36,562 bases of DNA from an uncultured Eubacteriales bacterium (GTDB taxonomy: Bacteria; Bacillota; Clostridia; Peptostreptococcales; Anaerovoracaceae), in the NCBI GenBank assembly GCA_902763505.1, contig CACWSO010000022.1, positions 1 to 36,562 of the forward strand. Direction: 5' to 3'. Made by a program: the position numbers and the translations under genes. Below the pieces are notes generated by a model that had not been told where the DNA came from, ran no database searches, and worked only from the letters and a program-made list of their open reading frames with translations. Of this stretch, positions 1 through 36,562 are shown in pieces. The stretch's first letter is position 1. Every line of letters starts with the position of its first letter.

Positions 1-55
1 TACCTCCTGTACATGTTTTGTGGTAATTACATTATACAGGATGAGCATGGCTCAT
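1..55 (-). promoter_or_regulatory. Probable start signals of a gene lying left of the window
   Basis: Read on the minus strand, bases 3-8 are a perfect AGGAGG ribosome binding site, so a minus-strand gene probably starts just outside the window. A perfect TATAAT (31-36) lies about 25 bases upstream of it, and a palindrome with 6-bp arms (ATGAGC/GCTCAT, 41-55) sits where the spacer would be. No good -35 hexamer is present, so the promoter might need an activator. The gene itself is not visible, so this is inferred from signals only. Confidence 0.35.
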
Positions 56-252
56 TTCTTTTACAAATATGAATTTACACCATTATATGGGCACAACTGG
101 TTTTCCTTGGATTATAATCATTTATATGGAATTATATGGATTTTATTATTAGTTTTTCGGACTTTTGGGAGTCATTTCTGATAATTTAGCTGTCTTTCAC
201 CGGCAAGGTAGTGAGATTTCGTTGGTTTTTACCTAGAAATTACAACAACAGC
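56..252. other. Intergenic stretch, no gene seen
   Basis: AT-rich sequence without a credible reading frame. It contains three copies of TTATATGG-like words (around 82-90, 121-129 and 131-139). I cannot assign a function to them. Confidence 0.4.
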
Positions 253-293
253 AAAAAAACAAAAGCATCGGACGCTCAAATTGCATCCGATGC
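253..293 (-). terminator. Intrinsic terminator of the glycosylase/HAD operon
   Basis: On the minus strand GCATCGGA and TCCGATGC form a perfect 8-bp stem around a 13-base loop, followed by TTTTGTTTTTTT. It lies about 54 bases after the HAD gene stop and closes that operon. Confidence 0.9.
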
Positions 294-346
294 CAATATC
301 ATTCCGTTAATCATCGTTGATCATCGCTGATAATTTCTGATCATCA

Positions 347-1117
347 CTAATCTTCACTCATTTTTTCCAGCCACGCCCGCACATCCACGAGTGAGTCAAA
401 CACATGGTCGGTCAATGCGAGAATCTCTTCTGTGGGTGTCAATAAATCCGGTACCATAACTACAGTAGCCCCTGCCGCGTGTGCCGCACGTACGCCGTTG
501 AAAGAATCCTCAATCACGATGAATTCCTTCATCTTCCGATCATCCGCTGCGTCTGCAACCCGATTCTCTTCCTCAACTGCGTCTAGCTTCTCTGTCCCAA
601 CCGCACGCAGTTTTTCTGCCGCCAGCAGGAAAATATCCGGCGCAGGTTTGCTGGCTCCTGCCATCTCGCCGCCGACGATGACATCAAAATAGTCCAGGAG
701 CCCCGCATCGCGCAGCTCCATTTCCACAATATCCGATCGAGTCGAAGATGCAATCGCGGTTCTCGCACACAGACCTTCAGCACCGCTCACGTCTGCACCC
801 TTCAAATACGCAAGCAGCTCAGCGGCGCCTTCTTTCAAAGCCAATCCCTCCGCTTCGTACCGCTCCTTGAAAATCCGGTACATCTCCTGATCAAACTTTT
901 CTACCAATGCATCGTCTCCAAAAAACACTTGCAGTTTCTTATGTGTTTCATCCTCGGTCAATCCGATGCATTCGTACGCGACTTTTTCTATTCCATCGAA
1001 CCCCATCTTCTCAGCAGCCGGCACACAGCATGCGAGATACAGTCTCTCCGTGTCGAAGATCACGCCGTCCATATCAAAGATGATGTTCCAATTCTTTTCC
1101 CGTCTATTACTTTTCAT
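347..1117 (-). CDS. HAD-superfamily hydrolase, beta-phosphoglucomutase/phosphatase-like
   Basis: A 256-residue member of haloacid dehalogenase subfamily I with a helical cap. Motif I, FDMDGVIFDTE (about residues 14-24), gives the nucleophilic Asp and the general acid Asp. Motif II is the Ser in IASSTRS, motif III the Lys in GASKPAPDIF, and motif IV the acidic pair in VIEDSFNG. Such enzymes remove phosphate from, or move it on, small sugar phosphates or nucleotides; the substrate cannot be read from the sequence. An insertion of about 20 acidic residues (LDAVEEENRVADAADD) lies between motifs III and IV, so the protein is longer than the usual 215-230 residues. The start overlaps the end of the upstream small gene by 11 bases and has only a weak ribosome binding site, which suggests translational coupling. 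Confidence 0.85.
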   Translation of the reverse strand: MKSNRREKNWNIIFDMDGVIFDTERLYLACCVPAAEKMGFDGIEKVAYECIGLTEDETHKKLQVFFGDDALVEKFDQEMYRIFKERYEAEGLALKEGAAELLAYLKGADVSGAEGLCARTAIASSTRSDIVEMELRDAGLLDYFDVIVGGEMAGASKPAPDIFLLAAEKLRAVGTEKLDAVEEENRVADAADDRKMKEFIVIEDSFNGVRAAHAAGATVVMVPDLLTPTEEILALTDHVFDSLVDVRAWLEKMSED

Positions 1118-1430
1118 CTGTCTTGTTTCGTTTCACGATCCAACATACAGCATATGCCGCGCGTCTCAAAAGCGTATCGCCGCCATCGCGCAAATTGATT
1201 GGGTCTGCATGCTCTCTCCACCAGCCCTGCCGATTCTTCCGATCGCAGTAATGGAGCATAACGGCATGAAAATAGATTTCCCGCGCGATCTGCTTTTTGC
1301 TCATGCCGTGGATCTTCCCTTCGCGCTTCAGTTCATGGGCTTCCCTCAGGCATGCCTTTTTATCCAGATACTCGTGCCGAACGGGAATCGATAGCTTCAC
1401 TTTTGTCGAGGAGTCTATCCTTTTTTTCAT
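1107..1430 (-). CDS. Conserved-looking small protein of unknown function (107 aa)
   Basis: I do not recognise this family. It is basic, starts MKKRIDSSTKVKL, and has a central helix-rich stretch (GMSKKQIAREIYFHAVMLHYC) and a C-terminal block HADPINLRDGGDTLLRR, with several His, Cys and Trp residues spaced as in a folded domain. Its ATG shares bases with the stop of the DNA glycosylase gene (ATGA overlap), and its own end overlaps the HAD start by 11 bases. This packing between two real genes is the main evidence that it is translated. The frame stays open further upstream, inside the glycosylase gene, but the ATGA coupling decides the start. A role linked to the glycosylase is possible but purely positional. 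Confidence 0.7.
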   Translation of the reverse strand: MKKRIDSSTKVKLSIPVRHEYLDKKACLREAHELKREGKIHGMSKKQIAREIYFHAVMLHYCDRKNRQGWWREHADPINLRDGGDTLLRRAAYAVCWIVKRNKTDEK

Positions 1431-1939
1431 CTCAGCACCTTCCCCCATTCTTCCACGAGTCTCGCCAGGGACCAGGCAGCATTGGCCGGGCTGGTCGACG
1501 GCATCTGCAGCGCCGGTATCCCCGTCCGCTCCAGTTGGTACTTGTCGTAGATTTTTTTCGACAGCGCCCCATTGCAAAGAATCCGCTCCACGTTCGTCTC
1601 CGCCAGCAACGATGGAATCTCTGTCGGCACGACATTCTTCACACTGCTGTCCGACGCACCGATGATATCGCACTCCTCAATGGTATCCCAGAGCGCGATT
1701 CTGTGAGAAAGCGCCAGCGCCTTCTTTTCCTCAATACACTCAGGCAAAGGCATCCCAAACAGCTCCGCCAATACTTTCCAGAACCGGTTCCTCGGATGGC
1801 CATAATAAAACCCCACCTCCCGGCTCGCCGGCGATGGCATCGATCCCAGGATCAGAATCTTGGAATCCGCATTATATAAAGGCCCGAAGGTGTGGACCAC
1901 GTGCTGGTAGGACTGCTTTTCACCCATACTCTTACTCAT
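1427..1939 (-). CDS. DNA glycosylase, family 6 uracil/hypoxanthine-DNA glycosylase
   Basis: This gene encodes a protein of the uracil-DNA glycosylase superfamily, closest in motif pattern to the family 6 hypoxanthine (deoxyinosine)-DNA glycosylases that remove deaminated adenine and start base excision repair. Seen: motif 1 ILGSMPSPASR (residues 31-40), HPRNRFW with the Asn typical of the family (48-54), and the C-terminal motif 2 MPSTSPANA. Length is normal at 170 residues. Start choice: a GTG at 1954 is preceded by GGGGAG only 3 bases away. The promoter at 1946-1973 would begin transcription near 1939, where an in-frame ATG lies, so that ATG is chosen and the mRNA may be leaderless. It is the first gene of a three-gene operon. 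Confidence 0.8.
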   Translation of the reverse strand: MSKSMGEKQSYQHVVHTFGPLYNADSKILILGSMPSPASREVGFYYGHPRNRFWKVLAELFGMPLPECIEEKKALALSHRIALWDTIEECDIIGASDSSVKNVVPTEIPSLLAETNVERILCNGALSKKIYDKYQLERTGIPALQMPSTSPANAAWSLARLVEEWGKVLR

Positions 1940-1945
1940 AATGTA

Positions 1946-1973
1946 ATTATACACGTACTCCCCTACAATGCAA
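1946..1973 (-). promoter_or_regulatory. Sigma-A promoter of the glycosylase operon
   Basis: TTGCAT (1968-1973), a 16-base spacer and a perfect TATAAT (1946-1951) on the minus strand. The -35 hexamer lies in the tail of the upstream sortase terminator. The predicted start point is at the chosen ATG. Confidence 0.6.
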
Positions 1974-2005
1974 AAGCACCGAATGCCTATTTGACACCCG
2001 GTGCT
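1972..2005 (-). terminator. Intrinsic terminator after the sortase gene
   Basis: AGCACCG and CGGTGCT form a 7-bp stem with a 17-base loop on the minus strand, followed by TTTTG. It lies 38 bases after the sortase stop and closes the cysteine desulfurase to sortase operon. Confidence 0.8.
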
Positions 2006-2042
2006 TGTAATTGTTTTTTCTTATAATTGCTTTTTCATGTAA

Positions 2043-2849
2043 TTATTTTATCTGCCGTCCGACGATGTAGAAGCGTCCTTCTTCCACATGGTATGCGCAG
2101 GTGGACAGCGTAATCAGCTGTTCTCTGAACTGCGGAGTAATGCCCGTATCGAAACTTGACTCTTCTTTCACCCCAGCCACATACTCGTTAAACGTCTCTT
2201 CGTCGATGAAGGTTGCATACTGGTAGTATTTGAAGGCGGTGGAATCTTCCGGCTTGATTTCTGAACGACTGACGGCGAATATCTCGTAGTCTGCCGTATA
2301 GGTGGTGTCCGTCGTTGGATCGTAGACTTCAAAAGTGAATGTCGGGTGTTCCTGCCAGAATTCCTGATCCTCAAATTTGTCAAGACCGGCAAACATGTTC
2401 CCGTACATCATGTGATGACCGTAAATAAGCCAGTTCCAGGTGACGTTGAGGGTTTTCCCTTCAGCGACGGATCCGTAGACCGCGTCATCTGCCGAAACGA
2501 CCCGCGGCATGACCACGCTGCCTGCGTCGAGGAACGGTGTGCCGGACTCAGAATACTCCTTGTTGAAATCCCTATGCAGGTAGAACTCCGCATCTGTCGG
2601 CGTCTGCATGACCGGATAATCGATCTTCGTTCCCGGCACATAAATCCAGCCGATCAAATCGTTGTTCTGGGCGTAGAGCTCCGACAGATTATGCGATTTG
2701 AGTGCTTCGAAGTCTTTCTCTGCGTCCACTTTATCCTTGACATAAGTCAGTATATATCCGGCGCTGCCGCAGACAATAATGGCGCATAAGATGACCAAAA
2801 TCCAGCGGGCCAGACCGAAAGATTTTCTTTTGCCTTTGGATCTTGCCAT
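2043..2849 (-). CDS. srtB: Class B sortase
   Basis: Membrane-anchored cysteine transpeptidase that joins surface proteins to the cell wall or polymerises pilins. Residues 1-13 are basic, a membrane helix spans about 14-36, and the catalytic domain faces outward. Catalytic residues: His in LIYGHHM (145 or 146), Cys251 in the classic TLSTC motif, and Arg259 in EEGRFYIVG. The two helices between about 150 and 240 are typical of class B. Its ATG directly follows the iorB stop, and its ribosome binding site AAAGGACAGG lies inside iorB. No sorting-signal substrate (NPQTN-like) is encoded in the window, so its target is unknown, and its place in a metabolic operon is unusual. Confidence 0.92.
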   Translation of the reverse strand: MARSKGKRKSFGLARWILVILCAIIVCGSAGYILTYVKDKVDAEKDFEALKSHNLSELYAQNNDLIGWIYVPGTKIDYPVMQTPTDAEFYLHRDFNKEYSESGTPFLDAGSVVMPRVVSADDAVYGSVAEGKTLNVTWNWLIYGHHMMYGNMFAGLDKFEDQEFWQEHPTFTFEVYDPTTDTTYTADYEIFAVSRSEIKPEDSTAFKYYQYATFIDEETFNEYVAGVKEESSFDTGITPQFREQLITLSTCAYHVEEGRFYIVGRQIK

Positions 2850-3422
2850 TTATACTGCCTGTCCTTTCGCAAACGCTTCCTTGTTCAGTTCGATGAACTT
2901 CGGCTTGACGTTCTTCTCAATGACTTCCATCCACTCATCCTGTGTGAATGGCAGTGCCTTTGATGCTGCGCCCAGCAGGACCACGTTGACGGCCTTGCTG
3001 CTGCCCGCTTCCTCAGCGAGAGCGAGGGCGTCGAACTTCACGAGAGTCGATGCTGCCTTTGCAAGAGCGTCGTCAATGTCTTCCGGATAGTCCACTTGTC
3101 CAAGGACGACCGGCATCGGAATGATTTCCTGCTCGTTCACATACATGGCGCCGCCCTTCCTCAGGTACGGAAGCCAGCGGTACGCTTCGAGCTTCTCAAA
3201 AGCGATGATGATATCCGCTTCACCTTTCTCGATGAGCGGGGAAGCAACTGTTGTGTCGCTGATTTTCACATGTGTAACGACGTCGCCGCCGCGCTGGCTC
3301 ATGCCGTGCACTTCGGAAAGCTTGACGTCGTAGTCCTTCATCAGCGCCAGATTTCCCAGAAGGACGCTTGCCAGCAGAGTTCCCTGTCCGCCGACTCCTA
3401 CGATGAGAATGTTCTTTTCCAT
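2850..3422 (-). CDS. iorB: Indolepyruvate:ferredoxin oxidoreductase, beta (gamma-domain) subunit
   Basis: Small subunit of the enzyme that oxidatively decarboxylates aryl pyruvates from Trp, Phe and Tyr breakdown to aryl-acetyl-CoA and reduces ferredoxin. It begins ILIVGVGGQGTLLAS, the glycine-rich CoA/nucleotide-binding start of the 2-oxoacid oxidoreductase gamma domain, and keeps the SEVHGMSQRGG motif. At 190 residues it has normal length. The ATG at 3422 starts two bases after the iorA stop and is preceded by AAGGAGGAC inside iorA; an upstream in-frame start would overlap iorA and is rejected. It forms the functional complex with IorA. Confidence 0.95.
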   Translation of the reverse strand: MEKNILIVGVGGQGTLLASVLLGNLALMKDYDVKLSEVHGMSQRGGDVVTHVKISDTTVASPLIEKGEADIIIAFEKLEAYRWLPYLRKGGAMYVNEQEIIPMPVVLGQVDYPEDIDDALAKAASTLVKFDALALAEEAGSSKAVNVVLLGAASKALPFTQDEWMEVIEKNVKPKFIELNKEAFAKGQAV

Positions 3423-3423
3423 C

Positions 3424-5226
3424 TTACTTGTCCTCCTTTCCTGCGCCGCGCGCTGTGCTTTCAATGGCATCAAACGGACATACTCTCGTGCAAAGTCCGC
3501 ATCCAACGCAGCTTTCCCGGATGATATATGGTCTGCCGTCTTTCATCGCGATGGCCGGACATCCGACCTTCATGCACTGGCGGCAGTTCTTGCATTTGTC
3601 TGTGATGACATTCGGAACACCCGGCTGCTTCACGATCATCGCGCAAGGTCTCTTGGTGATGATGACGGACAGCTCGTCGCGCTCCGTTTCTTCCTTAATG
3701 AGCTGCTCCAGTTCCTTGACGTCAAACGGATCGATTTCGAATACGTTTCTAACTCCAATTGCTCTGCATAGCGTATAGATATCGAGAGCCGGGGCCGGTT
3801 CGCCCTTAGCGTTCTTTCCGGAAGCCGGATTCTGCTGATGGCCGGTCATACCAGTAATGCGGTTGTCCAGAATGATGACCGTGCCCTTCGCTTCGTTGTA
3901 TACCATGTTGACCAACCCTGTGATACCAGAGTGAATGAAAGTGGAATCACCCAGTACCGCAACCAGGTTCTTGCTGCTGCCGGTTGCCTTTTCAAATCCA
4001 TGTTCCATGCCGATGGAAGCGCCCATGCACATGGTCGTATCGATAGCGTTGGTCGGCGCCAGTGCAGCCAGAGTGTAGCAGCCGATATCGCCCATGACGG
4101 TTGTCTTCAGCTTGCTGAGCACATAGAAGAGCCCCTTATGCGGACATCCCGCGCAAAGAAGCGGAGGTCTTCCCGGTGCGTCTGTGCTGTCTGTTTCTCC
4201 TTCCGGCAGTTCGATGCCAAAAGCCTTGCGGATCATGTTGGCGCTGTACTCGCCCTGGATCGTGAACAGTTCCTTGCCGCCGTGCACCGGAATGCCTGCT
4301 GCGCGGATCTGCTCCTCGAGGAATGGATTGCCCTCTTCGATAACATAGAGCTTATTGACCTTCTTCGCAAAAGCAGCGATGTCCTGCAGCGGCAGCGGGT
4401 TGACTAGCCCCAGTTTGAAGACGCTGGCATTCGGCAACGCTTCCTTCACGTACTGGTAGCAGATGCCGCTGGTCACGATACCAATTTCCGGATCGTTCAG
4501 TTCTTCCTTATTCAGCGGATAGCCTTCGACTGCTGCGGTGATGTCATCTGAGCCGAGCGGCACACCGACTGCGATGTTGTGAGCGTCTTCTACAATCTGC
4601 GCCAGACGCTGCTCCTGCTTCACGTGGTTGACGCGGGCCATGGCCGGCATCGCCACGTACTTGCGGAAGTTTTTCTCATATGGAATCACGTCGTGCTCTA
4701 CACGCTCGTCTTCCTCGACAATTCCCCTTGAATGGGAGATTCTCGTATTGGAACGCATCAGTACGACTGTGTCGTATTTCTCACTCATGTCGAATGCAAG
4801 TTTCATGTAGTCTTTGCATTCAGTCGGATCGGCCGGCTCCAGTATCGGAACGCCTGCGCCTCTTCCGTGATATCTTGAATCCTGTTCGTTCTGGCTGGAG
4901 TGACATCCATTGTCATCCGCCACCAACACGACCAGTCCGCCGGTCACGCCGTTGTACGCCGCCGTAAAAAACGGATCTGCAGCCACATTCAGTCCCACGT
5001 GCTTCATGCAGGAAAGCGCCCGCGCACCGCCGATTGATGCGCCCACTGCGACCTCAACGCCGACCTTCTCGTTCGGCGCCCACTCTACGTGCACCTCATC
5101 GCCGCACTTGGCCAGCGTTTCTGTGACCTCCGTGCTTGGGGTACCCGGATAGGAGCTTACCACCTTGACGCCGGCTTCCCATGCGCCTCTGGCAAACGCC
5201 TCATTGCCTAACATAATTCGTTTCAT
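3424..5226 (-). CDS. iorA: Indolepyruvate:ferredoxin oxidoreductase, alpha subunit
   Basis: Large thiamine diphosphate subunit of 600 residues. In order: the N-terminal pyrimidine-binding domain (GNEAFARGAWEAGV, SSYPGTPSTEV), the transketolase C-like domain, the TPP-binding domain (CPHKGLFYVL, MGDIGCYTL, GDSTFIHSG, ILDNRITGMTG), and a C-terminal ferredoxin domain with two 4Fe-4S motifs, CKNCRQCMKVGC and CVGCGLCTRVCP. The second motif has the normal spacing; the first has an extra residue before its last Cys, as is common in IorA. It has a strong AGGAGG site, and an intercistronic hairpin lies just upstream. It acts in the cytoplasm in amino acid fermentation. Confidence 0.97.
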   Translation of the reverse strand: MKRIMLGNEAFARGAWEAGVKVVSSYPGTPSTEVTETLAKCGDEVHVEWAPNEKVGVEVAVGASIGGARALSCMKHVGLNVAADPFFTAAYNGVTGGLVVLVADDNGCHSSQNEQDSRYHGRGAGVPILEPADPTECKDYMKLAFDMSEKYDTVVLMRSNTRISHSRGIVEEDERVEHDVIPYEKNFRKYVAMPAMARVNHVKQEQRLAQIVEDAHNIAVGVPLGSDDITAAVEGYPLNKEELNDPEIGIVTSGICYQYVKEALPNASVFKLGLVNPLPLQDIAAFAKKVNKLYVIEEGNPFLEEQIRAAGIPVHGGKELFTIQGEYSANMIRKAFGIELPEGETDSTDAPGRPPLLCAGCPHKGLFYVLSKLKTTVMGDIGCYTLAALAPTNAIDTTMCMGASIGMEHGFEKATGSSKNLVAVLGDSTFIHSGITGLVNMVYNEAKGTVIILDNRITGMTGHQQNPASGKNAKGEPAPALDIYTLCRAIGVRNVFEIDPFDVKELEQLIKEETERDELSVIITKRPCAMIVKQPGVPNVITDKCKNCRQCMKVGCPAIAMKDGRPYIIRESCVGCGLCTRVCPFDAIESTARGAGKEDK

Positions 5227-5243
5227 ATTATATCCTCCTGGAT

Positions 5244-5270
5244 GAATCGTTCCCTGTTTGGGTACGATTC
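5244..5270 (-). promoter_or_regulatory. Intercistronic stem-loop before iorA
   Basis: GAATCGT and ACGATTC pair outside an inner CCC/GGG stem with a 5-base loop, ending just upstream of the iorA ribosome binding site. There is no U-tract, so it is more likely an mRNA processing or stability element between thiI and iorA than a terminator. Confidence 0.5.
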
Positions 5271-5284
5271 TGTATTACCAATAA

Positions 5285-6532
5285 TCAATCCCGATGCGGG
5301 AGTATAGTCACAATCTCTTCGGATGCAATCGCATCTTTGATCAGCTGCTCGCAGTCCAGTTTCGCTTCGCTCTCGAGAATCTTCTCGAGCTTCGGCTTCG
5401 TGCTCGGATGCTTCGGCAGGAATACGGTGCAACAGTCCTCGTATGGTTCAATGGACTTCTCGTAGGTTCCGATCTCCTGCGCTAAATCCATGATGTCGAC
5501 TTTATCCATGCCGATGAGCGGCCGCATGACCGGCATCTGCACGCTGGCGTCAGTGACGACCAGAGCTTCCGCTGTTTGACTGGCGACCTGTCCCAGGTTC
5601 TCGCCGGTGATCAGCATGTTGCAGCCGTTGTCTTTGGCCAATTCCTGCGCAATTCGCATCATGAACCGTCTGACCAGAATCGTTGTCTCTTCTTCTGGGC
5701 AGTTGGTTACGATCTGCTCCTGAATCGGCAACAGATTGATGACGTGCATTTTGAATCTGCCGCAGTATGTGGCGACCAGTGACGCCAGTTCTTCCACCTT
5801 CTCACGCGCGCGCTGGCTGGTGTACGGATAAGAATGGAAGTGCACTGCTTCGATCAGCATACCTCTCTTCGCCATCATCCAAGTTGCGACCGGAGAATCG
5901 ATGCCTCCGCTGAGGAGTGTCATGCCTTTACCGTTCGTACCGAGCGGCAGTCCGCCGAATCCCGGAATCTTATCCTGGTAAACGTATGATTTATCGTGTC
6001 TGACGTCGACAAAAAGTCTCACGTCAGGATCGTGCACATCGACGCGGAGGACTTTGCATCCCTTCAGCACGGCGGCGCCGATTTTCCTTGCGATGTCCGG
6101 TGACTTCACTGGAAAGTTCTTATCCGCACGCTTGGCTTCAACTTTGAAAGTCTTAACTCCGCGCTCCTCAATCGCTTCCATCATGTATGCCACCGCAGTG
6201 CGTCCGATGTCCTCCATGGTGCTCTCACACTCCATAGCCGGGCTGATGGATGCCACACCGAAGACCTTGCCGATCTCGCGGATAATCTCATCCTTGCGCA
6301 CTTTCGCTGCCGCTTCATCTGTTATTCCTTCCGGAAACTTCTCCGCGCGCACGTAAATCAGACCCTCGTGGCGATAGGCCTTCACACCGTCGAACTTCTT
6401 CAGCAGCTTCTTGATGCGCTCCAAAAGCATGCGCTCGAAGTACGGCTTGTTCATTCCCTTCAGCGCCACCTCACCGCACCGTACGATGAAGATGTATTCG
6501 TCCTGTCCTGTTGTTTTGATCTCGTCTGTCAT
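5285..6532 (-). CDS. thiI: tRNA 4-thiouridine synthase / thiamine sulfurtransferase ThiI
   Basis: Uses ATP to adenylate U8 of tRNA and adds sulfur to make 4-thiouridine; in some organisms it also feeds sulfur to thiamine thiazole. Domains: N-terminal ferredoxin-like region (1-60), THUMP RNA-binding domain (about 60-170), and a PP-loop ATPase with LLSGGIDSPV near residue 208. At 415 residues it lacks the C-terminal rhodanese domain of the E. coli protein, as is normal in Firmicutes, where a dedicated cysteine desulfurase supplies persulfide. Exactly such a gene lies 30 bases upstream, so the two form a functional pair. The ribosome binding site is AAAGGACAG. Confidence 0.96.
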   Translation of the reverse strand: MTDEIKTTGQDEYIFIVRCGEVALKGMNKPYFERMLLERIKKLLKKFDGVKAYRHEGLIYVRAEKFPEGITDEAAAKVRKDEIIREIGKVFGVASISPAMECESTMEDIGRTAVAYMMEAIEERGVKTFKVEAKRADKNFPVKSPDIARKIGAAVLKGCKVLRVDVHDPDVRLFVDVRHDKSYVYQDKIPGFGGLPLGTNGKGMTLLSGGIDSPVATWMMAKRGMLIEAVHFHSYPYTSQRAREKVEELASLVATYCGRFKMHVINLLPIQEQIVTNCPEEETTILVRRFMMRIAQELAKDNGCNMLITGENLGQVASQTAEALVVTDASVQMPVMRPLIGMDKVDIMDLAQEIGTYEKSIEPYEDCCTVFLPKHPSTKPKLEKILESEAKLDCEQLIKDAIASEEIVTILPHRD

Positions 6533-6562
6533 GTATCTGTCCTTTTCAAAGTTGCTACGTAA

Positions 6563-7831
6563 TTACCGGAAGCTGCCGAGCCTGCGGAAGCGTCCGACCG
6601 CGCGGGCAACGGCTTCTACTACTGTATCCACTTCCTCCGGACTGTTCAGCCGCCCCAGGCTGAAGCGAATGGCGCCTTCGATGTCCTTGCTGGAACGGCC
6701 CATGGCTTCAAGCACATGGCTCTGTCCTTTCTTATTGGAGGAACATGCGGATCCGGTGGACACGCAAATGCCTTCCTGCTCCAACGTATGAAGAATCACT
6801 TCGCCGCGAGTCCCCTTGAAGTTAATGTTCAGTACGCTCGGGCAGCACTGTCCCGGAACAGTTCCCGCTTCCAGCGGACTGTTGATTTCAATGTTATCGA
6901 TTTTACTGCAAAGGCCATCCAGCAGTTTTTGTCTCATCTCAGCGATGTCAGCCATCGCGAGATAACCGGCACTGTCCACGTTGGTGCTACCGCCAACTTT
7001 TCCGTCTGCCGCTGCAATCTGCGCGGCGCAGCCAAGTCCGATGATGGCCGGCACGTTTTCGGTGCCGGAACGCCTGCCGGACTCCTGTCCGCCGCCGACG
7101 ATGAAGGCCGGGATGTTCGACGCCTTGACTGCGGCACCGCTGCCTTTGCCTGAGACCGCCTTGCCTTTGCTTATGAGAAGCGCGCCGCTGCCCTTTGGTC
7201 CATGGATTTTGTGTCCGCTGACTGCAATCAGATCCGCATCCGTTGGAAGTGGCATCTTGCCGAAACTCTGCACGGCATCACAGTGGAACAATCCCGGCGC
7301 GCCATTCTGTTCCATGATTTCTTTGATCAACCCCACCGGCATCACCGTGCCGACTTCGTTGTTGACGTGCATCATGCTGACGAGGATTGTGCGGTCATTG
7401 ACTGCTGCCCGAAGCTGGTCGATCAGAGGCAGACAGTTATGATCGACACCAATCCTGATAACCTCGAAGCCATCTGCTTCCAGGCTCTTACAGCACTCCA
7501 AAACAGCCGGGTGTTCAACCGCCGTTGTCACGATGCGGTTTCCCAGCCTGCGCAGTGCCTTCGCCGCGCCGAAGATCGCCATGTTGTCAGCCTCGGTGCC
7601 GCCGGATGTGAACACCACATCCCAGTTCCCCGCACCGGATGCACCTGCACCCGCTGTAAATCCAGCGGCTTCAAGTACCTGACGGCGCGCCGCCTTAACG
7701 GCTTTCTCTGCGTCGACGCCCATCTGGTAGAGGGAAGACGGATTGCCGTAATCCTCCTTCATGGCCTGAATCATAACATCGGTCACTTCGTCATATTGTC
7801 TTGTCGTAGCACTGTTGTCTAAATAAATCAT
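6563..7831 (-). CDS. Cysteine desulfurase (NifS/IscS family, ThiI partner)
   Basis: PLP enzyme that takes sulfur from cysteine as an enzyme persulfide. The PLP Lys is in SGHKIHGPKGSG (Lys208). The catalytic Cys is in STGSACSSN (Cys363), in the long loop arrangement followed by KKG, typical of NifS/IscS group I. At 422 residues it is longer than the usual 380-400, mainly from Gly/Ala/Ser-rich insertions near residues 58-69 (TAGAGASGAGNW) and 225-240 (SGKGSGAAVKAS) that resemble linkers in other proteins of this window. It is the first gene of the operon with thiI, so it is the likely sulfur donor for tRNA thiolation. AAGGAAAC precedes the ATG. I could not find a convincing promoter in the short gap behind rny. 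Confidence 0.93.
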   Translation of the reverse strand: MIYLDNSATTRQYDEVTDVMIQAMKEDYGNPSSLYQMGVDAEKAVKAARRQVLEAAGFTAGAGASGAGNWDVVFTSGGTEADNMAIFGAAKALRRLGNRIVTTAVEHPAVLECCKSLEADGFEVIRIGVDHNCLPLIDQLRAAVNDRTILVSMMHVNNEVGTVMPVGLIKEIMEQNGAPGLFHCDAVQSFGKMPLPTDADLIAVSGHKIHGPKGSGALLISKGKAVSGKGSGAAVKASNIPAFIVGGGQESGRRSGTENVPAIIGLGCAAQIAAADGKVGGSTNVDSAGYLAMADIAEMRQKLLDGLCSKIDNIEINSPLEAGTVPGQCCPSVLNINFKGTRGEVILHTLEQEGICVSTGSACSSNKKGQSHVLEAMGRSSKDIEGAIRFSLGRLNSPEEVDTVVEAVARAVGRFRRLGSFR

Positions 7832-7868
7832 GTTTCCTTGCCAGACGCCTCAGCATCTGCCTGCTCAT

Positions 7869-7904
7869 GTTAAAAGTTGACAGAAGGTGTTCCTTCTGCC
7901 AACT
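7869..7904 (-). terminator. Intrinsic terminator of rny
   Basis: On the minus strand GTTGGCAGAAGG pairs with CCTTCTGTCAAC around a 5-base loop (12 positions, one G-U), followed by TTTTAAC. It lies 65 bases after the rny stop and before the cysteine desulfurase operon. Confidence 0.8.
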
Positions 7905-7968
7905 TCTGTGTTCTCAATATTCTCGTCCGCAACTGTCGGGCTGTCAGGCCGCAGCCGCAATCATCGCC

Positions 7969-9513
7969 TTATTTCGCGTAATCGATTGCGCGTGTCTCGC
8001 GGACAACATTGACTTTGATCTGGCCCGGGTACTCCAGCTCGGACTCGATCTTCTTGGAAATGTCGCGGGCCAGCAGTGCGATGGAATCGTCACCCACTTC
8101 GTCCGGCTTCGCGATGATTCTGATTTCACGTCCCGCCTGAATCGCGTAGGAATTCTCAACGCCCTGGGTTGTATTTGCAATTTCCTCAAGCTTCTGCAGA
8201 CGCTTGATGTAGGACTCGAGTGTCTCACGTCTTGCGCCAGGTCTTGCTGCGGAAAGAGCGTCCGCTGCAGCGATCAGAACGGCCTCTACTGACTTCGGTT
8301 CATAATCGCCGTGGTGGGCTGCCATACCGTTGATGACCGCCTCGGATTCTTTGTACTTACGCAGTACTTCGATGCCGATGTCGACATGGGTACCTTCGCG
8401 CTCGTGGTCGAGGGCCTTGCCGATATCATGCAGCAGTCCTGCACGCTTCGCCAGGGTGATATCCAGTCCCAGCTCGCCTGCCATCAGACCTGCCAGATGC
8501 GCAACTTCGACGGAGTGCTTCAGCACGTTCTGTCCGTATGAAGTTCTGTATCTGAGTCTTCCCAAGAGCTTTACCAGCTCCGGATGCAGGTTGTGGATGC
8601 CAACATCGAAAGTCGCCTGTTCGCCGGCTTCCTTGATGATGGTGTTGACCTCACGCTCTGACTTGTTGACCATCTCTTCGATTCTGGCCGGGTGAATACG
8701 TCCGTCTACAATCAGTTTCTCGAGCGCAAGTCTTGCAATCTCTCTTCTGACCGGATCGAATCCCGACAGGATAACCGCTTCCGGTGTATCATCAATGATG
8801 AGGTCGATGCCAGTTGCGTTCTCAATTGCCCTGATGTTACGTCCTTCACGGCCGATGATGCGGCCTTTCATTTCATCGTTAGGCAAAGGCACAACTGACA
8901 CGGTTGATTCTGCCACGTGGTCGGCGGCACATCTCTGGATCGCTCCGGTGATGATTTCCTTCGCCTTCTTGTCAGCCTCATCCTTTGCTTTGCTTTCGAT
9001 CTCTTTGTAGAGTACCGCTGCGTCGCTGCGGGCTTCCTGTTCCACTTTCTGCAGAATTATTTCTCTTGCTTCCTCGACTGTGTATCCTGAGATTTTCTCC
9101 AGCTCTTCAAGCTGCTTCTTCAAGATCCTGTCCTGTTCCGCAAGTCTGTTTTCGATTTTTCTTTCTTTGTTTGTAATGCTTTCTTCTTTTTTCTCTATGT
9201 TCTCCAGCTTGCGGTCGATGGAATCTTCCTTCTGATTTAATCTCCGCTCTGCCTTTGAAATCTCGTTTCTTCTCTCTCTAATCTCCTTGTCTGCGCTGTT
9301 TCTCTGTCTCTGCGCTTCCTCTTTCGCTTCCAGTACGATTTCTTTCTTGATGCTCTCGGCATTCTTCTCCGCATCCAGAAGCATGTTTTTCGCCTTTGTT
9401 TCGGCGTTTCCGATAGTCTTCTCGCCAATGGATTTACGTAATATATATCCAACCAGCAGCCCTATCAAAAGAGCTACCAGGCAAACTACTACAGGTATGA
9501 TTATATTTGCCAT
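7969..9513 (-). CDS. rny: Ribonuclease Y
   Basis: Membrane-anchored endoribonuclease that starts mRNA decay in many Firmicutes. Seen: an N-terminal membrane helix (residues 5-25), a long charged coiled coil (30-190, rich in E/K/R), a KH RNA-binding domain with [10 protein letters not shown] (217-226), and an HD domain with His333 and the HD pair at 362-363 ([12 protein letters not shown]). The total of 514 residues matches the family. The ribosome binding site AAGGAGG lies about 12 bases from the ATG, rather far, and an out-of-frame ATG lies between them. It is monocistronic, with a consensus promoter and its own terminator. Confidence 0.97.
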
Positions 9514-9637
9514 ATAGTATCATTTCCTCCTTCCAAGTATTCTGTTTTCAAGATTCACTGCCGAATTCCTGCAGGATCGGCAGACTATATTTTTAACTGA
9601 ACAAAAGTTCTAAGAAAAGTTAAAAGCATACACAGTT

Positions 9638-9666
9638 ATTATATAGGTAAAGGGCACTTTCGTCAA
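9638..9666 (-). promoter_or_regulatory. Sigma-A promoter of rny
   Basis: TTGACG (9661-9666), a 17-base spacer and TATAAT (9638-9643) on the minus strand. It gives a 5' leader of roughly 115 bases, long enough to hold control elements, although I see no known one. Confidence 0.8.
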
Positions 9667-9700
9667 TGAAAATTGACAAAAAATTACAGATGCAAAAGGC

Positions 9701-9728
9701 AATAAAAAAGAACGGGTTGCCCCGTTCT
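9701..9728 (-). terminator. Intrinsic terminator of minD
   Basis: AGAACGGG and CCCGTTCT form a perfect stem with the tetraloop GCAA on the minus strand, followed by TTTTTATT. It starts only 12 bases after the minD stop. Confidence 0.92.
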
Positions 9729-9740
9729 TGTCTGTTCTAT

Positions 9741-10460
9741 CTACCGGACGATCTTCGCCACGATATCCACGAAATTCTTCTCGATATACGTGCCTCTCTT
9801 CATCACAATTGGAATGCCTTTGTTCGTGGAGATGCGGATGTTGTCGTCCTCCTGAATGATACCCACCAAAGGACTTACGAAACTGCTCGTTACAGTCGCA
9901 AGATCCGGCATGTAACCCTCTCTCATGAGCTCAACATTGACTCTGTTCAGGACGACACAAGTGTCTGTGAGGCCTTTGCTCTGCAGGAAACGCTCCGTCA
10001 TATCCGCGTCGCGGCTTGCGGCGAATTCCGGCTCTGTTACGATGACCGCCTTGTCCGCAGGTTCCAAAGACACCTCAAGCATCTCCCCGATGCCTGCCGG
10101 ACAGTCGATGATGATGTAATCAAAAACTTCCCTGAGCTTCGCGCAGAGGATTGCCATATGCAAAGGCGTGATATCCCGTTCGTCAAGTCTCGGCGCTGCA
10201 GCCATGAAATAGAGTGAGCTGAAACCATCCACACGAATAATCGCCTTGCTGATCCTGCAGATGCCTGACAGTACGTCCATGATGTTATAGACGACTCTGT
10301 TTTCCATGCCAAGATAGAGGTCCATATTTCTCAGACCCATATCCATGTCGATGAGCAGCACGTTATAACCTCTCTGGGCCAGCGTTGCTCCCATATTCAC
10401 CGAAAACATTGTTTTGCCGGTTCCTCCTTTACCGGAGGCGACCAGTATCACTTTTCCCAT
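9741..10460 (-). CDS. minD: Septum site-determining ATPase MinD
   Basis: Deviant Walker A ATPase of the ParA/MinD family that recruits MinC to the membrane and blocks division at the poles. Seen: SGKGGTGKT (10-17) with the signature Lys, the switch region IDMDMGLRNMDLYLG (38-52) that separates MinD from other ParA proteins, DCPAGIGEM (Walker B region), and a short C-terminal amphipathic helix (NFVDIVAKIVR) as membrane anchor. An upstream in-frame TTG exists, but GGAG sits 8 bases before the ATG at 10460, which I chose. minC and minE are not adjacent. A possible promoter is TTGACT-N17-CACAAT (10493-10521). Confidence 0.9.
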   Translation of the reverse strand: MGKVILVASGKGGTGKTMFSVNMGATLAQRGYNVLLIDMDMGLRNMDLYLGMENRVVYNIMDVLSGICRISKAIIRVDGFSSLYFMAAAPRLDERDITPLHMAILCAKLREVFDYIIIDCPAGIGEMLEVSLEPADKAVIVTEPEFAASRDADMTERFLQSKGLTDTCVVLNRVNVELMREGYMPDLATVTSSFVSPLVGIIQEDDNIRISTNKGIPIVMKRGTYIEKNFVDIVAKIVR

Positions 10461-10575
10461 TCTTAATCTCCGCAAAAAAACATTTACACTTTATTGTGCA
10501 TTGATTTCCTGCCAGAGTCAAGCGTTAATTATCTGACAAATACCTATGCAACGGCAGACATTCTCAATCGACGTC

Positions 10576-10992
10576 TTATTCCGCTTTGCTCTCGCAGTAC
10601 TTGCATCTGTAGACTCTGTTTTCTCTGTCGGTCAGTTGGAAGACCTGCGGCAGTTCCTGTTCGATGGTCGTGATGCAGCGCGGGTTTTTGCATTTGATGA
10701 TGCCGACGACTTCTTCCGGTGCCTCCAGATGGGAGCGCTTTGCCAGCTTACCGCCGCGGATGATGTTCACCGTGATGCCCGGATCCACATAGCCGACCGC
10801 ATCAAGATTGACGTCGATGATTTTGTCTATTTTGAGGATGTCTTTGCGACCCAGTTTCTCGCTGTGTGCGTTCTGGATCAGCGCGACTTCGCAGTCCAGT
10901 TTATCCAGTCCCAATATGTTGTACAACTTCATTCCCTGCCCTGCCTTGATGTGGTCAAGGACGATACCGTCTTCTATCTTACCTATGATCAT
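10576..10992 (-). CDS. pyrI: Aspartate carbamoyltransferase regulatory chain
   Basis: Regulatory subunit that binds CTP/ATP and tunes PyrB activity. It has an N-terminal allosteric domain and a C-terminal zinc domain with Cys101, Cys106, Cys130 and Cys133 (CKNPRC and CKYC). At 138 residues it is slightly shorter than the E. coli chain of about 150. The stop of pyrB abuts its ATG (TAAATG), so the two are translated in step. The presence of PyrI means pyrimidine feedback acts on the enzyme in this organism. Confidence 0.96.
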   Translation of the reverse strand: MIIGKIEDGIVLDHIKAGQGMKLYNILGLDKLDCEVALIQNAHSEKLGRKDILKIDKIIDVNLDAVGYVDPGITVNIIRGGKLAKRSHLEAPEEVVGIIKCKNPRCITTIEQELPQVFQLTDRENRVYRCKYCESKAE

Positions 10993-11907
10993 TTACGCCA
11001 CCTCCAGTAATTTCAGAATCAGTGCCATTCTAATGTATTTGCCGTTCCGCACCTGCTCGAAGTATTTTGCTCTCGGATCGTCGTCCACTGCGACGGAAAT
11101 CTCGTTGACGCGAGGCAGTGGGTGCAGGATGCTCAGGTCTTCTTTTGCGTTGTCCAGTTTGTCTGGTGTGAGGATGTAGCTGTCCTTCAGTCTCAGGTAA
11201 TCCTGCTCATTGAAGAAGCGCTCTCTCTGTACGCGGGTCATGTAGAGGATGTCCAGCTCCGGCATAGCGCCTTCCAAATCGTCTGTCTCTACGAATTCCA
11301 GTCCCTTCTTGATCATGGTCTCATACTTGAGGTACTCCGGAATGCGCAGCTCCTCCGGTGAGATGAGGATGAACTTGTTGTTTGGGTAGCGGGACATGGC
11401 GTTGATCAGGGAGTGCACTGTCCGGCCGAACTTCAGGTCGCCGCAAAGGCCGATTGTGAGGCCTTCCAGTCTGTCCTTCTCACGGCTTATGGTCAGAAGG
11501 TCTGTCAGCGTCTGGGTCGGATGGTTGTGTCCGCCGTCTCCTGCGTTGATCACAGGCACTGTGGATCTGCGGATGCCGGCTATCGGCGCGCCTTCCTTCG
11601 GGTGCCGCATAGCGATGATGTCTGCATAAGCTCCGACCGTTCTGATCGTGTCTGAAACGCTCTCGCCTTTTGCCGCCGAGGAGCTGTTTGCCTCGGAAAA
11701 TCCCAGAACAACGCCGCCCAGTTCATACATAGCCGCTTCAAAACTCAGCCTCGTTCTCGTTGACGGTTCAAAGAACAGTGTCGCCAGTTTTTTTCCTGCG
11801 CACTTGTGGCTGTACTCCTGCGGATTCGCAATGATGTCCTTGGCCACTTCGATCATCTCGTCCAGTTCCTCGATGGACAGATCCATAATGTCGATTAAAT
11901 GTCTCAA
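10993..11907 (-). CDS. pyrB: Aspartate carbamoyltransferase catalytic chain
   Basis: Joins carbamoyl phosphate and aspartate, the committed step of pyrimidine synthesis. The carbamoyl phosphate motif FEPSTRTR (residues 46-53) and the family motif HPTQTLTDL (about 136-144) are present. Length 304 is normal. The start codon is TTG at 11907, with AAGGAGG 7-8 bases upstream; the first ATG, 7 codons later, has no ribosome binding site and would cut into the first helix. It sits between pyrE (26-base gap) and pyrI. Confidence 0.96.
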
Positions 11908-11933
11908 TTCGATTCCTCCTTCTATCTCTCAGT

Positions 11934-12542
11934 CTATAAACTGTTTCTAAACTCCATTAACTGATCAATGTCTGATTTGCTGATGTATCCCGTTTCCGCC
12001 GCGGCTTCGCAGGCCGCATCGAAGTCTGTCAGGCTCTTGTACGTGAGCCCTGCCTTTGCAAAGGCATCCCTGCTTTTGTTCAGGTTATATGAAAAGATGC
12101 ACACGACGCCCAGCACCTCCGCGCCGGCCTCTTCCAAAGCCTTCGCTGCGCTGATGACGCTGCCGCCTGTTGAGATCAGATCCTCCACGACGACCACCTT
12201 CTGGCCTTCAGCGACGCGTCCTTCAATTCTGCTGCCCCGGCCGTGATCCTTGGCCGATGATCTGACATACCCCATGGGCAGTCCCATTTCGTGAGCCGCG
12301 ATGGCTGCGTGGGCAATGCCTGCTGTCGCCGTCCCAAAGAGCGCCTCTGCCTGTGGGAATTCTTTTTTGATCAGCTCAATCATTCCCTCCTCAATCACCT
12401 GCCGCGCCTCCGGGTCGCTGAGCACCAGGCGATTGTCGCAATAAATCGGGCTCTTGATCCCGCTGGCCCAGGTGAATGGCTCCTCCGGTCTGAAAAAAAC
12501 TGCTTCTGTTTTCAAAAGGCATTCTGCCGCTTTCTTTCTCAT
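11934..12542 (-). CDS. pyrE: Orotate phosphoribosyltransferase
   Basis: Transfers ribose 5-phosphate from PRPP to orotate to make OMP. The PRPP-binding motif VVVVEDLISTGGS lies at 116-128, with the flexible catalytic loop around RSSAKDHGRGSRIEG (94-108). The 202-residue length suits the family. An AAAGGAATAACAG site precedes the ATG. It lies 60 bases after pyrF. Confidence 0.96.
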   Translation of the reverse strand: MRKKAAECLLKTEAVFFRPEEPFTWASGIKSPIYCDNRLVLSDPEARQVIEEGMIELIKKEFPQAEALFGTATAGIAHAAIAAHEMGLPMGYVRSSAKDHGRGSRIEGRVAEGQKVVVVEDLISTGGSVISAAKALEEAGAEVLGVVCIFSYNLNKSRDAFAKAGLTYKSLTDFDAACEAAAETGYISKSDIDQLMEFRNSL

Positions 12543-12602
12543 CTGTTATTCCTTTCTGTTCTCTCTGTGACTCGCGCTACTTCTGTTGCCGCGCTTGTGC
12601 CT

Positions 12603-13301
12603 CTATCCGATAAACTCCTGCAGGCAGCGGTCATAGGCTGCTGCAGGATCATCTGCCGCTGTAATGCTTCTTCCGACGACGATATAATCTGATCCAAGCT
12701 CTCTTGCCCGCGCTGGTGTTGTGATTCTCTGCTGGTCACCTGCCGCATCGCCTGCCAGCCGCACGCCCGGCGTCACTGTTAGGAACTCTGCGCCCAGTTG
12801 ACCGTGCACCGCCGGCGCTTCCAGCGGTGAGCAAACGACACCGTCCAGACCCGCTTCTTTCGCCCGCTGTCCATATGCAGCGACCACCTCTTCCATAGGG
12901 CGCCCGATGAGAATATCCTGTTCCATCTGCTCCTGGGATGTGGATGTCAGCTGTGTCACCGCAATCAAAAGCGGCCGGCTGCCATCTTCGCGTATCAGTC
13001 CCTTCAGGGCTGCTTCCATCATTTTTTTCGTTCCTGCTGCGTGGACATTGCACATGTCCACATCCATCCTTGACAGCACCTTCATGGCGCGTCCAACGGT
13101 ATTCGGAATATCGTGGAGTTTCAGATCCAGAAAGACCTTGTGTCCCCTCTCCTTGAGTTGCCGTACGATAGCCGGCCCCTCCGCGTAAAACAGTTCCATG
13201 CCGATTTTCACGTAAGGCCGTTTCTCTCCGAACTGCTCCAGAAATTCCATTGTCTCTTGCCCGCTGCTGAAATCGCAGGCGATGATTACATCTTTACCCA
13301 T
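12603..13301 (-). CDS. pyrF: Orotidine 5'-phosphate decarboxylase
   Basis: Converts OMP to UMP, the last step of the pathway. The catalytic charged cluster is in FLDLKLHDIPNTV (Asp59, Lys61, Asp64), with the phosphate-gripping loop near GVRLAGDAAGDQQR and the final VVGRSI motif. This is the short 230-residue group I form. The start has AAAGGACAG upstream, and the gene follows pyrD by 29 bases. Confidence 0.96.
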   Translation of the reverse strand: MGKDVIIACDFSSGQETMEFLEQFGEKRPYVKIGMELFYAEGPAIVRQLKERGHKVFLDLKLHDIPNTVGRAMKVLSRMDVDMCNVHAAGTKKMMEAALKGLIREDGSRPLLIAVTQLTSTSQEQMEQDILIGRPMEEVVAAYGQRAKEAGLDGVVCSPLEAPAVHGQLGAEFLTVTPGVRLAGDAAGDQQRITTPARARELGSDYIVVGRSITAADDPAAAYDRCLQEFIG

Positions 13302-13330
13302 TGTTTCTCTGTCCTTTAATTCTTTATCTA

Positions 13331-14317
13331 CTACATATTCTTTCGAGACTCTTCACTACATATTCCCTCAAGACTTGTGATGCCGTACTTTTCCATGGCC
13401 GCCGGCAGTTCCTCGATGATCTTCACGCAGGCGTAAGGATCCACCAGATTGGCCGATCCGACCTGCACCGCCTTTGCACCGGCCATCATCATTTCGAGGA
13501 CGTCCTCTGCTGATGAGATGCCGCCGCATCCAATGACCGGAATGTCGACCGCGTGGGTCACCTGCCAAACCGCTCTGAGCGCTATCGGGAACACGGCCGG
13601 TCCAGAAAACCCGCCGACTTCCCGCGCCAGTATCGGTTTCCCTGTCCTCAAATCGATCCGCATGCCCAGCAAGGTGTTGATTGCGGTAAGTCCGTCTGCG
13701 CCTGCTGCTTCACATGCTTTGGCGATCTCGGCAATATCCGTTACGTTCGGTGATAATTTTGCAATCAGCGGCTTCTTCGTCTCCCGCCGCACCGCGCTGA
13801 TCACGGACGCCGCTGCATTTGGATCTGTCCCAAAGGCCATCCCGCCGTCTTTCACATTCGGGCAGGAGATGTTCACCTCAATCCACCCGATCTGCGGCTG
13901 CGCCGATTCACAGTCAGCGTTCTGATCTGCCGCTTCCAGTTTCGCTGTCACGGCCGCGTATTCCTCCGGGCTTCCCCCGCATACATTGGCCATGACCGGT
14001 TTGTGGAACACCTTCGCCAGTTCTGGCAGTTCCTCGCTGATGACGGCATCTACGCCCGGGTTTTGCAGGCCCACACTGTTCAGCATGCCCTGCGGACACT
14101 CAGCGATGCGCGGTGTCTCGTTGCCGAACCGCGGCTTCAGTGTGGTGCCCTTGAAAGAAAAGCTTCCCAGCTGGTTGATATCATAGAGTTCGGCGAATTC
14201 CTTCCCGTATCCAAAGGTTCCGCTGGCTGCCATGACGGGGTTGTCCATCTCGATCCCGCAGAGGGTCACTTTCGTGTTGACTGCATTGGCAGTCGCTCCG
14301 TTGATTGTCGCTACCAT
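13331..14317 (-). CDS. pyrD: Dihydroorotate dehydrogenase, class 1B catalytic subunit
   Basis: FMN subunit that oxidises dihydroorotate to orotate and passes electrons to PyrK and then NAD. The class 1 active-site Cys is in EVNISCPNVKDGG (Cys152), and FMN-binding segments include PVIGCGGISSAEDVLEMM. The ATG at 14317 overlaps the pyrK stop by 7 bases; the frame stays open far upstream but only inside pyrK, so this start is taken. A loop insertion (AADQNADCESAQPQ, about 129-142) precedes the active-site strand. With PyrK next door the enzyme is clearly type 1B. Confidence 0.95.
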   Translation of the reverse strand: MVATINGATANAVNTKVTLCGIEMDNPVMAASGTFGYGKEFAELYDINQLGSFSFKGTTLKPRFGNETPRIAECPQGMLNSVGLQNPGVDAVISEELPELAKVFHKPVMANVCGGSPEEYAAVTAKLEAADQNADCESAQPQIGWIEVNISCPNVKDGGMAFGTDPNAAASVISAVRRETKKPLIAKLSPNVTDIAEIAKACEAAGADGLTAINTLLGMRIDLRTGKPILAREVGGFSGPAVFPIALRAVWQVTHAVDIPVIGCGGISSAEDVLEMMMAGAKAVQVGSANLVDPYACVKIIEELPAAMEKYGITSLEGICSEESRKNM

Positions 14318-15087
14318 ACGATCTCGCTCCTTTCCAGTACCGGTCCTTCCACGCAGATCCGCTTGCTGCCGTACTTCGTTCTGCATGAGCACCCCATGCA
14401 CGCGCCGAACCCGCATCCCATGCGCCGCTCGAAACTCATCTGTCCCGGCACATCCTGCGGAGCTTTCTCATCGACCGCTTGCAGCATCCGCTCCGGTCCG
14501 CAAACGAAGAGGCTGTCGTATTCAACTCCGTCCATTCCGTCTGTGACAAACCCTTTCACGCCGCGGCTTCCGTCTTCCGTCGTGATGATGACTTCCGCCC
14601 CAAGTTGCCTGAACTCCGCCTCGTAGAACACGTCTGCCGTGCTCCCAAATCCCAGGAGCACGATTGGCTTCCTGCCCATGCCTGCCAGCCTTTTGCAAAG
14701 ACCATACATGGGCGGTGCTCCCACACCGCCGCCGATTAGCAGTGGCTTCGAGAATGTCCCGTTCAGATTGAATCCATTGCCCAGCGGATAGAGGATATCC
14801 AGCGTCTCACCTGCTTGCATCCTGCTCATCTGTTCCGTACCACGGCCGACAGTCTTGTAGATGATTGTGATCGTATCTTCTGTCCAGTCGCAGATGGAAA
14901 TCGGTCTGCGCAGGTACTGCCCTTCGAGCTTGATATTGATGAACTGACCTGGGCGGATTGCTTCAGCGGCTGCGCCTTCTCTGCCGCTGCCGCTTGCTGC
15001 GCCGTCGTCCGGCAACTGCAGCACCATCTCATAGATTCCCTCTGCCAGTTGCCGCCGGGATTGTATTGTTACGATTTCATTTCTCAT
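14311..15087 (-). CDS. pyrK: Dihydroorotate dehydrogenase electron transfer subunit
   Basis: FAD and 2Fe-2S subunit of the 1B enzyme. Seen: FAD-binding RRPISICDW (60-68), NAD-domain LIGGGVGAPPMYGL (117-130), and the cluster Cys residues 225, 230, 233 and 245 in CGFGACMGC and RIC. The ATG at 15087 follows CAGGAGAAACT; an earlier in-frame ATG would overlap pyrC and is rejected. Near residues 27-42 an insertion reading GAASGSGREGAAAEA interrupts the first beta-barrel loop. Its DNA shares 17 identical bases with an insertion in ilvN (see findings). Confidence 0.95.
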   Translation of the reverse strand: MRNEIVTIQSRRQLAEGIYEMVLQLPDDGAASGSGREGAAAEAIRPGQFINIKLEGQYLRRPISICDWTEDTITIIYKTVGRGTEQMSRMQAGETLDILYPLGNGFNLNGTFSKPLLIGGGVGAPPMYGLCKRLAGMGRKPIVLLGFGSTADVFYEAEFRQLGAEVIITTEDGSRGVKGFVTDGMDGVEYDSLFVCGPERMLQAVDEKAPQDVPGQMSFERRMGCGFGACMGCSCRTKYGSKRICVEGPVLERSEIVW

Positions 15088-15109
15088 AGTTTCTCCTGTT
15101 TTTTCCCTT

Positions 15110-16312
15110 TCACCCGTTTCTGCTGTACACGATTTCTCCATTCATAACCGTCATCATGCATCTGCCCTGCACTGTCCATCCGTCGAAAGGCGTGCTCCTG
15201 CCTTTGCTCTGGAACTGGTTTGGGTCGATTCTGTAACGGCTGTCCAAATCCCAGACCGTGAAGGTCGGTTCCGGATCTTCCTCGTTCGGCATGTTGCTTT
15301 TGATCTTAAATCTGTTGTTTGGGCGGTCTGTCAGAAGCTCAATCAGTTGTGCCATAGTTAGGACGCCCTCTTTCACCAGCTTCGTGTATAGCACTGGGAA
15401 GGCGGTTTCCAACCCGACGATGCCGTACGCGCTGCCTTGGAAGCCTTTGTTCTTCTCTTCCTTGCTGTGTGGCGCGTGATCTGTCGCTATCATATCAATC
15501 GTTCCGTCTGTCAACGCCTCTAAAAGCGCTTCTCGATCTGCACCTGTCTTGATCGGCGGATTCATCTTGAAGCGACCGTCATCCGCCAGCTCATCATCCG
15601 CCAGCACCAGATAGTGGGGCGCCGTCTCGCAGGTCACATCCATGCCTGTTGCCTTTGCAACTCGGATGAGCTCCAGTGATTCCCGCGTCGAGGCGTGGCA
15701 CATATGATATGGACATCCGGTCAGTGCTGCGAGCTCCAGGTCTCTGTCCAGCTGCCTGTACTCGGCTTCTCTGCTCTCCCTCGGAAATCTTGTATCCTCG
15801 CAGTGCGCCACGACGATGCTGCCGGCGGCCTTCACCCGCTCCATAGCTTCCTTCATAAGCCCGTCGTCCATGACGCCGACACCGTCATCCGAAAACCCTG
15901 CAACATGCGGCGCCAGTCCTTCAATATCCGAGAGTTCTTTTCCCTTCTCGCCGCGGGTCAAAGACCCCAGCGGGTGCACACCGATGCAGGCATCCCTCTC
16001 GATGATCTCCGTCTGAGCCCTCAAATGTTCCAGGTCGTCCGGAACCGGATCCAGATTCGGCATCGTCAGCACGTGGGTGAATCCCCCCGCTGCTGCCGCG
16101 AGACTTCCCGTCCGAATTGTCTCCTTATAAGAAAAACCCGGCTCTCTCAAATGAACATGTACATCTGAGAAACCGGGTAAAATATAATAACCGTCAATAT
16201 TTTCAATGTTTGTATCGGGAAAAGCAAGTCGCGCACCTTCGGAAGACACCGCCTCCCGTATGGTGCCACGCACCTCCGCAATTGTCATTCCTGTTTTGAA
16301 TTTCTCCCTCAT
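15110..16312 (-). CDS. pyrC: Dihydroorotase
   Basis: Zinc amidohydrolase that closes carbamoyl aspartate to dihydroorotate. The metal-binding HVHLREPG motif is at 52-59, MPNLDPVPDD is the second family signature, and MIATDHAPHSKEEK carries the catalytic Asp. At 400 residues it is a little short for the class I (B. subtilis type) enzyme, with a reduced N-terminal strand region. It is the first gene of the pyr cluster and has a strong AGGAGG site 7 bases before the ATG. Confidence 0.95.
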   Translation of the reverse strand: MREKFKTGMTIAEVRGTIREAVSSEGARLAFPDTNIENIDGYYILPGFSDVHVHLREPGFSYKETIRTGSLAAAAGGFTHVLTMPNLDPVPDDLEHLRAQTEIIERDACIGVHPLGSLTRGEKGKELSDIEGLAPHVAGFSDDGVGVMDDGLMKEAMERVKAAGSIVVAHCEDTRFPRESREAEYRQLDRDLELAALTGCPYHMCHASTRESLELIRVAKATGMDVTCETAPHYLVLADDELADDGRFKMNPPIKTGADREALLEALTDGTIDMIATDHAPHSKEEKNKGFQGSAYGIVGLETAFPVLYTKLVKEGVLTMAQLIELLTDRPNNRFKIKSNMPNEEDPEPTFTVWDLDSRYRIDPNQFQSKGRSTPFDGWTVQGRCMMTVMNGEIVYSRNG

Positions 16313-16344
16313 TCAAACCTCCTGCTGATTTCTTTTCCTCGCAG

Positions 16345-16373
16345 TTTATACCATACCGCAGGGGCTGTGTCAA
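16345..16373 (-). promoter_or_regulatory. Consensus sigma-A promoter of the pyr cluster
   Basis: TTGACA (16368-16373), a 17-base spacer and TATAAA (16345-16350) on the minus strand. The predicted start point near 16338 leaves a leader of only about 26 bases, with no room for a PyrR-type attenuator. Confidence 0.85.
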
Positions 16374-16437
16374 TGACTTTTTACGCGTTGTCCGTTGCTT
16401 TTTTCGTGCAGTGTTTTGATATGTCTTCTTTCCCCTT

Positions 16438-17118
16438 TCAGGTGATATATCCAAGTCCTTTCATACTCACATAATCCCCGTCTCCAATGATGATGTGATC
16501 AATCACCGGAATGCCCAGCAGTTTCCCGACTTCCACCAGCCGTTTCGTCGAATCGATGTCTTCCTGAGAGGGGCTCGGATCGCCGCTCGGGTGGTTATGT
16601 ATAAAAGCAACAGAGCCTGCGCTTCTTCTCACAGCCGGACTGAATACTTCCCGCGGATGACTCACCGACGAGTTGATGTCGCCGACAGATACTTCGTGTT
16701 CCTCCAGGATTTCTCCCCGCGAATTGATCAGCAGACACTTGAAATGCTCCTTCTTCTCATACCGCAGCCGCTCCAGAAAAAGCTGCGCGATGTCCTCCGG
16801 GCATTTGATCCTGACCCGCTCCTCCGGCGGCAGACACATGAGCCGTTTTCCCAGTTCCAGCGCCGCCAGCAGCATGCAGGTTTTCGCGACGCCCATGCCT
16901 GAGACCCGTTTCAGCTCCTCCGGGCTGCACTCCGCCAGATACCGCAGTCCTCGCTTATCCATGGCCAGCAGTTCCCCAGCCAGATCCACCACCGACTTCT
17001 TCCTCGTTCCTGTACCGAGGAGGACCGCCAGCACCTCCACCGTCGACAGACTCTCCGGCCCGTCCCGCAAAAGCTTCTCCCGCGGCTTCTCACTTTCCGG
17101 CAATTTGCTGAGTTTCAT
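16438..17118 (-). CDS. radC: RadC-family JAMM-domain protein
   Basis: A 226-residue RadC/YsxA protein. It has an N-terminal helix-hairpin-helix region (about 60-90, VSGMGVAKTCML) and a C-terminal JAB/JAMM metalloprotease-like domain with HNHPSGDPSPSQED (from residue 174). The true role of the family is unsettled; the old DNA-repair link was not upheld. A strong AAAGGAGGG site precedes the ATG. The array of half-sites at 17244-17484 lies upstream of its likely promoter, so radC is the nearest candidate for control by it. Confidence 0.92.
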   Translation of the reverse strand: MKLSKLPESEKPREKLLRDGPESLSTVEVLAVLLGTGTRKKSVVDLAGELLAMDKRGLRYLAECSPEELKRVSGMGVAKTCMLLAALELGKRLMCLPPEERVRIKCPEDIAQLFLERLRYEKKEHFKCLLINSRGEILEEHEVSVGDINSSVSHPREVFSPAVRRSAGSVAFIHNHPSGDPSPSQEDIDSTKRLVEVGKLLGIPVIDHIIIGDGDYVSMKGLGYIT

Positions 17119-17189
17119 CTCAATCCCTCCTTTTCAAAAGCATTGCAAAATCAGTCGTTCTTGTGTTTGCCCCAATTTTATGTGTTAAT

Positions 17190-17217
17190 ATTTTACATCA
17201 TATCCATTAAATAGCAA
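17190..17217 (-). promoter_or_regulatory. Possible radC promoter
   Basis: TTGCTA (17212-17217), a 16-base spacer and TAAAAT (17190-17195) on the minus strand. The match is moderate. The half-site array begins 27 bases upstream of the -35. Confidence 0.45.
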
Positions 17218-17243
17218 TCCATTTTTTTACTTTTCCTTTTGCG

Positions 17244-17484
17244 TTATACATAATAGACAATAAAATTATCCTCTTGTATAGTCTTTGCCTTTGCCGTTAT
17301 ACAAAAGCAACCTATTCGACTGCGATATGTATAACCGTTAGGGGAAGTATTATACATAGTTCTGGATTTCCAAGCTGCTATGTATAGCTGAAGTTATACC
17401 TTTTCTTGTTTTTCTTCCATGTTATGTATAACCGCAGGCGCTGAAGCTATACATTCCCAGCTCAATTGAGCAATCTATGTATAA
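17244..17484. repeat. Array of ten YTATACATA half-sites with fixed 29/24-bp spacing
   Basis: Nine-base words of consensus YTATACATA alternate in orientation. Plus-oriented copies start at 17244, 17297, 17350, 17394 and 17447; reverse-oriented copies start at 17273, 17326, 17379, 17423 and 17476. Start-to-start distances are exactly 29, 24, 29, 24, 29, 15, 29, 24, 29. This makes five inverted pairs, each with a 20-base centre, at a 53-bp period with one 9-base shortening. The 20-base centres are unrelated to each other, while the half-sites and spacing are kept, as expected for protein-binding sites rather than a fresh tandem duplication. It is not coding. The function is unknown. Confidence 0.85.
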
Positions 17485-17495
17485 TAAAACAATAC

Positions 17496-17527
17496 AAAAA
17501 CGGCACGAGGTGCATTCCCCATGCCGT
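17496..17527 (-). terminator. Intrinsic terminator of the PFOR/ilvB/ilvN operon
   Basis: ACGGCATGGGG pairs with CCTCGTGCCGT around a 6-base loop (11 positions, two wobble pairs) on the minus strand, followed by TTTTTG. It lies 53 bases past the ilvN stop. Confidence 0.88.
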
Positions 17528-17580
17528 TGCTCTATTTGTTGCTCTTTTCCCTTTCGATGCGCACCAACGCACCGCGCGCC

Positions 17581-18126
17581 TTATCGATCCTGCATGCTGA
17601 TGGACTCGATGGCGACCGGGCCGCCGCGGACGACCTCGATGTTCTTGAAGCGCTCGTTGATGGCGCGCAGAATGGAGTCGTTCTTGGCCTCCGTACGGGT
17701 TGCCTCAATGAGGACGCTCTTCTTATCCATGTCCTTAATCTGGAAGCGGAAAGCCTCTCCCATCTGGAAAATCTCCGCGCGGTCTTTCTCGCTGACGTTG
17801 AAAATCTTGATGAACATAACTTCCTTGCTTCGAATAGCTCTGTCTGTGTAATCGATTACTTTGATGACTTCGACCATGCGGTTGAGCTGCTTCTTGATCT
17901 GCTCGTGGGTATTGTCATCCGCGTCCACGCAGACTGTCATACGGGAAATGTTCGTGTCTTCTGTTTCACCAACCGTCAGAGAATGGATGTTGTAGGCTTT
18001 GCCTGAGAAGGATCCGGAGATTCTCGCAAGTACGCCGACCCTGTTCTCTACGTAGAGGGAGATCCAGCGTCTTCTCATGCTGCCGTTGCCGCTGTTGCCG
18101 CTGCCGCTTGCTATGTTATTGCTCAT
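17581..18126 (-). CDS. ilvN: Acetolactate synthase regulatory (small) subunit, first copy
   Basis: ACT-domain subunit that activates the catalytic subunit and gives valine feedback. The ACT domain follows MRRRWISLYVENRVGVLARISGSF, and the C-terminal half carries the usual activation domain. At 181 residues it includes an odd Ser/Gly/Asn-rich N-terminal tail of 16 residues (NNIASGSGNSGNGS) before the family's normal start. AGGAGG lies just before the upstream ATG and nothing suitable precedes the internal Met, so the tail should be translated. It follows ilvB by 15 bases. The second small subunit in this window (27031-27537) has no such tail. Confidence 0.93.
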   Translation of the reverse strand: MSNNIASGSGNSGNGSMRRRWISLYVENRVGVLARISGSFSGKAYNIHSLTVGETEDTNISRMTVCVDADDNTHEQIKKQLNRMVEVIKVIDYTDRAIRSKEVMFIKIFNVSEKDRAEIFQMGEAFRFQIKDMDKKSVLIEATRTEAKNDSILRAINERFKNIEVVRGGPVAIESISMQDR

Positions 18127-18141
18127 TTCGTACCTCCTCCC

Positions 18142-19905
18142 CTACATTTCCGTGATCAGATCCGTGATCGCGCCGTTCGGTTCGATCATCGGCATGACCA
18201 GATCTTTGTCTTCGATAATAAATTCGATCAGGGTCGGGCCCTTCTTATTCTGACGGGCTTCCTCCAGCGCCGGTTCGATCTCATCGGCGTCGAAGACACG
18301 CAAGCCTTTCGCGCCGTAGGCCTCAGCCAGGGCAACGAAGTCCGGAACGTAAGGCGGACAAGTCTTGTCGCGGCCGTGGCATTCTTTGCAGAGGTTCCTG
18401 CGCTTTCTCAGGCAGGTTCCCGCATATACGCCGCCGGCGAAGAGCTCCTGCCACTGGCGCACCATGCCAAGATAGCCGTTGTTCAGAACGCAGATGGTAA
18501 TCGGCAGTTCGTTGACGACTGCGGTCGCCAGTTCCTGAGAGTTCATCTGGAATCCTCCGTCGCCAGCGACGGTGACAACTTCCATATCAGGGTTTCCCAA
18601 AGCTGCGCCGATAGCGGACGGCAGACCGTAACCCATGGTTCCTAAGCCCCCGGACGTGATCAGCTGTCTCTTGCCATACACTTCAAAGAACTGGGAGGTC
18701 CACATCTGGTGCTGACCGACATCGGTCGTGACGATCGGTTCCTTGAAGACTTTGTTGATGCCGTCGATGATCTGCTTCGCGCGAAGCTTTTCGCCGCTTA
18801 GGCAGTCCGGCATATCCTCGCCGAATTCCTGGGTGAGCGGTTTCTCTGCACGCCACTTTTCCAAGCGTTTGATCCAGGCCTCACGTCTGCAGCTGTCGCC
18901 TTCCTCCAGTTGTTTCAGCAAAGCACGGATGGCTTTGCCTGCGTCACCTACGATTGGAACATCTACGTTGACGTTCTTTGAAATCGATGCGGTGTCGATG
19001 TCGATATGTATGATCTGTGCGGACGGAGCAAAGGTGCCCAGTCTGCCTGTGATTCTGTCATTGAATCTTGTTCCGATGGAAATGAGCATATCGCAGTGGT
19101 TGACTGCATTGTTCGCCGCCCAGTTTCCGTGCATACCCACGTTGCCGTAGTAGAGCTCGTGGTTGGTCGGAATGCTTCCGCGTCCCATTACGGTTGTGAC
19201 TGCCGGAATCTGTGATGCTTCCACCAGCTTCGTCATGTCGCTCTGTGCATGGGAGATCTTGACTCCGCCGCCCAGGATGAACAGCGGCTTCTTCGCCTTC
19301 TGAATCATACCTGCCGCGCGCTTGATCTGTCCCGCATGAACCGTTGTCGGAGGTTTGTATCCGCGCAGGTTGACTTTGTCCGGATAGATGTCGCTGCCCA
19401 GAGTATCCATAACATCCTTCGGCAGATCCAAAAGCACCGGCCCCGGTCTGCCTGTGGACGCAATGTAGAACGCCTCTTTGATCATCTTGTTCAACTCACC
19501 CCTGTTGTGGACCATCGCGGAATACTTGCAGATGTTCTTCGTCACACCAACAATATCGACCTCCTGGAAACTGTCGTTTCCAATGAGTTCAAACGGTACC
19601 TGACCTGTCAGGCACACCAAAGGCACGCTGTCCAGATTCGCGTCTGCGATACCGGTGACCAGATTGGTCGCGCCCGGGCCGCTGGTAGCGATGCATACGC
19701 CCACCTTGCCGGTGGATCTCGCATACCCTTCCGCTGCGTGCACCAGAGCAAGCTCCTGGCGAGGCAGAATCAGTTCCACCTCATCCTGCTTGTAGAGCTC
19801 GTCAAAAATGCCGACTACTGTTGCGCCGGGATATGCGAATACTTTTTCGACGCCCTCCGCCTGAAGGGCTCTGATGAGAAGTTCATTTCCCGAAATCTTA
19901 GCCAT
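18142..19905 (-). CDS. ilvB: Acetolactate synthase catalytic (large) subunit, first copy, with Cys-rich loop
   Basis: Thiamine diphosphate enzyme that condenses two pyruvates (or pyruvate plus 2-ketobutyrate) in valine, leucine and isoleucine synthesis. Seen: catalytic Glu51 ([14 protein letters not shown]), the FAD/beta domain, and the ThDP-Mg site GDGGFQMN...LNNG (448-476). Just after VRQWQELF, in the mobile lid region over the active site, is a 20-odd residue insertion with Cys498, Cys506, Cys509 and Cys516 plus His510. The second copy in this window (25356-27020) lacks it. This could be a metal or redox site. It sits 30 bases after the pyruvate:ferredoxin oxidoreductase gene, with AAGGAACAGG before the ATG. 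Confidence 0.95.
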
Positions 19906-19935
19906 GTCCTGTTCCTTATCGTGTCGTAACTATAT

Positions 19936-22900
19936 CTATTCTTCTTCCTGACGCTTGAATGCCTTGTACTTATTCAGTGCGTCATCGCTCGCTTCCTTGA
20001 AGAGCTTCTCCGCGTTGTCCGGGAAGGTGATCTTCAGGGCAGCGTATCTGTTCTCGCCGTCGAGGAATTCCTCGTACGGAATGGATGCTTCCTTGGAGTC
20101 AACGTGCATCTTAGGCCCATCCGTGATGTCCGGATTGTATCTGTACAGCGGCCAGTAACCTGACTGTACGGCACGCTTGACTTCTTCCTGTACATTGTGC
20201 ATACCCGCCTTGATGCCGTGTACGGTACAAGGTGTGTAAGCGACGATGACAGATGGTCCCTTGTGCTCTTCGGCTTCCTTGATGGCCTTGAGCAGCTGGT
20301 TAAAATCGTATCCCATTGCGACGGTGGCTACGTAAACATTGCCATAGGTCTTCAAAATCTGCGCCAGATCCTTCTTCCTGCTCTTCTTACCGGAAGCCTG
20401 GAATTCTGCGACTGCGCCCAGCGGTGTTGCCTTTGAACTCTGACCGCCTGTGTTGGAATATACTTCGTTATCTATTACAAAGACATTGATGTCTTCGCCG
20501 GTTGCGATGACGTGATCCAGTCCGCCGAAACCGATGTCGTATGCCCAGCCGTCTCCGCCGTACATCCAGAAGCTCTTCTTCGCCAGCATGTCCTTACGCT
20601 CAAGGATTTCTTCAGTCAGTTCGATGAATTCCTCTTCCATGGCGTTGGCCTGCTTGACGTCACCTCTGACGACTTCTTCCATCTCATCGATCAGAAGGTC
20701 GGTGGCGTTTCTGTTGGCTTCCAGATCATCATAAGTATCGATCCACTCAAATCCTACGGAGTTGTCGCCGGCCATCTCCAGATACTTGAGCACCAGTTCT
20801 TTCTGTCTTTCTCTCTGCTGCTTGACGGACAGATACATACCGAGTGCCAGCTCTGCATTGTTCTCAAACAGGGAGTTGGTCCATGCGACGCCATGTCCCC
20901 TCTTGTTCAGGCAGTACGGGATACCCGGCATACCGGAACCCCAAGCCTGTGAGCAGCCTGTGCCATTCGCCCAGTATACTCTGTCGCCGAAGAGCTGTGT
21001 GAGCAGCTTCGCGTACGGTGTCTCGCCGCAGCCTGCGCACGCAGCGGAGAACTCGCACAGAGGCTGTCTGAACTGACTTCCTCTGATGGAGTAAGGCGCG
21101 AACAGGTCGCCCTTGTCTGACAGGTTCAGAGCGTAATTCCAGTTGACCAGATCCTGCTCAGTCGGATGTGCCGGAACCATTCTGATGGCCGGTTCCTTCG
21201 CCGGACATACCGGTACGCAGGAGCCGCAGCCTGTGCAGTCGTGGGTTGAGATCTGCAGGCTGTACTGATACTTTGTGCCGCCCTTTGACTTGTATCCTCT
21301 GAGCGGTGCCATATCAAAGCCTTCCGGTGCCTTTGCAGCTTCCTCTTCATCCAGCAGGAACGGTCTGATAACCGCGTGCGGACATACGAAGGAGCATCTA
21401 TTGCACTGGTTGCACTTGTCCGGATCCCAAACCGGAACATGTACCGCCAGACCTCTCTTCTCGTATGCTGTCAGACCCATGTCGATGTGACCATCCTTGT
21501 AGTGTTCCAGGATGCTGACAGGGAGATCGTCTCCCACCTGTCTGTCGATCGGCAGAACGAGATTATCGATGACCCAAGGATTTCCTGTCGGCTGTGCCGG
21601 CTCGTCCTGGCAGTTTGCCCATTCTGCAGGGACTTCTACTTTCTTGTATCCTTCCACACCCGCTTCAATGCCGCGGATGTTCATTTTTACAACTGCGTTG
21701 CCTTTGGCTCTGTACTTCTTTCTGACCGCGTTCTCCATCTCCATGATGGCCTGCGCCTTCGGAATGACTTCTCTAATGGAGAAGAATGCCGCCTGCAGGA
21801 TGGAGTTCTTGTGGCTGCCGAGACCGATCTCCTCCGCGATCTTCGTCGCGTTGATCACATAGAAATCGATGTTTCTCTCTGCCAGCAGTCTCTTGACCTT
21901 CGGTGAGAGGTTTTCGCCGACTTCCTCCGGCTCCCACGGACACTCAAGCAAAAGCGTTCCGCCTGGCTTGATCTCATCGACTACATTGAACTCGTTGATG
22001 TAGTGATGGTTGTGGCAGGCCACGAAGTCCGCCCACTTGACATAGTAGGAACTTCTGATCGGTGTCTTGGAGAAGCGCAGGTGGGACTTGGTCGTTCCCA
22101 GCGTCTTCTTGGCGTCGTATTCAAAGTATGCCTGACCGTACATCTCGGTCGTGCTGTTGATGATATCTACGGTGCTCTTGTTGGCGCCGACTGTTCCGTC
22201 GCCTCCAAGACCCCAGAATTTACAGCTTACAAAATCATCGCCGACGATCTGGAATGGCTTCGTCGGAAGTGACTTGTGGGTTACGTCATCGATGATGCCG
22301 ATGGTGAATCCTTCGACTGGTTCCTCTGCTGCCAGGTTTTCGTAGACTGCTGCGATCTGCGAAGGATCCGTATCCTTGGAGCTCAGGCCGTAACGTCCGC
22401 CGATGATCCTGATGTCCTTCTTGGCAGGGTCTTTCTTAGCTGCCTTGAGCATGGCGGTGCAGACATCCTGATAGAGCGGCTCACCCAGGTCGCCCATGCT
22501 TTTGCATCTGTCGAGAACAGCGATTCTCTCACAAGTTTCAGGCAGCGCCTTGAACAGGTGTCTCTCGGAGAACGGTCTGTAGAGGTGGACCTGCACGAAG
22601 CCGACCTTCTTGCCTTCTGCGCAGAGGGTGTCGACAGTCTGCTCTATGGCGCCTGTCACGGAACCCATGGCGATGATGACGTCTGTCGCTTCCGGATCAC
22701 CATAGTAGTTGAACAGTCTGTAGTCTCTGCCAGTGATGGAGTTCATCTGTACGAAGTACTTCTCTACGATGTCAGGCAGATTGGTGTAATCTGTGTTGTT
22801 GGATTCACGCACCTGGAAGTAGACGTCCGGGTTCTGCACGGTATTTCTCAGAGTCGGATGCTCCGGATTGAGGGCTCTGTCCTTGTGGGCCTTCACGTAT

Positions 22901-23502
22901 TTCTTGTCCATGAGAGCGACGACTTCATCCATATCCGGAATCTCAACCTTGTTGATCTCGTGGGATGTTCTGAACCCGTCAAAGAAGTGCATGAATGGAA
23001 TGTTGGATTCCATGGCTGCCAGATGCGCCACCGGCGTCAGGTCTACGACTTCCTGTACGCTGCCGGTGCAGTACTGCGCCCAGCCTGTCTCTCTGCAAGC
23101 CATGACATCGGAGTGATCGCCGAAGATACTCATGGCGTGTGTTCCTACGGTTCTTGCTGCAACATGCAGCACGGCAGGCTGTCTTTCACCTGCGATTCTG
23201 TATAGGACTGGAATCATTAGCATCAGACCCTGAGACGACGTATAGCTCGTCGTCAGCGCGCCTGTCTGAATGGAGCCGTGTACTGCTCCGATTGCGCCGG
23301 CCTCTGACTGCATCTCCGTCAGTGTGACCGTCTGTCCGAACATGTTCTTTCTGCCCATTGCAGCCCACTTGTCTGTGAGGGTCGCCATCGGTGATGATGG
23401 AGTGATTGGATAAATCGCTGCAATTTCCGTAAACGGATAGGCCATGTAAGCCGCAGCTTCATTTCCGTCCATCGTCATAAAAGTTCTTTCTGATTCTGCC
23501 AT
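19936..23502 (-). CDS. nifJ: Pyruvate:ferredoxin (flavodoxin) oxidoreductase, single-chain
   Basis: Oxygen-sensitive enzyme that splits pyruvate and CoA to acetyl-CoA, CO2 and reduced ferredoxin. It has 1188 residues in the usual order: pyrimidine-binding domain (AAIYPITPSSPM), transketolase-C domain, gamma domain (GLGGDGTVGANKST), a ferredoxin domain with CNQCNRCSFVCP and CTGCGSCVPVCP, and a TPP-binding domain (YGGDGWAYDIGFGGLDHV, NTGGQSSKATP) with further cluster Cys in CAGCGETPY. I chose the ATG at 23502, which follows AGAGGAAATC; the frame extends 16 codons upstream without a good site. It is the first gene of an operon with ilvB and ilvN. A perfect TATAAT lies at 23573-23578, with a poor -35. 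Confidence 0.97.
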   Translation of the reverse strand: MAESERTFMTMDGNEAAAYMAYPFTEIAAIYPITPSSPMATLTDKWAAMGRKNMFGQTVTLTEMQSEAGAIGAVHGSIQTGALTTSYTSSQGLMLMIPVLYRIAGERQPAVLHVAARTVGTHAMSIFGDHSDVMACRETGWAQYCTGSVQEVVDLTPVAHLAAMESNIPFMHFFDGFRTSHEINKVEIPDMDEVVALMDKKYVKAHKDRALNPEHPTLRNTVQNPDVYFQVRESNNTDYTNLPDIVEKYFVQMNSITGRDYRLFNYYGDPEATDVIIAMGSVTGAIEQTVDTLCAEGKKVGFVQVHLYRPFSERHLFKALPETCERIAVLDRCKSMGDLGEPLYQDVCTAMLKAAKKDPAKKDIRIIGGRYGLSSKDTDPSQIAAVYENLAAEEPVEGFTIGIIDDVTHKSLPTKPFQIVGDDFVSCKFWGLGGDGTVGANKSTVDIINSTTEMYGQAYFEYDAKKTLGTTKSHLRFSKTPIRSSYYVKWADFVACHNHHYINEFNVVDEIKPGGTLLLECPWEPEEVGENLSPKVKRLLAERNIDFYVINATKIAEEIGLGSHKNSILQAAFFSIREVIPKAQAIMEMENAVRKKYRAKGNAVVKMNIRGIEAGVEGYKKVEVPAEWANCQDEPAQPTGNPWVIDNLVLPIDRQVGDDLPVSILEHYKDGHIDMGLTAYEKRGLAVHVPVWDPDKCNQCNRCSFVCPHAVIRPFLLDEEEAAKAPEGFDMAPLRGYKSKGGTKYQYSLQISTHDCTGCGSCVPVCPAKEPAIRMVPAHPTEQDLVNWNYALNLSDKGDLFAPYSIRGSQFRQPLCEFSAACAGCGETPYAKLLTQLFGDRVYWANGTGCSQAWGSGMPGIPYCLNKRGHGVAWTNSLFENNAELALGMYLSVKQQRERQKELVLKYLEMAGDNSVGFEWIDTYDDLEANRNATDLLIDEMEEVVRGDVKQANAMEEEFIELTEEILERKDMLAKKSFWMYGGDGWAYDIGFGGLDHVIATGEDINVFVIDNEVYSNTGGQSSKATPLGAVAEFQASGKKSRKKDLAQILKTYGNVYVATVAMGYDFNQLLKAIKEAEEHKGPSVIVAYTPCTVHGIKAGMHNVQEEVKRAVQSGYWPLYRYNPDITDGPKMHVDSKEASIPYEEFLDGENRYAALKITFPDNAEKLFKEASDDALNKYKAFKRQEEE

Positions 23503-23586
23503 GATTTCCTCTTCTTTCTTTGGTATATCGTTAAATGCTATAAAATACAATTTATGTGCAAACTAATAATTCATTATACAACCAAA

Positions 23587-23610
23587 GGCATGCCCCATAC
23601 AAGGCATGCC
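23587..23610 (-). terminator. Paired GGCATGCC palindromes, likely terminator of the CoA-transferase gene
   Basis: Two identical self-complementary 8-mers (23587-23594 and 23603-23610) can pair as a stem with an 8-base loop, followed on the minus strand by TTTGGTTG, a weak U-tract. They also overlap the -35 region for the downstream nifJ promoter, so they could instead be an operator pair. Confidence 0.5.
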
Positions 23611-23689
23611 CGCGGTTTTTTGTGATGGATTCTATGAAAAAATGCATCTGTTTTGTTTCGAACCTACAGATAATATCCGGATGGCGGTC

Positions 23690-25054
23690 CTATCTCTTGT
23701 TGGACCGCTTCCAGATTCCCTGCTTTTCCGCCGCTTTGATGAGCTCCTCACGGAACTGCGGGTGCGCGATGCTGATCATAAGCTCCGCCCTCTCCCACGT
23801 ATTCCTGCCGGCCAGGTTGACTTTGCCCTGATCGGTGACGATGAAGTGGGACATGGAGCGCGGCGTCGTTACGATCTCGCCGGCGGAGAAGTACGGCTTG
23901 ATGTTGCTGTGGAGATTGCCGTCCTTATCCTTGTAAGCGCTGTTCATGCACAGGAAGGCCTTGCCGCCTGGTGACTTGTATGCGCCTTCAACGAAATCGA
24001 CCTGTCCTCCCGTTCCTGAGATCTGTCTCGTTCCGACACTCTCTGAGCACACCTGCCCGTACAGGTCCGCGCTGACGCATCCATTGATAGCGATGACATT
24101 GCTCAGCTGTCCGATGACGTTCGGGTCATTGACATGGCTGACCATATCGCCGCAGCATTCCGGATTGTCGTTCAGCCAGTCGTACAGGCTCTGGCTTCCG
24201 GCGCAGATGCCGAATACACTTCTGCCTTGGTATACTTCTTTATATTTATTTGTCAATTTGCCTTGCTCATACAAGTTGAAGAACGCATCGGTGATCAGTT
24301 CACTGTGGCACCCCAGATCCTGAATGTCCGACTTCGCCAGGTGCTCGCCCAGAATATTCGGCATTCCGCCGACACCCAGCTGCAGCACGGCTCTCTCCGG
24401 AATCTCCGGTGCGATGAAGTCCGCGATGGCTACCTCCTCCGGGCTTGGCGGCGGTGATTTGATCTCCACCATCGGGTGATGTTCGCCCTCGACGATGATG
24501 TCCACCTCGCTGATGTGGATTCTGTTGGCGTCGATGCCCTGTGCCAGCCGCTCGCTGATGTTGCGGACTCGCGGCAGTCGTTCGTTGACTTCCAGAATGA
24601 CGATATCCGCCGCGTCCAGAACCGGCTTCGCCGTCGCAACGGCGAAGTGCAGGTTGAAGTATCCTTGGTCATCCATCGGTGAGACGCACATCATGGCTAC
24701 GTTGACTTTGCAGTAGCCCAGCTGATAAAAGCTGCTCTGGTTCCGGTACATCATCGGCGTGTGGCTGATCAGACCCTGGTTCCAGTATTTTCTCTCGATG
24801 CCGGCCGTGTACCAGCTGTGGTAGGTGAAGCTCTCGCGCTCCGGATCCTGTTCCACGATCTGCAGCGGTTCGAACATGAAATAACCTCTGCAGTTGACGT
24901 CCTTCAGTTCGCCTTTACGCTTCGCCAGAGCGGCGTCCAGCAGCACTGGTTGGCCCTGTGAAATCGTATAATCGATCCAGTCGCCGTCCTTGACGACCTG
25001 TACTGCCTCTTCCGGCGTCTTCAGTTTGCTTTTGTACTCGTCGTAAATGCTCAT
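23690..25054 (-). CDS. Acetyl-CoA hydrolase/CoA-transferase family protein
   Basis: Family I CoA-transferase of 454 residues of the 4-hydroxybutyrate / butyryl-CoA:acetate type, which moves CoA between acyl-CoA and a free acid such as acetate through a glutamyl-CoA intermediate. Seen: the GVGGMPN oxyanion loop (227-233), the catalytic Glu252 in GCHSELITDAFF, and GTGGQVDF toward the C-terminus. The exact acyl donor cannot be told from the sequence: butyryl-, 4-hydroxybutyryl-, propionyl- and succinyl-CoA are all options. The ATG at 25054 follows GAAGGGAAC; two earlier in-frame starts are less suitable. It is monocistronic and divergent from the ilv operon. Confidence 0.88.
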   Translation of the reverse strand: MSIYDEYKSKLKTPEEAVQVVKDGDWIDYTISQGQPVLLDAALAKRKGELKDVNCRGYFMFEPLQIVEQDPERESFTYHSWYTAGIERKYWNQGLISHTPMMYRNQSSFYQLGYCKVNVAMMCVSPMDDQGYFNLHFAVATAKPVLDAADIVILEVNERLPRVRNISERLAQGIDANRIHISEVDIIVEGEHHPMVEIKSPPPSPEEVAIADFIAPEIPERAVLQLGVGGMPNILGEHLAKSDIQDLGCHSELITDAFFNLYEQGKLTNKYKEVYQGRSVFGICAGSQSLYDWLNDNPECCGDMVSHVNDPNVIGQLSNVIAINGCVSADLYGQVCSESVGTRQISGTGGQVDFVEGAYKSPGGKAFLCMNSAYKDKDGNLHSNIKPYFSAGEIVTTPRSMSHFIVTDQGKVNLAGRNTWERAELMISIAHPQFREELIKAAEKQGIWKRSNKR

Positions 25055-25087
25055 AGTATGTTCCCTTCTCATGTATATAACGCGCAA

Positions 25088-25117
25088 ACTTTACCACAGT
25101 TCCGCATTAAAAGTCAA
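25088..25117 (-). promoter_or_regulatory. Promoter of the CoA-transferase gene
   Basis: TTGACT (25112-25117), an 18-base spacer and TAAAGT (25088-25093) on the minus strand, giving a leader of about 27 bases. The very AT-rich block just upstream (25150-25250) is shared with the divergent ilv promoter. Confidence 0.6.
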
Positions 25118-25251
25118 CTGCTCCCGCACAACTCACGCCTGATTTTCCGTCAAAATTCAATAATTTATAAAAAATATAGCATAATTTGTTTTATAAATAC
25201 AATTAATTTTAAAACTATTTGTTTGCAAAAACATAAAATCAATATTTCCTC

Positions 25252-25279
25252 TTGCATTTGGCTGATGTTCCTATATAAT
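25252..25279 (+). promoter_or_regulatory. Promoter of the ilvBNCD operon
   Basis: TTGCAT (25252-25257), a 16-base spacer and a perfect TATAAT (25274-25279). The roughly 70-base leader starts with a small hairpin (GCACG/CGTGC, 25287-25300). It is too short for a T-box and shows no leader peptide rich in branched-chain codons. Confidence 0.7.
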
Positions 25280-25355
25280 TGTAGATGCACGCGTACGTGC
25301 GCGGCGCGAAAACCTCGCACCGTCAATCTAAAACACATAGAAAGGACTGAATAAC

Positions 25356-27020
25356 ATGCGCTTAAACGGTTCAGAGCTAGTTATGGAAGTGCTGCTCGAG
25401 CACGGCGTGGATACTGTCTTCGGTTATCCCGGCGGTGCAGCACTCAACATCTATGACGCACTCTACAAGTATTCAGACAAAATCAATCACGTTATGACAG
25501 CCCACGAACAGGGCGCTTCCCATGCGGCAGACGGTTTCGCCAGAGCAACCGGCAAGACCGGCGTCGTCATCGCGACAAGCGGCCCGGGCGCGACCAATCT
25601 GACCACAGGCATCGCGACTGCCTTCATGGACAGCATCCCGATGGTGGCGATCACAGCAAACGTTCCCGATAATCTCATCGGACGTGACGCCTTCCAGGAA
25701 GTTGCCATCTCCAACATTACGATTCCGATCACGAAGCACACATACCTCGTCAGGAACATCAACAATCTGGAGTCGGCGCTCCGCAATGCGTTCAGAATCG
25801 CCAACAGCGGACGCAAAGGTCCCGTACTCGTGGATATCACCAAGGATGTCACGGCAGCGACAATCAACTATAAGCCAGGCAAGCCGATGGAAATCAACCC
25901 TACCCCTTCCTTTACAGAAGCGCAGGTACAGCAGGTCGCTGATATGATCAACGTCGCAGAACGTCCGGTCATCTACTGCGGTGGCGGTGTCGCATCCTGT
26001 GACGCAGCGGAGGAGCTCAACGAGCTTATGGCAAAGGCAGACATTCCGGCAGCGCACACGCTGATGTCAGCAGGCTGCGTCGGATATGACAATCCTCGCT
26101 CTCTGGGCATGGGCGGAATGCACGGCACCATCGCGGCGAACAAAGCCATGGACAGAGCAGATCTCCTGATCGCCCTCGGCGCACGTTTCAGCGACAGAGT
26201 CGCCCTGGATCCGGAGAGATTCGGCAAGCGCGCCAAGAAGATCCACGTGGACATCGACGCCAGCGAAATTAACAAGAACGTCATCGTCGACTGCGGTATC
26301 ACAGCAGACGTCAAGGAATTCCTGACTGCCCTCCTTCCAAAAATCAAGGACAAGGACCGCAGCGAATGGGTCAGCCTGGCCATGGGATGGAAAGCCAAGA
26401 CCGGCGACGTAAAGAGCGCTGCTGCTGATCTTCACCCGAGTGAGATTATCGGCATCGTTGGCGACATGACAGATAAAGATACGGTTTATGTAACAGACGT
26501 TGGACAGCACCAGATGTGGGCGGCCCAGTACCTGAAGCACCAGAAGACTAAGCGCTTTATCACAAGCGGCGGACTTGGCACTATGGGATTCGGTTACGGC
26601 GCAGCCATCGGTGCCAGCTTCGGACTTCCTGACTGCAGGATCATACACTTCACAGGAGATGGATCCTTCCACATGAATCTGAACGAGGCATGCACCGCAG
26701 TCAGCCAGAAGCTGCCGATCATCACAATCATCATGAACAACCAGGTGCTCGGCATGGTCTACCAGTGGCAGGATGTCTTCTACAACGGCAGACACTCCGC
26801 GACAGACCCAGGACGCACCACCAACTTCCCTGCTCTCGCAGAGGCCTTCGGCGCACGCGGATTCCACGCAGAGACTCCGGACGAGTTCGCTGCTGCCTTT
26901 GCAGAAGCATTGAAAGAGACAGATCGTCCGGTATGGATCGACTGCCATATCGCCAAGGACGAATTCGTTCTTCCGATGATTCCGGCAGGCGGAACCGTCG
27001 AGGACATGATCATAGGATAA
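25356..27020 (+). CDS. ilvB: Acetolactate synthase catalytic (large) subunit, second copy
   Basis: Catalytic subunit of the branched-chain amino acid pathway, 554 residues. It has the catalytic Glu in TAHEQGASHAADG, the FAD/beta domain, and the ThDP motif GDGSFHMNLNEACTA ending in MNNQVLGMVYQW. The lid region reads YNGRHSATDPGRTTNFPAL, the ordinary form without the Cys insertion of the first copy. It leads an operon with ilvN, ilvC and ilvD, so this copy is the biosynthetic one by context. AAAGGACTG precedes the ATG. Confidence 0.96.
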   Translation: MRLNGSELVMEVLLEHGVDTVFGYPGGAALNIYDALYKYSDKINHVMTAHEQGASHAADGFARATGKTGVVIATSGPGATNLTTGIATAFMDSIPMVAITANVPDNLIGRDAFQEVAISNITIPITKHTYLVRNINNLESALRNAFRIANSGRKGPVLVDITKDVTAATINYKPGKPMEINPTPSFTEAQVQQVADMINVAERPVIYCGGGVASCDAAEELNELMAKADIPAAHTLMSAGCVGYDNPRSLGMGGMHGTIAANKAMDRADLLIALGARFSDRVALDPERFGKRAKKIHVDIDASEINKNVIVDCGITADVKEFLTALLPKIKDKDRSEWVSLAMGWKAKTGDVKSAAADLHPSEIIGIVGDMTDKDTVYVTDVGQHQMWAAQYLKHQKTKRFITSGGLGTMGFGYGAAIGASFGLPDCRIIHFTGDGSFHMNLNEACTAVSQKLPIITIIMNNQVLGMVYQWQDVFYNGRHSATDPGRTTNFPALAEAFGARGFHAETPDEFAAAFAEALKETDRPVWIDCHIAKDEFVLPMIPAGGTVEDMIIG

Positions 27021-27030
27021 GGAGGATACA

Positions 27031-27537
27031 ATGGACAACAATGAAAGAACCGGCGTATTCAGCATGCTGGTAACAAATGAGGCTGGTGTCGCGGCAAGAC
27101 TGACCGCGCTCTACGCCCGTCGCGGTTACAATATTGATTCCTTTACCGCCTCACCGACCAACGACCCGAAACTGACCAGAATCACCCTGGTACTCACAGG
27201 CGACGACCGCAAATTCAATCAGATCTTCACTCAGACTGCCAAACAGGAATTCGTCAAATCGATTTCGCTCATGGAAGATGCGGATCTGTACAGAGAGCTT
27301 TTGCTTCTGAAGATCAAGGCGACGAAAAAGGAACGTTCCGAAATCAAGGAAATCGTCGACATCTACCGCGGCCGTATCGTCGACCTGTCGAACAGGAGTC
27401 TGATCGTTGAGGTCACGGGAGAATCCGCGAAGATCGACGGTTTCATGAACATGATGGCGAGCTACGAACTGGTAGACGTCTGCCGTACCGGCATCACCGG
27501 CCTCAAGCGCGGCGACAGAGGCCTGGACGAAGAGTAA
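27031..27537 (+). CDS. ilvN: Acetolactate synthase regulatory (small) subunit, second copy
   Basis: ACT-domain regulatory subunit of 168 residues with the usual layout: ACT domain at the N-terminus (FSMLVTNEAGVAARLTALYARRGYNIDSF) and the activation domain after about residue 80. It starts 10 bases after ilvB with a near-perfect AAGGAGG site. It differs clearly from the first copy, so the two enzymes are probably separate isozymes with their own regulators. Confidence 0.95.
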   Translation: MDNNERTGVFSMLVTNEAGVAARLTALYARRGYNIDSFTASPTNDPKLTRITLVLTGDDRKFNQIFTQTAKQEFVKSISLMEDADLYRELLLLKIKATKKERSEIKEIVDIYRGRIVDLSNRSLIVEVTGESAKIDGFMNMMASYELVDVCRTGITGLKRGDRGLDEE

Positions 27538-27575
27538 AGAATGGGAACACATCACCCTGAAAGGAGATAAAAGAA

Positions 27576-28571
27576 ATGATCAAAAAGTATTACGACATGG
27601 ATTGTAACTTAGGAATGCTGGACGGCAAGACCATCGCTATCATCGGCTTTGGTTCACAGGGTCACGCCCACGCAATGAACCTGAATGAAAGCGGCTGCAA
27701 CGTAGTAGTCGGCCTCCGTCCTGGTTCATCCCATACTGCAAAGGCAGAAGCTGCCGGTCTGAAAGTCCTGGACATCGAGGAAGCTGCTGAGGCAGGCGAC
27801 ATCGTTATGATGCTCGTTCCGGACGAGATGGCCGCACAGGTTTACAGAGAGCAGGTTGCTCCGCACATGAAGGAAGGCGATGTACTGTGTTTCGCACACG
27901 GATTCAACATCCACTTCAACCAGGTCATCCCTGCTGACTACCTGGACGTTATCATGATTGCGCCGAAGGGCCCTGGCCACACAGTAAGAAGCCAGTACCT
28001 GGAAGGCAGAGGCGTTCCGTCCCTGATCGCTGTTTACCAGGATGCATCCGGAAAAGCTAAGGACTACGCTCTGGCATATGCTTCCGGCATCGGCGCAGGC
28101 CGCGCAGGCATTCTTGAAACGACATTCAAAGAAGAAACAGAAACTGACCTCTTCGGTGAGCAGTGCGTACTCTGCGGCGGCGTAACCGAACTGATGAAAG
28201 CAGGATTCGATACACTGGTGGAAGCCGGTTATGCTCCTGAGATGGCATACTTCGAGTGCATCCACGAGATGAAGCTGATCGTAGACCTGATCAACGAAGG
28301 CGGCTTCGACAAAATGAGATACTCCATCTCCAACACTGCAGAATACGGCGACTACAGAACAGGTAAGCGTCTGATCACTGAGGACACTCGCGCTGAGATG
28401 CGTCAGGTTCTCTCCGAGATTCAGGACGGTTCCTTCGCTTCCGAATTCATCCAGGAATTCAACGCCGGCGGAAAGGCTCGCTTCCTGGCAACTCGTAAGA
28501 AGGAAGCTTCCCACCTGCTCTGCTCAGTCGGCGCAGAACTGCGTAAGATGATGAGCTGGCTGCAGAAATAA
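27576..28571 (+). CDS. ilvC: Ketol-acid reductoisomerase
   Basis: NAD(P)H enzyme that isomerises and reduces acetolactate. It has the Rossmann motif [14 protein letters not shown] near residue 23 and the Mg-binding [13 protein letters not shown] and later Glu residues of the knotted helical domain. The 331-residue length is the short class I form. The loop after the second strand (GLRPGSSH) carries Arg and two Ser, the pattern usually linked to NADPH preference. It lies 38 bases after ilvN with an AAAGGAG site. Confidence 0.97.
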
Positions 28572-28612
28572 TAGCTGCTGCGGAAAACCCGCAGCGGGAC
28601 GAGGAGAAACAC

Positions 28613-30271
28613 ATGAGAAGTGATAATGTAAAGAAAGGCGCAGAGCGTGCTCCGAACAGGAGCCTGTTCTACGCAATGGGATACACAAAGGAAGAACTGG
28701 AACGCCCGCTGATCGGCGTAGTCAGCGCAAAGAGCGAAATCGTTCCGGGCCACATCCATTTGGATAAAGTCGCAGAGGCTGTAAAGGCCGGCATCCGCAT
28801 GGCCGGCGGCACTCCGATCGAAGTGCCTGCCATCGGCGTATGCGATGGTATCGCCATGGGTCACCTGGGAATGAAGTATTCTCTGGCAAGCCGTGAGCTG
28901 ATTGCGGACAGCGTGGAGACCATGACCATCGCCCACGGTTTTGACGGTCTGGTGCTCATCCCGAACTGCGACAAAATCGTTCCGGGCATGATCATGGCAG
29001 CCGTTCGTATGAACATCCCTGCTGTTGTTTGTTCCGGCGGCCCGATGATGAGCGGACTGGTAGGGGGCGAAGAGACGTCCCTCTCCAAGATGTTCGAAGC
29101 AGTCGGCGCATACAAGGCCGGTATGATCGACGAAGCAGGCCTGCTCGAGTACGAAGAAAACGTCTGCCCTGGCTGCGGCTCCTGCTCTGGCATGTACACA
29201 GCAAACAGCATCAACTGCCTGGCAGAAGCAGTCGGCATCGCCCTTCCTGGAAACGGTACCATCCCTGCCGTTCATTCAGGACGTATGCTTCTGGCGAAGC
29301 ATGCAGGCATGGCCATCATGAACCTGGTCGAAAAAGACATCAAGGCGCGTGACATCATCAACGAAAAGTCACTGCGCAACGCGCTCGCATGCGACATGGC
29401 TCTGGGATGCTCATCCAACACAGTGCTGCATCTTCTGGCGATTGCAAACGAAGCCGAAGTTGATTTCGATCTTCATCTGTTCAATGAATACAGCGGCAAG
29501 GTTCCGAACCTCTGCCATCTGGCACCTGCCGGTCCGACCCACATGCACGACCTGAACAATGCAGGCGGACTTCCGGCGGTTCTGGCAGAGCTGGACAAGA
29601 TCGGCGTCATCGATACATCCCTAATCACGGCGACTGGCAAGACCGTTGCTGAGAATATCGCAGGCGCGCATATAAAGGATGAGAACTGCATCCGTCCTGT
29701 TTCCAATCCTTACAGCGAAACAGGCGGCATCGCAATCATGTGGGGCAACATCGCTCAGGACGGTTGCGTAGTAAAGCGCAGCGCTGTCGATCCATCCATG
29801 CTGAAGCACTCAGGACCTGCCCGCGTCTTCGACAGTGAGGATGACGCAATCGCAGCCATCTACGCAGGCAAAATCGTCGACGGTGATGTTGTCATCATCC
29901 GTTACGAAGGTCCGAAGGGCGGCCCTGGCATGAGAGAGATGCTCAATCCGACCAGCGCCCTTGCAGGCATGAAGCTGGACAAGACCGTCGCCCTCATCAC
30001 AGACGGACGTTTCAGCGGCGCATCCCGCGGCGCATCCATTGGACACGTTTGTCCGGAAGCGGCCATGGGCGGCAACATCGGCCTCCTTCGCGAAGGCGAC
30101 ATCATCGACATCGATATTCCGAGCGCTTCCATCAATGCCCGCGTGACGGACGAAGAATTTGAAGCACGCCGCGCGGATTACGAAGCCCCTGCCCCAACTG
30201 TTACCAGCGGTTGGCTCGTACGCTACGCTCGCTATGTACAACCGGCAGCGCAGGGCGCTGTGATGAAGTAA
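28613..30271 (+). CDS. ilvD: Dihydroxy-acid dehydratase
   Basis: Iron-sulfur enzyme that dehydrates dihydroxyisovalerate and dihydroxymethylvalerate to the keto acids. Cluster cysteines are in [22 protein letters not shown] and [15 protein letters not shown], and the C-terminal signature [19 protein letters not shown] carries the catalytic Ser. The 552-residue length is usual. It is the last gene of the operon, closed by a strong terminator. The iron need of this enzyme is of interest given the operator-controlled transcript next door. Confidence 0.97.
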
Positions 30272-30292
30272 GTCTGGCAAACAACTAAGAAA

Positions 30293-30334
30293 TAAAAAAT
30301 CAGAGATCCACGTGGCTGGATCTCTGATTTTTTT
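30293..30334. terminator. Bidirectional terminator between ilvD and the minus-strand small RNA
   Basis: ATCAGAGATCC (30299-30309) and GGATCTCTGAT (30318-30328) form a perfect 11-bp stem with an 8-base loop. T-runs follow on both strands, so it can end ilvD from the left and the predicted small RNA from the right. Confidence 0.93.
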
Positions 30335-30536
30335 CAAGGATGTAAAGGTTAATACCCTTTCTTTTCCCTTTTGTTTCATGCGGTAATCTGAGTGTTTAAC
30401 TTTTGATTTGCAGAATCAGTTAGTTGTTAATGAGGCAAATTATTTTTATTAAGTGTGGTGGATAGGAGGATAACCGCATGAGTAAAATGTATATCCCCTC
30501 TCGGGTTTGTCTTGGTTAGTCGTTACTAACCTTTCT
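30293..30536 (-). ncRNA. Predicted operator-controlled small RNA, about 240 nt
   Basis: A perfect promoter (30543-30571) fires into a gap with no gene and a terminator follows about 240 bases later, so a discrete transcript is expected. I see no reading frame with a usable ribosome binding site. The RNA can fold: a 5' hairpin GGTTAGT-AACG-ACTAACC; then CCC-GAGA-GGG; then a long stem pairing CATGCGGTTATC (30469-30480) with GATTACCGCATG (30377-30388), with a single U-U mismatch; inside it an ATTTGC/GCAAAT stem; and the terminator. The large loop holds an exposed CCUCCU (30464-30469), complementary to Shine-Dalgarno sites. This resembles base-pairing regulatory RNAs of Firmicutes but matches none that I can name. 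Confidence 0.55.
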
Positions 30537-30571
30537 GATGCCATTATAGGTTAGTCTATGCTAACTGTCAA
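30514..30571 (-). promoter_or_regulatory. Perfect sigma-A promoter with two palindromic operators
   Basis: TTGACA (30566-30571), a 17-base spacer and TATAAT (30543-30548) on the minus strand. The spacer is exactly a palindrome, GTTAGCATAGACTAACC. A second copy, GGTTAGTAACGACTAACC (30514-30531), lies just past the start point. The two agree at 14 of 17 positions and are 35 bp apart. A repressor bound here would block a very strong promoter. The half-sites GGTTAG/CTAACC recall DtxR-family metal regulators, but the spacing differs; a MarR-type regulator is also possible. Confidence 0.8.
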
Positions 30572-30620
30572 TAGTTATTTTCATTTTTTTCACAGTTTTT
30601 GTAAGAGATCAGGATCAAAT

Positions 30621-30658
30621 ACAAAAACTAAAACAGTGCGGCCATGACAGCCGCACTG
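30621..30658 (-). terminator. Intrinsic terminator of the aminotransferase gene
   Basis: CAGTGCGGC and GCCGCACTG form a perfect 9-bp stem with a 7-base loop on the minus strand, followed by TTTTAGTTTTTG. Confidence 0.93.
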
Positions 30659-30692
30659 CTTGATTTGCAAAGGACTATTTTACTAATTTGAC

Positions 30693-32018
30693 TTAGATCA
30701 TTGCATCTACTGCATCCAGAACCTTGTCAACCTTAGCCATTTCTTCTACCAGCTGCTCTTCAGTGATGATGAGCGGTGGAGTTACTACGAACATGTTCTC
30801 ATGTGAATATGTCCAGAATCCGTCAGCCTTCAGCATGCCGATGATCTTAGGCATGATGCCTTCAGGGTCCTTGCCGAACGGTACCAGCGGTTCTCTGGTT
30901 TCCTTATCCTTAACGAGTTCGATTGCTGAGAACAGACCGATGTGTCTAACCTGTCCTACGCAAGCGTGCTTCTCAACATAGCTGTCAAGAGTGTCAGCCA
31001 GCAGTTTGCTTGTAGCCTTCATCTTGTTTTCGATGTCGAGATCCTGGTATTCCTTGATTGTAGCTACTGCAGCTGCGCAGCCCATTGGATGAGCTGAGTA
31101 AGTCAGTCCGCAACCCATTACTGTGTTGTCGAAGTGCTTAGCAATCTTAGGGGATACAACAGCTCCGCCGAGAGGAACATAACCGCAAGTTACGCCCTTA
31201 GCGAATGTGATCATGTCTGGCTGATATTCGAAGTTCATGTAAGCGAATGCCTTACCAGTTCTGAACCATCCAGCCATAACTTCGTCTGCAACCATGAGGA
31301 TTTCATACTTGTCGCAGAGAGCTCTTACGCCCTGATACCACTTCTTAGGAGCGATCAGAACGCCGTTTGAACCTACTACTGATTCGAGCCAGATTGCTGC
31401 GATCTGTTCAGGTCCCTCATACAGGATCTGGTTTTCCAGCAGCTCGAGGTAGAAATCAGCTACATCGTCATCGTTCTCGAACTTGCAAGCCTTTGGTGCT
31501 CTGTAAGCATAAGGTCCATCATACTTAACGAATCCAGGGCCGCCCGGCTCGTTGAAGAAGTGTCTTGGCTCACCAGTCAGCATGCCAGCGCCTGCGGATG
31601 AACCGTGGTAGCATCTGTACTGTGAGAAGATCTTCCACTTGCCAGTGTACTGACGAGCGATCTTGATAGCGTTTTCGTTAGCTTCTGCACCAGCGTTAGT
31701 GAAGAATACTTTTGATCCTTCTGGGAATCCTGAGATTTTAACAACAGCTTCTGCAGCGTCTGCTCTGCAGTCCATTGCGAATGCAGGTCCCATGAACGGA
31801 ATCTTCTGAGCCTGTTCAACGATGGCATCTACGATAGCCTTGTTGCCATGTCCCAGGTTGGAGTTAACCAGCTGTGATGACATGTCTGCATACTTCTTGC
31901 CTTCTTCGTCCCAGAAATAGATTCCTTCTGCCTTGGTAACAACGATAGGGTTCAGAGCACCCTGTGCTGACCATGAATGCAGATTGTACTTTAAATCTTT
32001 ATCTTTAATTGCTGACAT
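30693..32018 (-). CDS. Class III aminotransferase, taurine/omega-amino acid type
   Basis: PLP aminotransferase of 441 residues, fold type I, class III. The PLP Lys is Lys274 in TFAKGVTCGYVPLGG and the ring-binding Asp is Asp245 in VADEVMAG; the phosphate-binding FTNAGAEANENAIK motif is near residue 106. The overall look (SWSAQGALNPIVV at the N-terminus, SSQLVNSNLGHG) is closest to taurine:2-oxoglutarate or taurine:pyruvate aminotransferases; beta-alanine or GABA use cannot be excluded. It lies 111 bases downstream of the acylating aldehyde dehydrogenase, which could oxidise its aldehyde product. AAAGGAGAT precedes the ATG. Codon choice is strongly biased, as in highly expressed genes. Confidence 0.88.
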   Translation of the reverse strand: MSAIKDKDLKYNLHSWSAQGALNPIVVTKAEGIYFWDEEGKKYADMSSQLVNSNLGHGNKAIVDAIVEQAQKIPFMGPAFAMDCRADAAEAVVKISGFPEGSKVFFTNAGAEANENAIKIARQYTGKWKIFSQYRCYHGSSAGAGMLTGEPRHFFNEPGGPGFVKYDGPYAYRAPKACKFENDDDVADFYLELLENQILYEGPEQIAAIWLESVVGSNGVLIAPKKWYQGVRALCDKYEILMVADEVMAGWFRTGKAFAYMNFEYQPDMITFAKGVTCGYVPLGGAVVSPKIAKHFDNTVMGCGLTYSAHPMGCAAAVATIKEYQDLDIENKMKATSKLLADTLDSYVEKHACVGQVRHIGLFSAIELVKDKETREPLVPFGKDPEGIMPKIIGMLKADGFWTYSHENMFVVTPPLIITEEQLVEEMAKVDKVLDAVDAMI

Positions 32019-32051
32019 TTTAATATCTCCTTTTTGTTCCTTTTGTAAAGC

Positions 32052-32090
32052 CTGTTGAGGCGGACAGCCTTACGGCCGTCCGTCTCACAG
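32052..32090 (-). promoter_or_regulatory. Strong intercistronic hairpin with GUAA tetraloop
   Basis: On the minus strand CGGACGGCC pairs with GGCTGTCCG (one G-U) capped by GTAA, extended by GAG/CTC and CTGT/ACAG. No U-tract follows, so it is more likely an mRNA processing or stability element than a terminator. It could set the ratio of dehydrogenase to aminotransferase. Confidence 0.65.
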
Positions 32091-32129
32091 TTTATTTCAT
32101 CTTCGTTTATGTTGCTTTTGCACTAGTGA

Positions 32130-33554
32130 TTAAGCATCAACCTTAGCGATTACATCAGCGTCGATGAAGTCTTCAACCTTAGCTGGCTTCCAGTTAGGAA
32201 TCTGTCTTGAAACGTAAGTGTAGTTGAGCAGGTCAGCGAATGTAGCGTTGTGGGATACACTGTTGCCGCCCCAAGTTCCGCAGCCCAGAGTCATGGATAC
32301 TGGGAATCCGCAGTTCCAGCCACCTGAGTTAGTCAGGCACTGAGGCTGGTTAACAACACACTTAGTTACAGGAGCTGCTGCTGCGAGCTTAGCAACGTCT
32401 GCGTCATCGTTAGTGTGGATACCGCAGCTGTGGCCCTTGCCCTGGTAGTCGAGGATTGTGTTCAGTCTGTCGATAGCATCGTCCAGGTCCTTTACGATCT
32501 GTACGCCGGATACTGGTGACAGTTTCTCGCCGCCGAATGGGTGCTCGAGGCTTGCGCCTTCTTCCATAGCCATGATGCATCTAGTTCCTGCAGGTACAGG
32601 GATACCAGCGATCTTGCCGATTGTTTCGCAGTTCTGAGCTACGATTGCTCTGTTCAGAACGTGGTCGTTCGGAGTGTTCGGCCACATAGTAACCTTCAGC
32701 TTTTCTCTCTCTTCTTCATTGCACATGTAAGCGCCGTGAGCCTTCATCTTCTCTACGAACTCGTCGAAGCAGGATTCGTAAACGAGGATGTTGTTCTCAG
32801 TTGAGCATGAAGTAGCGTTATCATAAGCCTTTGAAGTGCAGATCATTTCTGCTACATCGTCCAGGTCAGTCTTACCAGTTACGATTGATACGCAGTTACC
32901 AACACCAACGCCGATAGCTGGAGTACCGGATGAGTAAGCTGATTCTACGAGTGCTTCGCCGCCTGTTGCCAGGATGAAGTCGCACTGTGCCATCAGTTCC
33001 TTTGAAGTGGAGATCTTAACATATTCAGGAGCACATGTCTGAACCAGATCTTCTGGATATCCGAGCTTCTTCAGGACTGCTCTGATTTTGTCAACGATTT
33101 CAACGTTGAGCTTCTTGCACTTAGGGTGTGGTGCGAGGATGATAGCGTTTCTAGTCTTCAGAGCCATGTTTGACTTAACGATAGGAGTTGCCTCACCGTT
33201 CGTTACAGGCATGATACCAGCAATAACGCCCATTGGCTTTGCATAAGCCTGCATTCCAGTTTCAGGATTGTCTTCTACGAGACCTACGGACTTCTTGTCC
33301 TTCATCTGGAGATATGAACCCCAAACCTTACCGATGATCTTGCCTTCCTTGTCAGCAGGGATACCCATTCCGGATTCCTCTACCAGCTTCTCAGCAAATT
33401 CCTTGATGTTTTCAGGCTTAGTCAGTTCATAAGTTACTGCTGCTGTCATCAGGTCACAATCTTCCTGAGTGAAGTTCTCAGCGATCTTCTGAGCTGCTCT
33501 TGCTTTAGCAACCAGTCCTTCTACATACTCATGAATGTTCAGTTCTTCTGCCAT
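32130..33554 (-). CDS. CoA-acylating aldehyde dehydrogenase, possibly sulfoacetaldehyde dehydrogenase
   Basis: A 474-residue member of the acylating aldehyde dehydrogenase group (EutE/PduP/SauS-like), which turns an aldehyde, CoA and NAD(P) into acyl-CoA. The catalytic Cys is Cys250 in DNATSCSTEN, where EutE-type enzymes have a similar G/A-x-x-C-x-x-E motif; GVGVGNCVSIV and LATGGEALV line the cofactor site. No shell-targeting peptide is seen at the N-terminus. Paired with a taurine-type aminotransferase, SauS (sulfoacetaldehyde to sulfoacetyl-CoA) is the best guess; malonate or succinate semialdehyde are alternatives. All eight Arg codons are AGA, unlike the neighbouring pyr genes. It is driven by a sigma-54 promoter, with GGAGG 8 bases before the ATG. 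Confidence 0.85.
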   Translation of the reverse strand: MAEELNIHEYVEGLVAKARAAQKIAENFTQEDCDLMTAAVTYELTKPENIKEFAEKLVEESGMGIPADKEGKIIGKVWGSYLQMKDKKSVGLVEDNPETGMQAYAKPMGVIAGIMPVTNGEATPIVKSNMALKTRNAIILAPHPKCKKLNVEIVDKIRAVLKKLGYPEDLVQTCAPEYVKISTSKELMAQCDFILATGGEALVESAYSSGTPAIGVGVGNCVSIVTGKTDLDDVAEMICTSKAYDNATSCSTENNILVYESCFDEFVEKMKAHGAYMCNEEEREKLKVTMWPNTPNDHVLNRAIVAQNCETIGKIAGIPVPAGTRCIMAMEEGASLEHPFGGEKLSPVSGVQIVKDLDDAIDRLNTILDYQGKGHSCGIHTNDDADVAKLAAAAPVTKCVVNQPQCLTNSGGWNCGFPVSMTLGCGTWGGNSVSHNATFADLLNYTYVSRQIPNWKPAKVEDFIDADVIAKVDA

Positions 33555-33601
33555 TTTTAATTTCCTCCTTATTAATATTATAAAAATGGATTTGGGTTAA
33601 C

Positions 33602-33645
33602 GTATTTGTTCCGGCCTTCGGGGAAAGCCCCCTTCCGACCCGCTT
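33602..33645 (-). promoter_or_regulatory. GC-rich hairpin at the 5' end of the sigma-54 transcript
   Basis: On the minus strand GGGG and CCCC pair around GCTTT, with an outer CGG/CCG, placed at the very start of the predicted mRNA. This would protect the 5' end. There is no U-tract directly after it. Confidence 0.45.
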
Positions 33646-33654
33646 ATATATTAA

Positions 33655-33669
33655 GCAACGACTGTGCCA
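33655..33669 (-). promoter_or_regulatory. Sigma-54 promoter of the dehydrogenase/aminotransferase operon
   Basis: TGGCAC-N5-TTGC on the minus strand, a full match to the -24/-12 core. The predicted start near 33643 leaves a leader of about 89 bases. The adjacent gene is a sigma-54 activator, which supports the call. Confidence 0.88.
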
Positions 33670-33727
33670 ACTATGTGAAGAATTCTTGTAAACTTCTTCA
33701 TGCAAAGGCAGCAAATCCCGCTTAACC

Positions 33728-33838
33728 CTTGCGGCAACGGGGTTTCACAGGTTTTTCACACGTCGAGAAATATGTCTTGGATTGATTCCACCCGATCTTT
33801 GGCAACCTGATTTGGAAACGATTGGATGTTGCGCAACA
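33728..33838. promoter_or_regulatory. Candidate enhancer sites for the sigma-54 activator
   Basis: Between about 60 and 180 bases upstream of the sigma-54 promoter lie CTTGCGGCAACG (33728-33739), GGCAAC (33801-33806) and the perfect palindrome TGTTGCGCAACA (33827-33838), all built from GTTGC/GCAAC half-sites. Two direct TGTGAAA copies 11 bp apart (near 33743-33760, minus strand) are an alternative. The distance is typical for such enhancers. Confidence 0.5.
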
Positions 33839-33941
33839 GTTGCTTTGATTCATTTCTGTATCACCCGTATTGATGTTTTTTTCACAAATGCTGAAAGCGT
33901 TGGTACAAGCTAACTCGCGAATTTTCAAGCAATTTGAAAGA

Positions 33942-33982
33942 AGCGATTCAAATATGTATCGCTGATACATATTTGAATCGCT
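33942..33982. repeat. Perfect 19-bp inverted repeat downstream of the activator gene
   Basis: AGCGATTCAAATATGTATC (33942-33960) and its exact complement (33964-33982) flank a 3-base centre. On the minus strand it follows the activator stop by 65 bases and is followed by TCTTTC, a poor U-tract. It may be a weak terminator or a binding site. Confidence 0.6.
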
Positions 33983-34047
33983 CTGTTGTTCGTTTGCTTG
34001 GATTGTTTCTATATTGTTTCTTTGCCGGCTATTATTTCCCTGCAAGC

Positions 34048-35544
34048 TTATTGCTTCTCTGTCGTCAATCCGTACTTGTTCAGTTTTCTCACGATGGTAG
34101 GCTGGCTCACCTTCAGCACGCGGGCGATGGCTCTCGTCGACCCGTAATTGTCGAGGGCCTGACTGAGGATCTCCTTCTCTGCTTTTTCTAGCGCAGCCGT
34201 CAGCGACAGCTCTTCATAGACGGTCGGATTCTCGTTGGCCGCTTCTTTGATGAAGATGAAGATGTCGTCCTCCGTGATGACGCTGTGTGATGTGGTGATG
34301 ACCAACCGCTCGATGATGTTCTGCAGCTCTCTGATATTGCCCGGCCAAGGGTATTTGAGCAGAACAGCCAGCGCATCGGCGCTGATGGTCTTCCGCTCGC
34401 CCAGATCCCTGTTGCAGCGCACCAGATTTCTCTGGATCAGCGGCAGAATGTCATCCGGCCTTTCCCTGAGCGGCGGCACATTGATTGGCACAACGTTCAA
34501 TCTATAATAGAGGTCTTCTCTGAATCGGCCTTCCTTGACCAGTTTCTCCAGGTCCTTATTCGTGGCCGAAATGATTCTGACGTCGATTGGCACCGGCTTG
34601 GTTCCGCCGACCGGTGTGATCTGTCTCTCCTGAATGACCTGCAAAAGCTTAACTTGCAGATTCAATGGCAGTTCAGATATTTCATCCAGGAATATGGTTC
34701 CGTCCTGAGCTGCTTCAAACAGACCCTTCTTGCCGCCGGATCTCGATCCTGTAAAAGCACCTGCGACATAGCCGAACAGTTCTGACTCGATCAAGTTTTC
34801 CGGAATCGCACCGCAATTTACCGTGACAAAAGGTTTCTGCCAGCGGTTGCCCTCTTCATGTAGAGTCCTGGCGATAAGACCTTTGCCGACGCCGGACTCC
34901 CCTGTGATGAGCACGGTTGTGTTAACGGAAGCCAGTCGCCTAGTCAGCGCGATGACGTTCTTCATCGCTTCACTTCTGGAGACGATTCTGACTGTTTCAC
35001 TTCCTGCGCCGCTTGCTTCTTGTGTGTCCTGTGTCTTGTCCTGCCCGAAGATGTCTTTCTCAGACAATCCTCCCGGCGGCAGCAGCCCAGGCCCGAACAC
35101 GCCGGTATTGGTTGCCTTTGCATTCTTGCCGGTCGCATCGGAAATCTGCGTAATGTCTCTCGACGTGGTCACTACAAAAGCAATCTTTCTGGTGTACCGG
35201 CCTTCTCCTGCGGCGACCCAGCCGCCGCTGGTCATCGGGATGAAAATCGGAGTACCCGTTGTGAGCAATCTCCTGCCGAACCGGTTCTCGTGGATAATCG
35301 TCACTTCCCTCTTCTCATCCAGCACTCTCCTCGTAACGGACGGCGTGAATATGCCGGACTTTTCCAAATCGTCGACATTCCGCCCGACGATCTCATCAAA
35401 CTCAATTCCGTATATATCCTCGCATGCGTCATTGCACCACTGACAGACGCCGCTTGCATCATCGATGAACACCGCGTCGGTTATTCCATCGAATATAGGC
35501 AGCAGCTGATCCAGCGTCAGCTCCGTATGATTAAAGTTCATCAT
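34048..35544 (-). CDS. Sigma-54-dependent transcriptional activator with PAS sensor and TyrR-type HTH
   Basis: Enhancer-binding protein of 498 residues. An N-terminal PAS domain (about 10-120, DGITDAVFIDDASGVCQWCN) probably senses the inducer. The AAA+ domain has Walker A GESGVGKG (215-222), the sigma-54 contact loop GAFTGS (262-267, usual form GAFTGA), Walker B FLDE (285-288) and the RLNVVPINVPPLRERPDD sensor region. The C-terminal HTH, GSTRAIARVLKVSQPTIVRKLNKYGL, is of the TyrR kind. The ATG at 35544 has AGGAG 8 bases upstream; earlier in-frame starts at 35589 and 35622 lack a site and fall at or before the predicted transcription start. It likely controls the sigma-54 promoter 380 bases downstream. 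Confidence 0.93.
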   Translation of the reverse strand: MMNFNHTELTLDQLLPIFDGITDAVFIDDASGVCQWCNDACEDIYGIEFDEIVGRNVDDLEKSGIFTPSVTRRVLDEKREVTIIHENRFGRRLLTTGTPIFIPMTSGGWVAAGEGRYTRKIAFVVTTSRDITQISDATGKNAKATNTGVFGPGLLPPGGLSEKDIFGQDKTQDTQEASGAGSETVRIVSRSEAMKNVIALTRRLASVNTTVLITGESGVGKGLIARTLHEEGNRWQKPFVTVNCGAIPENLIESELFGYVAGAFTGSRSGGKKGLFEAAQDGTIFLDEISELPLNLQVKLLQVIQERQITPVGGTKPVPIDVRIISATNKDLEKLVKEGRFREDLYYRLNVVPINVPPLRERPDDILPLIQRNLVRCNRDLGERKTISADALAVLLKYPWPGNIRELQNIIERLVITTSHSVITEDDIFIFIKEAANENPTVYEELSLTAALEKAEKEILSQALDNYGSTRAIARVLKVSQPTIVRKLNKYGLTTEKQ

Positions 35545-35598
35545 GCTCCATTCTCCTGCTCGTGTTAGGATATCCCCCAACTGATTCATTCTTGTATC

Positions 35599-35627
35599 AT
35601 TATACGCACCAAAAAAGGGCACGTCAA
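35599..35627 (-). promoter_or_regulatory. Promoter of the activator gene, overlapping the lexA terminator
   Basis: TTGACG (35622-35627), a 17-base spacer and TATAAT (35599-35604) on the minus strand. The -35 hexamer is part of the 3' arm of the lexA terminator stem. Confidence 0.75.
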
Positions 35628-35639
35628 CAGACGATGCCC
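35611..35639 (-). terminator. Intrinsic terminator of lexA
   Basis: GGGCATCGTC pairs with GACGTGCCC (one bulged base) around TGTT on the minus strand, followed by TTTTTT. Confidence 0.88.
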
Positions 35640-35664
35640 CTTAGTCTATCCTTTTGACGCGGTT

Positions 35665-36336
35665 TTAGAAGTATCTGAACACGCCTTTGACCTTACCCAG
35701 AATCTTAGCATCCTGAACGATGATCGGGCTCATGCAGGAGTTTTCCGGCTGGAGTCTGATGTGATCGGCCTCTTTGTAGAACGTCTTGACAGTGGCTTCA
35801 CTCTCAAATCCATCTACCATAGCTACGACCATGTCGCCGTTGCGCGCTGTGTTGCACTGCTCGACCAGAATATAGTCGCCGTCCATAATGCCTGCTTCGA
35901 TCATGCTCTCCCCGTGAACTGTCAGCATGAACGTGGTGCCGTTTCCAACGAATCTCGATGGAATCGGGAAAGAATCCTCGATATTCTGTTCGGCAAGAAT
36001 CGGCGTTCCCGCAGCGATCCTTCCAACCACTGGAACATCGACGATATCCGTACGTTCCACTTCCGGTCCTCTGCCGCCTGGGATGGCGTTCATGCTTGAC
36101 GCCGCTTTGACAGCGTTCAGCTGATCAAAACCTTCATCAACGACAAGAAGCGCGCGCGGTCTGGCTGGGTCCTTCTTGAGGTATCCTTCTTTCTCCAGGT
36201 TCGCGATGTCCTTGTGCACTGTAGACGTCGACTTGATCCCCAGAGCACTGCAGATTTCCCTGACTGTCGGCGGATAGCCCTTCTCACGGATCTCAGCCTT
36301 CATATATTCAAGTATTCTCTTTTCTCTTTCCTTCAT
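35665..36336 (-). CDS. lexA: LexA repressor
   Basis: SOS repressor of 223 residues. The N-terminal winged HTH (1-65, PTVREICSALGIKSTSTVHKDI) is followed by a linker and the self-cleaving S24 domain. The cleavage site is Ala109-Gly110 in GRIAAGTP, the nucleophile Ser144 in HGESMIEAG, and the general base Lys184 in ATVKTF. The linker (about 72-98) is somewhat longer than in B. subtilis LexA. GGAGG lies 8 bases before the ATG. Degenerate SOS-box-like sequences upstream may give autoregulation. Confidence 0.95.
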   Translation of the reverse strand: MKEREKRILEYMKAEIREKGYPPTVREICSALGIKSTSTVHKDIANLEKEGYLKKDPARPRALLVVDEGFDQLNAVKAASSMNAIPGGRGPEVERTDIVDVPVVGRIAAGTPILAEQNIEDSFPIPSRFVGNGTTFMLTVHGESMIEAGIMDGDYILVEQCNTARNGDMVVAMVDGFESEATVKTFYKEADHIRLQPENSCMSPIIVQDAKILGKVKGVFRYF

Positions 36337-36362
36337 ATCAAAAGCCTCCGATTCGCATTATG

Positions 36363-36399
36363 CGAAAGTTTGTTCTCCCCTTCCACGAACATCGTATCA
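36363..36399 (-). promoter_or_regulatory. Possible degenerate LexA boxes upstream of lexA
   Basis: Against the Gram-positive consensus CGAAC-N4-GTTCG, the plus strand shows CGAAA-N4-GTTCT (36363-36376, 8 of 10) in the leader and CGAAC-N4-TATCA (36386-36399, 7 of 10) over the -10. Neither is perfect, and a clostridial variant box may apply. A small palindrome, TTCGCATTATGCGAA, adjoins at 36352-36366. Confidence 0.35.
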
Positions 36400-36419
36400 C
36401 ACGCAAAAGAAAAATGCAA
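36391..36419 (-). promoter_or_regulatory. Possible lexA promoter
   Basis: TTGCAT (36414-36419), a 17-base spacer and TACGAT (36391-36396) on the minus strand, a moderate match. The -35 lies inside the terminator stem at 36409-36438. Confidence 0.4.
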
Positions 36420-36438
36420 ACATTTGTTTGCATTTTTC
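36409..36438. terminator. Perfect 14-bp inverted repeat, probable terminator of a gene beyond the right edge
   Basis: GAAAAATGCAAACA and its exact complement flank two bases, with A/T runs at both outer ends, the form of a bidirectional terminator. It implies a minus-strand transcript entering from the right. Confidence 0.6.
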
Positions 36439-36562
36439 GTATTTTCATTATGAATTCTGATAATCGTTGAATATTTTTCTTAATTCTACTTGTGTAATAG
36501 TAACTTCCATACTATCGAATTTACTCCTGCATGCGCTACACTATACATGGTCGCCTGTCTGC
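36439..36562. other. Right edge, no clear gene
   Basis: A minus-strand frame of 20 codons (36448-36510, MEVTITQVELRKIFNDYQNS) ends just before the terminator. AGGAG lies 13 bases before its ATG, which is too far for confidence. A single CTATACATG, like the half-sites near radC, occurs at 36541-36549. Confidence 0.25.

What the first reader, a model, noticed from the sequence alone, without database searches (positions are those of the whole stretch)
17244..17484. Geometrically exact array of ten alternating half-sites upstream of radC
Ten copies of YTATACATA alternate in orientation with start distances 29, 24, 29, 24, 29, 15, 29, 24, 29. The period is 53 bp (about five helical turns) with one 9-bp loss. 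The bases between the sites are not conserved, so geometry and not sequence is being kept. That points to a protein that binds inverted half-sites in register, such as a cooperative regulator, a partition or centromere-like protein, or a chromosome organiser. It fits no array type I can name.
Basis: seen in the sequence. Interest (0 to 1): 0.78.

Follow-up and report, generated by a model that had tools for sequence, protein, structure and literature searches.

The report
Phased half-site arrays between genes
A bacterium carries, at several unrelated places between genes, small DNA arrays of five or six paired sites spaced about five helix turns apart on DNA predicted to be bent, which look like docking platforms for a still unknown protein.

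Summary
The array is real: ten half-sites with the YTATAC core form five 38-bp units (YTATRC-N26-GYATAR) with linkers of 15, 15, 6 and 15 bp. It is not a radC feature: six of six relatives with radC-ilvN synteny lack it. The geometry recurs at four other loci of this genome, six loci of a ~90% identical relative (RGIG2549) and one of a third congener. The 11 arrays with both ends seen have 5 or 6 units. Neighbouring genes are unrelated.

Units differ widely outside the half-sites, yet the inner gap is 26 in 51 of 60 units and 25 in 9, and the linker 15 in 45 of 48. Arms pair no better within a unit than between units of one array, so these are half-sites rather than hairpins. A/T-tracts are phased with the helix, half a turn from the half-sites, in 11 of 12 arrays; the exception is the window array. 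A few solo sites occur in other genera.

Best reading: curved-DNA docking arrays for an unidentified protein, working like BIMEs but failing the REP tests.

The parts
17244..17484 (.). array of five 38-bp units (ten alternating half-sites), period 53 bp with one shortened linker
17244..17281 (.). unit 1: half-sites 17244-17252 (+) and 17273-17281 (-)
17297..17334 (.). unit 2: half-sites 17297-17305 (+) and 17326-17334 (-)
17350..17387 (.). unit 3: half-sites 17350-17358 (+) and 17379-17387 (-)
17388..17393 (.). short linker, 6 bp instead of 15 (the 9-bp loss)
17394..17431 (.). unit 4: half-sites 17394-17402 (+) and 17423-17431 (-)
17447..17484 (.). unit 5: half-sites 17447-17455 (+) and 17476-17484 (-)
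16438..17118 (-). radC (RadC/JAB domain), downstream neighbour; association judged incidental
   Evidence: Pfam RadC E 2.7e-42; array absent in 6 of 6 relatives with radC-ilvN synteny
17581..18126 (-). ilvN (acetolactate synthase small subunit), upstream neighbour; its 3' end faces the array
   Evidence: Pfam ALS_ss_C and ACT_AHAS_ss
17491..17536 (-). inverted repeat between ilvN and the array, probably the ilvN terminator (inference)
   Evidence: I4; an 88% copy of 40 bases at G000:C19:16125-16164

Best explanation
The window array is one of a dispersed set of extragenic docking arrays. Each is 5 or 6 copies of a 38-bp bipartite site: two inverted half-sites (A)CTATRC...GYATAG(T), 32 bp between their centres (about three turns), repeated every 53 bp (about five turns), so that the half-sites lie on one face of the helix. 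In most arrays A/T-tracts lie half a turn away from the half-sites, so the DNA should be intrinsically curved. Shown by computation: geometry, recurrence, half-site rather than hairpin behaviour, tract phasing, presence or absence as blocks between close relatives. Inferred: that an unidentified oligomeric DNA-binding protein binds the array cooperatively, and that the arrays act as topological or nucleoid-architectural sites, working like the BIMEs of enterobacteria, and not as operators of the adjacent genes.
For: Same geometry at five own loci, six loci of G061 (= G065, RGIG2549) and one of G013. Half-site identity 0.84 between arrays against 0.35 at other inner positions, C22 set aside. 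Arms of a unit pair no better with each other than with arms of other units of the same array (374 against 379 expected; 0.91 of permutations at least as high), and chimeric units fold as well as real ones once C22 and G013 are set aside (z -0.2 and -0.1). A/T-tracts phased at 10.5 bp in 11 of 12 arrays (0 of 300 shuffles each), offset 4.7-5.7 bp from the half-sites in 12 of 12. Orientation relative to the gene in front is the same in three and opposite in three of six arrays judged by eye (orientations as set). Neighbour genes unrelated.
Against: No binding protein was identified and there are no binding data. The window array has weak tract phasing (p 0.16) and one linker out of register, was not recovered by the profile built from its sister arrays, and matches them at only 0.74 of half-site positions and 0.21-0.37 elsewhere. 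Arrays were first located with fixed-geometry patterns, so arrays of another geometry could be missed. Tandem repetition at 53 bp by itself helps keep tracts in phase. Whole arrays fold better than shuffles on both strands, the stem pair counts leaned to pairing, and the chimera test over all 60 units gave z -2.7 and -2.9, so a structural role is not excluded. Arrays come and go between relatives, as a selfish repeat would.
Confidence: 0.5

Rival explanations
1. The arrays are a selfish or neutral non-autonomous repeat: a small extragenic element spread by an unknown enzyme and amplified locally in tandem, its geometry set by that enzyme and without host function.
For: Presence differs between ~90% identical relatives: the window and C6 arrays are absent at the matching G061 loci, and no own array was found to match those of G061 at C83:113k and C77:4k and 31k (own counterpart loci not read). 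Units are locally homogenised (C30 with a 106-bp repeat; G013 identities 0.89-1.0). Solo sites exist in other genera.
Against: Unit number is 5 or 6 in the 11 arrays with both ends seen. Geometry is kept while sequence diverges. Arrays persist at shared loci: C8 with C83:11k on both flanks, C9 with C83:157k on one flank only, C30/C32 with G013.
Confidence: 0.27
2. Centromere-like or partition sites of a chromosome or former plasmid: repeated inverted half-sites read by a ParB-like or ribbon-helix-helix protein.
For: Layout resembles sopC (twelve 43-bp repeats each with an inverted repeat; passage in PMC9178275). A viral contig (L157) has ACTATAC half-sites just before a ParA-type ATPase gene, but I estimate that about one such pattern hit is expected by chance.
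Against: No parA or parB recognised among 21 neighbouring proteins scanned, 7 of them without any Pfam match. Arrays are dispersed and gained or lost one by one. The C9 array has no match in the phage or plasmid collections; the two-unit pattern has none in viral contigs.
Confidence: 0.1
3. RNA-level element: tandem hairpins in 3' untranslated regions acting as terminators or mRNA stabilisers.
For: At five of nine loci the array starts within 60 bp behind a stop codon (C6, C8, C30, G061 L057 and L058) and at a sixth about 30 bp behind a tRNA (C9). Folding energies beat shuffles on both strands.
Against: No unit-level pairing preference, mixed orientation relative to transcription, linker length also kept, no Rfam match in window 16000-18300 (the other arrays were not run).
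Confidence: 0.08
4. A local operator of radC or ilvN bound by a cooperative regulator.
For: Position between ilvN and radC.
Against: Absent in 6 of 6 relatives with that synteny; sister arrays lie beside unrelated genes.
Confidence: 0.03

Closest known systems
Bacterial interspersed mosaic elements (BIMEs) made of REP palindromes
   Same: Extragenic, dispersed, short clusters of elements in alternating orientation at regular spacing, lineage-specific, and entered by insertion sequences. Passages of PMC2817692 describe regularly spaced REPs in alternating orientation and binding of gyrase and IHF; passages of PMC1525189 list IS256 among IS families that target REPs.
   Different: Units are not REP palindromes kept by complementary changes; the kept parts are independent half-sites plus phased A/T-tracts. 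Array genome G013 has no Y1 transposase match. Unit number 5-6, period 53 bp.
Plasmid centromere arrays such as F sopC
   Same: Tandem direct repeats with inverted repeats inside (43 bp in sopC, passage in PMC9178275; 53 bp here).
   Different: Several dispersed copies, no partition gene recognised beside the arrays scanned, half-sites 32 bp apart rather than one compact palindrome.
Iteron arrays and multi-site transposon ends (recalled, not searched)
   Same: Helically phased protein-binding repeats.
   Different: Iterons are recalled as direct repeats beside a rep gene; here orientation alternates and no rep gene was recognised among the neighbours scanned. Insertion sequences do abut the C6 and C30/C32 arrays, but as later insertions into them.
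CRISPR arrays
   Same: Regular tandem layout.
   Different: No conserved repeat alternating with unique spacers: in diverged arrays only half-sites and tracts are kept, in young arrays (G013) the whole unit is alike. cas genes were not searched for.

Membership tests
REP / BIME | regularly spaced elements in alternating orientation, extragenic | tested here: met
   alternating half-sites at fixed spacing; arrays lie between genes in the ORF lists read
REP / BIME | each element an imperfect palindrome kept by complementary changes | tested here: not met
   no unit-level pairing preference; leaned slightly the other way before arrays were taken into account
REP / BIME | REP-associated tyrosine transposase (Y1_Tnp) in the genome | tested here: not met
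   no match in array genome G013 (94% complete); own genome one copy with a stop inside, G065 matches to parts of the family only
REP / BIME | binding of gyrase, IHF or Pol I | not testable with these tools
   needs binding assays
Plasmid-type centromere (parS/sopC) | adjacent parA/parB operon | tested here: not met
   21 neighbouring proteins scanned, none ParA or ParB, 7 without a Pfam match
Plasmid-type centromere (parS/sopC) | tandem helically phased inverted-repeat sites | tested here: met
CRISPR array | near-identical direct repeats separated by unique spacers | tested here: not met
   within-array identity of non-half-site, non-tract positions 0.31-0.89, no repeat/spacer split
CRISPR array | cas genes | not tested
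   no search was run
Rfam-known structured RNA | match to a described RNA family | tested here: not met
   0 matches with E up to 1 in window 16000-18300; other arrays not run
Minisatellite / VNTR | variable copy number with near-identical units | tested here: inconclusive
   5 or 6 units in 11 arrays with both ends seen and inner identity at most 0.59 in 9 of 12 speak against it; copy number within one species was not tested

The most novel reading that the evidence does not exclude
A new class of chromosomal architectural site. In one bacterial family a bipartite 38-bp site read by a lineage-specific nucleoid protein occurs singly, and in one clade it has been amplified into curved, helically phased platforms of fixed size (five or six units, ten or twelve half-sites) between genes, on which the protein would wrap DNA into a defined nucleoprotein particle.
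Probability: 0.25. Interest if true: 0.82.

Novelty: new variant of a known kind. Interest (0 to 1): 0.6.

Why it matters
The best known bacterial extragenic repeats are hairpins moved by a transposase. Here the kept thing is a helical geometry: half-sites on one face, bending tracts on the other, in blocks of nearly fixed size. If a protein wraps on these arrays, they would give a countable, sequence-defined system for asking how bacteria build architectural sites, since similar sites occur singly in other genera and as arrays only in this clade as far as searched.

Tried and rejected
radC operator: rejected, array absent in 6 of 6 relatives with radC-ilvN synteny. Hairpin/RNA element: pair counts and the first chimera test (z -2.7 and -2.9) leaned towards pairing; the within-array permutation and the chimera test without C22 and G013 did not. 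CRISPR, Rfam, RAYT: see the membership test. Phage or plasmid origin: no match for the C9 array or the two-unit pattern; five viral pattern hits were read and judged chance, L157 kept as a curiosity. Solo sites: the exact pattern over 247 family genomes gave 8 sites in own and 8 in G463, but 4 elsewhere against 16 for the reversed control (counted), so outside those two genomes it shows no excess; the g33 and g23 solos come from the profile search, where 8 of the 12 single hits look like chance. Rhizobium hit L059 judged chance; Emergencia L060 (two units) left open. Replication orientation: arrays on C83 and C77 are mixed relative to GC skew. A self-similarity scan without any motif over C83, C77, C8:1-52000 and the window found the four C83, two C77 and one C8 arrays and two other repeats (periods 33 and 30, not examined); it did not detect the window array. 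Four literature searches aimed at the arrays listed nothing relevant; one search listed 8 of 70 papers, none opened.

Paper use: passages of PMC2817692, PMC1525189 and PMC9178275; outline and abstract of PMC3940949; all others only as search listings.

Full report
What is there. The window array (17244-17484) consists of five 38-bp units, each an inverted pair of half-sites YTATRC-N26-GYATAR, joined by linkers of 15, 15, 6 and 15 bp. A single-half-site scan exceeds chance (18 against 4.4 +/- 2.1). A two-unit pattern with this geometry, up to 2 mismatches, is found at 12 places in the own genome (reversed control 0) and in 0 of 60 other genomes, 36 of them congeners (reversed control 1 there).

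It is not about radC. Five congeners with radC-ilvN synteny (G020, G007, G035, G004, G014) have a short intergenic region without half-site chains. G061, 90% identical over ilvN-ilvB, lacks the array there too. In G021 the contig ends about 200 bases past the shared radC-upstream motif, with no site in between. So the array is a block present in this genome and absent in 6 of 6 syntenic relatives.

It is one of several. The own genome has arrays at C6, C8, C9 and C30/C32 besides C22, the window contig, and a decayed-looking two-unit relative at C7. The exact two-unit pattern in genome contigs (84,980 species by the tool's description; the window's own records may be left out) gave seven stretches: five from one goat jejunum MAG (RGIG2549, reached here as G061 and again as G065, taken as one because contigs and places agree), one Emergencia MAG with two units, one Rhizobium MAG judged chance. 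G061 has six arrays: C83 at 11, 57, 113 and 157 kb, C77 at 4.4 and 31.7 kb. The C8 array matches C83:11k within 48 kb of synteny at 91% identity. The C9 array matches C83:157k on one flank only, since tRNA genes follow the own array and none were found in L062. A profile of 45 units from nine arrays, run over 49 genomes of the genus with the stricter filters used above 40 genomes, matched 7; multi-unit arrays were in G000, G065 and G013 only. The hits in G003, G005, G020 and G033 were read and are not arrays. That profile was built without the window array and did not recover it at E up to 1, so the window array is the family's outlier, tied to it by geometry and half-site core. A second profile including it matched 14 of 393 genomes of the order, with multi-unit arrays only in G000 and G013 (G065 is not among its matches).

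Same locus, changed letters. G013 has five units between the polC and ispG genes, with half-sites ACTGTGC...GCACAGT; a sixth hit behind a run of N repeats the last unit and its flank and is taken as an assembly duplicate. The own genome has its array between the same two genes (Pfam GcpE and DNA polymerase III alpha), split by an insertion sequence: C32 and C30 begin at what look like the two ends of the element, an 8-bp duplication AAAAAACT flanks it, and rejoining the flanks gives a linker of exactly 15 bp and six units. ispG was found in 43 of 49 genomes and 30 loci were looked at: G000 and G013 show the repeat; in 25 others the next open frame begins within about 50 bases, in two (G014, G027) later but without a repeat, and one (G016) is cut by its contig end. 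So unit sequences were replaced while period and size stayed.

Geometry against sequence. Of 11 arrays with both ends seen, counting C30/C32 as one, 8 have 5 units and 3 have 6; the C6 array is cut by an insertion sequence. Between arrays, C22 set aside, identity is 0.84 at half-sites, 0.70 at tract positions and 0.35 at other inner positions; C22 against the others gives 0.74, 0.37 and 0.21; inside C22 0.92, 0.36 and 0.32.

Half-sites, not hairpins. Whole arrays fold better than shuffles on both strands, as inverted repeats would. But within an array an arm pairs no better with its own partner than with arms of other units (374 Watson-Crick pairs against 379 expected; 0.91 of 2000 permutations at least as high), and with C22 and G013 set aside chimeric units fold as well as real ones (z -0.2 and -0.1). 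With all 60 units that test gave z -2.7 and -2.9, and simple pair counts leaned to pairing. Across arrays arms do match (0 of 2000 permutations): some arrays have their own half-site form in both orientations, as expected if one protein reads both arms.

Phasing. Half-sites lie on one helical face: vector strength at 10.5 bp per turn is 0.90-0.99 in 11 arrays and 0.67 in the window array (0.89 there at 10.6). A/T-tracts are phased in 11 of 12 arrays (0 of 300 shuffles each) and in all 12 their mean phase is 4.7-5.7 bp, half a turn, from the half-sites; in the window array the phasing itself is not significant (p 0.16). Tandem repetition contributes, but tract positions are conserved between diverged units. 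Phased A-tracts have been associated with intrinsic curvature (abstract of PMC3940949).

Surroundings. At six of nine distinct loci the array begins within 60 bp behind a stop codon or tRNA end (C6, C8, C30, C9 and G061 L057, L058); the window array is 96 bp behind ilvN. Of 21 neighbouring proteins scanned, 14 matched Pfam (among them RadC, AHAS subunits, amidohydrolases, DUF819, PNPOx, GAF, MatE, LysO, GcpE, PolC) and 7 did not; they suggest no common regulon.

Relatives outside the genus. Solo sites of the same build (38-39 bp) occur in other genera of the family: eight exact sites in G463 (ACTATGC...GCATAGT) and seven in three g33 genomes and one g23 genome. Eight of ten solos viewed in G463, G333 and G368 share a flanking TCCT word (by eye). 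By eye the window's YTATACAT resembles these more than its sister arrays do. Outside own and G463 the exact pattern is not in excess over its reversed control (4 against 16 in 245 genomes), so the solo claim rests on few genomes.

Insertion sequences. Nine copies of one IS end occur in the own assembly; two abut array units (C6, C32). A similar end lies about 100 bp from three of six G463 sites viewed. The IS256 label is recalled from the look of the ends, not tested. REPs are known IS targets, IS256-family elements included (passages of PMC1525189).

Comparison. The arrays work most like BIMEs: extragenic, alternating, regularly spaced, lineage-specific, possibly binding a topological or architectural protein (passages of PMC2817692). 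They fail two defining tests: no palindrome kept by complementary changes and no Y1 transposase match in array genome G013. Partition sites share the tandem layout (sopC), but no par gene was recognised beside the arrays scanned. I therefore call it a new variant of a known kind and leave the protein open.

Noticed in passing
G000:C6, C8, C14, C17, C23, C25, C31, C32 contig ends: Nine identical 95-97 bp ends of an insertion sequence (IS256-like by recall); two abut array units, and contig C8 begins with one about 190 bp from where G061 has an array.
   Followed up: partly
L157 (IMGVR_UViG_3300026484_000486), 3536-3595: Viral contig with ACTATAC/GTATAGT half-sites directly before a ParA-type ATPase gene; perhaps a partition operator, probably unrelated.
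   Followed up: partly
window 17491-17536 and G000:C19:16125-16164: Similar terminator-like inverted repeat at two unrelated loci of the genome (88% over 40 bases).
   Followed up: no
G000:C7:31252-31343: Two-unit, decayed-looking relative of the array between genes.
   Followed up: partly
L079 (G061:C32) 190-229: A single unit with ACTGTGC...GCACAGT arms upstream of a UPF0004/radical-SAM protein gene.
   Followed up: partly
L102, L107 and L111 (G003): A different dispersed repeat with GCATAA and CTATGC words at three loci of one congener.
   Followed up: no
window 16596-16604: An exact TTATACATA lies inside radC; by my reading it falls in the codons of the HNHP motif and is likely chance.
   Followed up: no
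G000:C23:14715-15073: The only Y1 (IS200-type) transposase match of the own genome, in two pieces with a stop inside.
   Followed up: no
G061:C83:69716 and 216035: Two further short tandem repeats with periods 33 and 30, not examined.
   Followed up: no
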